DNA from: Synechococcus sp. PCC 7335
Lineage (GTDB): Bacteria; Cyanobacteriota; Cyanobacteriia; Phormidesmidales; Phormidesmidaceae
NCBI RefSeq assembly: GCF_000155595.1
Contig: NZ_DS989904.1
Location: 3,337,720 to 3,401,719 of the forward strand
Reading direction: 5' to 3'
DNA length: 64,000 nt
This document shows, in pieces, positions 1-64,000 of this stretch; positions within the stretch are counted from its first letter, which is position 1; each line of letters opens with the position of its first letter. Below the pieces are notes generated by a model. The model was not told the DNA's origin, made no database searches, and saw nothing but the letters and a program-made list of their open reading frames with translations. The position numbers and the translations under genes are program-made.

Positions 1-494
1 GCGCCAATCATCCCGCTAAGATACAGCATTTGATTGTAGTTTGTGCGTACACAGGCATAGTTGTCGCCGGCGATGTCGCCATTAACGCCGAGAAAGAAAG
101 CCTCTGGAAAGTCAAGTGCTACCTGCTCAATGGCTGCATCAAACTGGCCTCCATGCCCAACTACTAGCCCGTACCCCTGACGGGCAAAATCGGCTAAGGC
201 CTCTGTTTGATCGGCGTTATCAACCTGTTCAACATAGGCGACCTCTATATTAAGCTGATCGCCCGCACGTTTGACTCCTTCATAGCCTAGCTGGTTCCAG
301 CCTCCATCTGTGATTGTTCCGGGCAGGGCGATCGCTAGCCCCTTGACCGCTGAATCTGCCTTTGAATCACCACTCTCTACGTTTGTGTTTTCTACCTCTG
401 TGCTAGGAGAAGCGCAAGCCTTAAGTAAGATACTGCTGAATGTAGTAGCTGCGCCATATCCCAAAAATCGGCGTCGGTTAAAACGATCTACCAT
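1..494 (-). CDS. BMP-family ABC transporter substrate-binding protein (partial, cut by left edge)
   Basis: The first 164 codons are visible on the minus strand, and the gene continues beyond position 1. The N-terminus has a twin-arginine-like RRRFL stretch followed by a lipobox-like LKAC, so it is probably an exported lipoprotein. The mature part reads GLAIALPGTITDGGWNQLGY and later VGHGGQFDAAIEQVALDFPE, the pattern of BMP/Med-family binding proteins that capture nucleosides and related small nitrogen compounds. The ATG at 494 has a good ribosome site (GGAAGG) about eight bases upstream. It is divergent from the deaminase at 612, which fits a purine or nucleoside theme. It is a different gene from the second BMP protein at 34352-35527. 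The ligand is unknown. Confidence 0.8.
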   Translation of the reverse strand, partial: MVDRFNRRRFLGYGAATTFSSILLKACASPSTEVENTNVESGDSKADSAVKGLAIALPGTITDGGWNQLGYEGVKRAGDQLNIEVAYVEQVDNADQTEALADFARQGYGLVVGHGGQFDAAIEQVALDFPEAFFLGVNGDIAGDNYACVRTNYNQMLYLSGMIG

Positions 495-611
495 CGGTAT
501 GCCTTCCCGTAGACTTTCCAGTTCACTGTATACGATAGACAGATTCAGGAGAGCGATTCGGTGCTCAAATTTACTGAAACGCTTCAGCGTAGTTTCCTAC
601 CTCTTTGTTCT

Positions 612-1100
612 ATGAGTGATCTAACTTCTACCCAGATTATCGAGCATTTACGTTACGCGAATACAATTGCCATGCGCGCTCAGCAATTTGGACATCATCC
701 CTTTGGAGCAATCTTGGTTGCTCCTGATGATCAGACCGTTTTGATGGCGCAAGGCAACGTCGATACGGTGAACCACGCCGAGTCTGTTCTATTGAGAACC
801 GCAGTGACTAACTTTAGTGCTAAATACTTGTGGAACTGTACCCTTTATACAACAGTCGAACCTTGCGCCATGTGCGCAGCAACTCAATACTGGGCGAATG
901 TTGGACGGTTAGTGTACGGTCTTTCTGAAACAACCTTGTTAGAAATTACCAAAAATCATTCTGAGAACCCAACTCTAAACTTGCCCTGCCGAGAGGTTTT
1001 TAGTCGAGGTCAAAAGTCAATTACGATTGAAGGGCCAGTGGCTGAAGTTGAGTCTGAAATAGCAGCTGTTCATCGACGCTTCTGGCAAAGGATGCTGTAG
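612..1100 (+). CDS. CDA-superfamily nucleoside/base deaminase (guanine deaminase-like)
   Basis: This 162-residue protein has the zinc site of the cytidine/deoxycytidylate deaminase superfamily: H55-A-E57 and P84-C85-x-x-C88 within EPCAMCAA. The length matches small bacterial guanine deaminases and tRNA adenosine deaminases. The TadA-specific C-terminal helix is not obvious, and divergence from a BMP-type binding protein favours a free base or nucleoside as substrate, possibly guanine to xanthine. That assignment is inference. An in-frame ATG at 561 would add 17 residues lacking family similarity, so I chose the ATG at 612 (MSDLTS). It converges on the hydrolase gene at 1184. Confidence 0.75.
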   Translation: MSDLTSTQIIEHLRYANTIAMRAQQFGHHPFGAILVAPDDQTVLMAQGNVDTVNHAESVLLRTAVTNFSAKYLWNCTLYTTVEPCAMCAATQYWANVGRLVYGLSETTLLEITKNHSENPTLNLPCREVFSRGQKSITIEGPVAEVESEIAAVHRRFWQRML

Positions 1101-1183
1101 TTTTTACCGGTTTTGTCCCCTAGAGGTTTATTTCCCTAAAAGCATCTGAAGCATCCATAGTGTCGATCGAAGACGAATAAAGC

Positions 1184-2161
1184 CTATTCTTTATTTATTC
1201 GATCGGGCTGACCAGGGAGATTTTGAACAAAAGTGCGAACTACCTGACTAAAATCGTAGGCCGATTCGTAAGGCGGAATGTTCCGGGCGGCAATGCCCAC
1301 TCCACTGGCAACGGGCAAGTGAACTAGATAAGGTTTTAGTCTTTGCTGCGACTTTTGGGCAACCTTATCAACCTGCTTAGCTACATCTCGATCAATCGTA
1401 GAGGCACTCTCACCCATTACCACTAGCACAGGCTGTTGAATGCTGTTGATTGCACTTTCATAGTCTTCTCGCCAAAACCCCGCTAAGAAGGAAAATACCG
1501 CATATCGACTGTTCATATTGCGTGACCCCTTACGCAGCATCATTAGCCAGTCATCCGTCACATCTTCAGGCCTTGCAAATAGCTGTCGCTCAGAAAAGGA
1601 CTTTAAGAACTCTTCTCGCCGGGCATATCGATAGAACGCACTACCCAAAGGTGAACTAAATAGAGACCAAGCTAGCTTTGACTTCCAAGTTGGTGTTGAA
1701 GTTGTCATCAGTGGCCAAGCGGGTGGACCAGAAAGAACCAGCCCTCTCACCCATGTGGCTGCCGGTAAACTCATCAGCTTGAGCGCGACTGGCAATAGCG
1801 CACCTTGTACGACAAGAACAACCGGCTCTTGTGCTATCTGGTCGATAAAGTAAGCAATCTGCTCAGCCCAGTCTTGCGGATAGTAGGCCCGCCGTGGCAT
1901 ATCGCTATCGCCGCAGCCCAGTAGATCGAGGTTGTAAATTTTCTGGGCTGAACGAGCAGTCTGCCAAGCTTCGATGAAAGGCTGCCAGAAATGACGAGAA
2001 AGACCAACGCCTATCGGATGAATAAGCAGCAGTGCCGGTGGGCTATTTTCCAATACGGGCTTTTGTGACGACTGATTATCTAAAGGCGTATCAGGTGAAA
2101 GCGTATCGGCTGAAATTGTTTCATAAGCACAGCGATACGCTTGCCAGGTATAAAACTCCAT
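1184..2161 (-). CDS. alpha/beta-hydrolase fold protein
   Basis: A protein of about 325 residues with an alpha/beta-hydrolase layout: an early LLLIHPIGVGLSR segment (oxyanion region), then LLGCGDSDMPRRAYYPQDWA, and a nucleophile-elbow region VVLVVQGALLP. The usual GxSxG serine is replaced by G in VQGAL, so activity as a serine hydrolase is uncertain. The family is common in cyanobacteria without a firm function. The ATG at 2161 (MEFYTW) is preferred over that at 2197 because GAGGA lies a few bases upstream. It reads toward the deaminase. Substrate unknown. Confidence 0.7.
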   Translation of the reverse strand: MEFYTWQAYRCAYETISADTLSPDTPLDNQSSQKPVLENSPPALLLIHPIGVGLSRHFWQPFIEAWQTARSAQKIYNLDLLGCGDSDMPRRAYYPQDWAEQIAYFIDQIAQEPVVLVVQGALLPVALKLMSLPAATWVRGLVLSGPPAWPLMTTSTPTWKSKLAWSLFSSPLGSAFYRYARREEFLKSFSERQLFARPEDVTDDWLMMLRKGSRNMNSRYAVFSFLAGFWREDYESAINSIQQPVLVVMGESASTIDRDVAKQVDKVAQKSQQRLKPYLVHLPVASGVGIAARNIPPYESAYDFSQVVRTFVQNLPGQPDRINKE

Positions 2162-2332
2162 ATGTTCCTCGAGTGAGATTTTCACCGCAATCTGCACTTA
2201 TCAGGGTCGCCACGTTGCTCTACACAATGTCAAAGCACAATCTCTTAGGCTTTGGAAGGGTAAAGCGATCTTCTAGTATAAGAGGGCATATAAGACGCAG
2301 CGAAGTGGCAATAAGTTGCTTTTAAGGCTAGG

Positions 2333-2944
2333 TTAAACAGCCGTCAGCGGTCTACGTTTCGGATCACTGTCCATTTCGGCGACTGCTTGCTTCAAGTCAG
2401 CGGCTATTGTTAGATCGACCTGTTCTTGAGGGAGGACGGCTGCTCGCCAGCAAACTGCTTTAATGCAGGTACCGGTTAGGTTGGCGCCGGTCAGATCGGC
2501 ACCGGTTAGGTCAGCGCCGGTTAGGTCAGCGCCGCTCAAATCGCTGTAGCAGAGTTTGGCACCACGTAGGTCTGTGCCTGCAAGACAAGCGCCTCTCAAA
2601 CTAGCTAGACGCAGGTCGGCTCGGTGCAAGTTCGCACCCGTAAAGTTAGCGCTATCGGCTTCGCAGCGAACCATGACCGCCTGATGGAGATTCGCCCACA
2701 GCAGACGAGCATAATTAAGCTGAGTACGCCACATCATAGCGCCGGTTAGATCCGCCTGATCTAGGAAGCTATCAGTTAGATCAGCATTGGTCAGATCTGT
2801 CCAACAAAGTCGCGTGTTAGAAAGCTGAAATGAGACCAAATGATGATCTTTGAGATCAATTCGCTCAAAGTTACGACAGCCTGCTCGATATTTTTTTGAA
2901 AGTGCGATCGCACCTAGCTGACAAGCATTCATCCAATCTGCCAC
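2333..2944 (-). CDS. pentapeptide-repeat protein
   Basis: A 203-residue protein whose middle two thirds are A(D/N)Lxx pentapeptides such as LTGADLTGADLTGADLTGA, expected to form a right-handed beta-helix. The DNA shows the matching near-perfect 15-base periodicity around 2470-2540. A conserved-looking N-terminal stretch (about residues 1-45) and a short non-repeat C-terminal tail frame the repeats. No enzymatic domain or signal peptide is visible. Pentapeptide proteins are abundant in cyanobacteria, and most lack a known role. A second, unrelated pentapeptide protein lies at 23705-24271. Confidence 0.85.
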   Translation of the reverse strand: MADWMNACQLGAIALSKKYRAGCRNFERIDLKDHHLVSFQLSNTRLCWTDLTNADLTDSFLDQADLTGAMMWRTQLNYARLLWANLHQAVMVRCEADSANFTGANLHRADLRLASLRGACLAGTDLRGAKLCYSDLSGADLTGADLTGADLTGANLTGTCIKAVCWRAAVLPQEQVDLTIAADLKQAVAEMDSDPKRRPLTAV

Positions 2945-3189
2945 ACCTAACGCTAGTACCTCATTAACCTGAAAGACTGCTTAAGCCTTTTGAAAGTATT
3001 AGCAGTAGTAATGTAAAGTTAAGTTAACAGTACTAATGTAACAAAATGTAAATTTACTTGCAATGGATAAATCTAACTTCGCTTTCAGCCATTTGCGAAA
3101 ACCTTTTTAGCAGCCGCTCTGTTACGATCACGCTGCATCACAATACCGAGTACGCCACTGTTCTGGTCGACAGCTTGCCATAGATAGAA

Positions 3190-4905
3190 TTACTCACCCC
3201 CGATAGCTTCGCCAAATAATGGTGGCGTATTGACTGGGTTGCGTCGGACTTTCGTTGCCTGCTCGAAGGCGTAAGCTAATCCTAAAAGCTTAGGCTCACT
3301 ATAGGCTGGTGCAAAGAAAGAAAGCCCTACGGGTAGCGCTGACTGCGTAAATCCAGCAGGGACAGTGATATCTGGAAAGCCCGTCAAGTTAGCTAAATAG
3401 CCAACTCGGTAGGGATCGTTTTTGATTGAATCAAAATCGTGAGGGAAGATTGAGTCTTTGAGTTCATTGCTGTTGTTTGCTTTGGTTAGTGAAGGTAAAC
3501 CGTCTACAGTGGGATAAACCAGGGCATCTAGATTACTGAGTGAGAAAGTGCTAAAGACAGCATCTTGAAGATCTAAGCGCTGAGCGATCGCTGCTACATA
3601 CTCTGAATTAGAAAGTCCCCCAGTTTCTATAGACGCTTGGTAGAGGGCAATTCGGTTTGGATTAACAGGCGTATTAGAACTCATTAGATCAGAATCTAAA
3701 CTAGCTTCAATCAACGCTTTTAGCGTCTTTGGATACGCATCATCGAGTGTCTGTAGATAGGTTTCAATCTGCGGGAAAAACTCCGATTGAATAATCGAAT
3801 CAAGTAGGTGGCCATAGCTATCAACGGCCAACCCATCAGAAGAAAGTTTTACCTCTACAACGGTTGCACCCAAGCTCGATAGAGTGCCTAATGCGTCTTG
3901 AAAGATTTGATCAACCTCTGGATTGCCGCTCAAAAAATCTCGAACAATTCCAATTCGAGCACCCTTCAAAGCGTCTACGTCTAAGAACTGCGTATAGTCT
4001 TTGAAGGGTTTTGCTATGCTTCCTAGCGTAGCCGAATTGTTTGAACTAAGGCCAGCCATCACTCCAAGTCCAATTGCTGCGTCGGTGACTGTTTTGGCAA
4101 TGGGGCCATTCGCCTCTACTGACGGTGCTAAAGGAATAACGCCCTTTGGGCTAATTAAACCTGATGTGGGCTTAATGCCTACTAATCCTGTAAAAGAAGC
4201 TGGCCCACGAATTGAGCCAGCAGTATCAGAACCCGTGCTGAAAACAGCAAAGTTAGCGGCGATCGCGGCTGCCGAGCCACTGCTTGAACCAGAAGCATCT
4301 CGGTTTAGATCGTACGGATTGAGCGTAAGGCCACCTTGGGAGCTGTAGCCTAATCGGCCCGCCGAGAGTGCAAATTCGCTCATGTTGGCTTTGCCAAGAA
4401 TAATTGCCCCTGCTTCTTTAAGTCGCTTGACAACGACTGCATCCTCGGGGGGAATTGAGTTTGCTAGAACAGCAGAGCCGCCTGTAGTCGGCAAATCGAT
4501 GGTGTTGAAGTTGTCTTTAAGAATGATAGGAATGCCGTAGAGCGAACTAAGCTTCTGAGGCATGAACTGATCTAGCAGTCGAGCCGTTGCTAACGCATTA
4601 GGATTAATACTGATCAAAGCATTGATCGCGGGTCCCTGTTTGTCGTATGTTTCGATTCGATTCAGATAGAGCTGAACTAGCTGTTCAACGGTGAGCGTTT
4701 TGGCCTCGAATGCCAGATGAATATCAGCAATTGTTGCTGTCTCAAGGTTGAGCGTGAATAATTTTGCGGTTGCTGAAGCTAGAGACTTTTGAAGTGTTCT
4801 TGTTGTTTGGCGGCTAGATCGCTCATCAATAGATTTCTTAACTTCGGACTGCTTAACATCAGTGCTGCTGTCGATGATGCTTTCAGTTGTCTGCAAGTGC
4901 CGCAT
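3190..4905 (-). CDS. amidase-signature family amidase
   Basis: A protein of about 570 residues with a full amidase-signature core. The catalytic Lys lies in GIPIILKDNFNT, and the cis-Ser and nucleophile Ser lie in the glycine/serine-rich segment from GSSSGSAAA to GSDTAGSIRGPASF. It hydrolyses a C-N amide bond. The substrate cannot be told, and the sequence is closer to general or peptide amidases than to allophanate hydrolase AtzF. The N-terminal ~55 residues are polar and family-atypical, and there is no clear signal peptide. Two starts are possible, TTG at 4935 and ATG at 4905, neither with a convincing ribosome site. The gene is divergent from the oxidase at 5080. Confidence 0.8.
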   Translation of the reverse strand: MRHLQTTESIIDSSTDVKQSEVKKSIDERSSRQTTRTLQKSLASATAKLFTLNLETATIADIHLAFEAKTLTVEQLVQLYLNRIETYDKQGPAINALISINPNALATARLLDQFMPQKLSSLYGIPIILKDNFNTIDLPTTGGSAVLANSIPPEDAVVVKRLKEAGAIILGKANMSEFALSAGRLGYSSQGGLTLNPYDLNRDASGSSSGSAAAIAANFAVFSTGSDTAGSIRGPASFTGLVGIKPTSGLISPKGVIPLAPSVEANGPIAKTVTDAAIGLGVMAGLSSNNSATLGSIAKPFKDYTQFLDVDALKGARIGIVRDFLSGNPEVDQIFQDALGTLSSLGATVVEVKLSSDGLAVDSYGHLLDSIIQSEFFPQIETYLQTLDDAYPKTLKALIEASLDSDLMSSNTPVNPNRIALYQASIETGGLSNSEYVAAIAQRLDLQDAVFSTFSLSNLDALVYPTVDGLPSLTKANNSNELKDSIFPHDFDSIKNDPYRVGYLANLTGFPDITVPAGFTQSALPVGLSFFAPAYSEPKLLGLAYAFEQATKVRRNPVNTPPLFGEAIGGE

Positions 4906-5079
4906 AAGTGTTGTCAGAGCGTTTTGGGTAGGCAAGATTGATAGAGTCTATATGGACAGACAAAATCAATCGGTAGCAGACGCTTCTGAATAGACAGGTT
5001 GTGCAGTTTGCACAGAGATAGGTCTGAAATATTGTGCGCGATCGCTCTTGAATTCTCTCTGGCACCGTCACTACTATTG

Positions 5080-6318
5080 ATGGCTTACCGACTCTCTACT
5101 CGGTGCTTTATCGTTCGTTCTGAAAGAGCGAGTTCTGCTTTGAAATCCCATTTTGACTACATTGTTTTGGGCTGTGGTGGTATTGGTAGCGCGGCACTCT
5201 ATTGGCTCTCTAAAAGAGCGGGCACATCAGTTCTAGGCATTGAGCAGTTTTCTTTGTTTCATCCAAATGGAGGATCTCAGGACTATTCACGGATCATTCG
5301 ACTGGCCTACCACCAAGAAAAGTATGCCCGGCTAACACCCTATGCGTACAAGGCCTGGGACACGATTGCGAAAGAATCAGGCGTGGCGCCAGTGACTAAG
5401 ACGGGCGGTGTGCAGATCGCCTACAAAGATCGGCCCTATCGTCAGATTGTCGAAGACTATGCCATTGCGATGGACGCTGCAGGTATTGAATACGAACGGT
5501 GGGATAACGTGCAGCTACGCGATCGCTTTCCTCAGTTCCAACCTCAGGGTGAAATCGTAGCCCTTTACCAGTCGCAGACAGGAATTGTCGATCCGGCTCG
5601 GGGTAATGCTGTTCATATTTCTCTGGCACGTAGCACCGGCGCAACTGTTTTAGAGAATTGTCCAGTGATTAGCCTTCAGCCTGGGGATTCTGGAGAGGGC
5701 GTGCTGGTAAAAACAGAACAAGGGGCTTTTACCTGTGATCGCCTTGTTGTTGCTGCCGGAGCTTGGACGAGTAAACTGTTGGAGTCGGTAGGCATGCAGC
5801 TACCGCTAAAAGTGACTCAAGAGCAGGTTAGCTACTATTCCACGCTCAATCTAAAAGCGTTCTCGATAGGAGAGTTTCCGGTTTTTCAATGGAAAGATGA
5901 CTTTAGCTACTATGGTTTTCCAGTCTACGGCGAGGTGGCTACCAAGGCTGCCATCGATGCTTCCGGGCATACCGTCACGACTAAAACCCGAGACTTTATG
6001 CCCAATCCTCAAAGGGAACAGCAGCTCAGAGACTTTCTAACAACTCAAATCCCAGGCTTTACAGGGCCAACCCTCTATAGCAAAACCTGTCTGTATGCCA
6101 TGCCACCCGATCGAGACTTTATTCTCGACGCGCTGCCTAAGTATCCTCAAATCTTTGCGGCAGTTGGTGCTGGGCATGCCTACAAGTTTGCTAGTCTGCT
6201 GGGTAAAATCTTGAGCGAACTAGCGATTGATGGTGTTTCTCAGCACAATATCTCTCCATTTAGCTTCAATCGTCCTGCGCTAGTTGAGCAAGACTTTGTT
6301 CCTTCGCTGCGGGTGTAA
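5080..6318 (+). CDS. FAD-dependent monomeric sarcosine oxidase / N-methyl amino acid oxidase family
   Basis: The N-terminal dinucleotide fold reads FDYIVLGCGGIGSAALYWL, followed by GGSQDYSRIIRLAYHQ, as in monomeric sarcosine oxidase and N-methyltryptophan oxidase. Near the C-terminus, KTCLYAMPPDRDF carries the Cys that in this family covalently binds FAD. The enzyme would oxidatively demethylate a secondary or tertiary N-methyl amino acid (sarcosine, N-methylproline or similar), giving formaldehyde and H2O2. The start is uncertain: ATG 5080 is given, but a TTG at 5140 (LKSHFDY) sits closer to the family N-terminus. The Rieske gene begins three bases after the stop, so the two genes are almost certainly co-transcribed. 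Confidence 0.8.
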   Translation: MAYRLSTRCFIVRSERASSALKSHFDYIVLGCGGIGSAALYWLSKRAGTSVLGIEQFSLFHPNGGSQDYSRIIRLAYHQEKYARLTPYAYKAWDTIAKESGVAPVTKTGGVQIAYKDRPYRQIVEDYAIAMDAAGIEYERWDNVQLRDRFPQFQPQGEIVALYQSQTGIVDPARGNAVHISLARSTGATVLENCPVISLQPGDSGEGVLVKTEQGAFTCDRLVVAAGAWTSKLLESVGMQLPLKVTQEQVSYYSTLNLKAFSIGEFPVFQWKDDFSYYGFPVYGEVATKAAIDASGHTVTTKTRDFMPNPQREQQLRDFLTTQIPGFTGPTLYSKTCLYAMPPDRDFILDALPKYPQIFAAVGAGHAYKFASLLGKILSELAIDGVSQHNISPFSFNRPALVEQDFVPSLRV

Positions 6319-6321
6319 GTG

Positions 6322-7650
6322 ATGAACAGACTCCCTTCGATACTCAGCAGCTATCAGTCTGGAATGACACTTCCTCAGGTTTTTTATACAGACGAAGAGG
6401 TCTTTGCTGCTGAAATGAGGAACATTTTTCAAACGCAGTGGCTGTTTGTAGGGCATAGCTGCGAGGTGCGAGAGCCGGGAGATTATTTCACGGTTTCGAT
6501 TGGCACTGAGTCCTTAATCATTATCCGCGAGAGCCGAGACACCTTAAAGGCCTACTTTAATCTCTGCCGTCATCGAGGCTCAAGGCTAACGAACGAAACC
6601 AAGGGCTGCGCGCGATCGCTAGTCTGTCCTTACCATGGTTGGACTTATGGCTTAGACGGTCATCTTAAGGCGGCTCGGTTTATGGGAGACAACTTTGAGC
6701 CAAAAGATTATCCTTTATACTGCGCTCAGCTACGAGAACTCTGCGGCCTTGTGTTTATCTGTTTGTCCTTTAAGCCACCAGATTTTGAGGCTGCGCTCAA
6801 GGCGATCGCTCCTCAACTTTCGCCGCATCGACTAGAGAAAGCAAAAGTAGCTGGACGCGATCGCTACGTCGTAAATGCCAACTGGAAAACAATTCTCGAG
6901 AACAACCGAGAGTGCTACCACTGCCAAGTCGCACATCCTGAGTTCATCAGCGCGAACTATGATGCCGGGCTGCCGGGTGATAATCGTGGGAGTAACAGCC
7001 GCTTCCAACAAGAACTGGCCAAGGCTTATCAATTCTGGAAGTCAATGGGTCTAAACCCTCACGAGGTGAGTTTTCCAAACGGCGCTTGGTTTCGAGTTTC
7101 TCGCTTTCCGCTTAAAGATGGGTTTGTGACTGAGAGCCTGGACGGACAGCTTACTGCACCTCTGATGGGTGATTTACCGAGCGAACAGGTTGGTAGTTTG
7201 CGACTAATAGGACTACCTAACTTTTGGGCCCATGCGAATGCTGACTACACGATGACCACTCGGGTGATACCTATCAACGCCCATCAAACCCAGATAGAAG
7301 TTGCTTTTTTAGTAGACGAAGATGCTATCGAAGGCATCGACTATGAACTTGAAAAGGTTGTGGCTATTTGGCAGGCAACTAGCGAACAAGACTGGATGCT
7401 TTGCGAAAATAACTATGCGGGCATCTGTTCTTCTGTCTATCAACCAGGACAGCTCTCCCCGATAATAGAATCTTCTGTTGTCTCTTTTCTTGATTGGTAT
7501 ATTCGCAAGCTTCAGTCAAATCGCGAAGCTTTCGGTCTACCTTTGCAGGAGACTTCCCGTGATATTGACGCCAAAGAATCTCGCTCAGCCATGCAACCGG
7601 TAGCTCTTAACAGCAGCGTTCAAATTGAAGCCTTGAACGGCATCTCTTAA
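6322..7650 (+). CDS. Rieske non-heme iron oxygenase, betaine/N-methyl demethylase-like alpha subunit
   Basis: A 442-residue protein with a Rieske [2Fe-2S] site (C82, H84, C102, H105 in LCRHRG and VCPYHGW) and a mononuclear iron site in ENNRECYHCQVAHPEF (H200, H205). The ENNRECYHC signature is that of the glycine betaine and proline betaine demethylase branch (GbcA/stachydrine demethylase type) rather than aromatic-ring dioxygenases. The ATG at 6322 follows the oxidase stop at 6318 directly. Together the pair could strip successive N-methyl groups from an imported betaine. No dedicated reductase (GbcB type) is seen here. The last 66 bases overlap the 3' end of the PucR-type gene on the other strand. 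Confidence 0.8.
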   Translation: MNRLPSILSSYQSGMTLPQVFYTDEEVFAAEMRNIFQTQWLFVGHSCEVREPGDYFTVSIGTESLIIIRESRDTLKAYFNLCRHRGSRLTNETKGCARSLVCPYHGWTYGLDGHLKAARFMGDNFEPKDYPLYCAQLRELCGLVFICLSFKPPDFEAALKAIAPQLSPHRLEKAKVAGRDRYVVNANWKTILENNRECYHCQVAHPEFISANYDAGLPGDNRGSNSRFQQELAKAYQFWKSMGLNPHEVSFPNGAWFRVSRFPLKDGFVTESLDGQLTAPLMGDLPSEQVGSLRLIGLPNFWAHANADYTMTTRVIPINAHQTQIEVAFLVDEDAIEGIDYELEKVVAIWQATSEQDWMLCENNYAGICSSVYQPGQLSPIIESSVVSFLDWYIRKLQSNREAFGLPLQETSRDIDAKESRSAMQPVALNSSVQIEALNGIS

Positions 7651-9276
7651 GTCGAGCTGGCAAAGTAATTCAATACTTTTAATCCGATTTAGCAGAGTGT
7701 TTCTATGGACATAAAGTGCTTTGGCCGTTTCTGAAATAGAACAGCCATGGTCGAGGTAAATTTCTAGCGTGTCTAGCAACTGCGTTCCTCGCTTTCGGTC
7801 GTGGGCAACTAATGTACGAACGTGCTGTAGGTAAGCGTTGGCCGATCTCTGCGCTGGGGTAAGGTGATAAATCCAGTGCAGCAAACCCAAGTCTTTAAAG
7901 GCGAGTGCCCGTGGGTATCTCACGCCTACGGATTGAGATCTTTTACAAAGTAGAAGGCTAATGTGCGCTGCTTCTTGGGCTTGCTCATAGCTTTCTAATA
8001 GCCCTTTAGTAGCCTCCACTTCCCCCATACAAATAGAGCCTACGCCAACGACTAAATTCTCAGCCGTCTGGTCAAGTGTTGACAGTATCTTGTCAGCAAG
8101 CGCTTCTCCTCTTTTTTCGCTAATCAATCTATCACTTTGCTCTGGATGGTATTCTAGAACAATCGCAAAATGACTTTCGAGAGCGACTAATAAAAATGAG
8201 AAGCAAGACTGGCTAAGCTGTGACTGAAGTGATCTTCTTAGGGATGAAAGACTAGCAGGGGCGATGCAAGAATGCCGAACGACTAGAACCTGATGCGCGT
8301 AGTTAAGGTGATAGTTAAACCTTTTAGCTAGTGCCTGTAGCTGACTCAAGGAGGGGCGATCGCTCGCAATCAGCTGACTAAAAAAGTCGCCCTGCAGCCG
8401 ATCTTCTACCGCTTGAACGGCTTGTTCTTTCACTAAAATTAGCGCGGCGACCGTTGCGCCATGATTCAGGGCTAATTCATCTAAAGGCGTTAGCGGCTGC
8501 ACACCTGAAATCAGCCATATATAACCATAGCTTTCTTCGCCAACAACAATCGGTGCAATCATGCGTTCCATTGTCATTCCAAGCGCTGGTACTGCGGGTA
8601 ACCTCTGCGGTTTTGATGTCTCTATCAGCTGTTGGTAAACTTTGTTTTTAGTCAGATGCGCTGTGATTTCTGGCGCTGTCCGTTTGATAGAAAGACTATG
8701 CGCCCAAGCGCTATCTACGTCGCTCGCTTGGGCCGTAGCTAGTATCTGAAATGAAGGCGATTCTATCGTAATCGATCGCTGAAGTAATGCAGAAAGTCTT
8801 TCGGCTAAACCATTTAGACAAGCGCCGTGTAGCACAAGTGATGTTAGCTGCTGATTAATCTGAGCCGACTGCTGTAGCAGTGCATACTGGTCATTAACCG
8901 TGCGTTTGAGGACGGCCTCTGTAATTTCAATAAATAGCAGATCGGGCGGTGCTTCAATAATAGGAAATCCAAGGCGGTTAGCTTCCTGGCAAATAATCTT
9001 TGGCGTTCGATCAAAGTAGTGGCCGGTGCTGAGCACTAACCCTGAAAATCCTAGCTGAGTCAGCTTAGAAATCAGCATCGTTTGGCTCTTTGGTTCTACA
9101 TACAATCCCTGACCGCTCGTCAATAGCAAAACGCCCTGCCGCTCCCATTCGTAGTGGGCGTTTGTTTTATCGACTGTATGGACCCAATTAATCGAATTAT
9201 CTAGCCCTTTTTTACCAGCAACTAATCGAGTTGATGAGAAAATTGGCAGATTCAAAGCCTTGCGAACTGTGAGCAT
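7585..9276 (-). CDS. PucR-family transcriptional regulator
   Basis: About 563 residues. The N-terminus MLTVRKALNLPIF starts a PucR sensory domain, the middle part resembles the degenerate GGDEF-like region of this family, and the C-terminus has the PucR helix-turn-helix (GCSISETAKALYVHRNTLLN). The family regulates purine, amine and amino-acid catabolism. Its position, divergent from the QAT transporter at 9707 and convergent with the oxidase/Rieske pair, makes it the likely local regulator. The ATG at 9276 is preferred over an in-frame TTG at 9288. The last 66 bases overlap the Rieske coding end antisense, so the two 3' ends could affect each other's transcripts. Confidence 0.85.
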   Translation of the reverse strand: MLTVRKALNLPIFSSTRLVAGKKGLDNSINWVHTVDKTNAHYEWERQGVLLLTSGQGLYVEPKSQTMLISKLTQLGFSGLVLSTGHYFDRTPKIICQEANRLGFPIIEAPPDLLFIEITEAVLKRTVNDQYALLQQSAQINQQLTSLVLHGACLNGLAERLSALLQRSITIESPSFQILATAQASDVDSAWAHSLSIKRTAPEITAHLTKNKVYQQLIETSKPQRLPAVPALGMTMERMIAPIVVGEESYGYIWLISGVQPLTPLDELALNHGATVAALILVKEQAVQAVEDRLQGDFFSQLIASDRPSLSQLQALAKRFNYHLNYAHQVLVVRHSCIAPASLSSLRRSLQSQLSQSCFSFLLVALESHFAIVLEYHPEQSDRLISEKRGEALADKILSTLDQTAENLVVGVGSICMGEVEATKGLLESYEQAQEAAHISLLLCKRSQSVGVRYPRALAFKDLGLLHWIYHLTPAQRSANAYLQHVRTLVAHDRKRGTQLLDTLEIYLDHGCSISETAKALYVHRNTLLNRIKSIELLCQLDLRDAVQGFNLNAAVKSYRLHG

Positions 9277-9288
9277 ATCCACTTTCAA

Positions 9289-9706
9289 AGGTTAGATCGC
9301 TATAAGAAGATTTTCCTCTCTAAATCTATCTTCTTTTTCGCACTGTTTTGTAGTGCTTGGAACAAACTCATTCTAAGTATGCAAATACTATACTAATAGC
9401 TGAAAGCGACTCGTTCAAAACAGTTCAGTTAGACCGTAGTTTTTGGTTGCTCGCAATCGTTGTTTAGACATTTTACACCGCTGGATTTTACACCGCTGGC
9501 TTCTGTAAATTCATCTGTAGATTCAATTGCGCGTTAGATTGAAGCAACTAAAAGCCTTAGCCTATCAAGGCTAGCTAATTCTCATCATTTTCTTATCTTC
9601 TGTAAATTTTCTCCGTTTGTTTAGTCGAAGCAGTCGCGCACCAGTTTATCTTTAATAGAAACATCCGTTAACAGTCCACTACTAAGTCGTTAGCAGGCCG
9701 CTTCCT
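9289..9706. promoter_or_regulatory. divergent intergenic region between pucR-like gene and QAT transporter operon
   Basis: This 418-base non-coding stretch must hold the promoters of both the PucR-like regulator (leftward) and the transporter operon (rightward). Visible content: a TATACT hexamer near 9389 that could be a -10 element, and a perfect 15-base tandem duplication at 9470-9499 (listed separately). I see no convincing coding capacity and no clear NtcA site (GTA-N8-TAC). Confidence 0.4.
9470..9499. repeat. perfect 15-bp tandem duplication (ATTTTACACCGCTGG x2)
   Basis: Two directly adjacent, identical 15-base copies lie at 9470-9484 and 9485-9499, in the divergent spacer about 210 bases upstream of the transporter start. 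It could be a doubled regulator site or a simple slippage product. Confidence 0.8.
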
Positions 9707-10843
9707 ATGATACCGATGATTCAGTTTGATGACGTAGTGAAAGTGTATCCAGGGTCTGATCAGCCTGCGGTGAACCATTTGACTATCTCTGTGCCCGAAG
9801 GAGAAACCTGTGCCATGATTGGTCCTTCGGGCTGTGGGAAAACAACCGCCATGAAGATGGTAAATCGCCTGATAGAGCCCAGTGGTGGCACTATTTTTGT
9901 AGGCGGGAAAAACGTGCTTAAGCAAGATACAATCGAGCTTCGACGTAGTATTGGCTATGTTATTCAGCAGGTAGGATTGTTCCCGCACTTTACCATTAAA
10001 GACAATGTTGCTCTCGTGCCCGATATGTTGGGCTGGAGCAAAGAGCGTACGGCTCGCCGCGTTGATGAACTGTTGGACATTGTTGGGCTAGATCCGTCTC
10101 AGTTTCGTGATCGCTATCCTAGACAGCTCTCCGGCGGACAGCGGCAGCGGGTAGGTGTTGCTAGAGCGCTGGCTGCGGACCCGCCAGTGATGCTGATGGA
10201 CGAACCGTTTGGTGCAATTGACCCGATTACGCGCGATCGCTTGCAAAATGAGTTCCTCCGTCTGCAAAAGCAGCTTAGAAAAACCATTATGTTTGTCACT
10301 CACGATATTGACGAAGCGCTGAAGATGGGGACGCTTATTTGCATTTTGCAGGTTGGTGGTGTGCTCCAGCAGCTAGATACGCCTAAGAATATTCTCTCTA
10401 AACCAGCTAATCCCTTTGTTGCAGACTTTGTTGGATCGGATAGAGGTTTGAAAAAGCTAACGCTGGTACGGGTGAGTGAGGTCATGCAGACAACGCCTAC
10501 GGTCGGCAACTACAATGACACGGGCGCTGAGGTCATCAGTCAAATGCGGCGGCATGATATGGAAAGCTTGTTTATTGTTGACGATCTACAAAAGCTAGTT
10601 GGCTACGTTACTTTGGAAGATGCTCAGATGAACCCCAGTCGGCTAGCATCACAGATGATTAGCGATATTGTTGCAACTACAGAAGAAGAAGCGACAATGC
10701 GCGATGCCTTTTCAGCGATGCTGAGCTATGGCATTCGTTTTTTACCGGTGATCGACAATCAAAAACACCTAGTTGGCCTGGTGTCTGCAGACGATGCTCA
10801 GCGGCTAATCCGGCAAAAACCAGAAATGGCAGTGGCTAGATGA
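9707..10843 (+). CDS. quaternary-amine (betaine/choline) ABC transporter ATP-binding protein with CBS domains
   Basis: A 378-residue ATPase with Walker A GPSGCGKT, signature LSGGQRQR and Walker B VMLMDEPF, followed by two CBS domains in about the last 125 residues (DTGAEVISQMRRHDMESLFI... and LSYGIRFLPVIDNQKHLVG). This ABC-plus-CBS layout is that of OpuCA/ProV/OsmV, in which CBS modules sense ionic strength. It energises uptake of glycine betaine, proline betaine, choline or similar. It is the first gene of a four-gene plus-strand operon ending at 13686. ATG 9707 is followed by a second in-frame ATG at 9716. Neighbouring demethylase-like genes suggest uptake for catabolism, not only osmoprotection. 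Confidence 0.88.
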   Translation: MIPMIQFDDVVKVYPGSDQPAVNHLTISVPEGETCAMIGPSGCGKTTAMKMVNRLIEPSGGTIFVGGKNVLKQDTIELRRSIGYVIQQVGLFPHFTIKDNVALVPDMLGWSKERTARRVDELLDIVGLDPSQFRDRYPRQLSGGQRQRVGVARALAADPPVMLMDEPFGAIDPITRDRLQNEFLRLQKQLRKTIMFVTHDIDEALKMGTLICILQVGGVLQQLDTPKNILSKPANPFVADFVGSDRGLKKLTLVRVSEVMQTTPTVGNYNDTGAEVISQMRRHDMESLFIVDDLQKLVGYVTLEDAQMNPSRLASQMISDIVATTEEEATMRDAFSAMLSYGIRFLPVIDNQKHLVGLVSADDAQRLIRQKPEMAVAR

Positions 10844-10906
10844 AAACTCCCTTTTCTCAAAGATTCGATCAATAGCAGAAGTCAAATAGAAGAGGAAAGA
10901 TAGAAG

Positions 10907-11587
10907 ATGGAGAATCTAGCTGAGTTTTTTATCAGCATTAAAGACGGATTGCTGTACTACATTCCAGGGGTGGGTCGCCCCGATCGAGTGCTTGAGTTTT
11001 TGCTTGGACATCTGCTGATTACGCTAGTGACGATGATGTTTGCTGTGCTCATTAGCGTGCCAATTGGCATTTTGATTACGCGGGTGCGATCGCTCTACGA
11101 TCCAGTCATCAAGCTCGCTGGAATGCTCTATACCGTGCCTAGCTTAGCGATGTTCGGCGTGCTAGTTCCTATCTTTGGCATTGGCTTTAGGCCCGCCATT
11201 GTTGCGTTAACGCTTTACTCTTTACTCGCGATTATCCGTAACACAGCGGTCGGCATTAACGGTGTTGATCCGGCTGTTATTGAGTCGGCCAGGGGAATGG
11301 GGATGCGCGATCACGCAATTTTGATGCAGTTAGAGCTGCCGCTGGCAATGCCCGTCATTTTCGCCGGTATTCGAATTGCCACCGTTTCCACTATCAGTTT
11401 AGCGACACTGGCATCATTTTTTGGGGCCGACAGCTTAGGTAGCCTAATTTTTGAAGGTATCTCCGCTGGGGGAACACGCAACGACAAGATCGTAGCAGGG
11501 GCAATCGGGGCCGCGTTGCTGGCCATTGTGTTTGACTGGGCGATTAGTCGAATAGAGAACGCTTTACCGGGGTCGGCCGCTCGATAG
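10907..11587 (+). CDS. quaternary-amine ABC transporter permease (OpuCB-like)
   Basis: This 226-residue inner-membrane permease has about five to six hydrophobic segments. The EAA-type loop that contacts the ATPase reads ESARGMGMRDHAILMQLELPLAMPV, typical of OpuCB/OsmW/YehW proteins of the QAT family. It has the usual length. It starts 63 bases after the ATPase gene with an AGAGGAA-type ribosome site upstream, and is followed 63 bases later by a second permease. Together the two would form the membrane channel. Confidence 0.85.
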   Translation: MENLAEFFISIKDGLLYYIPGVGRPDRVLEFLLGHLLITLVTMMFAVLISVPIGILITRVRSLYDPVIKLAGMLYTVPSLAMFGVLVPIFGIGFRPAIVALTLYSLLAIIRNTAVGINGVDPAVIESARGMGMRDHAILMQLELPLAMPVIFAGIRIATVSTISLATLASFFGADSLGSLIFEGISAGGTRNDKIVAGAIGAALLAIVFDWAISRIENALPGSAAR

Positions 11588-11650
11588 ATTCTCGATTGTC
11601 GTTTTAATAGAAATAGACCAAAAGAAAAGAAAAAAAGGGGAGATCTTCCT

Positions 11651-12724
11651 GTGTTCGGAGAGATATTTGATTACATCATCAATGAGTCGCAGGTGTTTAC
11701 CAATGCGCTGAGCGAACATCTCATCATCACGTTTGTTGCATTGGCTATTTCTATTGTGCTTGGCCTTGGCCTTGGGATTTTAGGTTCGCGAGTCGCCTGG
11801 CTAAGAAACTCGCTGCTAACGCTCAGTAAAATTGGCCGAACAATTCCTAGCTTGGCAATTTTGGCATTAGCTTTGCCGCTGCTGGGCATTGGTAAGCCGC
11901 CTGTTCTACTGGCGTTGAGCTTCATTGGTACTTTGCCTGTGCTGGTCAACACGACGATTGGAATTGAGCAGGTAGACGCTGATACGAAAGAGGCGGCAAG
12001 AGGGATGGGAATGCGTGATCGCGCAATTTTGATGCAGCTAGAGCTACCGATTGCCATTCCCATTATCATGGCAGGAGTTCGTACAGCGGCAGTGGTGGTA
12101 GTCGCTAGTGCAACGCTAGCAGCCTTTATTGGCGGCGGTGGCCTTGGTGATTTGATCTTGCGCGGACATTCTCTCAATCGAGACCATGTGATGCTAGCAG
12201 GCGCACTACCTGCTACCCTCCTGGCATTTTATTTTGAAGAAGCGTTTGGCCGGTTAGAGAGCTGGGCAACCCCCAAAGGGCTAAAAGAACACACAAAAGC
12301 GGCAGTTGGCTTAATGGCTGTGCTCCTCGCCGCAGCAGTTATGCCGTTGATTTTCGGTGTTTTGCTTCCCTGGGATATTACAGTTGATAGCGCGGGTACG
12401 CCAACGGTGCTAACTGGGCTGCATAGTGAGTATCGAGCAGTGGGGTTACCGGTTTTGGTAATGAGCCTGCTGGCGGCTATGCTGCCTCGATTGAAGGGGT
12501 ATGCCTTTGCCATTTCTGCGATTACTGCTGGGCTGGCGATCGCCTCGCTGATATGGCTTACAGTAGGTATAGTAATTAGCGTGGGTCAATTGCAGGTTGG
12601 AATTGGGTTGCTGCTGTTTGCGGTATTTGTGATCGCGCTGATCACAGGCTATGAGTTCATCTTGAATTACCGCGCTCGTCAGGCTGATCCTAGTCGTATT
12701 GTGGCTACCGCTCCCTCTGCGTAG
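11651..12724 (+). CDS. quaternary-amine ABC transporter permease with C-terminal membrane extension (OpuCD-like)
   Basis: A GTG start at 11651 follows a GGGGAG ribosome site. Residues 1-210 form a QAT permease, with the same EAA loop as its partner (EAARGMGMRDRAILMQLELPI). From about residue 215 to 357 the protein continues with roughly four more hydrophobic segments, so it is much longer than the usual ~215-230 residues. The extension resembles no domain I can name. Extended YehY-type permeases with extra N-terminal helices exist, but here the addition is C-terminal. Sequence of the first part clearly marks it as the second permease of this importer. Confidence 0.82.
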   Translation: MFGEIFDYIINESQVFTNALSEHLIITFVALAISIVLGLGLGILGSRVAWLRNSLLTLSKIGRTIPSLAILALALPLLGIGKPPVLLALSFIGTLPVLVNTTIGIEQVDADTKEAARGMGMRDRAILMQLELPIAIPIIMAGVRTAAVVVVASATLAAFIGGGGLGDLILRGHSLNRDHVMLAGALPATLLAFYFEEAFGRLESWATPKGLKEHTKAAVGLMAVLLAAAVMPLIFGVLLPWDITVDSAGTPTVLTGLHSEYRAVGLPVLVMSLLAAMLPRLKGYAFAISAITAGLAIASLIWLTVGIVISVGQLQVGIGLLLFAVFVIALITGYEFILNYRARQADPSRIVATAPSA

Positions 12725-12771
12725 GCAACTGTTTGCTAACGTTTGTTTTATCTCCCTTGAGGATGACTTTG

Positions 12772-13686
12772 ATGTTGAAGAGACGACCCTTTACCCACAG
12801 CTTAATTGGCGCTTCTATAGCGGCTTCTATGACGATCATTACGGCCTGTACCGGTGGGGGAGGTGGGCCAGAAATTAGAGTTGGCTCAAAGGATTTTACT
12901 GAGCAATACGTCCTTGGCAACCTCTACGAGATTTTGTTAGATGAGTCGGGTTTTGATGCAGACTATAAGCCCGCAGGCGGCTCTAGCGAAAACCATCAGG
13001 CTATCGTTAACGGCGATATTGACATTTACCCTGAATACACTGGCACTGCGCTATTAACTCACTTGGGCATGGAGTTTGACTCTAGCATGAGCGCGGATAC
13101 GGTTTATAGCACGGTAAAAGATGCCTATGCTAACGACTTTGAGCTAGCGGTACTAGAGCCTACAGACTTTAACAACACCTACGTTTTGGTAATGACTAAG
13201 CCAAAAGCAGAAGAGTTAGACATCAAAAATGTCAGCGATTTATCTACTAAAGGTGGCGATCTAACCTTTGGTACCACTCAAGAGTTTACCGAACGAGATG
13301 ATGGTCTTCCTGGATTAAGAGAAACCTATGGTGGATTCAACTTTGAAGAGATTGTTGCGCTTGATCCAGGCCTACTGTATTCAGGCATCGAGGAAGGTGA
13401 GATCGATGTGACTACTGGCTTTGGTACAGACGGACAAATCGCGGCTTACGATTTGCTGGTCTTAGAAGATGACAAGAAATTCTGGCCGCCCTATCCCGCA
13501 GCGCCGATTGTCAGACAAGCAGTTGTCGACGAGCATCCAGAGGTAGCCGAGCTGTTGAATCAGCTTTCTGCAACGATTGACGCAGATACTATGCAAGAGC
13601 TGAATTGGGAAGTCTCGGGTAATGGGCGCGAGGCCGATGAAGTGGCTAGAGAGTTTTTGGAAGAGAATGGTTTGATTGGCAGCTAG
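12772..13686 (+). CDS. quaternary-amine ABC transporter substrate-binding lipoprotein (OpuCC/OsmF-like)
   Basis: About 304 residues. The basic start MLKRRPF, a hydrophobic segment and a lipobox-like IITAC predict a membrane-anchored lipoprotein. The mature protein begins EIRVGSKDFTEQYVLGNLYE and has VNGDIDIYPEYTGTALL, classic for the OpuAC/OpuCC type-F binding proteins of glycine betaine, choline and carnitine. ATG 12772 is preferred (GAGG nine bases upstream) over the TTG at 12733 and ATG at 12763. It is the last gene of the transporter operon. The Trp/Tyr cage residues that would tell the ligand cannot be assigned by eye. Confidence 0.85.
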   Translation: MLKRRPFTHSLIGASIAASMTIITACTGGGGGPEIRVGSKDFTEQYVLGNLYEILLDESGFDADYKPAGGSSENHQAIVNGDIDIYPEYTGTALLTHLGMEFDSSMSADTVYSTVKDAYANDFELAVLEPTDFNNTYVLVMTKPKAEELDIKNVSDLSTKGGDLTFGTTQEFTERDDGLPGLRETYGGFNFEEIVALDPGLLYSGIEEGEIDVTTGFGTDGQIAAYDLLVLEDDKKFWPPYPAAPIVRQAVVDEHPEVAELLNQLSATIDADTMQELNWEVSGNGREADEVAREFLEENGLIGS

Positions 13687-13758
13687 ATGTTAGCAACTGG
13701 CTGTAACGTTGGTTGAAGATAAGACACCTTCGCCTCTAAGCCATGACAAGGAGTGCCA

Positions 13759-13794
13759 GGGCGGAACTCTACTCCTTAGTGAAGCGTTCCGCCC
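13759..13794. terminator. inverted repeat between convergent transporter operon and asnB-like gene
   Basis: GGGCGGAAC at 13759-13767 and GTTCCGCCC at 13786-13794 form a perfect nine-base stem. The right arm lies inside the last codons of the asparagine synthase gene. Because the two operons converge here, it may act as a bidirectional terminator. There is no clear T-tract, so this is tentative. Confidence 0.35.
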
Positions 13795-15266
13795 CACCTA
13801 CCAATGACCTTAGCCGCGTCTGGATGGGGAAAATGCTGCTCAAAAATGCGGTAGTAGAATAGCTCTTCTTGAGTATCAACAGGCAGTCCCTGCAACTTTG
13901 CTGCGGCTAGCGCTTCTTGAGAAATTTCAGCCTTAGCGTGATGTTCTAGGAGGCCTGAAGACGCGCATCCTTGGGCAAACTCCATCTTGTCACGCCAGAC
14001 AATCTCCTGTGGCAGCAAGTCCTCAAACGCTTTGCGCAGTAGCCATTTCTCAGGTCTAGAAGGGGACTGGAGCTTCAGTTGCGGGTCGATGCACATGCAG
14101 CGTTCGATAAAGTCAATGTCTAAAAACGGCACCCGCCCTTCTAAGCTATGGGCCATCGTCATGCGATCAACTCGCTGTAGATTGAGGTTGTGCAAACCCT
14201 GAAGAATTGCGATCGCCTCTCGATGCAGTTTCATAGAATCGTCGTATTCAGCGAAGTAGCTATAGCCTGCGAAGAGTTCATCTGCCCCTTCGCCACTGAG
14301 CACAACTTTGACATATTCACTAGCTAACCGTGAGACCATGTAGCAAGGAATCGCGCTACGAACAAGAGCCGGATCGTAAGACTCTAGATAGTAAATAACA
14401 TCAGACAAAACGGTCTGCATCTCTGCTTCGGAATAGACATATTCGTGATGCACAGTGCCTAAATGTTCTGCAACCAGTCGAGCTGCCCTGAGATCAGGTG
14501 AATGAGACAGTCCCACAGAAAAAGAATGTAGCTCTTTGACCTGTTGTTTCATCAAGGCAGCAACGATACTTGAATCTAGACCGCCACTGAGGAAGACACC
14601 GACAGGGACGTCAGACATTAGCCGTTTTTGAACGCTCTGGGTCAGCGACTGCCGAATATCGCCAACGATAGTGTCGACGTCTTTCTCGAAGGTGACTGTC
14701 TTAGGCAGCTGATAGTAAGGCACCAAGCCTGCTTGAGAGTGATAGTAGTGGCCGCTGGGAAACTCGTAGATCCGCTCAGCGCAGTTGACCAATGCTTTTA
14801 GCTCGGAAGCAAAGAATATAGTGTCGTCTGTAGTTCCGTAATACAAAGGTTTAACGCCAACGCAATCGCGCCCCGCTAGCCATTCCTCGCCATCACTAAT
14901 AACAAAGCTGTACATCCCCTCTAAATGCTGAACCAGCTCTTTGCCAAACTGCTGAAAGAGGGGTAAGAGAATCTCACTGTCTGCTTCTGTTTGGAAGGAA
15001 TAGTCCGAGAAATGGTGCGATCGTAATTCTCGAAAATTATATATTTCACCATTACAAATGCTGTAGAGCTGTGTTGGTACAGCTTGCATAGGCTGATGTC
15101 CACCAGCCACATCCACAATAGAGAGACGCTGATGCCCTAGCGCCCAACTATCTCCTTTGGCCACTCCAGTATCGTCTGGTCCCCGATGAACGATATGCGA
15201 CAAAATAGAGGAAACGTCATATTGTGTCGATGCATTAGAACCAAAGACACTAGCGATACCACACAT
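13776..15266 (-). CDS. asnB: asparagine synthase (glutamine-hydrolysing)
   Basis: Begins MCGIASVFG: after Met removal, Cys2 is the glutaminase nucleophile of the class II amidotransferase domain (about residues 1-180). The synthetase half has the PPi loop LSGGLDSSIVAAL and VVLSGEGADELFAGYSYF. It makes Asn from Asp, ATP and Gln. At 496 residues it is shorter than E. coli AsnB (about 554) but keeps both active sites. A specialised amidotransferase of the same family cannot be ruled out. It is monocistronic by layout and divergent from the YaiI-family gene. Confidence 0.85.
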   Translation of the reverse strand: MCGIASVFGSNASTQYDVSSILSHIVHRGPDDTGVAKGDSWALGHQRLSIVDVAGGHQPMQAVPTQLYSICNGEIYNFRELRSHHFSDYSFQTEADSEILLPLFQQFGKELVQHLEGMYSFVISDGEEWLAGRDCVGVKPLYYGTTDDTIFFASELKALVNCAERIYEFPSGHYYHSQAGLVPYYQLPKTVTFEKDVDTIVGDIRQSLTQSVQKRLMSDVPVGVFLSGGLDSSIVAALMKQQVKELHSFSVGLSHSPDLRAARLVAEHLGTVHHEYVYSEAEMQTVLSDVIYYLESYDPALVRSAIPCYMVSRLASEYVKVVLSGEGADELFAGYSYFAEYDDSMKLHREAIAILQGLHNLNLQRVDRMTMAHSLEGRVPFLDIDFIERCMCIDPQLKLQSPSRPEKWLLRKAFEDLLPQEIVWRDKMEFAQGCASSGLLEHHAKAEISQEALAAAKLQGLPVDTQEELFYYRIFEQHFPHPDAAKVIGRWGGTLH

Positions 15267-15631
15267 AATTAATCCTTTACGTCTTGGTTTCTGCGTTGTC
15301 AGCGTAACACGGCAAAGTTACCTCATTTCTCTCGACTTAGGTGATGATGCCTCGTTGGCATTGCTATCAGCTGGATCGAGTTCGTTATGACAGGAGGTGA
15401 TGTTTTATTCATCACCTGGCTTATTCATCGACTGATTGACGGCCGTATCAGGCTAACTATGGTCATTTCCCAGGGTAGATAACGCACTTTCTTTTTCCCA
15501 TTTAGCGTTATTCCTCCCACTAATGAGCGAACTGCCAAACCTCGATGGATACTGAGCAGCGACTAAAACGCGTCCGTCTTATAAAGCACTAAACTTAGAC
15601 ATACGGAAAAAAGAGGTATGGAGAGAAATCC
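15267..15631. promoter_or_regulatory. 365-bp divergent spacer with a hairpin
   Basis: Non-coding spacer between asnB-like (leftward) and YaiI-family (rightward) genes. It holds a perfect inverted repeat, AGGTGATG (15395-15402), seven-base loop, CATCACCT (15410-15417). It could be an operator or mRNA hairpin for the asparagine synthase transcript. I recognise nothing else. Confidence 0.35.
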
Positions 15632-16078
15632 GTGAAGATATGGGTAGACGCAGATGCTTGTCCTAACGCTATCAAGGAAATTATCTTTCGAGCTGCAAGG
15701 CGGACGAACTGTCAACTGACGCTAGTGGCTAATTATCCGGTGCAAGTACCTACCGATGTACAGATGCTGGTGGTACCTCCAGGATTTGATGGAGCTGACA
15801 ATAAAATTGTAGAACTGCTAGAATCAGGCGATTTAGTGATTAGTGCAGACATTCCACTGGCGGCGAAAGTGCTAGAAAAAGGAGGCTATGTCTTTACACC
15901 CAGAGGAGAGGAGTATACTGCTCGCAATATTGGTGATCGGCTCTCGGTGCGAAATTTTCTAGAGTCTTTTAGAGGCGGCGCAGAGCCTATAGGTGGCGGG
16001 CCGCCGCCTCTAAACAACAAAGACAAAGCTAACTTTGCAAATCGCTTGGATCGATTCTTGGCAAAGCATCATCAGTAA
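15632..16078 (+). CDS. YaiI/YqxD family protein (DUF188)
   Basis: A 148-residue protein beginning [21 protein letters not shown], with [18 protein letters not shown] and [20 protein letters not shown], the diagnostic blocks of the YaiI/YqxD (DUF188) family. The acidic residues (D6, D8) and D of SADIPLA suggest a PIN-like nuclease fold, but the biochemical role is unknown. The GTG start at 15632 follows a GGAGAG ribosome site. Length matches the family. Confidence 0.85.
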
Positions 16079-16188
16079 GGAGTTGGATTTGGACAATTAA
16101 GAGCGAAACCTACTAATGGCAATCAGTACTTCAACATTTCCTCATATCTTTTCTATAGGGTAGAAGCATCACAGCTTTGCGGTAAACA

Positions 16189-16338
16189 ATGATGCTTTTA
16201 AATATCCTGACGTCTCTTAGGCAGCAGATCAGACAAAACCAGGCAGCCTGGGGAACTCTAATGCTTTTTGCTGCTGGTTTGATCATCTTACTTAGCCTAA
16301 TGACTCTCATGCCCTATTCTGCCTCTGCAATTGAATAA
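16189..16338 (+). CDS. possible 49-residue single-pass membrane protein
   Basis: A short open frame starting at tandem ATGs (16189, 16192) encodes a basic/polar N-terminus (LTSLRQQIRQNQ) followed by one strongly hydrophobic segment (TLMLFAAGLIILLSLMTLM) and a short tail. The composition is that of a real small membrane protein, not random sequence. The ribosome site is weak (GCGGTAAAC). It lies between the YaiI-family gene and the TetR gene. Function unknown. Confidence 0.35.
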   Translation: MMLLNILTSLRQQIRQNQAAWGTLMLFAAGLIILLSLMTLMPYSASAIE

Positions 16339-16383
16339 GGTTTTGCTTTTGAGTTTGGAGGTGAGTTCAGGCTAGATCACTGG

Positions 16384-17610
16384 CTAATTCTTTTTCTGAT
16401 CGATTGCCAGAGCCTGTTCTAGTGCTGCTTTCTCTTTTGCACGACGAGCGTAAGGTTCGAGTTCTTGAAAGCTCATCCCGGACAAGATGCTCAAGTTTTC
16501 TATGCTCATCCCCTTCATCAGAAGCTCAATGCACCAAGTCTGGCGTGCCTGAAAAGGCGTTGCACGGTTACCTGTGATGGTTGTAGTCCCACTTGCAATC
16601 GAGTTCCATAGGGCTAGTAACCCAGCGGTTTCTAGTGCCTTACTATCAGCTGAAACAAACACTGTAGTCTTTTCATCTGGCTGGGATTTAATCCATTGAG
16701 TCAGCGGATTCTTTAAATAGGTGCCGTAGCGATTTCCCATGATCCAACGGTTCACGGGTACCTGCCGCTGCCGAGAGTTAGCGATCTTGTCGGTAATCGT
16801 TAGCAGGTGCTGGCTTTTGGTAGCAAAAACGCAAGGTGAGGTGAGCTCTGCAGCTTCTTCTATGGTTATCCCAGCGCCAAAGAGGACATAGACTAAAGCA
16901 TATTGCTGCGGGCCTAGTTTCTTAGCGGTTTGAAAAAGCGATCGCACGACTTCAGCAGGTAGATCAATCACCGCATTGTTTGACGCTGCGGGGACGGTGA
17001 GAGTATTACTGGCTTCATTGTTACTTTCAATAGCATCCTCTGCTTGATTTTGCAGTTGAGACAAATCGTTTAGCATTTGCAGAAAATTTGTTTGGTCTTG
17101 CCAAAGACCACCGCTGCTTGCCGATAATATGACATGGCCAATGACTAACGTATTCAGTAGGGTAGCGGTGGCTTCGATAGAGAGCCCTGACCACGCAATT
17201 TGAGTACTGCGTAGATAGCCTTCGGTTTGTAGGTTGGCTTGCTTTAGGACTTGACCTAGGGCTTGGCGGTTTTCAAGGGGTGATTGACCTGATTCGCAAA
17301 TGAGTGATCGCGTGAGTTCTGGTATTTGCCCTAACAGCTCTAGAGTCGTCTCCCCATAAGCGATCAATGGCTGGTTTGAACCGGCAACTTCTGACAGTGC
17401 TGCTTGCATTCTATCTAGGACCGGGGCTTCTTTTAAAACGGCTAGAAGCAAGCCTTGCTTGCTACCAAACTGTCTAAAGAGCGTAACTTCATTAACGCCT
17501 GCCCGCTCTGCAATCTCTTTTGTGGTTGTGGCAATAGTCCCTTTTTGGATGAAGAGCTCTAGCGCCGATTTTACAATTTTTTCACGGCTAGACAACCTTC
17601 TTTCAGCCAT
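16384..17610 (-). CDS. TetR-type regulator fused to a degenerate tyrosine-recombinase-like C-terminal domain
   Basis: 408 residues, about twice the usual TetR length. Residues 1-60 are a TetR helix-turn-helix (TTKEIAERAGVNEVTLFRQF), and 70-190 the helical ligand domain. After a Ser/Asn/Ala-rich linker (195-215), residues 217-400 follow the outline of a phage-integrase catalytic domain. YVLFGAGITIEEAAEL matches the usual ATGLRxSEL block, and ATPFQARQTWCIELLMKGMS plus a downstream Tyr (Y387) matches the HxLRHTFATxLLxxG block. R356 and Y387 are kept, but the other catalytic His/Arg positions are lost, so recombinase activity is unlikely. The desaturase lies divergently next to it. Confidence 0.7.
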   Translation of the reverse strand: MAERRLSSREKIVKSALELFIQKGTIATTTKEIAERAGVNEVTLFRQFGSKQGLLLAVLKEAPVLDRMQAALSEVAGSNQPLIAYGETTLELLGQIPELTRSLICESGQSPLENRQALGQVLKQANLQTEGYLRSTQIAWSGLSIEATATLLNTLVIGHVILSASSGGLWQDQTNFLQMLNDLSQLQNQAEDAIESNNEASNTLTVPAASNNAVIDLPAEVVRSLFQTAKKLGPQQYALVYVLFGAGITIEEAAELTSPCVFATKSQHLLTITDKIANSRQRQVPVNRWIMGNRYGTYLKNPLTQWIKSQPDEKTTVFVSADSKALETAGLLALWNSIASGTTTITGNRATPFQARQTWCIELLMKGMSIENLSILSGMSFQELEPYARRAKEKAALEQALAIDQKKN

Positions 17611-17809
17611 TAGTTCACCGGTAATCTGCTAAGTACATGGTTCATTTAATTCAGGACTATAAGCATCCTACAAGTTCCTCAAATCATCTGAAATCTGAAC
17701 TATCTATAGGCCTTCTACCATTTACGAGCGAACTGGAGACAGCCTCCGGCCTGTAGAAAAATGAAAGCGATACTTGCATGTTTGCGATAGAAGAGCTAAC
17801 TTAGTAGAT

Positions 17810-17824
17810 GTAAGTATTACTTGC
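17810..17824. promoter_or_regulatory. candidate operator palindrome between tetR-like gene and desaturase
   Basis: GTAAGTATTACTTGC is a near-perfect inverted repeat (six of seven arm pairs) in the divergent spacer. A direct repeat TACTTGCATG occurs at 17771-17780 and again at 17818-17827, overlapping it. The placement would suit the TetR-type protein acting on itself and the desaturase. It is a sequence-pattern inference only. Confidence 0.35.
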
Positions 17825-17851
17825 ATGCACTTTAGCATGTACCGGACAATT

Positions 17852-18730
17852 ATGACGACTGGTAATCTACCTACACGGCTTCGGGGCCGTTCATCATCAG
17901 TTGCGGAGCCGACTACGCACAGAATGAGCTGGGCTAGTGTTGGCTTTTTTGCTGCTGTCCACGGTGTGGCTCTGCTTGCTCCCTGGTTTTTCTCATGGTC
18001 GGCACTAGGCATGGCGATCGCCTTTCACTGGCTTTTTGGCAGCGTTGGCATCTGTTTGGGCTATCACCGATTGCTTAGCCACCGTAGCTTCAAAGTCCCT
18101 CAGTGGCTAGAGTATATTATTGCGACTATCGGCGCTTTGGCGATGCAAGGCGGTCCCACTTTTTGGGTGGCTGGGCACCGTCAGCATCACGCTTTCACCG
18201 AGCACACAGAAAAAGATCCCTACTCTTCTGCGAGGGGATTTTGGTGGAGCCATATGCAATGGATGTTCTATTTGAAGCCTGAAGTCTTTGATCGTCGGGT
18301 GTATGCGCAGTATGCGCCTGATATTGCTCGCGATCGCTACTATGCTTTTCTCGACCGATACTTCTTAGTTTTGCAAGTTCCTCTTGCATTTGCGCTGTAT
18401 GCTGTCGGCGGCTGGTCATTTGTAATTTACGGTGTGTTTGTCCGAGCTGTCCTGCTGTGGCACTGTACTTGGCTGATTAACTCTGCCAACCACTTATGGG
18501 GCTATCGCAATTTTGAGAGTGATGACAATTCTCGTAACCTTTGGTGGGTGGCTCTACTGACCTATGGCGAAGGTTGGCATAATAACCATCATGCGTTTCC
18601 AAAGATGGCCAAGTCTGGTTTGAGACCCTGGGAAATTGATACGACTTGGTGGTTGATTAAAGGATTACAGTCGGCTGGGCTAGCGACTAAGGTGGTGATG
18701 CCGCCGGTGAAAGCAAGGGTTTTATCCTAG
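17852..18730 (+). CDS. acyl-lipid/acyl-CoA delta-9 type fatty acid desaturase (DesC-like)
   Basis: About 292 residues with the three histidine boxes of membrane desaturases in order: GYHRLLSHRSF, GHRQHHAFTEH and EGWHNNHHAFP. Hydrophobic segments lie between the first two boxes and after the second. It would introduce a delta-9 double bond in membrane lipid acyl chains, using ferredoxin as electron donor in cyanobacteria. ATG 17852 (MTTGNLPTRLRG) is chosen. Upstream in-frame ATGs at 17774, 17828 and 17837 would add an unconserved stretch, and none has a clear ribosome site. Divergent from the TetR-type gene, which may control membrane fluidity through it. Confidence 0.85.
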   Translation: MTTGNLPTRLRGRSSSVAEPTTHRMSWASVGFFAAVHGVALLAPWFFSWSALGMAIAFHWLFGSVGICLGYHRLLSHRSFKVPQWLEYIIATIGALAMQGGPTFWVAGHRQHHAFTEHTEKDPYSSARGFWWSHMQWMFYLKPEVFDRRVYAQYAPDIARDRYYAFLDRYFLVLQVPLAFALYAVGGWSFVIYGVFVRAVLLWHCTWLINSANHLWGYRNFESDDNSRNLWWVALLTYGEGWHNNHHAFPKMAKSGLRPWEIDTTWWLIKGLQSAGLATKVVMPPVKARVLS

Positions 18731-18834
18731 TGATTACGTAGATTACTCAGCTTTAGAAGGGCTTGGTAGGTAGGGCGATCGCCCTCTGGATGTGATAGCG
18801 TTTGAACATTGCTTTTTAGCCGGAGAGAAGCGCT

Positions 18835-19557
18835 GTGATTGTTACAGAGCCACTGGTGTACGAAGACGAGATGGGCAATCCATTCGAAGGGACAGTAAGC
18901 TGGGATGATACCCACAGCGAACCTAGACCAGGGGTGATGATCACTTCTACTTTTATGGGTCAGTCTGATTTTGAGACCCAGAAAGCAGAACTGTTGGCAG
19001 AGCTTGGCTACGTCGGATTTGCAATTGATGTGTATGGCCAAGGAAAGCGTGCGACTTCCCCAGAGGAAGCTGGGTCGCTAATGGCAGTGCTCAATGGAGA
19101 TAGAGCATTGTTGGCGTCGCGGATGGCGTTGGCGCTAAAGACAATAAGAGCGTTGCCTCAAGTGGATGAAAGTCAAATCGCCGCGATTGGATTCTGCTTT
19201 GGCGGAAAGTGTGTGCTGGATCTAGCGCGAAGTGGCGCGGACGTAAAAGGCGTTGTCAGCTTTCATGGAATATACGATCCGCCACCTGTGGCACAGGCCA
19301 AAAATATTTCAGCGGCGGTACTCGTCTTACATGGATGGGAAGATCCGCTTTCACCGCCTGAGCAGACGGTAGCCTTAGCAGATGAGCTAACGCAAAAGGA
19401 AGCCGATTGGCAGATTCATATGTATGGGCATACGGCTCATGCGTTTACAAATCCAAAGGCGCAGGCAAAAGCAGAAGGGATGTTCTTTGTACCGTCAGCA
19501 GCAGAGCGAGGATGGAAAGTGATGCAAGACTTTCTATCAGAGCAGCTGTCAGATTGA
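18835..19557 (+). CDS. dienelactone hydrolase family protein
   Basis: A 240-residue alpha/beta hydrolase with the dienelactone-hydrolase pattern: nucleophilic Cys in IGFCFGGKC, acid in HGWEDPLSP and His in YGHTAHAF. GTG at 18835 follows GGAGAG. Proteins of this family cleave lactone or ester bonds. Many have no known physiological substrate, and no chlorocatechol pathway genes are near. The gene converges on the P450 gene, with 34 bases between the two. Confidence 0.8.
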   Translation: MIVTEPLVYEDEMGNPFEGTVSWDDTHSEPRPGVMITSTFMGQSDFETQKAELLAELGYVGFAIDVYGQGKRATSPEEAGSLMAVLNGDRALLASRMALALKTIRALPQVDESQIAAIGFCFGGKCVLDLARSGADVKGVVSFHGIYDPPPVAQAKNISAAVLVLHGWEDPLSPPEQTVALADELTQKEADWQIHMYGHTAHAFTNPKAQAKAEGMFFVPSAAERGWKVMQDFLSEQLSD

Positions 19558-19591
19558 GAGCTAGTTAGCCTGATAGGAAGTTGGGTGAAAG

Positions 19592-20920
19592 TCAAAAGAA
19601 CTTTACTTTGAGACCATCTTTGGGAACAGGCGTTGGGGCGATTGTGAATGCTAAGTCTTGCTCTGGCAGCAGCTCCCATCGATGATCGCGTAGCAGCTTT
19701 GCGGCGAATATCTTCATCTCTAAACGGGCGAATTCTTTGCCTAAACACTCGCGCAGGCCACCACCAAACGGGATATAGCTGAAGGGTTTACGCTTTTGCT
19801 CAAACTGTTCTAGATCAAATCGTTCTGGATCAAATTTCTTTGCTTGAGCGTATATTTCTAGTTCTTGGTGAGTTTGTTTGATTTGATAGAGAACCATCCA
19901 TCCTGCTGGAATCTGATAGCCATCAAACTCGCAAGTTTTTAGCACTCGGCGAAATCCGCCACCGACCGGTGGCACCATTCGTAATACCTCTTTTAATTTT
20001 TGTTCTAAATAAGTCATTTGTTTGAGCGTTTCTAGCGTTAGTCTTTGATCTGCTAGTTCGTTCTGTTCTACTTCAGCTTTTGCTCTAATTTCTGGGTGTT
20101 GTGCCATTAGTAGACAAAAAGAAGTGAGCGCAGAAGTCAATGTTTCGTGCCTCGCAAATAGCAATAGCAGTACCTGATCTTTTAGCTCTTCGATAGTCAA
20201 AGAGTTGCCATCATCGTCTTTGGCAGTTAGCAATAGTTCTAAAGCATCAGGGGTAGCAGGAGAATAGGATGATTGTTCGCGATCGCGTATCAACGCCTCT
20301 AGTGCCACTAGCAGCCGCTCTCGACTACGCTTCGCTTTGCCAAAGGCCGTCCAAGGCAAGTTTATCGGTAGCGAAAATAGTCCTGCACACCAAACCTCAA
20401 ACAAATTTCCTAATGTTGTCTTAGATGCATCATCTAAGCCGACTAAGAGCTTGCAGGCAATATCGAAGGTGTAGCGACGTAGTTGCGGATACCAAGTCAA
20501 GCTATCGTCTTGAGCTGAGATCTCGGTCCATTGTTGAAAGTAGCGATCGCTGATAGAGACCATAGTATCGATATAGCCTTCTAGCGCTCTAGGCTGAAAC
20601 GCTTGAGCCATGAGGCGGCGACGTCCGGCATGCACACTGCCTGTTTGTAGCGCTAGAGAAAGCGGTCCCAATAGAGCTTTGACGCTAGGGGGCCAAGTGA
20701 CGACGACGCGATCGCCTTCTTGACTAAACAGAAACCGGGTGGCGTCCGGCCCCTTGATAAAAACAGTCGGCTGGTTAAGCAGACGGGTCTTGAACAATGG
20801 ACCATGCCTGGCATGTTGTTTGCTAGCAAAGTCGGGGTCGGTGAAGAAATCCAGTGTCTTGCCAATGATTGGAAGACCGAAATCGCCAGGCGGTAAAGCA
20901 CTACGTTGGGAATTGATCAT
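19592..20920 (-). CDS. cytochrome P450, CYP120-like
   Basis: This 442-residue soluble P450 resembles Synechocystis CYP120A1, a retinoic-acid hydroxylase: PPGDFGLPIIGKT at the N-terminus, WYPQLRRYTFD, the ExxR motif KEVLR (E311, R314) and the heme loop FGGGLRECLGKEFA with Cys392. The I-helix oxygen-binding motif reads ARHET where A-G-x-E/D-T is expected: Gly is replaced by Arg257, and the following H-E-T is intact. The substrate is probably a retinoid or similar terpenoid, by family knowledge. No redox partner gene is adjacent. Confidence 0.85.
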   Translation of the reverse strand: MINSQRSALPPGDFGLPIIGKTLDFFTDPDFASKQHARHGPLFKTRLLNQPTVFIKGPDATRFLFSQEGDRVVVTWPPSVKALLGPLSLALQTGSVHAGRRRLMAQAFQPRALEGYIDTMVSISDRYFQQWTEISAQDDSLTWYPQLRRYTFDIACKLLVGLDDASKTTLGNLFEVWCAGLFSLPINLPWTAFGKAKRSRERLLVALEALIRDREQSSYSPATPDALELLLTAKDDDGNSLTIEELKDQVLLLLFARHETLTSALTSFCLLMAQHPEIRAKAEVEQNELADQRLTLETLKQMTYLEQKLKEVLRMVPPVGGGFRRVLKTCEFDGYQIPAGWMVLYQIKQTHQELEIYAQAKKFDPERFDLEQFEQKRKPFSYIPFGGGLRECLGKEFARLEMKIFAAKLLRDHRWELLPEQDLAFTIAPTPVPKDGLKVKFF

Positions 20921-20995
20921 AAGAGTCAGCAGACGTCTAAGCTAATTGATACAGCCTAAACACACAACCTGATAGGTGCCTAGAAGATGATCTAG

Positions 20996-22027
20996 TTAGC
21001 TTACTGTCTTTTCAACATTTGCTAACGGGAGTTCTTCTCCCTGATAGTCTCTTGTCGGTGCCTTAAAGCCACAGGAGGTGCCATCTGTATAGACAACTTC
21101 ATCTTCCCAGGGTAGACGATAGTTGCCGTCTACCATATCTTTCATATAGGTATAAGGACAGTCTTGAGCACCGCCTTTGACAGCCGTGTAACCTCGATGC
21201 CCAAACTGGTAGATATTGTTTTCTACACTCCAGTGTTTGCGAGCTTCGCGGACTAGATCAGGGCGAACTTCAGCGGTGATGATCTCGTCAGGGCGGTGAC
21301 TACCCATGACTAATGGCTGACCGTCGAAGTTGACAATCATGCCTTCACCCATAGAGTCAAAGGTACCGTCGGTGCCGCACATACACACTGAAGCCGTAAC
21401 CATAAGATTACAAAAGGCATTGGCCTGATTGGTAATTTGCCAGCTATGACGGATGGGAGCCGTGTAGCCAGCGGTGCGGAGCATAATGTCAGCACCTTTG
21501 TAGGCACATTCTCGGGCCATTTCGGGAAACATACCGTCATGACAGATGATTAAAGCAATTTTGCTACCGTTTGGACCGTCGCAGACTGGAATACCAATGT
21601 TTCCAGGCTCCCAGGGCTCGACAGGTACCCAAGGATGAAGTTTGCGGTAGTAGAGCTGTAGCTCCCCATCATCATCGATGATCAGACCGCTGTTATAGGG
21701 GTTGCCGTTAGGATTGAATTCCATGATAGAAAAGCAACCCCAAATCCGATTATTGATACAGGCTTGGCGGAAGGCGGTGACTTCTGGCCCATCTAGATGG
21801 CACATGATGTCAGGATTGGTGTCCATCGAAAGGCCATGTAGCGAATATTCAGGAAAGACAACGAGATCCATTGTGGGCATGTTGCGGCGAGCTTTGGCAA
21901 CCATGTCGCAAATAACCTTGGTTTGAGCGGCCAGATCGTCTGGAGTGGCGACTGAAGGAAGCTGCGCTTGTACCATGCCTAGTACGACCCCGTTGGGAGA
22001 TTTATTGAGTCCGCCAAGTCCGCTCAT
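20996..22027 (-). CDS. amiF: formamidase (aliphatic amidase/nitrilase superfamily)
   Basis: A 343-residue nitrilase-superfamily enzyme with the full Glu-Lys-Cys triad: E60 in VVFPEYS, K129 in YYRKLHPW and C162 in IICHDGM. The whole length follows AmiF, including VENNIYQFGHRGY and the C-terminal LPWEDE. It hydrolyses formamide to formate and ammonia in the cytosol. The ATG at 22027 has AGAGGA upstream. A perfect 16-base palindrome lies directly upstream of that site. It is one of several organic-nitrogen scavenging genes in this window. AmiE-type activity on other short amides is possible. Confidence 0.85.
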   Translation of the reverse strand: MSGLGGLNKSPNGVVLGMVQAQLPSVATPDDLAAQTKVICDMVAKARRNMPTMDLVVFPEYSLHGLSMDTNPDIMCHLDGPEVTAFRQACINNRIWGCFSIMEFNPNGNPYNSGLIIDDDGELQLYYRKLHPWVPVEPWEPGNIGIPVCDGPNGSKIALIICHDGMFPEMARECAYKGADIMLRTAGYTAPIRHSWQITNQANAFCNLMVTASVCMCGTDGTFDSMGEGMIVNFDGQPLVMGSHRPDEIITAEVRPDLVREARKHWSVENNIYQFGHRGYTAVKGGAQDCPYTYMKDMVDGNYRLPWEDEVVYTDGTSCGFKAPTRDYQGEELPLANVEKTVS

Positions 22028-22393
22028 TGATATGTCCTCTTGAAAATTTTCAAGGTTCTTAGTTTGAAGTAGGTATTAAACTACAAGGAAATAGCAAAGC
22101 AATTCTGTGGCGGTTGTTGCAGGAATGATGAACGTAGTTGTGTATTCGAGCAGGCATTTAAGCTTCTGTTGAAAGCTTAGAAGTGTTTACGTCTGAGTAT
22201 CTGCTCAGTCATTTAAGCGACATTACGATTGCTAAGAGCTTTAAAGAATTACTCAGCTTGCATTTCTTGCGTCTGCACTAGAACCTACATCAACCAGCAA
22301 AAATCAACCAGTAAGACCCGAGAGTTTACTATCAAAGAGCTTACTAGAGATATTTCATCTAGAACTATGTTTCTACGCTGAATATGAAGTGAA
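22028..22393. promoter_or_regulatory. 366-bp spacer upstream of formamidase with a perfect 16-bp palindrome
   Basis: CTTGAAAATTTTCAAG at 22039-22054 is a perfect 16-base palindrome 11 bases upstream of the formamidase start, abutting the ribosome site. It could be a repressor operator or an mRNA hairpin influencing translation. The rest is non-coding with nothing recognised. Confidence 0.45.
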
Positions 22394-23281
22394 TTAAATC
22401 CAATAGGGAGTAAATCCTTCTGCGCTGAGACGGCGAATAGCCCGCTCAATTAAGATCTTGTTTTGAAAGCAGCTACCCGCTAGAACAATTTGAGAGTTAT
22501 TAGTTCGGTGAGAAATTTCTACCACGATTTCTACAAGCGTATTGTGAAACTTTGCTGCAATTACAGGTGTCATCACCGCATTACGACAGTCTTCTACAAT
22601 TGATTGGAAAGTTTCTCTCCAATCAATTATGTTGGGGTAAGTATCTGTCACAGTGAATGGATAAACACTTCTTGTAGAAGATTGAGTGGCGGCGAATTCA
22701 AGTGTCAGTGCTGCTTGCCCTTCGAATCCAACGTAGTGATGCAGATTCAATAGAGAAGCCACGCCATCGAACATGCGTCCTACGCTAGAAGTGGCCGATA
22801 CATTAACTTTTTGAGTAAGGGTTTTTTGTAAAGTCGTTAGTTGAGATTTTGTGAAAAACTGGATTGGCGCTAGATCTGTCATCTCGAAAGCTGCTTCGCC
22901 ATAGCAGCCGTAAAGTAGGCCTAGGGCTGAGCGTCGAGGCTCTAGGCTACAGCTCTCTCCTCCAGGAAGATAGTAAGGTAAAAAATGAGCGACCCGTTCG
23001 AAGCCGTATTGTGTCCCATCTTGGGTTGGCTGTAGGAATTCTCCACCCCAAAGCGTGCTGTTCTTCCCGGCACCGTTACCATCCCACGCCACGCCCAAAA
23101 CGGGGGCTTTGAGCTGGTGCTTTGCCATGCAGGAAAGAATATGCGCATAGTGATGCTGAAAGGGCACCAGCGGCGTATGCTTAGCGCTGGTGCCCAAAGG
23201 AACTTTGGATGGCGTAGCAACGGTATCACTGGCAGAGGCAAGCACAGGGGATGAACTGGGCTGAGTGAAGAGGCTAGCCAT
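22394..23281 (-). pseudogene. hypF: hypF remnant (Kae1-like carbamoyltransferase domain only)
   Basis: An open frame of 295 codons that matches only the C-terminal Kae1-like part of hydrogenase maturation factor HypF: PFQHHYAHILSCMAKH, LGVAWDGNGAGKNSTLWGGE, FERVAHFLPYYLPGGESC, GRMFDGVASLL and VVLAGSCFQNKIL-like text. The acylphosphatase, zinc-finger and YrdC domains (over 400 residues) are missing, as is the last part after GFTPYWI, where intact HypF continues to its end. The first 35 residues are unrelated low-complexity text. A ribosome-like AAGGAG precedes the ATG, so a fragment may still be made. No other hyp genes are nearby. Confidence 0.65.
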
Positions 23282-23704
23282 GGAAAATCTGTCTCCTTGA
23301 TGACAAGAACGTATTTGCCATTCTATAAAGGGGATATGAAGATTCTATGTGGCTTTCCAGATCTAAACCGCATCTAGAGCTACGAATGTTACCTCTGGTC
23401 GATAGAAGTGGTTATTGTGATCTTCGCTTGTACTGCCGAAGGCAGAGCATTGACTATGCATATCGATTGGATCAGCAGATAAGTAATTACGAAACTTAAT
23501 GAACATTCGACTTCAGGGTCGCGCTAATCGCTGTTTATCAGGTTTTCCTTTTCTGCTACCTGAAGGATGCTCTTAAGCCCTCTTGCTCTCTACTGTCCTT
23601 TCGCAAGTTACTTTATCTTCAGGCAGCTCTACAACGATTCCCTGCTTCTGGAGATCGGCTCGACAAGATCGGCTAAGAGATAGCTTTTCGCTGGCTATTC
23701 GCTC
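23282..23704. other. 423-bp non-coding spacer
   Basis: Lies between the hypF remnant and the pentapeptide gene, both on the minus strand. I looked for the missing N-terminal half of hypF in all minus-strand frames here and saw none. Only a tiny hairpin (CTGCC-GAA-GGCAG near 23433-23445) is visible. Confidence 0.4.
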
Positions 23705-24271
23705 TTAGTGGTGAGCGCCCCAGGATACCCACTGCAGTGACTCTGTTGATCTTTCACAGATCAAAACCGTATCCAAATCACTTAGCGTGTCTATATTATC
23801 CAAAATTGCACCGTCGTAGTCTGCTGTCTCTAGCTCGTCAATTTCTACCCGAGCGCCGGTTAGGTCGACGTCGCAAAGGATTGCACCGCTTAGCTTAGCC
23901 TCACAGAGATCGGCTCCGCTCAAATTAGCGCCGGTTAGATCGGCTCCGCGCAGATCGGCGCCCACAAGGTTCGCACCTACTAAACTTGCTGTTTGTAAAT
24001 TTGCGCCAATGAGGTTGGTGCCTTGTAAGTTAGCCCCACTGAAGTTAGTATCGACTAGCTCAGCGTCAGTTAGATTTGCTCTTGTCATTGTGGCGCGACT
24101 GAGGTCGCTACGGCTAAGGTCTGCGCTACTAAGATCACAAAGGCTTAGATCGATACCGACTAAGTACTTTCCAATTAGAGAAACTCCTCTCAAAGAGGTC
24201 TCAGAAAAGTCGCGATCGCCTTGATTATATTCGTGAAGTAATTGTTGGGAGTTGATTGACTGGAATCTCAT
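23705..24271 (-). CDS. pentapeptide-repeat protein
   Basis: A 188-residue protein made largely of A(D/N)Lxx repeats from about residue 30 to 140 (for example NLVGADLRGADLTGANLSGA). A short N-terminal lead MRFQSINSQQLLHEYNQGD is followed by SLRGVSLIGKYLVGIDLSLC. It ends in a more acidic tail (NIDTLSDLDTV). Predicted right-handed quadrilateral helix, cytosolic, function unknown. The DNA shows the 15-base periodicity expected from the repeats. Confidence 0.85.
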   Translation of the reverse strand: MRFQSINSQQLLHEYNQGDRDFSETSLRGVSLIGKYLVGIDLSLCDLSSADLSRSDLSRATMTRANLTDAELVDTNFSGANLQGTNLIGANLQTASLVGANLVGADLRGADLTGANLSGADLCEAKLSGAILCDVDLTGARVEIDELETADYDGAILDNIDTLSDLDTVLICERSTESLQWVSWGAHH

Positions 24272-24480
24272 GATAACTGCCTCCTAAATGCGCCATAGAA
24301 ATATGAATAGAGAAAGGCACATTTCTAGTAGCCGCGTCGTTTTAGGTTAATCGTATGTGTAGACTATGAAGAAACTATGAGCATTCAAGGCTTGTTTAAA
24401 CTAACGTCTCAACCTATCTCTCAACTTCTCAAGCTTAGCTAAGATGAATGGAGCAGGAATTAGCTTCTTCCTAGGCCATC

Positions 24481-25209
24481 ATGAAAGCAAAATTACCCTT
24501 TCGAGAATCGGCTCGGATCGAGGCGCTTCAACAATACAACATCCTAGATACAGCGGATGAGCAAACCTATGATGATATTACCTCTCTAGCCGCCTTTATC
24601 TGTGATGTGCCGATTGCTCTAATTAGTTTGGTAGATAAAGATCGGCAGTGGTTCAAATCTAAGGTCGGAATTTCAGTGCGCGAAACGCCTCGCGATGTCT
24701 CATTTTGTGCCCATGCCATCTTGACCAAAGATATTACAATCGTTAAAGATGCTCGCGATGATGCTCGCTTTTCTGATAATCCGTTGGTGACCTGTGCGCC
24801 GAATATTCGTTTTTATGCTGGTGTGCCGCTCATTACTGCTAGTGGCCATCCCTTAGGAACGCTCTGCGTGATCGACCATCAGCCTAAAGAGCTATCTGAA
24901 GTCCAAAGAAGAACGCTCATAGCGTTAGCTCGTCAAATAGTGGTCCAGCTAGAACTACACCGAGTTTCATTACAGCTTGCAGATGCCTTAGAGAAGATAG
25001 AAATTATGGATGGGCTAATTCCGATTTGCTCTCACTGTAAGGGGATTCGTGACGATCACGGTTTTTGGTCTTCGGTTGAACGCTATATCGAACAGCACTC
25101 AGATGCTCGGTTAACCCACGGGATTTGCGATCAATGCATACAGACCTATTATCCTGACGTGGTCAAAGTATGGGAAGCTGAAAAACAACAGAAATTACAA
25201 GAAGACTAG
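24481..25209 (+). CDS. GAF-domain sensor protein with C-terminal Cys motif
   Basis: A 242-residue protein. Residues 1-160 form a GAF domain of the FhlA/phytochrome-like type (ARIEALQQYNILDTADEQTYDD, then YAGVPLITASGHPLGTLCVID). The C-terminus carries IPICSHCKGIRDDHGFWSSV and later HGICDQCIQTYYPD, a Cys-rich module often attached to response regulators and GAF sensors in cyanobacteria and probably metal binding. There is no kinase or cyclase domain, so it presumably works with a partner. It is monocistronic by spacing. Confidence 0.8.
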   Translation: MKAKLPFRESARIEALQQYNILDTADEQTYDDITSLAAFICDVPIALISLVDKDRQWFKSKVGISVRETPRDVSFCAHAILTKDITIVKDARDDARFSDNPLVTCAPNIRFYAGVPLITASGHPLGTLCVIDHQPKELSEVQRRTLIALARQIVVQLELHRVSLQLADALEKIEIMDGLIPICSHCKGIRDDHGFWSSVERYIEQHSDARLTHGICDQCIQTYYPDVVKVWEAEKQQKLQED

Positions 25210-25328
25210 CGAAAGTGCGATGACGCCTTTTTAAGTATCGGCTAATCTCTTCTACTACAAACTATCTTCTAGTAACGCGAATAGAAATCTCATGCTTACT
25301 TCTTGATTTTCCAGACAAATCGATTACT

Positions 25329-26678
25329 CTACTCCGTAGGCGTGTTAACTGCTAGCATCGAAGTAATCACTACAGGTGCGAACAAGCAGCAAGCGTATAA
25401 TCCGCTGGTATAAGAGCCTGTGATTGATTTCGAGTTGGCTAGTAGAGAGGGGCCAATAGCGCTAGCGATCACAATTGCCATCATCTGTACGCCTGCGATC
25501 GCACCTAGATAGGCCCGGCCAAAGAATCGGGGGAGTACTACAGTCGTGAGTGTTCCAAAGCAACCGCCGCTAATCCCTAAGCCCACAACGGCGGGCACAA
25601 TCATCCAGGTAATGTTGAGGTTGGCTATGGCTGCAATGCCGATAGCTTGGAAGACCATCATAAAGATAAAAATATATTGAATGCGAATGCGATCACAAGC
25701 CACGCCTACCCCATAGCCTACTGCCGTCGAAACCACTGCAATGGGTACAAAAATTCGGACCATGTCTTCTTCACTGATCCCCATGTCTGCGCCAATGCTG
25801 ACAATGTTGAAAGTGATGCCTGTGATTGACAACGCCTGTGACATAAAGGCTAGCGTCACCGCCCAGAAAGCTAATGTGCTTAAGGCCTGCTGTCTAGTTA
25901 AGCCCCACATTGTAGTAGGCTTTGGAATTGGCACTGACGAAGTGTGACCTGCTGAAAGCTCTTTTGATGAGTAGAGATCGGCTACTTTTGCGTCCATTCG
26001 TAGGCCGCAGCTTTCCGGATTGTCACGAAACAGCAGCCAGCTGATGCTACTCATGCCAATACCTACAAACGCTGCTAGGCTCAGCCATGTGCCTCGCCAG
26101 CCGAGTACGGCGATAGATTGACTGAAGAAGTAAGGAGCGATCGCGAAGCCAAATGCGACAAAAATCCCTTCAATTCCAGATACCTGTCCGCGTCGTCGTT
26201 CGAACCACTTTCCTAACATTGTGCGACTGGTCATCGTTAACATTCCCTGCCCGCAAAACCGCAGGCTAATAAAGCCAACGACTAGCACTGGCGCTGCAAT
26301 CGTTGTAGGTGTGAACGGTAGAAACTTGCTGAAGAACAAAGAGATGCGATCGCATTCGGTTAGATACACTAGCGTTGCTCCCAACCCTATTGCCGCAAGT
26401 ACCGCTACGCGCCTAGCGCCTAGTTGGTCTAGCAACTTACCCCCGAACGGTAGCAGAGCGCCACTAGTCACTGTGCCCGCTAGGTAGGCATTTGCCAGCT
26501 GTAATCTTGATAGCCCTGTAGCTTCAATTAAGTGATCGGTAAAGACACTAACACCAATGGTTTGGCCTGGAATGCTAGTCAATACGCCTAGCACGCTGGC
26601 AACGAGAATCACCCAACCATAGAAGATAGGTAGCTTGGCAGGCGAAAAGGGAAAATTAGGCTGAAAAAGTTTATTCAA
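25329..26678 (-). CDS. MFS transporter (OFA/monocarboxylate-carrier-like)
   Basis: A 449-residue protein with about twelve hydrophobic segments and the motif-A-like loop GGKLLDQLGARRVAVLAAIG. FYGWVILVASVLGVLTSIPG at the N-terminus and MLGKWFERRRGQVSGIEGI resemble the oxalate/formate antiporter and monocarboxylate branch of the major facilitator superfamily. It would exchange a small organic anion across the inner membrane. Formate is an attractive guess because formamidase is encoded 3 kb away, but the sequence does not show the substrate. Confidence 0.8.
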   Translation of the reverse strand: MNKLFQPNFPFSPAKLPIFYGWVILVASVLGVLTSIPGQTIGVSVFTDHLIEATGLSRLQLANAYLAGTVTSGALLPFGGKLLDQLGARRVAVLAAIGLGATLVYLTECDRISLFFSKFLPFTPTTIAAPVLVVGFISLRFCGQGMLTMTSRTMLGKWFERRRGQVSGIEGIFVAFGFAIAPYFFSQSIAVLGWRGTWLSLAAFVGIGMSSISWLLFRDNPESCGLRMDAKVADLYSSKELSAGHTSSVPIPKPTTMWGLTRQQALSTLAFWAVTLAFMSQALSITGITFNIVSIGADMGISEEDMVRIFVPIAVVSTAVGYGVGVACDRIRIQYIFIFMMVFQAIGIAAIANLNITWMIVPAVVGLGISGGCFGTLTTVVLPRFFGRAYLGAIAGVQMMAIVIASAIGPSLLANSKSITGSYTSGLYACCLFAPVVITSMLAVNTPTE

Positions 26679-26808
26679 AATACGTTCTGGTATGCTTTTT
26701 GGCAGAGAAACTAATAGGTTGAGGGCGGATGGTCAAAGAGAGTAAAACCAGATAGACTTCTACAGTCGATTGCGCTTTGAATTTGTCCTCAGACTAGACC
26801 CTTTAGAC

Positions 26809-27276
26809 ATGACAGACTCCCTAAAAAGCAGAATGCTACTCTCCCACAATTTCACTTTGATAGAGAGTGAAGTACATCCTCTTAACCGAGAACAATTTGC
26901 TGATGTGTTCGTTAAAAGACTTAGTGAAAAGCCGGGTGTCAAGTGTACTTTGATCGAAAATCCTCATTGGGTAGTTGAAGTGAACTATAGCGCTGATACT
27001 TATTCTCCGAGCGAAGTTGGTCAGCTTTGCGTCGACGCACTAGCCAACTATCGTACAGCCAGCGCCGATATCAAAAGCTTTACCATCATGGCTTTAGGTG
27101 GCGTCAAGAACACACCTGCTACTACGCCAGCACCTTCATTACAAACAGGAGAGTGGGGCGTAGACATTGTAGAAACAACTGATCCAGGAGTCTTTTTAGA
27201 AGAGATTAATTGGGAGACGCTGTCCCAAGCTAAGCCTGCAGAAGATGTCTTTAGAATTGAGTGCGAAGTTGAGTGA
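26809..27276 (+). CDS. uncharacterised acidic protein
   Basis: A protein of about 155 residues that I do not recognise. It is acidic and soluble, with no signal peptide or membrane segment. A Pro/Thr/Ala-rich linker (NTPATTPAPSLQT) around residue 105 separates an N-terminal alpha/beta-like part (residues 1-100) from a short acidic tail (VDIVETTDPGVFLEEINWE). An upstream in-frame ATG at 26770 exists; I prefer ATG 26809 (MTDSLKS). Codon use and amino-acid composition look like a real gene. It is followed by another small gene on the same strand. Confidence 0.55.
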   Translation: MTDSLKSRMLLSHNFTLIESEVHPLNREQFADVFVKRLSEKPGVKCTLIENPHWVVEVNYSADTYSPSEVGQLCVDALANYRTASADIKSFTIMALGGVKNTPATTPAPSLQTGEWGVDIVETTDPGVFLEEINWETLSQAKPAEDVFRIECEVE

Positions 27277-27359
27277 TTCGTAACAAACTAGACGGTTGAG
27301 TAAGCTGCCAGAATTAAAGTGGCTCAGGGCTGAACGAGCAATTGAATAATGTGGCCAAT

Positions 27360-27821
27360 ATGGCGTCAATAATACACAGTAATGGTATGAAATTAACTCA
27401 AAAAACTCAAGATAAGTCTACTCGATCTGCAATTGCTGCTGATTGCGCGCAGCTAATTGATCAACAAGTTTCTAATAAAGGTGGACTTTCAGGTATGGCA
27501 CTTAAGACTGCATACAAGGTGGTCAAAGGTATCAGCGCCGACTACATTCCGGGTGCTTTGATGCGGCTAATGCCAGAGACATTCTCCAATCTAGATCCCA
27601 TCTGGGAAGAAGGTGTACACTCGGGCGATCCAGTTGCTTATATGAGCGAGAATAGCGATCGCACTGCCGATGCGATCTTATCTGCTACAGATGACCGGAT
27701 TGCTAGAACTGGTCAGGGCGTTATCAGCGCGACGTACAATCGGCTGAGAAAATCCGTGAAATCAGATGTGGTAGCAGCTGTTCCTGGTCTCGCTGCGATT
27801 CTACAAAAACATGTCGAATAA
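27360..27821 (+). CDS. DUF6918-like small protein
   Basis: About 153 residues with the pattern AIAADCAQLIDQQVSNKGGL, ALKTAYKVVKGI, ADYIPGALMRLMPETFSNLDPIW and NSDRTADAILSATDDRIA, which I recognise as resembling the DUF6918 family of small soluble proteins in cyanobacteria and actinobacteria. No function is known to me. The start is uncertain: TTG 27342, GTG 27351 and ATG 27360 are all in frame, none with a strong ribosome site. Confidence 0.6.
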   Translation: MASIIHSNGMKLTQKTQDKSTRSAIAADCAQLIDQQVSNKGGLSGMALKTAYKVVKGISADYIPGALMRLMPETFSNLDPIWEEGVHSGDPVAYMSENSDRTADAILSATDDRIARTGQGVISATYNRLRKSVKSDVVAAVPGLAAILQKHVE

Positions 27822-28155
27822 ACTTCACTAAATTCAGCAAATAGAACAACTACTCAAAGTCTCTAGTGAAGAGATCTCTCTATTTATTGCAACTGTCTAA
27901 CAAGATGATATAGTGGTGAGCTGCTCGCAAATCAACAAACCATTAGCCTGTTCTATAGCAGCCAGCTTTTCTCCAGGTAGTATATTTAACCCAGTGTGTT
28001 CTGCTATAGTTTTGGTCTACTTAGCTTATGGCATAGTCATTGGCTATAACCCTTGTGTTTCAACAGGCTAGGTGACTCGCAATGCGCGAATGCATCCGCA
28101 CCTTGCTATACTTTAGTGACTTTGCTATTTCTCTATGATTGCGATCTGATTATCA
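27822..28155. other. 334-bp non-coding spacer
   Basis: Lies between the DUF6918-like gene (rightward) and the terminator of the biuret-type operon (leftward). I see no gene or repeat in it. Confidence 0.4.
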
Positions 28156-28188
28156 GGCACGGTCAGCTTAGCGGAATTTGACCGTACC
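28156..28188 (-). terminator. hairpin directly after the last gene of the biuret-type operon
   Basis: Read on the minus strand, GGTACGGTCA and TGACCGTGCC can pair along ten positions (nine Watson-Crick, one G-U in RNA) around a 13-base loop, immediately after the stop codon of the cupin gene. There is no T-run, so it would be an unconventional terminator or a 3' stabilising hairpin. Confidence 0.45.
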
Positions 28189-29040
28189 TTAAAAAGATAG
28201 ACCTAGGAAAAGGCAAGAACTGCCTTCTGAAGTGCTGACTTGATAGGCTTGCGGTTCAATCGTATTAGAGACTACTAACATCTTCTCACTATAAGCTGTG
28301 CCATCGATACTGCAGCTACCTTCTAAGACAAGTAGGTAATTCCCTGCGTATTGGTAGCTTTCTTCCGAAGTGCTTTTGATGAACAGCGCACTCATTCCAC
28401 CCTCTGGATCTAGGGGAATATCATAGCGCTGTACGTTGTCTTGTACTTCTGTAAAAGGATAAATATCTTCTAAGTTCGGAGCGGCTGTGTCTATTTGAAC
28501 AGGTATGTAGTCTTCGATCTCATCTGTATTGTCAAAGTCAGGTGGCGACGCATAGGCTAGGATGAAGAAACCGCTGCTGTCTGAGATCTCATGGCCGCTG
28601 CCGGGTGGATTAAAGTAAAGGGAGCCAGTCGGATAGGTGCCTTTGGCATCTGTTTGAGCGCCTTCAATGGTATACACTGACTCGGTCATCGCGTGATAGT
28701 GCAGCCCCACCTGACCATCGGGAACGGTGTACCACAAGATGCTGATGTGCTCGGCATCAGCCTCCCCGGCCAAAATAAGCTTTTCTAAGTTTGGTCTGAA
28801 AGTAAAAAAGTCGTAGTTTTCTGGATTTGTTGTAAGGTCAGCTAGATCAACAACCGTTGAACTCGTGACCGCTGAGCTAGTGACATCCGATTCTTCTACT
28901 TCAAGCGCGTTGGCGAAGCCTTTCCCACGGAGAATCACAGATTCGAAATTGTTCGTCACGTTAGCCTCACTTGAGCGAATGCAGGAGCCTGAAACAACCA
29001 ATACTAGGGCTAATGCGGAGGAAAATCTACTGAGTTTCAT
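28189..29040 (-). CDS. exported bicupin lipoprotein
   Basis: 283 residues. The N-terminus MKLSRFSSALALVLVVSGSC is a signal peptide ending in a lipobox-like SGSC, so it is probably anchored outside the inner membrane. The first cupin (about residues 60-170) has GLHYHAMTESVYTIEGAQ and a late H in SGHEI, the usual metal-binding positions. The second half (about 190-283) repeats a cupin-like outline (ESYQYAGNYLLVLEGSCSID) with metal ligands mostly missing. It starts 6 bases after the stop of the upstream cysteine hydrolase and is the last gene of the seven-gene operon. Its role there is unknown; periplasmic handling of a substrate is one idea. Confidence 0.7.
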   Translation of the reverse strand: MKLSRFSSALALVLVVSGSCIRSSEANVTNNFESVILRGKGFANALEVEESDVTSSAVTSSTVVDLADLTTNPENYDFFTFRPNLEKLILAGEADAEHISILWYTVPDGQVGLHYHAMTESVYTIEGAQTDAKGTYPTGSLYFNPPGSGHEISDSSGFFILAYASPPDFDNTDEIEDYIPVQIDTAAPNLEDIYPFTEVQDNVQRYDIPLDPEGGMSALFIKSTSEESYQYAGNYLLVLEGSCSIDGTAYSEKMLVVSNTIEPQAYQVSTSEGSSCLFLGLSF

Positions 29041-29046
29041 GTCTAC

Positions 29047-29733
29047 TTATTCCCCTTGAGCGGTTTTCAATAAGCTCTGACATACTTTGTCTGCGATCGA
29101 CGTCCAGCCAATGATGCCACCTTGGGCTCGCAGCATCTGAATGGTGGCTTCTTTAAATTCTGGAAAATAGCTAGCGGTACAGTCTTCTACCAGCAAACAT
29201 TCGTAGCCACGATCGTTAGCTTCGCGCATGGTGGATTGAACACAAACTTCGGTCGTGACGCCGGTGATTAGCAAGTGCGTGATGCTGTATTTTTGCAATA
29301 TGGATGATAAAGGCGTGTTGTAAAATGCTCCCTTTCCAGGCTTGCGAATCACGACTTCATTCGGGCGCGGCGCAAGGGCAGGAATAATCGCGTTGCCGGG
29401 TTCGCCTCGGACTAAAATGCGTCCCATAGCGCTGCGATCGCCAATCCTCAATTTGGCATCGCCTCGGGTTAGCTTAGAAGTCGGGCAGTCAGACAGGTTG
29501 GGCGCATGACACTCTTGCGTATGTATCACTAGCAGATCGAGGTCACGAAAGGTGTGAAGCAACGTTTTTAGCTGGGGGACAATGGCCTGAAGCTGAGTGA
29601 CGTCATTGCCTAGCGCATCACCGAAGCCACCTGGTTCTAAAAAGTCACGCTGCATGTCAATAATTACCAGCGCTAGGTGATCTAATGAATCAGGTAGCGG
29701 ATAGTCGTAGGGCAGCGCCGGAATAGTGTTCAT
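29047..29733 (-). CDS. isochorismatase-family cysteine hydrolase (triuret hydrolase-like)
   Basis: About 228 residues. The catalytic Asp lies in [20 protein letters not shown], the Lys in [12 protein letters not shown] and the nucleophilic Cys in [21 protein letters not shown], the triad of the cysteine hydrolase family that includes biuret, triuret and ureidoacrylate amidohydrolases. It is a paralogue of the biuret hydrolase-like enzyme two genes upstream but clearly distinct. Triuret hydrolase is a fitting suggestion, not shown by sequence alone. Starts: ATG 29733 is given; a GTG at 29766 is in frame. Confidence 0.72.
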
Positions 29734-29787
29734 GGAATTATTCTGGTAATGTTCTTTGCGAATCACTGATTAGTGAACCACAACTAT

Positions 29788-29817
29788 CAAGTTGTTCGTT
29801 AACTTACTAACAACTTG
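29788..29817. repeat. intra-operon inverted repeat
   Basis: CAAGTTGTT (29788-29796) and AACAACTTG (29809-29817) form a perfect nine-base stem with a 12-base loop, in the spacer between the ATPase gene and the following cysteine hydrolase gene. A CTTGTTGTTG motif repeats just beyond it (29815-29838). It could trim expression of the last two operon genes. Confidence 0.4.
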
Positions 29818-29845
29818 TTGTTGGTAGCTTGTTGTTGACAGCTTC

Positions 29846-31411
29846 TTAGTGGCCTGCCATAGCATGACCAATGGCGGCGTAGTCTGCGCTAGCAATTGGG
29901 CTCTGATAGGAAAACTGACCGCCGCTAATCACAATCAGCCTGTCAGATAGCTTCAGCAGTTCGTCGAGGTCTTCGCTGACGAGTAGAACAGCGACGCCTC
30001 GATTACGAGCGTCAATGATCTGAGTATGGATGAAATCAACGGCGGCGAAATCGAGACCGAAGCAAGGGTTAGCCGCTATCAATAGCTTGATGTGAGGGGT
30101 AGAGAGTTCTCTAGCGAGCACAGCTCTTTGTACGTTTCCTCCCGATAGATTTTGAACCGGCGTTTCAGGCGCGGGTGTTTTGACTGAAAACTGACTAATG
30201 AGGCCAACCGCCATTTGTCGAATGGCGCGCAAACTGAGTAGCGGACCCTTTGCCTGAGGGGGTCTATCAAAGGTGCGCAAGGCCATATTCTCGGCTACGC
30301 TCATGTGGCCTACACAGGCATTTCGCAAAGGCTCTTCGGGCAGGGCAAATACCTGATGCTGATACATCTCGGCGCGGGTGGCACCATAGCGTTCGCCATT
30401 GACTTGCACTTCACCTGCTGTCGCCTGTCGCTGTCCGGCTAATACTTCTACCAGTTCTCGTTGTCCGTTACCGGAGATACCTGCAATGCCAACAATTTCA
30501 CCGCTGTAAACAGTTAGGTTAATATCTGAAAATGCCGTCAGTCCGCTGTCTTTATTCGCGCCTAGCTGACGAACTTCCAGCACGGGAGCAGCTTCTATGC
30601 GATCGCGCTTCTCAACTGGCGTAGGCTCCTTTTTTTCGCCCATCATCATCTCAGCCATGTCTGCTATTGTCAGTTCACTAACCTGACCGCTACCTGCAAA
30701 CGCGCCCTTTCGCAGCACCGTAATCTCATCGGCAAAGGCCATCACCTCTCGAAACTTATGAGAAATCATCAAAATGCTGAGCTGGCCGGCGTTGACCTGC
30801 TCTCGTAACAGACCCAGTACTTCATCGGCCTCAGCAGGCGTGAGTACCGACGTGGGTTCATCTAAAATTAAAATGCGACTATTGAGATAGATCTGTTTAA
30901 GAATTTCCAGCTTCTGTTTTTGACCTGCGGCTAGCTGAGCAATCGGCACGTCGAGCGGAACCTGAAAAGGTGAAGTTGAAATGAAAGCTCGCAGCGCTTC
31001 CATTTCAGTTTTCCAATTGATAACGCCTGCATTCCCAAACCGTGAGAGCACCAAATTTTCAGCAACGGTCATCGCTGGCACACTTGTAAAGTGCTGATAG
31101 ACCATACCAATTCGGTAGCGGTGCGCAGCACGCGGGTTGTCAATTTGTATGGGCTTACCGTCTATTAACAGTTTGCCTGCAGTCGGGGTATAAAATCCCA
31201 TAATGCATTTGACGAGAGTGCTTTTCCCAGCACCATTTTCACCAAGGAGCGCGTGAAAGCTGCCTGGTTTGAGATGCATCGACACGTTGTTAAGGGCGAC
31301 TAAGCTACCGAACTGCTTGGTCATTCCATTCACCTGCAGATCGGGTGGATGACTGGGATGCGATGCAGCTACAAAGGGAGCGGACGAGGGTGGGGTGGAA
31401 AGGGTAGTCAT
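29846..31411 (-). CDS. BMP-type ABC transporter ATP-binding protein (two fused ATPase domains)
   Basis: 521 residues with two ABC domains, as in RbsA/YufO-type ATPases. The first has Walker A GENGAGKST and Walker B ILILDEPTS; the first signature motif is degenerate (AQLAAGQKQK). The second has the degenerate Walker A typical of this family (GISGNGQREL) and signature LSGGNVQRAV. It energises the two permeases encoded upstream in the same operon. The ATG at 31411 has AGGAGA just upstream and begins 13 bases after the stop of the biuret hydrolase-like gene, so the two are tightly coupled. Confidence 0.88.
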   Translation of the reverse strand: MTTLSTPPSSAPFVAASHPSHPPDLQVNGMTKQFGSLVALNNVSMHLKPGSFHALLGENGAGKSTLVKCIMGFYTPTAGKLLIDGKPIQIDNPRAAHRYRIGMVYQHFTSVPAMTVAENLVLSRFGNAGVINWKTEMEALRAFISTSPFQVPLDVPIAQLAAGQKQKLEILKQIYLNSRILILDEPTSVLTPAEADEVLGLLREQVNAGQLSILMISHKFREVMAFADEITVLRKGAFAGSGQVSELTIADMAEMMMGEKKEPTPVEKRDRIEAAPVLEVRQLGANKDSGLTAFSDINLTVYSGEIVGIAGISGNGQRELVEVLAGQRQATAGEVQVNGERYGATRAEMYQHQVFALPEEPLRNACVGHMSVAENMALRTFDRPPQAKGPLLSLRAIRQMAVGLISQFSVKTPAPETPVQNLSGGNVQRAVLARELSTPHIKLLIAANPCFGLDFAAVDFIHTQIIDARNRGVAVLLVSEDLDELLKLSDRLIVISGGQFSYQSPIASADYAAIGHAMAGH

Positions 31412-31424
31412 AATTTCTCCTAGT

Positions 31425-32108
31425 TTAGGATTTAATAGCCTCGATTAGCGCCTGCGAGTCGGCGACAGCACCAAAGACACCGCCCTGCATCTTGATCATC
31501 TTTAGGGCGGATAGATAGTTGCCATAGTCAGTTGCGCCCGTGCAGTCTGAAAGCATGAGACACTCGTAGCCGCGGTCATTGGCATCTCGCATAGTCGTGT
31601 GTACGCAAACATCGGTGGTGATGCCGGTTAGAACAATGTTTTGAATCCCTTTTTGATGAAGCAACAGATCGAGATCTGTTGCATAAAATGACCCTTTGCC
31701 AGGCTTATCGATGATGGCCTCTCCAGGCAAAGGGGCTAGCTCGGGGATAATTTCCCAACCGGATTCACCCCGCACCAAGATCTTTCCACAAGGGCCAGGA
31801 TCGCCAATGCCTGCACCGATCTGTTGCGATCGCCAGCGTTTATTGGCGGGTAGATCTGCTAAGTCAGGGCGATGGCCTTCGCGTGTGTGCATGATGTGGT
31901 AGCCTTCTGCCCTAGCCACTTGAAGTAAATGGGCAATAGGCTCAATTGGAGCGCGGGTGAGCGATAAGTCGTAGCCCATTTTATCGACGTAACCACCTGG
32001 GCCACAGAAATCAATCTGCATATCGATGACCAAAACGACGGTGTTGTCAGGCCGCAGATCGCCGTTATACGGATAAGGATAGGGTTCGGCTTCTACAAAA
32101 CGTCCCAT
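31425..32108 (-). CDS. biuH: biuret hydrolase-like cysteine hydrolase
   Basis: 227 residues. D in [21 protein letters not shown] in [13 protein letters not shown] and C in [20 protein letters not shown] give the catalytic triad. [36 protein letters not shown] and [15 protein letters not shown] are remembered features of characterised biuret hydrolase, so this is a strong match. Biuret hydrolase makes allophanate and ammonia. No clear allophanate hydrolase is in this window. The gene sits between the permease and ATPase genes of an ABC importer, which implies that the importer brings in the enzyme's substrate. Biuret is the leading candidate. Confidence 0.8.
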
Positions 32109-32179
32109 TTTAATGTCTGCTCCAAATTAACATCTGCACCAGTCAGGTTCTGGTCTAGTTACCCAGCACTGACTGTTCG

Positions 32180-33103
32180 CTAGTTGTCCATTCCTAATGC
32201 GCCTGGTACACCTGCTAGCGATCGCTTAGGTGAGCAGGTCACAATCATAATCAGCAGCGTCAGCACATAGGGCGCGGCGTTAAACAAGTAGTAGCCCTGA
32301 TCGATACCGACTGACTGTAGGGATGGCCCTAGCGCCTGCGCCCCACCAAACAGCAGCGAAGCCCACAGGCACGTCACCGGATTCCACCTTGCAAAGATAA
32401 CCAGTGCTACTGCCATTAGCCCCTGGCCGCTAGAGATCCGCTCCGTCCAAACGCCTGGATAGTAAAGCGATAAAGAGGCGCCACCAACGCCCGCTAAAAA
32501 GCTACCCGCCATAATACTCAGCATGCGTACCTTAAAGATCGATACGCCCATTGCCCTGGCCGCTTCTGGGCTATCGCCCACTGCTCGCACATACAGACCC
32601 CAATGCGTCGATTTAAAGAACCACTTCATCACAGGGGCGATAACCAGTCCTAACAAAAACAACGGGCTGATTTGTAGTGCCGATTCAACCGCAGGTGGAA
32701 CGTTGCCACCTACTAAGCCGAACGTTGGCAACTGCGGCGAAGAGGGTTGAATAAACGGCTTACCTAAAAAGAAAGCGATGCCGCTACCAAAGATGATCAT
32801 GGCAATGCCGACTGCCACGTCATTCACCCGAGGCTGCTGCGATAGCCAGCCGTGAATACTGCCCAAGACTAGGCCTGCTAGCCCGGCTGCAAACACACCT
32901 AGCCAAGGAGAGCCCGTTAAATAAGAGACGCCGTAAGCTGACATCGCACCCGTTAGCAGCGTTCCTTCTAGGCCTAGATTGATCTTGCCGCTTTTTTCTG
33001 TCAGGCATTCTCCTAAGCTAACGAACAGAAAAGGGGTGCCGCCTCTCATAGTGCCTGCGACGATCGCAAGGGGAACGCCCCACCAGCCTAATCCTTCTGA
33101 CAT
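32180..33103 (-). CDS. BMP-type ABC transporter permease 2
   Basis: About 307 residues, highly hydrophobic with roughly eight to nine membrane segments; GTPFLFVSLGECLTEKSGKINLGLEG is the hallmark of the second permease of BMP/nucleoside importers (YufQ-like). An open frame extends to 33268, but that would overlap the upstream gene by 95 bases. ATG 33103 (MSEGLGWWG) has AAGG about seven bases upstream and matches the family N-terminus. It pairs with the permease at 33174. Confidence 0.85.
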   Translation of the reverse strand: MSEGLGWWGVPLAIVAGTMRGGTPFLFVSLGECLTEKSGKINLGLEGTLLTGAMSAYGVSYLTGSPWLGVFAAGLAGLVLGSIHGWLSQQPRVNDVAVGIAMIIFGSGIAFFLGKPFIQPSSPQLPTFGLVGGNVPPAVESALQISPLFLLGLVIAPVMKWFFKSTHWGLYVRAVGDSPEAARAMGVSIFKVRMLSIMAGSFLAGVGGASLSLYYPGVWTERISSGQGLMAVALVIFARWNPVTCLWASLLFGGAQALGPSLQSVGIDQGYYLFNAAPYVLTLLIMIVTCSPKRSLAGVPGALGMDN

Positions 33104-33125
33104 AACCTCACCTTCTGATGCGTGT

Positions 33126-33155
33126 GAATAGATATCGATTGAATAGATGTCGATA
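33126..33155. repeat. imperfect 15-bp tandem duplication
   Basis: GAATAGATATCGATT (33126-33140) is followed directly by GAATAGATGTCGATA (33141-33155). It lies in the spacer between the two permease genes, just upstream of the second one's ribosome site, and resembles other 15-base tandem duplications in this window. Confidence 0.6.
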
Positions 33156-33173
33156 GTGCGTGAATTGAGTGCG

Positions 33174-34280
33174 TTAAGCGGTAACGACAGGTTCCTCACC
33201 TGGGCTTGAAGGCGGTGAGGCAGACGTTGTAATCGTGGGTTTCTCTTTAAAGAACGGAATTTTTCCATACAGTGAATCGCTGTAAAGGACTACTAGGAAC
33301 ACCAGCCCTTGAAATACCAGCACTGTTGCATCAGGGAGTTCGAGCGATCGCTGTAAAATCCCGCCGCTCGCTAAAATTCCACCCACTAGCAGCGAGATTA
33401 GCACTGCGGCTAAGGGGTTATGCCTAGCGGCAAATGCCACCAAAATACCGCCATATCCGTAGCCAGCGTTTAGAGACTCGTTAGCAGATCCCTGCACCGC
33501 AGCAACTTCTACCATGCCAGCGAGTCCAGCGCAAGAGCCAGCCAAAAAGCAAATCATCACCGTGAGCTTGCCAACCGGTAGGCCAGCAATTCTCGCCGCT
33601 CGAACGTTGCCACCAGCGGTACGAGCCGCAAAGCCAAACGTTGTTCGCTGCATCAAAAAGTAGGTGATAATGCAGGCGATGAGACCGTATAACAGTCCCC
33701 AATGGACGCGCGTTGTTGGAATGCTGCCTAGCATGTTTACATCTGCAAGTGGAAATGTGGAAGGTTTATTGAGCGAGCTGGGATCTCGCATGGGACCGCC
33801 AACCAGATGGTTTAGTAGTGCGATCGCAATGTAGTTCAGCAACAAACTGCTGATAGTTTCATTCACTGCTCGGTAATGTCGCAATGCCCCAGCTGCCCCA
33901 ATCCACAGGCCACCTGCAACCAGTCCAGCAGTTGCCATGGCTATTTGGACCAGTAGCGGCGGCAGCGCGGTTCCCAACATCAGCCCAACCGAAACCGCTG
34001 CTAAACCACCCATTACCAGCGCCCCTTCATTGCCGATAATCACTAACCCTAAGCGAGCCGGTAGAGCGGTACAGAGCGCGCTCAGCATCAGTGGAGACGC
34101 GCGAATCAGCGTATTTTGAAAGGTACTGGCGCTGCCAAACGCCGCCTTCCAAATCAACCCATAGACTTCAAATGGATTTGCGCCAGCTAGCGCACAAAAT
34201 AGCCCGAACAGCCCCAGACCCACCAGAATTGCGCCGAATGACAGGCAAAGAGATTCTAGCGATCGCCGCCAAGTTTGCAT
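33174..34280 (-). CDS. BMP-type ABC transporter permease 1
   Basis: 368 residues with about nine to ten hydrophobic segments; an NPFEVYGLIWKAAFGS start, RLGLVIIGNEGALVMGGL and NVRAARIAGLPVGKLTV match the YufP-like permease of BMP-family importers. It begins 71 bases downstream of the binding-protein gene and forms the translocation channel together with the next permease. The C-terminus is a Pro/Ser-rich polar tail. Cytoplasmic membrane. Confidence 0.85.
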   Translation of the reverse strand: MQTWRRSLESLCLSFGAILVGLGLFGLFCALAGANPFEVYGLIWKAAFGSASTFQNTLIRASPLMLSALCTALPARLGLVIIGNEGALVMGGLAAVSVGLMLGTALPPLLVQIAMATAGLVAGGLWIGAAGALRHYRAVNETISSLLLNYIAIALLNHLVGGPMRDPSSLNKPSTFPLADVNMLGSIPTTRVHWGLLYGLIACIITYFLMQRTTFGFAARTAGGNVRAARIAGLPVGKLTVMICFLAGSCAGLAGMVEVAAVQGSANESLNAGYGYGGILVAFAARHNPLAAVLISLLVGGILASGGILQRSLELPDATVLVFQGLVFLVVLYSDSLYGKIPFFKEKPTITTSASPPSSPGEEPVVTA

Positions 34281-34351
34281 AAGTGACTCCTGCGGAAATA
34301 GAAATTTAAGAGAGTTTCATTGACTGAGCTGGCAATACTTAGCCGATCAAG

Positions 34352-35527
34352 TTAGCCGATTGAGCCAAGCACGCCTTCAACCAAGTAATTCATCTTTTCT
34401 AGCTTTGGATCTTGTTGCTTAAGCGATTCTGAAGCCGAAACAACAACATTACCTTTGTTGTCTTTTATCTCCCCGTCATAGATCACCATGCTGCCATCCA
34501 TAAACTGAGCTTTTGCCGCATCCGCTGCCTGTTGGGCTTCACTACTCACGGCAGGCCCATAGTCTGATACTTTACAAAAGCCTTCTTTAAGACCGCCTCG
34601 CAGCACATGTGGAATACCACCCTCCATCAGGGTTTTACCGGCATGTATCTCTTCAGCCAGCTGGCGATAAACGTTGCTCCAGTCCCACTCCGCTCCCGTT
34701 AAATATCCTTTGGGGGCAAGCGGAAGCTGATTGGCGTGGTAGCCCGACGAAAAGATTCCTCGCTTCTCCGCCGTTTCGACCACCACCTTTGGACTATCAA
34801 CATGACAGGTCACTACGTCAATACCTTGATCGGCCATACTGTTCGTTGCTTCAGCTTCTTTAATCGGTTCTGCCCAGTTCCCTGTAAAAATCACCTGTGT
34901 TGTGATTTCAGGCTTAACGCTACGCGCCCCTAAGGTAAAACTGTTGATGTTGCGCAGCACTTGCGGAATGGGTTTCGCGCCCACAAACCCTAGCTTTCCT
35001 GTTTGAGACGTTAGCGCAGCAACAATGCCTGCAACATATTGAGCTTCATCAATGTAGCCAAAGTAGCTGCCGACATTTTTAGGGGTACCGCCCTCTTCGT
35101 ACAGACCGCCTGCATGGAAAAACTGCACGTCAGGATACTCTTCAGCCAGCTTGACAATGTGTGGATCAAAGTAGCCAAATGACGTTGGGAAAAGTGCCTT
35201 GACCCCGTCAATATCGATCATACTGCGCATTGATTCAGCGACGGCTGTCGTTTCAGGCACGTTTGCCTCCTCGACTATCTCGGCCCAAGAAAATTCCTTC
35301 GCCATTGCTGCCGCGCCTTCTGCATGGGCCTGGTTGTAGCCGTAGTCATCTTTAGGGCCGACATAGATAAACCCGAAAGTCATTCCATCTTTGTCACCTG
35401 TCGCATCGCTACTCGCACTCTCGGCGCTACAACCCGTACCAAACTTAACGGTCAGCCCATATGCGCCCGTCGCTAACAAGCCTCGAATAAGCTGACGGCG
35501 AGAAACCCCAAATCGACTATTGCCCAC
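34352..35527 (-). CDS. BMP-family substrate-binding protein of the biuret-type importer
   Basis: 391 residues. GTG at 35527 follows a strong AAGGAG eight bases upstream. The N-terminus SRRQLIRGLLATGAYGL is a twin-arginine-type signal, then a possible lipobox GTGC. The mature part has FGFIYVGPKDDYGYNQAHAE and LVEGVLGSIG, as in BMP/Med-type binding proteins. It is the first gene of the operon, followed by the permeases, biuret hydrolase-like enzyme, ATPase, second hydrolase and cupin. The ligand is inferred from that context, most likely biuret or a related ureide; family members otherwise bind nucleosides. The gene is divergent from the WD40 protein gene. Confidence 0.85.
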   Translation of the reverse strand: MGNSRFGVSRRQLIRGLLATGAYGLTVKFGTGCSAESASSDATGDKDGMTFGFIYVGPKDDYGYNQAHAEGAAAMAKEFSWAEIVEEANVPETTAVAESMRSMIDIDGVKALFPTSFGYFDPHIVKLAEEYPDVQFFHAGGLYEEGGTPKNVGSYFGYIDEAQYVAGIVAALTSQTGKLGFVGAKPIPQVLRNINSFTLGARSVKPEITTQVIFTGNWAEPIKEAEATNSMADQGIDVVTCHVDSPKVVVETAEKRGIFSSGYHANQLPLAPKGYLTGAEWDWSNVYRQLAEEIHAGKTLMEGGIPHVLRGGLKEGFCKVSDYGPAVSSEAQQAADAAKAQFMDGSMVIYDGEIKDNKGNVVVSASESLKQQDPKLEKMNYLVEGVLGSIG

Positions 35528-35760
35528 GGTGGCAACTCCTTAACGAAGAATTGAACAAAGCTTATCAAGCTCATCTGGCCGTAAATCGGACAAAGGTGCG
35601 AAAAAAGTATGCAAAAGCACTGAGGGCTAAAAGAGAATGTTCTTTTGGCTACAATCTTTCCTGCTCAGCAGGGTTCTGTAGTGGTTCCTATAACGCAAAG
35701 TCTCTTTTTAGAAAGGGGGTGTAGTCTATAACCTATATATGTGACGTGTCTAGGTGCTGC

Positions 35761-38700
35761 ATGACCTCTGAAGAAGTCTTAAGCCTCGTTGAGCACGCGA
35801 TCTACAGCAGTGATCGCGTTAAACGTAGTCTCAGTCCACTGCAGCGGACAGTTTTTCGCTATGTCTGGGAGGGGTCGTACTCCTATGGCGAAATCGCGCA
35901 GCACTCGGGGTATGAGCTGAGCTATGTGAAACAAACAGGCTCACAGCTTTGGCGAATGCTCTCTAAGGTCCTAGAAGAGAAAGTCACTAAGAACAATGTT
36001 CGAGTTGTTCTACAGCGCAATATACAGTCAATTGCTGCGCTATCTCTTGAATCATCGAATTCGCCTGTGGTCGATTGGGGCGATGCGGTAGATATCTCTT
36101 GCTTTTATGGTCGTCAGGCTGAGCTGACGCAGCTAACAAACTGGGTCGTTAGCGATCGCTGCCGACTCATCGGTATTTTTGGTATGGGCGGCATGGGTAA
36201 AACAGCCCTCTCGATTCGATTGGCCCAGCAGCTAGAGCAAAAAGGCGGCTTCTCTCGGATTGTATGGCGCTCGTTAAGAGATGCTCCGCCCCTGCCTGAC
36301 TTGATTGCAGATTTACTTCAGGTGCTTGCGCCCTCACGTCCGTCTAATCAGGCTGCTGGAACAACTCAGACGATAGGGCAGAAGCTTTCTGAGCTGATTA
36401 AATGTCTAAGAGAGCATCGCTGCCTGATTGTACTAGACAATGGCGAAACGGTTACGTCGGCTCAGGTAGGTTCGTTATCAATCGCTTCATCAGACCACAG
36501 CAGAAAAGATCGCCTAGCACCAGGCTACAGCGCTTCCAACTACAGCGCTTCCAACTACGACCTGTTCTGGCAACAGTTGGGACAAACCACACACCAGAGC
36601 GCGGTTGTTCTCACCAGCCGGGAAAAACCGACCAGCATTGCCGCCCATGAAGGTAATACGCTACCTGTTCGCTCGCTGCGGCTAACCGGATTGCCCGCAG
36701 CGTTGGGCCGTACGCTGTTTGAGCTTAGAGGGAGCTTCAGCGGCACAGCAACAGAATGGCAACAGCTCGTCGATTACTATGCGGGTAACCCTCTGGCGCT
36801 GAAAATGGTCGCTGCAGTGATTCAAGAGTTGTTTAATGGACAGCTAGCGGATTTTCTAGATTGTGCAAAATCGGGCGGCGCTATCTTTGGAGATATTGAA
36901 GATCTGCTGAGACAGCAGATAGGGCGGCTTTCGGTCCTACAGCAACAAACGCTTGACTGGCTAGCGATCGCCCGTCAGCCCATCACAATCTCTCAGATCC
37001 GCAGCTACTTTGTTCCTGTCTTAGGCTTAGAGCTAGGAGAACTGCTCGCGGCGCTATCCGCATTAGAGCGTCGCAGCCTAATTGAAAAACTATCGCCTAA
37101 CCCAGAAACTTCACAGCCTAGCTTCACGCTGCAGCCAGTGGTAATGGAATACGCCACGCATCGATTAATTGAGCGCGTTTGCGAACAAATGCTCACCCGT
37201 CAGATGGTTTCTCACTCATCGCTGGCTTCTCATGCGCTGATTCAAGCTCAAGCGAGAGATTATGTTCGTGAAACTCAAACCCGGCTGATTCTCAAACCGA
37301 TTGCCGATCGACTGCTGGCGTTGAGCAGTCCAGCTAACTGGGCACAGATCATTCAACAATGGTTAGACGAACTGCGCCAAATACCATCACAGATAGGCTA
37401 TGCAGGCGGAAACTTAATCAATTTACTGGTTCAGATGCAGGTTGATTTGAGTGACTGGGATTTCTCCCGCTTGCCTATTTGGAGCGCTTATCTCAAAGGC
37501 GTTGATTTACATCGAGTCAGCTTTGTTGCTTCTGATCTGACTCACTCTGTCTTTAACGAAACATTTAGTCAGGTGCTATCAGTGGCTTTTAGCCCAGACG
37601 GAAAGCTGTTGGCCACTGGCGATATCAACCACGAAATCCAGATTTGGCAGAGTGCAGATGGGAAGCCGTTACTCAGCCTGACTATGGACGAAGGCTGGGT
37701 TTGGTCAGTGGCCTTTAGTCCAAACGGTAAGCTGATTGCGGGTAGCGCCAACGGTGCGGTTCATCTTTGGCATGTGCAGAACGGAGAGTTGGTGCAGTGC
37801 TTTGACGATTACAGTGATCGCGTCTTCTGCGTTTCATTTAGTCCCGACGGCAAACTACTCGCAACCGGTAGCGAAGATCGCCAGGTGAAAGTCTGGGATC
37901 TCAAGACAGGGCACCTATTGCACCAGCTAAAGGGACATACCGATGAGGTACGCTCTGTTGCTTTTTTACCAACACAACAACCTTCTTCTACCCTAGCTAG
38001 CGCTAGCTATGACGGGACAGTACGCCTTTGGCATGCGATCAAAGGAGAGTGTTTAGCAGTACTCGGTGGTTCTGAATTAAGTGATTCCGAATTAAGTGGT
38101 TCCAATGTAAGCGATTCTGACCGAAGCGATTCTAATCGGCTCAGCTCTGTTGCTTTTAGCCCCGATGGCCTGGTCTTAGCTAGCGGAGGTGCATCTGGAT
38201 ACCTTCATCTCTGGCACGTCAAAACAAAGAAAGCATGGCAGCTGCTGGACGCTCAGCAGCCTATCCGCAGTATCGCCTTTAGCCCTGATGGCAATACGGT
38301 GGCCGTTGGGGCCAACGATGGTAATATTTGGCGTTGGAATTACCGCACCGGAGAGAGCCTGCAGATGCTCTCAGGCCATACGAGCTGGATTAGCGCCATT
38401 ACATATAGCCCTAATCAGATGCTAGCGAGCGGCAGCGAAGATCGCTCCGTACGAATCTGGCGGGGTAACCTTTGTCTGCGGCAGCTACAGGGCTACAGTA
38501 ACGGCATCTGGTCAGTCGCGTTCAACAGACAAGGGACTCTTTTAGCGAGCGGTAATCAGGATCGAGATCTGAGGCTGTGGTCCGTTCAAACAGGTGAGCT
38601 ACTCAGCACGCTAAGAGGTCACAAGAGCTGGATTTGGTCAGTCAGCTTTAGCCCTACGCGGCCTACGGTCGCTAGCAGTAGCGAAGACCAAACGATTCGG

Positions 38701-39513
38701 ATCTGGGACATTCAATCTCAGCAGCAAAAGTACGTTCTTACAGGTCACGGAGATGCGGTTTTAAGCCTACTTCATGCACCAGATGGCAGTCTTTGGAGCG
38801 GTAGCTTGGACGGCACTCTGAAGCAATGGTCAGAAGAGGGCATCTGCCTACAAACACTCAATAGTCACGACGGCGGTGTCTGGACTGTGGCCCTTAGTTT
38901 AGATGGGCAGCTATTGCTGAGCGGCAGTCAAGATCAAACTATCAAACTTTGGAATCCGGTGAGCGGTAGCGTTATTGATACCCTCAATGGCCATCAAAGC
39001 TGGATTCGCTCGGTGGCGATGAGCCCCGATTGTAAAACGCTGCTGAGCGGCGGTGCAGATGGCATACTCAAAATTTGGCAACGCGATCGCAACGGAAAGT
39101 ACCGCTGCCAACAAACCTACGCTGCACATGGAGGCCCTATTCTGTCAATCGCTATCCACAAAAACGGACGCCAGGCAACAACTAGCAGCACCGATAGCAC
39201 TATCAAACTTTGGGAGTTGAAGACAGGCATTTGCCAAGAAATTCAGCAAGCGCACAATCGCTGGATAAAATCTCTTACCTACAGTCCAGATGGCTCAACG
39301 CTAGCAAGCTGCAGTCAGGACGCAACGATCAAGCTTTGGCAAGTAGCCTCTTCTCCCCCTTGGCTGATGTTGACTCAGACTCTACGGATGCCCAGACCTT
39401 ATGAGGCGTTAAACGTTGACTGCGCAAGCGGACTGAGCATCGCACAAAGGTCTGCGCTGAAGCAACTCGGTGCAATAGAAAACGGGATGATTCATCCAAG
39501 GGTGACACTTTAG
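35761..39513 (+). CDS. STAND NTPase: vMAP-type N-terminal HTH, NB-ARC and 14 WD40 repeats
   Basis: About 1250 residues. Residues 1-90 are a helix-turn-helix-like domain found at the N-terminus of cyanobacterial vWA-MoxR-associated proteins (SPLQRTVFRYVWEGSYSYGEIA). The NB-ARC NTPase follows, with P-loop GMGGMGKT at 141-148 and Walker B LIVLDNGE at 222-229. A pentapeptide-like linker (about 555-590) leads into 14 WD40 repeats (about 595-1215), the number for two seven-bladed propellers. Such proteins are signalling switches in stress, cell death or phage response; no effector domain is seen. Two 15-base tandem repeats are embedded. ATG 35761 is used; GTG 35746 is in frame. Confidence 0.85.
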   Translation: MTSEEVLSLVEHAIYSSDRVKRSLSPLQRTVFRYVWEGSYSYGEIAQHSGYELSYVKQTGSQLWRMLSKVLEEKVTKNNVRVVLQRNIQSIAALSLESSNSPVVDWGDAVDISCFYGRQAELTQLTNWVVSDRCRLIGIFGMGGMGKTALSIRLAQQLEQKGGFSRIVWRSLRDAPPLPDLIADLLQVLAPSRPSNQAAGTTQTIGQKLSELIKCLREHRCLIVLDNGETVTSAQVGSLSIASSDHSRKDRLAPGYSASNYSASNYDLFWQQLGQTTHQSAVVLTSREKPTSIAAHEGNTLPVRSLRLTGLPAALGRTLFELRGSFSGTATEWQQLVDYYAGNPLALKMVAAVIQELFNGQLADFLDCAKSGGAIFGDIEDLLRQQIGRLSVLQQQTLDWLAIARQPITISQIRSYFVPVLGLELGELLAALSALERRSLIEKLSPNPETSQPSFTLQPVVMEYATHRLIERVCEQMLTRQMVSHSSLASHALIQAQARDYVRETQTRLILKPIADRLLALSSPANWAQIIQQWLDELRQIPSQIGYAGGNLINLLVQMQVDLSDWDFSRLPIWSAYLKGVDLHRVSFVASDLTHSVFNETFSQVLSVAFSPDGKLLATGDINHEIQIWQSADGKPLLSLTMDEGWVWSVAFSPNGKLIAGSANGAVHLWHVQNGELVQCFDDYSDRVFCVSFSPDGKLLATGSEDRQVKVWDLKTGHLLHQLKGHTDEVRSVAFLPTQQPSSTLASASYDGTVRLWHAIKGECLAVLGGSELSDSELSGSNVSDSDRSDSNRLSSVAFSPDGLVLASGGASGYLHLWHVKTKKAWQLLDAQQPIRSIAFSPDGNTVAVGANDGNIWRWNYRTGESLQMLSGHTSWISAITYSPNQMLASGSEDRSVRIWRGNLCLRQLQGYSNGIWSVAFNRQGTLLASGNQDRDLRLWSVQTGELLSTLRGHKSWIWSVSFSPTRPTVASSSEDQTIRIWDIQSQQQKYVLTGHGDAVLSLLHAPDGSLWSGSLDGTLKQWSEEGICLQTLNSHDGGVWTVALSLDGQLLLSGSQDQTIKLWNPVSGSVIDTLNGHQSWIRSVAMSPDCKTLLSGGADGILKIWQRDRNGKYRCQQTYAAHGGPILSIAIHKNGRQATTSSTDSTIKLWELKTGICQEIQQAHNRWIKSLTYSPDGSTLASCSQDATIKLWQVASSPPWLMLTQTLRMPRPYEALNVDCASGLSIAQRSALKQLGAIENGMIHPRVTL
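36526..36555 (+). repeat. perfect 15-bp tandem duplication inside the NB-ARC region
   Basis: TACAGCGCTTCCAAC occurs twice back to back (36526-36540 and 36541-36555), encoding a doubled Tyr-Ser-Ala-Ser-Asn in the NTPase domain. It keeps the reading frame. Confidence 0.8.
38068..38142 (+). repeat. five imperfect 15-bp repeats encoding an SD-rich insert between WD40 blades
   Basis: Five pentads of the form (G/D)-S-x-x-S/L (GSELS, DSELS, GSNVS, DSDRS, DSNRL) are inserted between the fourth and fifth WD40 repeats, with matching 15-base DNA periodicity. This probably forms a flexible acidic loop and may vary in length between strains. Confidence 0.7.
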
Positions 39514-39721
39514 GCCGTTCAGATTGTCTCAATGCGTATCATCATCCCACCGCACTGTGCGATAAGCCTACGGCATGGCAGCGCTTACTACTTCCTATGG
39601 GCCAACCCTATCCTCTTTCACCGACTTCCTTACCTTGAACCGATGTTAAAGTAGCTCTACGCTACGTCCTAGAACTTAGAGCCTTTGATGCATATAGAGC
39701 TGTGCTTAGCACTCGACTAAC

Positions 39722-42700
39722 TTACTCAGGAAATATTCGTTGCATAATTATCGCTCGAATTTTCTGTAAGTTGACTGGCTTAGTTAAATGTTCATCAAAT
39801 CCAGCTGCTGTAGCTCTTGCCTTATCATCTAGCTGTCCGTAACCACTGATAGCAATTAAAAAGGTATCGCGGAATATCGACTCCGAGCGAAGAGTTTGAG
39901 CAACAGCATAGCCATCCATCTCCGCTGTCAATCCAATGTCGCTAATAACTACGTCAGGTTTGAGCTGCCGTGCCAAGGCTATTCCTTGTTTACCGTTATC
40001 TGCTAGATCTACAATAAACCCTGCATTGTTGAGGTACATCTGGAGAAGGACAGCAGAATCTTCGCAATCTTCGATCACTAAAACCCGCTTAGATTTTTCA
40101 GCTATAGACGGATGCTGCGATTGACCCTCAGTCAGTTTAGTAGCTGATGTAGCAGAGGATTCAGGCTTTGAAGGCAAAGCTGGTTCGGCTATCTCTGTTT
40201 TCAAACGAGGTAGTGTTATCGTCACAACTGTTCCTTGATCTATCCCTGGACTATCTACCTCTATCTGTCCTTCATGTAGTTCAATAATCCCCTTCGCTAG
40301 AGGTAAGCCTAGCCCTAGACCTCCACTACGAGACAAGCTACGGTTCTCTTGACTGAACGCTACAAAAATGCGAGAAAACGCTTCTTTAGACATACCAATA
40401 CCTGCATCGGTGATTCGGACTGTAGCGAACTCCGTGTTTAGCGTCGTAGAGATTTTAACAGTGCTGCCAGGATGAGAAAATTTGATTGCGTTTAATAGGA
40501 CATTGGAAAATGCTTGGAGCAACCGGACAGAATCTCCGTTGATCCAAACAGATGATTCATAGAGTGTGGTATTGAAAGAGATTTCTTTTTGTGCCGCTGC
40601 GTTCTGTGCATCAGTAACTACATCGCGTAATAGCTGAGATAGATCTAATGGCTCTTGATGTAACTGGATCTTTTTGTAGGCAATGCGCGAAGCATCTAAC
40701 AGGTCGTTTACTAAGCGAGTAAGTTGATTCAGTTGACGTGTAGAAATTGCTAGCATTCGCTGCATCCGCTCTTTTCGCGTTTGCTCCTCTAAGAGCGATG
40801 CTTTCATCTGTGTACTTATCTGTGTGCTTATCAGCTCTATACTGCCACTCAGTGCATTTAGAGGATTTCGTAGTTCATGGCCTAAGGCAGCTAAAAAGTC
40901 ATCCTTACGACGATCGGCTTCCTTCAAAGCTTCTTCGTTCTGTTTGCGCTCGGTGATGTCATAGTTGACACCAATCATCTTGATGGCATTTCCCTGCGTA
41001 TCACAAATGACTCTGGCCTTCGCAGCTAGCCATCGCAGTGGGCTACCTTCGCAGCTGATACGAAACTCCGTGTCAAATTCTGTTTTCTGCTCAATAGCAG
41101 CCGCTACTTTCTGTTGAACTAAAGGAATATCTTCTGAATAGATCTGGTGATAGTAAAGCTCTAAGCTAGGGTCGTTAGCCTCGTTAGGTTTTAACCCTAG
41201 TAGGCCATACTCTATATCATTCCAAGCTGATCCGCCTGTAACAATATCTATCTCCCAAATGCCGATGTTACCAGCGGTTGTTGCTAAATCTAGTCTTTCT
41301 CTACTCTTTTCTAAAGCTGAGGTTGTAGCTTCTCTTTGTAAGGTTGCAGCCAAAGCATTGGCTAGCGCCTGTAGAAAAGACACATCTTCTGGTGTAAACG
41401 GGTTCCTGCTTGCTCTATAGCTAGCTAGTACACCATATATTTCATCCGCTGGCCCATACAGAATTGCACTAATTCCGCTGACTAGATTCAGTTTCCTTAG
41501 CAGCGGCGAATAGCTAAAACGATTCTCTTGGGAAAAATCTTCAACAGTGACAGGTTGTTGAACGCTTAGGGTATAGCCTAAATGGGAGTCAGTAACGCTG
41601 ATCGTAACTTGCTCTTGAGAGTATAGCGGCCAGCCACTACCACTTTTTAACGCCAGGATTTCGGGGCTCTCAGATTGATAGGCAAACAGGCCACAGGTGT
41701 CCGATTCAAGGGTCTGACAGACGATTTCGGTAGCGCGATCGCAAACGGATGCCGCACTATGGTCCTGTAGTGCATAGGTCCCTAATTCAGCAATAACACT
41801 CTGTCTTTGAGCCCACCGTTCCGCACGGTTTCTGGCTTGGTGCAGGCCTGTCACGTCGATAAATGTGAGTACCGTTCCATTAATTACATTTTCGAGTGTA
41901 CGGTAGGGCATAATCCGCATCTTGTAGTAGATCCCCTTACCTCTATCGTAAACTTCCCTTTCTATAGGGATAAGTGATCGCAGCACTTCTCGAACATCTG
42001 TTGCAATGCTGACGCCTTCTAAAGATAAAGAAATATCGGTAACAGGCCTACCCACATCTGTTCCAATCAGATTAAACAGATCTACCGCAGCTGGTGTAAA
42101 CCGCTTGATTCTCAACCGCTCATCTAAGAAAACCGTCGCAATTCGTGTACTTTCAAATAGATTTTGAATATCACTGTTAGCCGTATCGAGTTCTTCAACT
42201 TTATTGCGGAGCTCTGTATTGACTGTCTCGAGCTCTTCGTTGATTGATTGCATCTCTTCTTTGGAGGTTTGCAATTCTTCATTAGAAGACTGCAATTCCT
42301 CATTCATAGAAAGCAGCTCTTCATTAGCCGATTTCAGCTCTTCGTTGGAAGTCTCAATCCCTTCAACGGTTTGTCTCAAGTCCTCTTTGGTAACACGCAG
42401 CTCATCTTCTAGCTGTTTGATAATTGGTGCTTCTGCCTTTGGCTGACGATCGCTGGCCCTAGCAGTTTCATAGGTAGTGGGTTTTCCTACATCTTGAAAG
42501 ATTACCAACAGTAGGCGACTAGCCTCCGCTGATTCTTCAAACGATTCTTTAACAGGACGGATAATCAAATTAAGAGTAATGATTTGATTTTCACTCTCAA
42601 TAGAAACTTGCTCACGAACGACCTTGCGCTGCAAATCTCTTGCCGTCTGAATTGCTGATCTCAAACCTGTTCTTAGACCCAACCTAGCAACATCGAACAA

Positions 42701-44656
42701 GTTGTTGCTAGGCACACCCTGAGCTGGTTCTAGATACTTACCAGTGCGCCCGAAAAAGTAAACGATCTCATTTTGTTCATTGATAATGACACAGGCCGGC
42801 GTGTAGTCTTGTAGCAGTACTTGCTCTATAGACTTTGTAAATCGAGAATGACGACTGGCTGTTGTTTGAGTTCTGGGCGCAGGCAGTTGACGATAGCTAC
42901 TCAGATCAACTAAAGGAAAGTCAATCTGTGGAGGCGCAATTGCTGTTCTGCGTTGAAAAAGCCGATGAGACTTATTAGCAATCCGGAAGAGTTCACTATA
43001 ATACGTAGAAAGATTTTCTGAACCGCCTAGAAACAGATAGCCACTTTCTCTAAGCGCGTAGTGAAACAGCGGCATTAACCGCTTCTGTAGCGTAGAGTCG
43101 AAATAAATTAAAAGATTGCGGCATGAGATCAGATCGAGGCGAGAAAAGGGCGGATCACTGATTAGGCTATGCTGAGAGAAGATGCACATCTCTCTAAGGG
43201 GTTTCGCCACTTGATACAGACCGTCTTGTTTGAGAAAGAACCGCTCTAAGCGCTCTGGCGTGATTTGCTCAGCAATGCTTTCAGGGTAGCGAGCATGACG
43301 GGCTTTTTCCAGAGCTTGCTCGTCGATATCAGTAGCAAATATCTGCACTTGCAGCTGCGTACGCTGCCGTTCCATCTCTTCTGCTAATAGAATCGCAATG
43401 GAGTAGACTTCTTCTCCGGAAGAGCATCCTGCTACCCAAACGCGAATAGATTTACGGTCTGCGCAATCTTGAACTAACGTAGTAATTGCTGTTTGCTGTA
43501 GAACCTCAAAAGCTTCGGGGTCACGGAAGAAGTAAGTTACGCCAATCAGCAAATCTTTGAACAATAGATCAATTTCTTCATTATCTGATTTGAGATAGGC
43601 GACATAAGCTTCAACTGAAACCGTCTGCGTGATTTGAATCCGTCGTTGAATTCGACGAATTAAAGTGCCTTGCTTGTAATTGCTAAAATCGTGACCAATA
43701 CGGCGGCGTACCAATGAGCAAATCTGATTAAGATAGTCAGCCGCTTCAGGCAGCATACCATCTTCACCTAGATTTGCTCGTAGCCCTTCGCGATGACGTG
43801 CATACTCAATTAGTTTGTCGGGAATGTCTTTAACTGGCAACACGTAGTCAACTAGCCCAGTGAGCACCGCATTACGCGGCATGCTGTCATACTTCGCACT
43901 CTCGCTATCTTGAGCGATCGCCAGCCCACCAAATTCTTTAATTGACTTCATCCCGATCGTGCCGTCGCTGCCCGTACCCGATAAGATCACGCAGACTGCG
44001 TTTTCCCTTTGATCTTCAGCTAGAGAACGAAAGAAGATATCAATGGGAGCGCGATGTCCTCTAGCCTGTGTTGGTGTGGAAAGCCGCAGTATGCCGTTGT
44101 CAACTGTCAAGGTTGCATTTGGCGGGATCACATAAACTTTATTAGGCTGCAGCCTTACTTCCTCAGTAATTTGAAGCACAGGCATCTGGGTCTCTTTGGC
44201 CAGTAGCTCTGATAGAAGACTGTCATGATCGGGTGCTAGGTGCGATATCAGCACGAATGCCATACCGCTATTCTCATCCATACGCTGAAAAAATGCTCGA
44301 AAAGCTTCTAAACCGCCAGCGGACGCTCCGATCCCCACCGTCAGGAAAGAATCTATCTTTGGAGTTGCCTCAATTGGGGTGACTGAAGCTGTTTGTGCTG
44401 TTATTTCTGTCTCTGCCAGCGTATTTTCGCCCGGTGTACTTGCTGCGCTCTGTATTTCTTCTTCAGCTACACGCTCAGTCTGCTGGTCATTAGCCTGTTG
44501 GTCATTAGTCTGCTTGTTATCTGTAAGGTCATCTGTAAGCTGTTGAGTGTGCGCCTGGTTATCGCATTCAGTGGCATTAGGCTCGTGCAAAAGGCTATTC
44601 TCTTGAGGTTCTTCGTTATTTGAGCTAGGTGAACCAGTAGAGGGATCAGACGCCAT
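39722..44656 (-). CDS. CheB-CheR-PAS-GAF hybrid histidine kinase with receiver domain
   Basis: 1644 residues. Order: acidic Gln/Asn-rich tail (1-100); CheB methylesterase (about 105-290, S112, H139, D231); CheR methyltransferase (about 300-570, with VWVAGCSSGEEVYS as SAM-binding motif); a long coiled coil of SNEEL repeats (750-830); PAS (about 830-935); GAF (950-1110); PAS (1115-1240); HisKA with H1260 in GHELRNP; HATPase; and a C-terminal receiver with phospho-acceptor D1573. This is a known architecture for two-component control by methylation-like chemistry. The signal is unknown. It lies just downstream of a stand-alone CheB on the same strand. Confidence 0.85.
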   Translation of the reverse strand: MASDPSTGSPSSNNEEPQENSLLHEPNATECDNQAHTQQLTDDLTDNKQTNDQQANDQQTERVAEEEIQSAASTPGENTLAETEITAQTASVTPIEATPKIDSFLTVGIGASAGGLEAFRAFFQRMDENSGMAFVLISHLAPDHDSLLSELLAKETQMPVLQITEEVRLQPNKVYVIPPNATLTVDNGILRLSTPTQARGHRAPIDIFFRSLAEDQRENAVCVILSGTGSDGTIGMKSIKEFGGLAIAQDSESAKYDSMPRNAVLTGLVDYVLPVKDIPDKLIEYARHREGLRANLGEDGMLPEAADYLNQICSLVRRRIGHDFSNYKQGTLIRRIQRRIQITQTVSVEAYVAYLKSDNEEIDLLFKDLLIGVTYFFRDPEAFEVLQQTAITTLVQDCADRKSIRVWVAGCSSGEEVYSIAILLAEEMERQRTQLQVQIFATDIDEQALEKARHARYPESIAEQITPERLERFFLKQDGLYQVAKPLREMCIFSQHSLISDPPFSRLDLISCRNLLIYFDSTLQKRLMPLFHYALRESGYLFLGGSENLSTYYSELFRIANKSHRLFQRRTAIAPPQIDFPLVDLSSYRQLPAPRTQTTASRHSRFTKSIEQVLLQDYTPACVIINEQNEIVYFFGRTGKYLEPAQGVPSNNLFDVARLGLRTGLRSAIQTARDLQRKVVREQVSIESENQIITLNLIIRPVKESFEESAEASRLLLVIFQDVGKPTTYETARASDRQPKAEAPIIKQLEDELRVTKEDLRQTVEGIETSNEELKSANEELLSMNEELQSSNEELQTSKEEMQSINEELETVNTELRNKVEELDTANSDIQNLFESTRIATVFLDERLRIKRFTPAAVDLFNLIGTDVGRPVTDISLSLEGVSIATDVREVLRSLIPIEREVYDRGKGIYYKMRIMPYRTLENVINGTVLTFIDVTGLHQARNRAERWAQRQSVIAELGTYALQDHSAASVCDRATEIVCQTLESDTCGLFAYQSESPEILALKSGSGWPLYSQEQVTISVTDSHLGYTLSVQQPVTVEDFSQENRFSYSPLLRKLNLVSGISAILYGPADEIYGVLASYRASRNPFTPEDVSFLQALANALAATLQREATTSALEKSRERLDLATTAGNIGIWEIDIVTGGSAWNDIEYGLLGLKPNEANDPSLELYYHQIYSEDIPLVQQKVAAAIEQKTEFDTEFRISCEGSPLRWLAAKARVICDTQGNAIKMIGVNYDITERKQNEEALKEADRRKDDFLAALGHELRNPLNALSGSIELISTQISTQMKASLLEEQTRKERMQRMLAISTRQLNQLTRLVNDLLDASRIAYKKIQLHQEPLDLSQLLRDVVTDAQNAAAQKEISFNTTLYESSVWINGDSVRLLQAFSNVLLNAIKFSHPGSTVKISTTLNTEFATVRITDAGIGMSKEAFSRIFVAFSQENRSLSRSGGLGLGLPLAKGIIELHEGQIEVDSPGIDQGTVVTITLPRLKTEIAEPALPSKPESSATSATKLTEGQSQHPSIAEKSKRVLVIEDCEDSAVLLQMYLNNAGFIVDLADNGKQGIALARQLKPDVVISDIGLTAEMDGYAVAQTLRSESIFRDTFLIAISGYGQLDDKARATAAGFDEHLTKPVNLQKIRAIIMQRIFPE

Positions 44657-44816
44657 AACCGTAGGTAACTTTGGATGAGAGTAGTAAGTATCTCTAACTA
44701 TTCTATGCGTCGGATTCCGGTTTGATATGAAATGACCACAAAAAGAGAGCTTTCTTGGATCTGCTTAACCCGGTATAAATGGGGACATCTTTAGATCAAT
44801 TCCATTCGTTAGAAGT

Positions 44817-45866
44817 CTAGCTAGAAGAGACATAACTAGAATTGGAAGAGATATGATTCGAAGTCGATGGAATGGACTTAGATGAAGTTGTGCTTTCTAC
44901 CAGAAGCTGACGAATGACTTGAGCATGAGCCTTCAACGTTTCTGATTGCTCTGCATATAGCTGCGCAGAGAGGTCTCTCTGTTGTTTTGCTTCGTTTTTA
45001 GCCATCAACAATGAGAGGTTAGCACGTTCTTCCATCGTACGCATTGCTACCCACAGTGCTTTCTCTAGCACCGAGTCCTGACTAGCCATCAAAGTTCTAG
45101 CTGTAAAACTATGACCGACATGGCACCGATAGCGCTTTACTGTTCCTCCCTCCATCTGCCAAAGAGGGCCATTACAGTCAGGGCAGTTCATTGGCACTTG
45201 ATGGCCGAGAAGATCCTCGCGGCGAATATCACTCACCGTTTGCTCTGCAATCTTGGCCTCCATCACAATGTCTTTGGGAACCTCGTGAGTGTCACTAGCA
45301 GCTTGGATAACTAGCTGGGTAATTTTCCCTCCGATCTGGTGAAGCGGTAGCTTATAGTCTACATCCACTTCTGCAAGTGCGTTCATCGGCATATCTGGGA
45401 AATCGGCGTCTTGAGGATCTTGAACGATTGCAAATCCTCCGCAGCGCTTTATGGCCGAGAGCCCAGCAGTCCCATCATCTAGATAGCCAGTGAGTACCAC
45501 CCCGATAGTCTGACCTGGGTAGGCGATCGCTGCTGAACGAAACATCGGGTCGATGGCCGGGCGATGTCGATTTTCTTTTGGGCCTCGGTGCAGTCGTAGG
45601 AAGCCCGGCTTTACGAGTAGATGAAAATCAGGCGGCGCTACATATACGTGCCCAGGCAAAATTGGCTCATTATCTTCGGCAGCCTTAGCCTTCAAAGGTC
45701 CAGCGTTGTCCAATAAAGTGGGTAGTACGCTTGGAGACTCAGCCAGAATGTGTAAAACGACGATAAAAGCAGCCTGTATGTCGTGAGAGAACTGTGAAAA
45801 AAGGTTGCGGAGTGCAGCTACCCCCCCGGCTGATGCTCCAACAACTACAACCCTGTGAGGGAGCAT
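44817..45866 (-). CDS. cheB: CheB-type protein-glutamate methylesterase with C-terminal Cys-rich extension
   Basis: About 349 residues. VVVVGASAGGVAALR holds the catalytic Ser, IVVLHILAESPS the His and LTGYLDDGTAG the Asp. A CPDCNGPLWQ ... YRCHVGHSF module, which looks like a zinc ribbon, follows, then a helical region and a Ser-rich end. There is no receiver domain, unlike enteric CheB. ATG 45866 follows AGGTG; GTG 45875 is also in frame. Same strand as, and 160 bases upstream of, the large CheB-CheR kinase, so probably part of one pathway. Confidence 0.8.
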   Translation of the reverse strand: MLPHRVVVVGASAGGVAALRNLFSQFSHDIQAAFIVVLHILAESPSVLPTLLDNAGPLKAKAAEDNEPILPGHVYVAPPDFHLLVKPGFLRLHRGPKENRHRPAIDPMFRSAAIAYPGQTIGVVLTGYLDDGTAGLSAIKRCGGFAIVQDPQDADFPDMPMNALAEVDVDYKLPLHQIGGKITQLVIQAASDTHEVPKDIVMEAKIAEQTVSDIRREDLLGHQVPMNCPDCNGPLWQMEGGTVKRYRCHVGHSFTARTLMASQDSVLEKALWVAMRTMEERANLSLLMAKNEAKQQRDLSAQLYAEQSETLKAHAQVIRQLLVESTTSSKSIPSTSNHISSNSSYVSSS

Positions 45867-46092
45867 CAGTCGCACCTATCTTGGTAATGTTGGTTCATAA
45901 CTTCTAATTCACAAATTTGTTTATTATCATTGCTACTAACGAATAAACGCTTTCTTGAAAAAGAATCATCTGCCTTTGGAAGGAAAGCTTAAGAAAAGTT
46001 TAATCAAGATATATATAGCTACGTTTTGTATCTGGGAGTATGTAGGTTAGTGACTGTCTATGGTTGTTTCTAATTAAAGGCTCCTAGACTTA

Positions 46093-48321
46093 ATGATGAA
46101 TTGTAATCTCTTCAGTGTTGCTTCTACTCAGCCTATTGATTTTGGCCGAGATATTTGCGGCGATCTGTTGCAGTCTACAAACCGTGAATGGCTAATTACC
46201 AATGGGATTGGTGGCTATGGCTGCGGTACGCTTTCTGGCATGCTGACTCGCTGCTATCATGGGCTACTTGTGGCTGCTCTGGAGCCTCCACTTGGCCGCA
46301 CGCTGCTCTTTACTAAGCTAGATGAAGTTGTTCAATATTTAGATATTTCTTATCCCTTAAGCTGCGATCGCTGGGCGGGCGGGACCATTACTGGAAACGG
46401 CTACCGACATCTAGAGCGCTTTCGTTTAGAAGGTACTATTCCTACCTGGACATATGCTTGCGCCGATGCCCTATTAGAGAAACGTATCTGGATGCAGCTT
46501 GGTGAGAACACTACCTACATTCAATACAAACTGCTGCGGGCAACGGCTCCTTTTCAGATTTCAATCAAGGTCATCGTCAACCACCGCAACCATCACCACG
46601 TCACGCACAGTCAACAGCAAAACTTTCAACAAGGCTTAGAGGATAATCCTACCCAGAACCCATTACAAAATCAATCTTCAAGTCAACCGCAGAATCATTA
46701 TTGGAAAATTCTCACCCGCTCTCATCCTAGAGGTTTGAAAGTAGAGGCTACAGGCTGCCCAGTACCTATTTATCTCTTGACAACAAAAGGTCAGCTACAG
46801 CCTATTAACCGATGGTATCAGCATTACTTCCTCACTCAAGAGAAATATCGGGGACTTTCTCATATTGAGGATCACTTCCACTGCGCTACTATCCGTACCA
46901 CGCTCACACCAGGCGAAGTCCTTACTATTGCGGCTAGTACAGAACCCTATCCAAACCTAGATGAAAAGCGAATACTTCTTGATAGACAACAATACGAGCA
47001 GAATCTTCTTGATCAGTTTTCTATCTCTCTTTCTGGTTTTCTGAAGTCCGATCAACCAGTTCAAGAAATCTACAGTGACCGCTCTGCCGTAGCAACCACT
47101 TCCAACGCTGTACCAGAGACAATTGTTGCTTCAAAAGTGTCAACCTTAGTATCAACTTCTCTTCTCCAACAGTTAGTTCTCGCTGCTGATCAGTTTATTG
47201 TTCGACGGACGATAACAGATCTACAAACTCAAGAAACAACAGATGGAAAATCTATCATTGCTGGCTATCCTTGGTTTGGAGACTGGGGCAGAGATACCAT
47301 GATTGCTTTACCTGGACTCACAGTTGCAACGGGCCGCACGGAAGTTGCTCGTCCTATCCTTCGCACTTTTGCTTATTATCTGAGTCAGGGTATGCTACCC
47401 AATGCTTTTCCAGAAGCCAATAGCGAACCTGGATACAATACTGTAGATGCGATCTTCTGGTATTTTGAAGCTATTCGCGCCTATGTCCACGCCACAGAAG
47501 ACAACGAATTACTCGAAGAGCTTTTCCCGGCATTAGAATCTGTGATTACCTGGCATCTGCGCGGCACTCGATACAACATTCATTTGGATCAAGCAGACGG
47601 ATTAATCTATGCAGGAGAAGAAGGCTTGCAGCTCACCTGGATGGATGCCAAAGTGGATGACTGGGTGGTTACTCCTCGAATTGGTAAACCAGTTGAAATT
47701 AATGCTCTATGGCATAACGCGGTGCTCTGTATGGCTGATTTTTGTGACCGGTTGGGCCGGCCGAATTCAGACTATCTCAATCTTGCTAGATGCTGCGCTG
47801 ATAGTTTCTCTAAATTTTGGAATGCTTCTGTTGGTTACTGCTATGACGTAATCGATGGTCCTGATGGCAATGATCCTTCTCTTCGTCCTAATCAGCTTTT
47901 TGCGGTTTCACTCGCTTACGCACCACCCCTTGATAAACAAAAGCAGAAAAGCATTGTCAATGCCTGTGCTCAGCAGCTAGTGACTTCTTATGGGCTGCGA
48001 TCGCTAGCTCAATCACACACAAACTACGTGGGTAAATATGGTGGCGATCGCACAAGGCGTGATGGTGCCTATCATCAAGGTACGACTTGGAGCTGGCTGA
48101 TCGGACCTTTTGTTCAAGCTCACCTCAAAGTATACAAAGATCCAGAACTTTCTCGCAGCTTTCTTATTCCTCTTATGCAGCATATATGCTCGGGGTGCGT
48201 TGGTACCTTGGGCGAAATTTTTGATGGAGATGCGCCCTTTTTACCGCGTGGAGCTTATGCACAAGCTTGGTCAGTCGCTGAAGTTCTCAGAGTCTGTCAG
48301 TTAATAGAGCAGCAACTGTAA
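46093..48321 (+). CDS. amylo-alpha-1,6-glucosidase / glycogen debranching-type enzyme
   Basis: 742 residues. The N-terminal domain (NREWLITNGIGGYGCGTLSG, TRCYHGLLVAAL) and the C-terminal alpha/alpha-barrel (PWFGDWGRDTMIALPGL, NTVDAIFWYFEA, GAYHQGTTWSWLIGPF) match the GH133-type glycogen debranching family. It would hydrolyse alpha-1,6 branch stubs in glycogen or related glucans. It carries a low-complexity Gln/Asn insert (NFQQGLEDNPTQNPLQNQ) near residue 180. The last ~270 bases of the gene occur again, decayed, at 51603-51877. Confidence 0.85.
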   Translation: MMNCNLFSVASTQPIDFGRDICGDLLQSTNREWLITNGIGGYGCGTLSGMLTRCYHGLLVAALEPPLGRTLLFTKLDEVVQYLDISYPLSCDRWAGGTITGNGYRHLERFRLEGTIPTWTYACADALLEKRIWMQLGENTTYIQYKLLRATAPFQISIKVIVNHRNHHHVTHSQQQNFQQGLEDNPTQNPLQNQSSSQPQNHYWKILTRSHPRGLKVEATGCPVPIYLLTTKGQLQPINRWYQHYFLTQEKYRGLSHIEDHFHCATIRTTLTPGEVLTIAASTEPYPNLDEKRILLDRQQYEQNLLDQFSISLSGFLKSDQPVQEIYSDRSAVATTSNAVPETIVASKVSTLVSTSLLQQLVLAADQFIVRRTITDLQTQETTDGKSIIAGYPWFGDWGRDTMIALPGLTVATGRTEVARPILRTFAYYLSQGMLPNAFPEANSEPGYNTVDAIFWYFEAIRAYVHATEDNELLEELFPALESVITWHLRGTRYNIHLDQADGLIYAGEEGLQLTWMDAKVDDWVVTPRIGKPVEINALWHNAVLCMADFCDRLGRPNSDYLNLARCCADSFSKFWNASVGYCYDVIDGPDGNDPSLRPNQLFAVSLAYAPPLDKQKQKSIVNACAQQLVTSYGLRSLAQSHTNYVGKYGGDRTRRDGAYHQGTTWSWLIGPFVQAHLKVYKDPELSRSFLIPLMQHICSGCVGTLGEIFDGDAPFLPRGAYAQAWSVAEVLRVCQLIEQQL

Positions 48322-48413
48322 ACTCTTGAAATTTTGAAATTAGACCTGCGCTGATATGTCAGTTTCGCATATGACAAAGAAGTATTGCAACTCGCTGATG
48401 CTCTTTACTCAGC

Positions 48414-51359
48414 TTATCGATGGGTAGATCCAGCACTGGCTCTGACTGGCAGAATTATCACAAATTCAGTTCCTTTCCCAGGTGTCGAGTCACAGTGTAA
48501 GGAGCCTTGATGCTTTTCTACCACAATCTGATAGCTAATAGACAAACCTAAACCAGTGCCTTTACCAACTGTTTTAGTTGTAAACATAGGGTCGAAAATC
48601 TTTTCTTTGATTTTTGGTGGCATCCCCAAGCCGTTGTCTGCGATGCGAATTTCAACCTGCTTACCAGCGTCTAGCACCTTAGTCTTGATCAATATTTTGG
48701 GGTCTGTTGAAATTGTAGTAGTCGATACCTTGGCCTCATCTTCCAACTGCTGAGCTAAAGAATCTTCTAATGCGTCAAGTGCATTCGCCAAAATGTTCAT
48801 AAACACTTGGTTGAGTGGGCCTGCATAACACTTCACTAACGGTAAATCACCATAGTCTTTCACCACTTCAATGGCAGGACGGACTCCATTCGATTTTAGG
48901 CGATGCCCTAAAATCAACAGTGTGCTGTCGAGCCCGCTATGTACGTCAATTTCTTTTACCTCTGCCTCATCGAGACGAGAAAATGTACGTAACGATAAGA
49001 CAATCTCTCGAATACGCTCTGTGCCTATCTGCATCGACGCTAGTAACTTTGGTAAATCGTTGTAGAGAAAGTCCAAGTCGATCTCATCTGCAGCCTTATC
49101 AACTTCATCGCCGGGATTAGGACAGTGGGTACGGTAAAGATCGATTAACCGTAATAAGTCCTGGATATATTCTTTTGCATATTCCACGTTACCGTGAATG
49201 AAGTTGACTGGATTATTGATTTCATGGGCAACTCCAGCTACTAGCTGTCCTAGGCTGGACATCTTTTCCTGTTGGATCAGATTTGTTTGCGCTTGTTTTA
49301 GCCCACTTAATGCTTGTGATAGTTCAGCCGTGCGCTGTTTTACTCGATGTTCTAGCTGCTGAGTCAGTTCTTGTAGTGCTGTCTCAGTTTGCTGACGCAT
49401 GGTTATTTCCTGCTGAAGCTGATGGTTTTGTTCCTCTAGCTCATCTTCTGCTAGTTCGCGGTTTTCCTGACTAAGGACAAAGAGCCAAACAGTAATCCCT
49501 CCTAAAACAAGCAGTACGGAATATACTTCAGTCATCATCCTGCGAACTGGTTCGCTGTTCAACTGAACATTGCTCAAGGTCGATTGATATAAAAACCCAC
49601 CTATGATAACAGCAATGCTACCGGATAATAAAAGAAACAATATAGTAAAGCGAATAATTCGAATACCAAGCTGAGGAGCAACTTTTCCCTGAAATGCTAG
49701 GTTTGCAATTTGCCTAGATAAAATGCGACCTTGCCCTGTAGGCTTACAGCTGTCATGGCAATGAGCATCGAGGCTACAACATAATGAGCAGATTGTCCCA
49801 TCATAAACGGGACAAAAAGCCATATCAGCTGGCTCATAGGACTGTTCACAGATACAACAACTCAGTAGAGAATCTTCTGGGAATGTATCTAATATCGTAT
49901 TCGGGCGAGCGATATAGTATCTGCCTTTGGTCAGTATTGCAATGATGGGTGAAAGGGTGAATGCAAGACTTAGTGCAATAAATGGTGAATAGGCCTGAGC
50001 GTAGTCTCCAAATACCCCCACAAAAGCAATGATTGAGATAATTGAGGCAATCCCCATTGACCCAAATCCGACTGGGTTGAAATTATAGAGATAGGCTCGC
50101 TTGAACTCTATATAGGAAGGGCTAAAACCCAACGGTTTGTTGACGATGAGATCGGCAACGAGTGCTCCAATCCAGGCAAGCGCTATGTTGGAATACAGTG
50201 CCAGGACTGATTGAATGGTTTGGAAAACGCCTAACTCCATGAGCAAGAGGGCAATCGCAGTATTAAAAACGAGCCAAACCACTCGTCCTGGATGGCTGTG
50301 AGTGATTCGTGAGAAAAAGTTCGACCATGCCAGTGAACCAGCATAGGCATTGGTTACATTGATTTTAATCTGCGAGACAATGACAAAGAAAGTGCTAACA
50401 AACAGCACTACTCCAGGGTCAGAAAACATATCAGAGAAACCGGCCATATACATCTGGATCGGTTCCTTCGCCTGAGCGATCGAAGCGCCATGCCGGATAG
50501 CTAAAGAAGCGAGGAAAGCCCCTCCAATTTGCTTTGCCATTCCCATCAAAATCCAACCTGGCCCCGCCAAAATCATCGCCATCCACCAGCGTGAACGATT
50601 CTCATGAGTTTTATCTGGCAGAAACCGCAGATAGTCTACTTGCTCTCCTATTTGAGCAATAAGAGATAAGGAAACCGTAGCAGCCATCCCAAATAGAAGC
50701 GGATGAAAGTTGGCGCCACTAGGCGAAGCGCCCGAAAAAGTTTTCCAGTAGCTAAGCGCGTCTGGTTCCTTCAAATAGACAAACACATAGGGAGAAATCA
50801 TCAAACTTAGCCAAATAGGTTGCGTCCAAAGCTGCAACTGACTAATTAATGTCACTCCATAAAATACGAGTGGAATAATAATGATTGAGCACAGAACATA
50901 GCCGAACGCTAGCGGTAAGTGGAAATATAGTTTCAATGCCTGCGCCATAATGGCAGCTTCTAGCGCAAAAAAGATGAACGTGAATGAGGCATAAATTAGA
51001 GATGTAATAGTCGAGCCGATGTAGCCAAACCCTGCCCCTCGCGTTAGCAAGTCCATATCAATATTATATTTTGCGGCGTAGTAGGTAATAGGAACGCCTG
51101 TGAGAAAGATAATGATGCCAGAAATGACAATTGCCCAGACAGTATTGCTGAAACCATAACTAATGGCTAAGGCTCCCCCGATCGCCTCTAAAGCCAAAAA
51201 CGAGATCCCACCTAGCGCGGTACTAGCAACTGAAAATTCTGACCATTTACGAAATGACTTTGGTGCATATCGTAGTGAATAGTCTTCTAGTGTTTCATTC
51301 ACGACCCAAGTGTTGTAATCGCGTCGTTCTCGTACTACTTTGCGCGCTGTTGTAGCCAT
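48414..51359 (-). CDS. NCS1 permease - Cys-rich knuckle - histidine kinase fusion
   Basis: 981 residues. Residues 1-480 are a full NCS1 (nucleobase:cation symporter-1) permease with about 12 hydrophobic segments, starting with [18 protein letters not shown]. Residues 498-538 are a Cys-rich patch ([33 protein letters not shown]) resembling a zinc-binding knuckle. Two more membrane segments (about 570-590 and 612-630) and a coiled coil lead to HisKA (H712 in VAHEINNP), N-box N859 and ATP lid DNGLGMP (908-914), and GTGLGLS. I infer a transporter acting as sensor (a transceptor) for a nucleobase or ureide. No receiver domain is fused. Confidence 0.85.
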
Positions 51360-51602
51360 CTAGCTTGAACCCAGGGATATTTCTGGCTCTATACGATTCC
51401 ATATGCTCAGTGGCATTAAATGTTCTCGATGCTTGAGAATCAGGGCATCTTAGACGCTCAAAATCTTCGTGAAGAACACGTACATAGGGAATTCGGTAGG
51501 GCCGTACTTCTTTACTTCTATTAATCCCTGTAGCGTAGAAAAATGTATGTATGTATGGATGATTTCTGTTAGCAAACTAAGCAGGTGAGAGAAATTCAGT
51601 GA

Positions 51603-51877
51603 GCACAAGGCGTGATGGTGCCTATCATCAAGGTACGACTTGAAGCTGGCTGATTGGACCTTTTGTTCAAGCTCATCTCAAAGCATATAAAGCTCCCGAG
51701 CTTTCTTACAGTTTTCTTCTCCCCCTTATGCAACATTTAGAATCGGAGTGTTTGGGTACCCTAAGTGAAATCTTCGACGGTAATTCTTCGTTTGTGGCAC
51801 GAAGAGCCTTTTCACAAGCCTGAACAGCCGCTGAAGTTCTCAGAGTCTGGCAATCTATTGAACAGCAGCTATCGTAA
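51603..51877 (+). pseudogene. decayed copy of the 3' end of the debranching-enzyme gene
   Basis: These bases repeat 48050-48321 of the intact gene in the same orientation. The first ~40 bases are identical, then there are many substitutions. The protein text reads RRDGAYHQGTT-stop-SWLIGPFVQAHLKAYK, with Trp codons twice changed to TGA (in TTWSW and in the A-W-S region), yet the frame remains aligned to the last codons (EQQLS, TAA). Between the intact tail and this copy lies the whole NCS1-kinase gene. Confidence 0.85.
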
Positions 51878-52022
51878 CCTTGCTATACCCAAGTATCGCT
51901 GTTGTGTTGGCAGACAGTTGAAGTTGGGCATGTTCAACTCATGTCTCTGTCTAATTCAGATGCTAATTAGACAATTCAATTTTGTTGATTAATACTCTAA
52001 CTGCTGGGAGTTTAATAAGAAT

Positions 52023-52394
52023 ATGGAATGGTATCTCAAGGTTCTAAAAAAGTATGCCACCTTTGAAGGCAGAGCTAGACGAGCAGGGTACTGGTACTTT
52101 TTTCTGTTCAACGTTCTTATTAGCTTCGCAGTTGGGTTCGTAGATGGATTTATCAGCACCATCTTAGGGGTTGAGACGATAGGGCTAGGCGTGATTTACA
52201 CCATCGGTGTTTTAGTTCCTAGTATTGCAGTAACATGCAGAAGATTGCACGATACGGGTCGCAGTGGTTGGATGCAGTTAATCGCTTTTATTCCGCTAGT
52301 TGGCCCCATTATTTTGCTCGTCTTTACAGTGCAAGACAGCAGCTTTGAGCGCAACGAGTATGGACCTAATCCCAAGCGCCCAGCCTCTGTTTAG
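52023..52394 (+). CDS. DUF805 (YhaH-like) small membrane protein
   Basis: 123 residues starting MEWYLKVLKKYATFEGRARR, with about three hydrophobic segments and the family signature TCRRLHDTGRSGWMQLIAFIP. DUF805 proteins are integral inner-membrane proteins of unknown role. Length is typical. The gene is not obviously operonic with its neighbours. Confidence 0.85.
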   Translation: MEWYLKVLKKYATFEGRARRAGYWYFFLFNVLISFAVGFVDGFISTILGVETIGLGVIYTIGVLVPSIAVTCRRLHDTGRSGWMQLIAFIPLVGPIILLVFTVQDSSFERNEYGPNPKRPASV

Positions 52395-52562
52395 CAATTT
52401 CTCTATTGCATTCGTCCGTATTCGTTGAGTTACTTAGAAGACTTCCGAAGACCACAACCTCTATTTAGAGAAAACAACTCGATCCGTAAATGTCCTAATG
52501 CATTAGGACATTTGGCATGTTAGCGATTGTATTACTTCTTGACACCATTACTTCTTAGCACC

Positions 52563-53636
52563 CTAATCGGAGAAAAACCTTGCCCGAGCCAAATCCACCT
52601 TTGCCTGTACCCGGGTCCCAATTTCTAATCGCTGATGCGCTGCTGTGCGAACATTGAGTACTTCTGTTGAAGGTAGCTGTACAGTATATCGATACTCTCT
52701 TCCTAGAAATTGACGATCTTGAACTTGCAGATTTCCTCCTTTGTCTGGTTTAATCTGCACATCTTCTTGGGCAATCATCAGCTTTCCTTGCGCCGCTGTT
52801 TGCTGTACTATCTTTTCGACCGGTAGGGGACCAATCCACCCTAGCTCTGTCTGACAGCCACCGTTAAGCCACGTTGCCGCTACAAAATTTGCCTGCGTCA
52901 CAAAGGCTGCGATAAACTTCGAGGCTGGGCGCTGATAAATTCCTTCTGGTGTATCTACTTGTACGAGTCGACCCTGATGCATGACGGCTACTTTGTCTGC
53001 GATCGCTAGGGCTTCCTCTTGGTCATGTGTCACAAATATCCCAGATGCGCCTACCCGCTTCAAGATATCGCGCACTTCCTGACGCAAGTACAGCCGTACC
53101 TGCACGTCTAGGTTACTGAACGGTTCATCTAGCAGGATTACAGGTGGACGAGGTGCTAACGCTCTAGCTAGCGCTACCCGCTGCTGCTGTCCTCCAGAAA
53201 GCTCGTGGGGAAATCGCTTCTCCATCCCAGCAAGCCCCACTAGCTCAATGGCTGCGATCGCCTGCGAACGAATCTCTTTTTTAAGCAGCAAACCTTGCCG
53301 CCATAGCTGCTTTAAACCAAACGCTACATTATCCACCACATTGAGATGGGGGAAAAGCGCATAGTCTTGAAACACGATTCCGACATTTCGCCGCTCAGGT
53401 GGCAACCGCATTCTCGTTCCGCATACCTGCTGCTGGCCTAATACAATCTCTCCTGCATTAGGATGCTCGAAACCCGCTATTAGCCGCAACAGGGTTGTTT
53501 TACCGCAGCCTGATGGCCCTAATAGGCCTAGTAGCTCTCCTTGGTTTAGCTCGAAGCTGGCTTGATTTACCGCTGGAAGTGCTGTTCCTACGAATTGTTT
53601 TGTAACCTTAGAGCAAGATAGGACAGGACGAGACAT
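52563..53636 (-). CDS. futC: ferric iron ABC transporter ATP-binding protein
   Basis: 357 residues: Walker A GPSGCGKTT, signature LSGGQQQR, Walker B VILLDEPFSNLD, and a C-terminal TOBE-like regulatory domain (about 240-357). It resembles FutC/FbpC of Fe3+ importers; other inorganic-ion ATPases of the same class (sulfate, molybdate) are possible, but the neighbouring binding protein is of the iron type. It is downstream of futA on the same strand but separated by 313 structured bases. No permease gene (futB) is present here, as is often the case in cyanobacteria. Confidence 0.8.
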   Translation of the reverse strand: MSRPVLSCSKVTKQFVGTALPAVNQASFELNQGELLGLLGPSGCGKTTLLRLIAGFEHPNAGEIVLGQQQVCGTRMRLPPERRNVGIVFQDYALFPHLNVVDNVAFGLKQLWRQGLLLKKEIRSQAIAAIELVGLAGMEKRFPHELSGGQQQRVALARALAPRPPVILLDEPFSNLDVQVRLYLRQEVRDILKRVGASGIFVTHDQEEALAIADKVAVMHQGRLVQVDTPEGIYQRPASKFIAAFVTQANFVAATWLNGGCQTELGWIGPLPVEKIVQQTAAQGKLMIAQEDVQIKPDKGGNLQVQDRQFLGREYRYTVQLPSTEVLNVRTAAHQRLEIGTRVQAKVDLARARFFSD

Positions 53637-53778
53637 ACGCTATTGCACATTAATTTCAATAATGCCTTTTCTAATATACGCGATCTTTGCCCAGAGTAAT
53701 TCCCAATAAGTTTCATTTAACACCAAGGTCAAACGTCATTGCTACGCTCTTAAGCCAGTGCCCCCTCGCCAGTACCCT

Positions 53779-53916
53779 CTACAGTGTGGTCTCTGTAGCA
53801 AAAGCTGTAGGTACATGTACAGCTTTTGCCACTTAGCTCTTCGCACTATATATTCGCGATAGTGAGAGCCGTATATATTGATGTGCCTATAGAGCTAAGT
53901 GGTTAGCAATCGCTAA
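53779..53916. repeat. four adjacent hairpins in the futA-futC spacer
   Basis: Consecutive inverted repeats: CTACAG/CTGTAG (53779-53784, 53793-53798); GCAAAAGCTGTA/TACAGCTTTTGC (53798-53809, 53818-53829), a perfect 12-base stem with an 8-base loop; CCACTTAGCTCT/AGAGCTAAGTGG (53829-53840, 53891-53902), a perfect 12-base stem enclosing a CACTAT/ATAGTG hairpin (53844-53849, 53859-53864); and TTAGC/GCTAA (53903-53907, 53912-53916). The arms abut with no spacer. It could be a structured RNA, a processing or attenuation site, or a small mobile inverted-repeat element. No coding potential is visible. Confidence 0.8.
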
Positions 53917-53949
53917 ACGTAACTGCGACTGCTACAAAAAGATCCAGTA

Positions 53950-54990
53950 TTACTCCCAACCTGCTCGATCTACGATCTCGTTTACTTGAGGATTGTTTCG
54001 ACCATAGGTCACTACGTTAGTCGCATCTACCTTGAAGTCGCCTAGCTCAGACACCACTGGATCAAGTGATACGCCCTCTGCTACTGGATACTCATTATTG
54101 CTCTCAGCAAACACCTCTTGCGCTTCAGGGCTGACTAAGAACTCCATAAACGCGATCGCATTTTCAGGATTTGGTGCCCCGGCGACCAGGCCCATACCGC
54201 TGATGTTGACGTGAGTGCCGCGATCTGACTGGTTAGGGAAGAACAGCGCCGTTTTAGCCACTGCCTCCTGATCCGCCGCGTCGTCTGATTTGGCTAGCCG
54301 TGCCCAATAGTAGTGATTCACAATCGCCACGTCGCACTGTCCTGCCGCTACTGCCTTGATTTGATCAGTATCGCCGCCCTCGGGGTCTCTAGCAAAATTA
54401 CTGACTAGTCCTTCTGCCCAGGTTTCCGTAGCTTCAGGCCCTATTGATTCCACCATCGAACCGAGCAGTGACTGGTTATAAACATTTTCAGAACTGCGTA
54501 TGCACACCCGCTCTTCCCACTTTGGATCGGCTAGATCTTCGTAGGTTGATAGCTCCTCTGGCTGCACATTGTCTGTGTTATACACCAGCATTCTGGCCCG
54601 AGTGGTCAAGCCGTACCACAGACCACTGGGCTCGCGTAGGTTCTCTGGCACTACACTATTCAAAACTTCAGAGGACACTGGCTGCAGAATTCCCGCCTCT
54701 TGTGCCCGCCATAGCCGTCCGGCATCTACTGCAATAAACACATCGGCTGGGCTTTCCTCGCCCTCATTGCTAATTCTTTCAATCAGCTCATCCGGCTTAC
54801 CTTCTAGCACATTCACCTGAATGCCGGTTTGTTCAGTGAACTCTTCATACAGTTCCTCATCGACGTCGTAGTGCCGAGCAGAGTACAGATTCACAACTTG
54901 TTCAGCCTGATCTGAACTGCCCTGGCAGGCAGTAATGCCTAGACCGACCAAAAGCGTGATTCCACACAGGTAGCGTCTACTTATCTTCAT
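53950..54990 (-). CDS. futA: ferric iron ABC transporter substrate-binding protein
   Basis: About 346 residues. MKISRRYLCGITLLVGLGITAC is a lipoprotein or twin-arginine-like signal with Cys at the lipobox. The mature start VVNLYSARHYDVDEELYEEF and NHYYWARLAK, with the Tyr-Tyr iron-ligand motif, place it with FutA/FbpA-type ferric-binding proteins. Start ATG 54990 (MKISRRY) has GAAGAG upstream and is preferred over ATG 55014. It delivers Fe3+ to the futB/futC importer. I see no clear Fur box upstream. Confidence 0.85.
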   Translation of the reverse strand: MKISRRYLCGITLLVGLGITACQGSSDQAEQVVNLYSARHYDVDEELYEEFTEQTGIQVNVLEGKPDELIERISNEGEESPADVFIAVDAGRLWRAQEAGILQPVSSEVLNSVVPENLREPSGLWYGLTTRARMLVYNTDNVQPEELSTYEDLADPKWEERVCIRSSENVYNQSLLGSMVESIGPEATETWAEGLVSNFARDPEGGDTDQIKAVAAGQCDVAIVNHYYWARLAKSDDAADQEAVAKTALFFPNQSDRGTHVNISGMGLVAGAPNPENAIAFMEFLVSPEAQEVFAESNNEYPVAEGVSLDPVVSELGDFKVDATNVVTYGRNNPQVNEIVDRAGWE

Positions 54991-55165
54991 TCTATACTCT
55001 TCGCTTGTTGACAATTACTATTAACTAGTAAAAAAGTTAAGGGCTAATTATGCAACCCTTTCTTGATTACTTTATTGTTAGGAACAGTTGTCATTTTGGG
55101 GAAACGGTCAAAACCAGTCTGATCATTTGCTGTAGAATTGGTTGGATTTATTAAGTTTGGTCCCC

Positions 55166-58100
55166 ATGCCCCGTCGAAACGACCTCAAAAAGATAATGCT
55201 CATTGGTTCTGGCCCGATTGTGATTGGCCAGGCCTGTGAGTTTGACTACTCTGGAACTCAAGCCTGTAAGGCGCTGCGAGAAGAAGGGTATGAGGTTGTG
55301 CTGGTCAACTCTAATCCAGCAACGATCATGACTGATCCTGATATCGCTGATCGCACTTACATAGAACCCCTGACAGCTGACTTATTAGAACAGGTGATTG
55401 TTCGAGAACGGCCAGACGCGTTGCTGCCTACGATGGGCGGTCAAACCGCGCTAAACCTTGCGGTAGAACTGGCTAAGTGTGGCGTCTTAGACAAATACGG
55501 TGTCGAGCTAATTGGGGCAAAGCTAGAAGCCATCGAAAAAGCCGAAGATCGCAAATTGTTTAAAGAGGCCATGCTTAAAATTGGCGTTGGCGTCTGTCCC
55601 TCTGGGCTCGCTGAGACAATGGATGAGTCTTGGGAAATTAACCAGCAAATTGGCTCATATCCACTCATTATTCGTCCGGCCTTTACGATGGGCGGCAGCG
55701 GCGGTGGGATTGCCTACAACAAAGAAGAGTTTGAAACAATCTGTCGCTCAGGGCTAGAAGCGAGTCCGGTTTCTCAGATCTTAATCGAGCAGTCTTTATT
55801 GGGATGGAAAGAATATGAGCTAGAAGTGATGCGTGATCTAGCCGATAACGTTGTGATTATCTGCTCTATTGAGAATATTGATCCCATGGGTGTTCATACT
55901 GGCGACTCGATCACGGTTGCCCCTGCCCAGACCCTAACGGACAAAGAATATCAGCGCCTGCGCGATGCCTCGATCAAAATTATCCGTGAGATTGGCGTAG
56001 AAACAGGTGGCTCGAACATTCAGTTTTCGGTCAATCCAGATACTGGTGATGTCATCGTTATTGAGATGAATCCTCGGGTTTCTCGGAGTTCGGCCTTAGC
56101 GTCTAAAGCCACTGGATTCCCGATTGCCAAATTTGCGGCTAAGCTCGCGGTCGGCTATCGCCTAAATGAAATCTCTAATGACATCACCAAAAAGACACCC
56201 GCTAGCTTTGAGCCTACGATTGACTATGTGGTCACTAAAGTTCCTCGGTTCGCTTTTGAGAAATTCCCAGGTTCGTCTTCAACATTGACTACACAGATGA
56301 AATCTGTTGGCGAGGCGATGGCGATTGGTCGAACGTTTACAGAATCTTTTCAAAAGGCACTGCGATCGCTAGAAACAGGTCGAGCTGGCTGGGGGTGCGA
56401 TCGCTCTGAGAAGCTACCGACGCTTTCCCAGGTTCGCAGCGACTTACGCCGTCCTCATCCAGAGCGGATCTTTGCTGTTCATCATGCGATGAAGTTAGGG
56501 CTATCGGTCGAGGAAATCTACGAACTTACTGCTATTGATCCCTGGTTTTTAGACAAGTTTGCGAGCTTGATCACGATCGAAAAGTTCCTTAGGCAGACGC
56601 CTTTGCCTGATATTAATAAGTCGCAACTGCTAGCTATTAAGCAAGAAGGCTTTAGCGATAGACAAATCGCCTTTGCCACGCGATCTCATGAAGACACCGT
56701 CCGTGAGTATCGCAAGTCGCTTGACGTTGTTCCTGTCTATAAGATGGTCGATACTTGCGCTGCTGAGTTCGAATCTACTACACCCTATTACTACTCGACT
56801 TACGAAGAAGAGAGTGAAGTTCTTCCTTCTGATCGCCGCAAGGTGATGATCTTGGGAGGGGGGCCTAATCGGATTGGTCAGGGCATCGAGTTTGACTACT
56901 GTTGCTGCCATGCTTCTTTTGCGTTGCAGGCTGATGACTATGAGACGATTATGGTCAACTCTAACCCGGAGACAGTCTCGACCGACTACGACACCAGCGA
57001 TCGCCTCTACTTTGAGCCCTTGACCAAAGAAGATGTGCTCAACATTGTTGAAGCGGAAAATCCTGACGGTGTGATTATCCAGTTCGGCGGTCAAACCCCC
57101 CTCAAGCTTGCTGTTCCCTTGCAAGACTACTTAGACAGTGGTGCCTCTGAAGAGATCAAAACCAAAATTTGGGGGACCTCTCCTGATTCGATTGACGCGG
57201 CTGAAGACCGCGAACGTTTTGAGCAAATGTTGCGCGAGCTTGATATTCGTCAGCCGCCTAATGGGCTTGCTCGCAGCAATGAAGAAGCTCTCAAAGTGGC
57301 CCGAGAGATTGACTATCCTGTTGTCGTTCGTCCTAGCTACGTGCTAGGCGGTCGCGCGATGGAAATTGTCTATTCTGACGAAGATCTTGTTCGCTACATG
57401 ACGACTGCTGTGCAGGTAGAGCCCGACCATCCCATTTTGATCGATAAGTTTCTAGAAAATGCGATTGAGGTGGATGTCGATGCGATCGCAGATCGCACTG
57501 GCACGGCTGTCATTGGCGGCATTATGGAGCATATTGAGCAAGCGGGTATTCACTCTGGTGACTCCGCCTGCACTCTACCTACCGTTAGTCTTTCTGAGGC
57601 GGCCCTTGCCACTATCCGCGACTGGACCTTCAAACTTGCAAAGCGTCTTAATGTTATTGGTCTGATGAACATCCAATACGCTATTCGAGGCGAACAGGTT
57701 TATATCATTGAGGCTAACCCTCGCGCCTCGCGCACGGTTCCTTTCGTTTCTAAAGCCACAGGCGCACGCCTCGCTCAGCTTGCCGTTCGGGTCATGTCTG
57801 GTAAAACCCTTACTGACCTTGGCCTGACCGAAGAGATTATTCCGGCTTACCTGTCTGTTAAAGAAGCCGTTCTTCCCTTCAATAAATTCACGGGCACCGA
57901 TACATTACTAGGCCCAGAGATGCGCTCTACAGGGGAAGTTATGGGCATTGATACCAGCTTTGGCCAAGCCTATGCTAAGGCGGAGCTAGCCGCCGGTCAA
58001 ATCCTGCCTCAGTCAGGTACCGTCTTTATCTCTGTCAATGACAGGGACAAAGCAGCAGTGATCCCTATCGCCAAAGAGTTTGTCGAAGCAGGGTTTGGTA

Positions 58101-58408
58101 TTGTTGCCACCAGCGGCACCCACCGCACTATCAGCGAAGCCGGTGTTGACGTTGAGTCCATCCTCAAGATCCATGAGGGTCGCCCTCACGTAGGCGACGC
58201 TATCAAAAACCAAACCATCCAGCTAATTGTCAATTCTCCGGTTGGAGAAGCCGCGCAAGAAGACGATCGTATCTTGCGCCGCACCGCTCTTGACTATAAG
58301 ATTCCAACCGTTACTACTCTCGCTGGTGCCAAAGCCACTCTTGCTGCAATCCGATCTCTAAAAGAGAATCAGCTAACTGTCAAAGCACTACAAGATCATT
58401 TGGCCTGA
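55166..58408 (+). CDS. carB: carbamoyl-phosphate synthase large subunit
   Basis: 1080 residues, with the two homologous ATP-grasp halves of CarB. It starts [20 protein letters not shown], and the second half opens with [32 protein letters not shown] and [13 protein letters not shown] are the paired motifs. The C-terminal methylglyoxal-synthase-like domain (about 940-1080) is the allosteric region. It makes carbamoyl phosphate for arginine and pyrimidine synthesis with CarA, which is not in the window. ATG 55166 is chosen; ATG 55142 would add eight residues absent from the family. Confidence 0.95.
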
Positions 58409-58539
58409 GCGTTTCTCTGATAGCTATACCAGAATGCACTTAAGTCTAGAAGTATCAACATATTATCTGCGAGACTATTTGATGCAATCTTGTCAGTGGA
58501 AACTGTCAGAACTAAGTATACAAAATGGGCATAACCTTC
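58409..58539. other. non-coding spacer after carB
   Basis: Nothing recognised here. It leads into the IS remnant. Confidence 0.4.
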
Positions 58540-58782
58540 TGTTAGCCTAGGAAGGAAGTTTCCGCTCGGTTTCCGCTCGCTGCTCGTGACCTGTTCCTAC
58601 TGTCAGTGGTTCCACGTTTTGCCGCTGCGCTAAGCTATCAGGACTTGACTGAGTTCTTTCTGCTGCGAGGCTTCCAGTTCACCCACGAAACCGTGAAAGA
58701 TTGGGAAGAACGGTTCTCTCAGTTTACAGAGCAGATACGGATGAAGCGAAAAGGCAAGGAAGTCGAGCATGAGGTGCTCTAA
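58540..58782 (+). mobile_element. IS6-like transposase remnant
   Basis: An open stretch ending with TAA at 58782 reads FPLAARDLFLLSVVPRF, then ALSYQDLTEFFLLRGFQF and HETVKDWEERFSQFTEQIR, the N-terminal helix-turn-helix region of IS6/IS240-type transposases (compare LSYRDLEE...ERG...TIRRW). The DDE catalytic domain is absent, and no clear terminal inverted repeat is visible. It is an inactive fragment. It marks the left edge of a region full of decayed genes (58.5-63 kb). Confidence 0.55.
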
Positions 58783-58952
58783 CCTGGCTGCCCAATCCTA
58801 ATAATTTCGACTTTAGAACCACCAAACACATTCAGTAGTTAAAGACGAGTGCCTTCACCGATTAAAAAGATAGGTGTTTAGTAACCATGAAAAGAGGCCA
58901 ACATGAAATCTAAACAATTCTCAGGTGCACCTTGTCAGAAAATATAAACTAA

Positions 58953-60182
58953 ATGATAAATTTGTCAATTAGGATGGGTCTGAAACCCAATCTTGTATTT
59001 GTGAATATTAACTTTCAAAGTCAAAATAAAAGTCAACGCTTAAAGCTAGGCGTAGTAGCTAACGAATTTTTTGACCGGAAATTAGGGCGAATGGGAGGCT
59101 TTGGTTGGGCTACTCAGCAAGTGGCTAAATGCTTTAACGAAAGCCCTGACTTGGGCGTAGATCTTGTGTTCATCTCAGGTGAAAGAGTTGCATTACAAGC
59201 AAAGGATAAGTCCCTCGTTCACGGCACAAAACTAATATCGACCTCTCGGAACACAATCCATTTTGTAAGGCAGCTATGGGCAGAAAAGATTGACATTCTT
59301 TTATCCATTGATTATCGCCCTAATTATTTTCCTATTTTTTCTGCTTTACCCCGCACTCCGATCATAATTTGGGTGAGAGATCCGCGTCCACCTGAAGATA
59401 TGAAAAAGATACAGACGGTGCGTATCCCGGGAAATTCTGAGCTACCTCAAGGATTGACTACTCCAGATTGTACTTCCCTAAGCAGAGTGGCTAAGATGTC
59501 GAAAATATCCAGGCGACCTATTTTGTTTGGTACGCCCGCTACTTTCTTGCGGCAGAAAGTTTCAGGCACTTACGGCTTAGCCCCATCTGAAGTCAAGCTA
59601 CTGCCGAATATTATTGACCTTGATCCTGGCCAAATAAGTAAAAGCGAAAAACCTAGTGTGGTCTTCTTAGCAAGATTAGATCCGTACAAACGTCCTTGGT
59701 TGTTCCTTGAACTTGCGCATCATTTTCCAGAAGTCGATTTTATCTTCCTAGGGCAGCCTCACTTTATGGGGAAAGGTGCTTGGGAGCCACAGAACTTACC
59801 CAAAAATATTTTCTTAAAGGGACATGTTCAAGGTGCAGAAAAAATCGAAATTCTATCTTCTGCATGGGTTTTGATAAATACATCTATTCATGAAGGGTTA
59901 GCTGTCAGTTTTCAGGAAGCACTTCGATGCGAAACTCCTCTACTCAGTTGTGTCAATCCCGAAGAAGTTGTTTCTCGCTTTGGTATCTATGTAGGTCGTT
60001 ATGACGGTGATGGGTTAGCAGGGCTCCCAAACTTTATCAACGACCTGAAAAAGCTTCTGGACAATCATGAGCTACGCACTCGTTTAGGCAAAGAGGGTCG
60101 AGAATGGGTTGAGAAAACGCATACTAAAGACAAGTTTTTGGAAACCTTTAGAGAGTGCTGTAAAGAGGCAAAAGTTCTTTAA
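58953..60182 (+). CDS. GT4-family glycosyltransferase
   Basis: 409 residues with a GT-B C-terminal half: SVVFLARLDPYKRPWLFLEL, IFLGQPHF and STSIHEGLAVSFQEALRC-like text (INTSIHEGLAVSFQEAL), with the donor-phosphate-binding E residues in HEGL...FQEAL. It transfers a sugar from a nucleotide sugar to a surface or exported glycan. It is more AT-rich than the upstream genes and has no HIP1 octamer, suggesting a different origin. ATG 58953 is weakly supported; an in-frame ATG at 58974 (MGLKPNL) also exists. Confidence 0.8.
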   Translation: MINLSIRMGLKPNLVFVNINFQSQNKSQRLKLGVVANEFFDRKLGRMGGFGWATQQVAKCFNESPDLGVDLVFISGERVALQAKDKSLVHGTKLISTSRNTIHFVRQLWAEKIDILLSIDYRPNYFPIFSALPRTPIIIWVRDPRPPEDMKKIQTVRIPGNSELPQGLTTPDCTSLSRVAKMSKISRRPILFGTPATFLRQKVSGTYGLAPSEVKLLPNIIDLDPGQISKSEKPSVVFLARLDPYKRPWLFLELAHHFPEVDFIFLGQPHFMGKGAWEPQNLPKNIFLKGHVQGAEKIEILSSAWVLINTSIHEGLAVSFQEALRCETPLLSCVNPEEVVSRFGIYVGRYDGDGLAGLPNFINDLKKLLDNHELRTRLGKEGREWVEKTHTKDKFLETFRECCKEAKVL

Positions 60183-60242
60183 CATATCAGACGAACTCGC
60201 ACTGCATACACTTCCCAACAGGTCTAGTAGGAGGGATAAAGG

Positions 60243-61155
60243 GTAACTCTACCAAATTTTCTAATAATAGGAGCAGTAAAAAGCGGAACAACAGCTCTTG
60301 ATCGCTGTCTTAGAGCACATCCGCAAATTTATATGAGCCCGATTAAAGAACTAATCTTTTTACCCTTGAAGAAGAAAGTTTCAGCAAATTCAAAGGTGAC
60401 TTTAGATCTATAGAAAGTATGCCTAATCTAATCAATAGTCTTGAAGATCATGACAGGTTTGTTGAACAGGTTTCGACCGAAATAGCTAACGGCGAAAACT
60501 CTTCGCTATCTCTTCTACATTTAAGTGCTGCGTCTAAAAACATAAAGCACCACATTCCTGATGCAAAGCTAATTGCGGTTTTACAAAATCACGTGGAAAG
60601 AGGCTATTCGGATTTTCTGTTCAGTACTGATAGGAATAGTGAACCTATTTATGATTTTGTTGAAGCAATCGAAACAGAAAGCAAAAGAATTCAGAAGAAC
60701 TACTGGTTCAGGTGGCATTATCAGCAGCAAGGTTTCTACTTTAGACAAATCAAGCGGCATTTTGATTTGTTTCTAGTGACGCAAGTTCGAGTTTGCTTAT
60801 ATGCGGAGTCAAAGAAAAATACGTCGAAAGTTTTACGAGATATTTTTCAGTTTTTCCAAGTTGACGATTCTTTCATCTCAAACTCTCCTTAACAATACAA
60901 CGTCACTCATGTCTCATGGTGCAAGCTTTTGAAACGGCTACTACCTCAGAAAAACTTAATCAACTCAACACCTGCAAAATTACTTATAGCTTCATTATGA
61001 GAGTCTATTAAGGAACGACTGGTTGCCCTAAATTACAAATCTGTGCCCTCTTAACGCCATTGCTCTACTTGCAGTTACTTCAAGAATATAGGGAAGATAT
61101 CCTGCTGCTGGAAACCCCAACTCTTAAGAATTTGTCTCACTGGTTAACACCCTAG
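60243..61155 (+). pseudogene. decayed heparan-sulfotransferase-like gene
   Basis: Sulfotransferase text runs through three frames. LPNFLIIGAVKSGTTALDR and AHPQIYMSPIKE give the 5'-PAPS-binding P-loop in one frame. After a slip in a T-run near 60357-60361, TLEEESFSKFKGDFRSIESM and the 60419-60892 open frame (HIPDAKLIAVLQNHVERGYS, GFYFRQIKRHFDLF, DIFQFFQVDDSF) follow. Then, in decayed sequence with stops, come YNVTHVSWCKLLKRLLPQ, LQLLQEYREDILLLETPTLK and NLSHWLTP before TAG at 61155. No good start codon remains. Confidence 0.8.
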
Positions 61156-61253
61156 AGGTTTTATTAGGTTGAGTTTATATTTAAGACAATTTGATAGTCA
61201 AAATGATATTAGAGACTAGAGCCTCGCTGACCACTTCTGCAACTTAAATCACT

Positions 61254-62225
61254 ATGGGGAGAACATGTTCTATGGATGCGCCGCCTGTTTTTATTGTTGG
61301 CTGTGAGCGATCGGGCAATACTTTGCTAAGGTTGATGCTAAATCGAAGCCCCTCAATTCACATTCCCTCAGAAACATACTTTTTGAGCCGACTTGTAGAT
61401 CGCCAAGAAGTGTACGGAGATTTTGGCCTTGCCCATCAACGATGGTTTTTTATCCGAGATTTACAAACAAATAAGGCGACCTCGACAACGTTCACTTTCC
61501 CGGTTTTCAAGCTGTCTATAGACGAAGCGGAAGATGTTTTACTAAGAGCAGCGCCAACAAATTACTCTGGTGCCGCTTTTGCTCTGTTTGAGGCGGCCGC
61601 TCGAAAGCAAGGAAAGAAGCGATGGGGTGATAAAACACCACGTCATATTTTTGACATTCAATGGCTTGCCGAAATATTCCCCACAGCTCAGTTTATTCAC
61701 GTCATTAGAGATGGCAGAGATGTAGCGAGTAGCTTGCTAAAAGCCGGTTGGGTTGGTAACTTTACCGAAGCAGCTTGCTATTGGCAAAAAAAGGTTAGGG
61801 CGGGCAGAAAAGCCGGAAGAGCGCTGGAGAAACACAGGTATTACGAGGTAAAATACGAACAGCTCGTGAGCGATCCAGAGAGGATACTAAAGCATATTTG
61901 CAAATGGCTAAGTCTCACATACATTCCTGAGATGCTAGATCCGAGTGCAACTTCCGTGAACTATATCTCCGGAGACTGGCATCTGCACGGAATGGTTGCC
62001 AAGCCTGTTGATGCCTCTCGTATTTATGCATGGAAAGCGACTCTTTCCATGCACCAGCTCGCTGATTTTGAAGCTATTACAAGAGAATTATTAAACGAAC
62101 TAAATTATGAAGTTACAGGCGCTAAAATTCCTTTTTGGCGAGCCTCTGTGAGAGAAGGAATAAAAAAAATGAGGATACTCGAAGCCGAGTCATATAAAGT
62201 TCTACAAAAACTAGAGATTTACTAA
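61254..62225 (+). CDS. sulfotransferase
   Basis: About 323 residues. PPVFIVGCERSGNTLLRLML is the 5'-phosphosulfate-binding loop and FIHVIRDGRDVASSLLKAGW the 3'-phosphate-binding motif of PAPS-dependent sulfotransferases. Further blocks are WGDKTPRHI and EVKYEQLVSDPERIL. Cytosolic, probably modifying a glycan or lipid made by the neighbouring glycosyltransferases. In-frame ATGs at 61254 and 61272 are both possible. It is intact, in contrast with the pseudogene just upstream. Confidence 0.8.
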   Translation: MGRTCSMDAPPVFIVGCERSGNTLLRLMLNRSPSIHIPSETYFLSRLVDRQEVYGDFGLAHQRWFFIRDLQTNKATSTTFTFPVFKLSIDEAEDVLLRAAPTNYSGAAFALFEAAARKQGKKRWGDKTPRHIFDIQWLAEIFPTAQFIHVIRDGRDVASSLLKAGWVGNFTEAACYWQKKVRAGRKAGRALEKHRYYEVKYEQLVSDPERILKHICKWLSLTYIPEMLDPSATSVNYISGDWHLHGMVAKPVDASRIYAWKATLSMHQLADFEAITRELLNELNYEVTGAKIPFWRASVREGIKKMRILEAESYKVLQKLEIY

Positions 62226-62344
62226 CATACTTGAATCTGAAATTTCGCTGTCAATATCGTTAAGGCGGGGAAAGCTGTATATAACAACTCAACAAATCAC
62301 TTGCTTTCTTTTCTTTGGCTCTAATATTTGTTTAAGTATTTAGA

Positions 62345-62515
62345 ATGAATATAAAAGAACCGTTAATTTCTGTTGTTATTACTACCTATAATCAACTACA
62401 CTTCCTTAGAAAAGCTGTTAATAGCGTTAAAATACAAATGTTTAAAGATTGGGAACGGCTTTGTTGCATGACTCAGGAACAAGAGAAGGCTTCTTTCGTG
62501 CAGTCGTTCGATTAG
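62345..62515 (+). pseudogene. truncated GT2 glycosyltransferase gene
   Basis: The first ~37 codons encode a GT2 N-terminus (MNIKEPLISVVITTYNQLHF, then RKAVNSVKIQMFKDWE). The next bases, from 62457, are the end of an IS5-family element (GGCTTTGTTGCATG). The frame then runs through insertion sequence to a TAG at 62515. The rest of the GT2 gene is not found in the window. The gene was cut by insertion. Confidence 0.75.
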
Positions 62516-62960
62516 TCCTCAACCCAAACAGTGTTAGGTTTGACCACCTGAATTATCTGATTCAAGACAGCACACTGTAGCAGTGTCCCGAATGCCTAGT
62601 TATCGAGTTTTCTAGAGCGGACTCTACCATCAGACGCTCCTTTATGTCGAAACATCGTTGTTTTAGCTAGCGAACGACGATGATAGCCCACCAACTTCTT
62701 CCAGTACTTACGCTCGTGCTTTAGTATCACTACCCTCAATCAGGCCTTTGAGGACAGCGCCGTCAATAAACATCATTCGTGGTCACTACGGCACTAAGGA
62801 TCTAGCCTGTTGCTTCGTCTATGCCGAGGTGTAGCTTGCGCCAAGTCCGACGCTTGCTGATCTCATGCTGACGTGTCTTCCACTCACTATTAAATGACAG
62901 TGGAGTAGTCGGCAACCTAATCACGCAATAATGCTGACCGCTGTGAGAGTAATATTAGAC
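62457..62960 (-). mobile_element. IS5-family element remnant
   Basis: The right end carries the IS5-type terminus GGCTTTGTTGCA (62457-62468). Reading the minus strand, transposase pieces include EWKTRQHEISKRRTWRKLHL, GIDEATG, ILSAVVTTNDVY and GYHRRSLAKTTMFRHKG, with several in-frame stops. The N-terminal part and the left terminal repeat are missing, so the element cannot move. It inserted into the GT2 gene at 62345. Confidence 0.8.
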
Positions 62961-63171
62961 ACCTTTACGAGTTGTTTCCTAAGGGAATTCACTGATGCTC
63001 TAGCGACAAGTTGTTAGGAGTTCGTCCTTTCTAAACGCTATCTTTGCAAACCTGTAAACAAAACTATAGAAGTGAAGGCGAAAAGTAGGCAGCCAAGTCT
63101 TGAATGATAGATTTAATACATTGAAACCGAGAATACATTTATGCCTATTGATCTAAGTTAATAGAACAACC
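62961..63171. other. non-coding spacer after IS remnant
   Basis: No gene, no second IS terminal repeat and no remaining GT2 coding sequence is seen here. Confidence 0.35.
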
Positions 63172-64000
63172 ATGTTATTCGATCCAGCTTCAAACCCATC
63201 TGACCTAGACGGCAGCAACGGCTTCGTAGTCAACGGCAGCAATGCCGTTGACTACTCCGGCCGTTCGGTGAGCGGCGCGGAAGACATCAACGGCGATGGC
63301 ATCATTGAAATGCCTAAGCGAACCATTCTGATATATCGCGACCAGTTACTGCCTTATTCAGAGACATTTATTCCAGCTCAGGCCGAGAACTACACTCGGT
63401 ATCAGAGTTTTTATGCAGGCAGTTCGCGCTTGTCTAATATAGATACAATGTTGCCAGTAGAGCGATGTATTACTCTCGAACAGGAAAAAGGGCTGAAAAA
63501 ATTTTGGAAAGGAGCTTACTGGTTTTTTAATTTTCCTCGTCCGAGCTGGGTAGAACACTTGAAGGACATCGAACCTTGTTTAATCCACGCTCATTTTGGT
63601 TTAGATGGTGTAATGGCAATGCCCCTAGCTAAACGACTTCGGGTTCCTTTGTTTGTGACTTTCCACGCGCATTATGCTACCAAGCAACCCGATGCCGATT
63701 TCAACCCCAGAGAACCTCTTTATAAGCAGCTTTATTTTAGCGATCCTATTCAATACACCTGGCATTTATATCTCCGTAAGCGGGCGCAATTGTTTGAATC
63801 TTCTAATTGCATAATCGCAATATCAAACTACATTCGCCAACGGCTCATTGAACAGGGATGTCCAGAAGAAAAAGTCAATGTTCATTATATTGGTGTGGAT
63901 CTACAGCAATTCAATGCTGAAATTACTCGCGAAATTAAAGCTTCTAATACCCAGTTAGTTAATCATCAAACCACCATCTTATTTGTAGGGCGATTGGTGG
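63172..64000 (+). CDS. glycosyltransferase with in-frame N-terminal FG-GAP-like segment (partial, right edge)
   Basis: An open frame from ATG 63172 runs to the window end (276 codons visible). The first 46 residues, SDLDGSNGFVVNGSNAVDYSG-like with AEDINGDGI, resemble an FG-GAP/integrin-alpha repeat, including the Ca-binding DINGDG loop. From Met47 (ATG 63310, MPKRTILIYRDQLLPYSETF) a GT-B glycosyltransferase begins (EPCLIHAHFGLDGVMAMPLA, IAISNYIRQRLIEQGCPEEK, VGVDLQQFNA-like VDLQQFN). The native start could be ATG 63310, with the FG-GAP part acquired from elsewhere. The end of the gene and the donor-binding half lie outside the window. Confidence 0.7.
   Translation, partial: MLFDPASNPSDLDGSNGFVVNGSNAVDYSGRSVSGAEDINGDGIIEMPKRTILIYRDQLLPYSETFIPAQAENYTRYQSFYAGSSRLSNIDTMLPVERCITLEQEKGLKKFWKGAYWFFNFPRPSWVEHLKDIEPCLIHAHFGLDGVMAMPLAKRLRVPLFVTFHAHYATKQPDADFNPREPLYKQLYFSDPIQYTWHLYLRKRAQLFESSNCIIAISNYIRQRLIEQGCPEEKVNVHYIGVDLQQFNAEITREIKASNTQLVNHQTTILFVGRLV

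Follow-up and report, generated by a model that had tools for sequence, protein, structure and literature searches.

Synechococcus sp. PCC 7335 encodes a protein whose N-terminal half is predicted to have the fold of an NCS1 carrier and whose C-terminal half is a histidine kinase. The gene lies in a stretch of 64,000 nucleotides of contig NZ_DS989904.1, the whole of which is called the window here. The protein is best explained as a sensor kinase with an NCS1-fold input, either a former or a still active carrier, and its family as one responsive to a small amide-type nitrogen compound (formamide, acetamide or urea); we give this reading a probability of about 0.6. Ligand binding in the pocket would alter the balance between the outward and inward states of the carrier, and a Cys knuckle and a helix hairpin would relay this change to a helical linker, which would set the autophosphorylation of H712. 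The phosphate acceptor in many relatives would be a response regulator encoded by an adjacent gene, through which formamidase, amidase or urtABCDE genes would be switched. A first-pass annotation had suggested that the protein may report nitrogen supply, which is plausible by way of small amides or urea.

One reading frame from carrier to kinase

The complete frame of 981 residues that the first-pass annotation had described, naming no strand, was confirmed as a single minus-strand ORF with 0 internal stops, running from ATG to stop; the plus strand of the same interval is stop-rich (Table 1). Misassembly of two genes or a chance fusion was ruled out by the homologues: among 101 distinct rows, 81 carry a fused C-terminal part, 15 are stand-alone and 5 are cut by contig ends. 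HisKA and HATPase_c both score above their Pfam cut-offs, H712 lies within HEINNP, and the N, G1, F and G2 motifs of histidine kinases are all there; the earlier description of a permease-kinase fusion with an intact kinase, comparable to the CbrA-type sensors, therefore stands. The same Pfam scan of the fused protein returned nothing significant in the first 600 residues, no SSF (SLC5) domain at E values up to 10, and no STAC four-helix domain, for which Pfam may hold no model.

In an AlphaFold2 model (64-row alignment, mean pLDDT 82.6, pTM 0.64) the carrier helices are followed by the Cys-rich segment, helices at residues 562-596 and 602-675, and then the kinase. The modelled helices are compatible with 12 carrier helices, in agreement with the approximately 12 first counted. 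The hairpin probably consists of two further membrane helices, and the linker, part of a long helix directed toward the kinase, is probably a coiled coil.

Table 1. Features of the fused carrier-kinase gene, with positions counted from the first letter of the window
Feature	Position	Strand	Basis
Whole fused gene, 981 aa, ATG start, stop included	48414..51359	-	One uninterrupted frame
Predicted NCS1-fold carrier domain, residues about 24-485	49905..51290	-	VIA-align to CodB/Mhp1; hhalign to 21 NCS1 members
E58 in TM1	51186..51188	-	In 87/87 sensor-type rows; D57 with F/Q58 in 14/15 stand-alones
K332 in TM8, invariant	50364..50366	-	Aligned to CodB Thr278, Na2 site (role from the available text of PMC9379551)
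Eight-Cys knuckle, residues 501-538	49746..49859	-	Invariant in 27 rows, stand-alone carriers included
Predicted helix hairpin, residues about 562-632	49464..49676	-	Model helices 562-596 and 602-675
Predicted helical linker to kinase, residues about 633-697	49269..49463	-	Model helix 602-675; low confidence at 675-694
HisKA, residues 703-798	48966..49253	-	Pfam PF00512, 33 bits (cut-off 26.9)
H712 phospho-acceptor	49224-49226	-	Motif position
HATPase_c catalytic domain, residues 848-973	48441..48818	-	Pfam PF02518, 81.8 bits (cut-off 26.4)

As had been noted before, no response regulator adjoins the fused gene; elsewhere in the family a regulator does adjoin the sensor. Elsewhere in the window, a frame of 1644 residues (39722-45875, minus strand) reads by eye as CheB-CheR-PAS-kinase-receiver, and a separate CheB-like gene lies close by on the same strand; one gene on the opposite strand separates these from the fused gene. 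A further frame of 1255 residues (35746-39513, plus strand) appears by eye to combine an ATPase part with many WD40 repeats.

The carrier half, its pocket and the Cys knuckle

The N-terminal half is predicted to be a distant, diverged subfamily with the NCS1 fold. The original NCS1 assignment held at the level of fold and profile but not at that of the Pfam model: PF02133 matches 0 of 27 permease modules of the family, nor does it match the window protein, and its sole match in the genome is a different gene. The NCBIfam model "cytosine permease" matches 8 of the 27 modules, weakly (best E 2.3e-7). When the 27 modules were compared by hhalign with 21 NCS1 members including E. coli CodB, the score was 95.3% (E 2.2e-8, 368 columns); the control membrane families UrtB and UrtC, whose alignments are small and little varied, reached 0.82% and 0.12%. 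A search of the family profile against PDB sequences gave a best E of only 4.7, and a PHROGs search with the window module alone gave no match.

At the level of structure, Foldseek returned Mhp1 and CodB as the best carrier matches. In VIA-align, the full-length model was closest to CodB (Z 33.2, 397 residues, rmsd 3.6), with Mhp1 at Z 26.1-28.0 and the first non-NCS1 row at Z 23.6, and a model of the stand-alone carrier L085 was also closest to CodB (Z 31.9). CodB and Mhp1 entries make up the top four rows for both models, other LeuT-fold families are lower, and for the carrier half NCS1 structures outrank SLC5 structures. The margin over the first non-NCS1 row is Z 2.5 to 9.6 for the full-length model and 0.4 to 7.1 for L085, where one Mhp1 entry ties with that row (Z gap 0.4).

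The pocket is another matter. The residue roles of CodB have been described, and the two aromatics that sandwich the base are reported to be conserved throughout NCS1 (available text of PMC9379551). Under four hhalign settings and MAFFT, a mapping at the sequence level, CodB Trp108, Phe204 and Gln105 align with F130, I234 and T127, and the aromatic sandwich of NCS1 is not found, F130 nonetheless being aromatic itself. The Na2 threonines of CodB, Thr278 and Thr279, align with the family-invariant K332 and with I333, and the Na2-site hydroxyls of NCS1 are likewise not found in the sequence alignment. Because the pocket residues of CodB are replaced, the carrier half is probably not a nucleobase carrier.

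It could still be argued that the domain binds a nucleobase-like ring and is a sensor of a nucleobase, hydantoin or allantoin, the ligand class favored by the first-pass annotation. Its NCS1 fold and the weak cytosine permease matches are in keeping with this, as is an ordinary NCS1 permease encoded directly behind a sensor of the window's own clade (L060:9215-10501), which starts 131 nt behind that sensor on the same strand and matches the 21-member NCS1 profile at E 5e-225. The permease of L060 slightly raised the standing of the nucleobase reading and lowered that of the amide/urea reading from 0.62 to 0.60. However, L055, a near relative of L060, has no permease next door, the three pocket residues are replaced, and the first 25 of 105 families encoded around the stand-alone carriers include amide and urea families and no nucleobase enzyme. 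With formamidase, amidase, Urt and urease genes as the recurrent neighbors of its relatives, a nucleobase or ureide ligand is not supported, and we consider such a sensor quite improbable.

The segment behind the carrier has the motif CxxC-x11-C-x7-C-x2-CC-x5-C-x3-C and may form a zinc treble clef. A patch of nine Cys had been annotated, and nine were indeed counted in residues 501-538, but only eight are invariant in the 27-row alignment of the family, C502 being an extra one. Were this knuckle the real sensor, of zinc, another metal or redox state, the carrier would only anchor or tune it, and the invariance of the eight Cys in 27/27 modules would suit that role. However, the alignment includes fused and kinase-less rows, and the kinase-less stand-alone carriers retain all eight Cys, which indicates that the knuckle belongs to the carrier and serves it. 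Moreover, the only metal or redox gene in the first 25 of 105 neighbor families is a chromate transporter at one locus. The knuckle is thus not read as a part of the sensor, and a sensory knuckle is very improbable.

Spread, outputs and gene neighborhoods of the family

One genome per species was scanned; of the 372 encoding stretches detected, the best 80 were kept, corresponding to 79 loci. Among the sources of these loci are cyanobacteria, Pseudomonas, methanotrophs, Thiotrichaceae, Oxalobacteraceae, acidophilic and other alphaproteobacteria, Campylobacterota, one Bacillota and one Verrucomicrobiota, and among them the carrier core is 60-80% identical across phyla. Within the window's class, the carrier was matched in 40 of 388 genomes, in one of them (G293) over 28 residues only. 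The class sample contains 6 further genomes of the window's genus, none of which has the carrier, although 4 have AmiE; the missing carrier in these genomes suggests that the window's organism gained the gene horizontally. Relatives of the carrier half are also present in 531 plasmid records, 342 of them from Klebsiella, and several are annotated as ArcB. One locus titled Bordetella parapertussis (L116, a metagenome bin) is near-identical to that of an uncultured Burkholderiales bin (L111), and its record name is probably wrong.

Among 65 C-terminal parts that were scanned, HATPase_c was found in 59, HisKA in 42, a receiver in 21, GGDEF in 4, EAL in 3 and SpoIIE in 1. One input module is joined to several outputs: histidine kinase, hybrid kinase, GGDEF/EAL and SpoIIE. 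The apparent SpoIIE phosphatase output, a tentative assignment from this single tail, is that of L122:5998-9225, where an ORF for an anti-sigma-like ATPase lies downstream. At L064:6001-8241 the fused frame ends after 746 residues, and the ORFs behind it look transposase-like by eye; this is probably a kinase broken by insertion.

In a quick unrooted tree with some long branches, the 15 stand-alone rows form one side of a branch (SH-aLRT 95). Fourteen of them have D57, F or Q at 58, S340 and S344, and the other 87 rows, the fifteenth stand-alone (L082) included, have E58, A or G340 and A344. Counted on from aligned CodB residues, positions 57-58 are placed just past the TM1 break and positions 340-344 in TM8. 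Since the stand-alones are one clade, the D57/E58 signature amounts to a single evolutionary contrast and not to repeated evidence.

This contrast bears on whether the fused domain both transports and senses, as a transceptor of the kind proposed for CbrA, with the passage of the amide or urea itself as the signal; this would be a compatible variant of the preferred explanation. The identity of the carrier core across phyla (in the 79 loci kept) points toward retained transport, and CbrA itself takes up histidine (available text of PMC7918813). On the other side, the sensors differ from the stand-alones at fixed TM1 and TM8 positions, as would be expected if transport had been abandoned, and Ks-Amt5 lost transport (available text of PMC5764959). 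A transceptor is unlikely, if worth keeping in mind, and the amide/urea sensor reading accommodates either outcome.

The preferred ligand class derives from gene neighborhoods in relatives. A marker set taken from annotated relatives (FmdA, FmdB, AmiE, AmiF, UrtA-E, UreC and UreG) was searched for within 6 kb at the 79 loci. Markers were found at 11/14 loci of D57-type stand-alones, 19/34 non-cyanobacterial sensor-type rows and 6/36 cyanobacterial sensor-type rows; some of the loci counted are near copies (six Pseudomonas) or lie on contigs too short for a verdict. When 108 ORFs around the 14 stand-alones were scanned with Pfam independently of the markers, CN_hydrolase (8) and FmdA_AmdA (7) were the most frequent families, with DUF3318 third (6) and urease parts at 2 (first 25 of 105 families). 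The DUF3318 gene recurs by cyanobacterial stand-alone carriers, such as at L081:2650-3333 and L095:4500-5234, and is possibly linked to amide uptake.

Many proteobacterial sensor genes are divergent from urtABCDE-fmdA and have a response regulator behind them. On Paraburkholderia pBN4, fmdB-fmdA-urtEDCBA is divergent from the fused kinase and its regulator, and on a Klebsiella quasipneumoniae plasmid the same holds for amidase-formamidase-urtEDCBA. Methylovirgula pHY1 has the order fmdB-fmdA, fused hybrid kinase, regulator, stand-alone carrier and amidase, its hybrid kinase being 58% identical to the carrier half of the window protein. The Methylobacillus sensor adjoins urease genes, and the Bacillota carrier (L120) has an amidase gene on either side and is upstream of a urease cluster. 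A riboswitch clue to the ligand (guanidine and others) was also sought; at gathering scores, the Rfam scan of 12 loci gave only 5_ureB_sRNA (2 loci, over ureC) and Yfr1 (1 locus).

Response regulators recur in relatives as well. A marker-detected regulator lies behind 20 of the 28 non-cyanobacterial sensors with room for one. Of the eight misses, four are Thiotrichaceae with a short receiver-like ORF downstream (by eye), and the other four (L089, L104, L107 and L122) have GGDEF or, tentatively, SpoIIE outputs. In a second cyanobacterial clade, a receiver-like ORF was seen by eye behind all 10 sensors that have downstream sequence, and AmiE comes next after it in four loci; the one such ORF that was scanned has Response_reg and MarR domains. 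Of the 40 carrier genomes, 20 encode a homologue of this REC-MarR protein at a distance of 1.3-1.8 kb behind the carrier match.

Co-occurrence across the 388 class genomes points the same way. FmdA (E < 1e-180) is present in 30/40 carrier genomes vs 66/348 others (Fisher p 1.4e-12) and AmiE (E <= 1e-80) in 19/40 vs 26/348 (Fisher p 8.9e-10), p-values that overstate independence because the loci and genomes share ancestry. The distance between FmdA and the carrier is no more than 7 kb in 10 of the 30 genomes, and that between AmiE and the carrier no more than 4 kb in 11 of the 19. Urease was dropped as a marker, as it does not discriminate (38/39 carrier genomes vs 36/40 other genomes tested).

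The window's clade, known systems and significance

While many relatives are linked to amide or urea genes and a regulator, the window locus and its clade are not. Across 24 loci of this clade there is no conserved neighbor, no family being common to more than 5, and a conserved partner gene was therefore rejected. When 101 ORFs located up to about 4 kb from 20 clade sensors were scanned with Pfam (first 25 of 149 families, with ORFs above 900 aa and 4 loci left out), no recurrent amide, nucleobase or regulator gene was found, and the commonest family was the MscS channel, with 4. As amide families are not among these first 25, amide genes are not general to contigs of this kind. It may be that the ligand has changed in the window's clade, or that the circuit is a different one, and that amide/urea sensing has been lost. 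The lack of a recurrent linked amide gene or regulator is consistent with such a loss, as is the finding that AmiE and canonical FmdA are both missing in seven clade genomes of the class sample (G000, G017, G019, G036, G050, G108 and G314). However, the carrier halves of the clade are 73-79% identical to that of the window protein and have the same fixed residues as the amide-linked sensors, so that a changed clade is rather unlikely.

In the window's genome itself, no AmiE was found at E 1e-80, and a REC-MarR partner encoded elsewhere was rejected, with no homologue at E 1e-25. There are five FmdA_AmdA matches, the best at 296 bits vs 600-648 for canonical members. This best match is encoded about 250 kb away (L157, C1:3626000-3642000), together with nitrile hydratase alpha and beta, an NMT1-type ABC carrier and an M20 peptidase; with an acetamidase/formamidase-like gene among its members, the group may be a nitrile/amide scavenging cluster. 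Urease and a UrtA homologue (47% identity) are encoded side by side. With these two present and an AmiE-type amidase not found, urea is the most economical ligand in this organism. The window's sensor is an orphan, and urea or an amide as its ligand, which follows from the family argument, is uncertain.

Several known systems offer comparisons. The family resembles the NCS1 carriers (CodB, Mhp1; PF02133) in fold and profile, but differs from them in its extra Cys knuckle, its signaling fusions, its replaced aromatics and Na2 threonines, and the lack of a Pfam match; it is only a diverged, outlying relative of NCS1. Ks-Amt5 has a trimeric Amt domain, which is unrelated to the LeuT fold. It is a kinase-fused nitrogen carrier that became a receptor by pocket changes, as the present sensors may have done, and in Ks-Amt5 these changes abolished transport (available text of PMC5764959). 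The SLC5/STAC kinases (CbrA, CrbS/MxtR and RpuS) likewise combine a LeuT-fold carrier with a histidine kinase, with hybrid variants, and RpuS/R regulates the carrier MctP (available text of PMC13022988, PMC7918813, PMC7096432, PMC9100948 and PMC5715377). The present family differs from these kinases in its carrier family, in the Cys knuckle and hairpin before the kinase, and in the amide/urea linkage of its relatives. As carrier family, linker and probable ligand class differ, it belongs with neither the CbrA type nor Ks-Amt5.

Amide metabolism provides two further parallels. The fmdCABDEF operon of Methylophilus methylotrophus, for formamidase and the uptake of short-chain amides and urea, is induced by formamide and urea and repressed by ammonia (available text of PMC10781810), and many relatives of the sensor adjoin such genes; the words "permease", "two-component" and "sensor" are absent from the available main text of that paper. 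An aliphatic amidase is also controlled by its substrate through AmiC/AmiR (available text of PMC13209695), but AmiC binds the ligand and acts as a negative regulator on the antiterminator AmiR, and is not a membrane carrier-kinase.

In a search of the open-access literature, with subscription journals outside its scope, neither a fusion of an NCS1 carrier to a kinase nor this sensor in amide operons was described in the text available. Carrier-sensor kinase fusions have been described as rare (available text of PMC13022988 and PMC11109136), and NCS1 is mentioned 0 times in the available text of PMC13022988, PMC11109136 and PMC7918813. The present family would thus add a widespread carrier-kinase fusion built from a carrier family that goes unmentioned there. 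The odds are about even that it constitutes an NCS1-derived receptor family for short-chain amides or urea, found in several phyla and with one input module (carrier fold, eight-Cys knuckle, helix hairpin and helical linker) for at least four output types, whose sister clade is an uptake carrier and in which D57/E58 and the TM8 serines mark carrier versus receptor. The carrier-only and sensor branches are a few fixed residues apart, and the change from carrier to receptor can be tested by exchanging these residues. The family also offers a candidate mechanism for the induction of amide and urea operons in many environmental bacteria.
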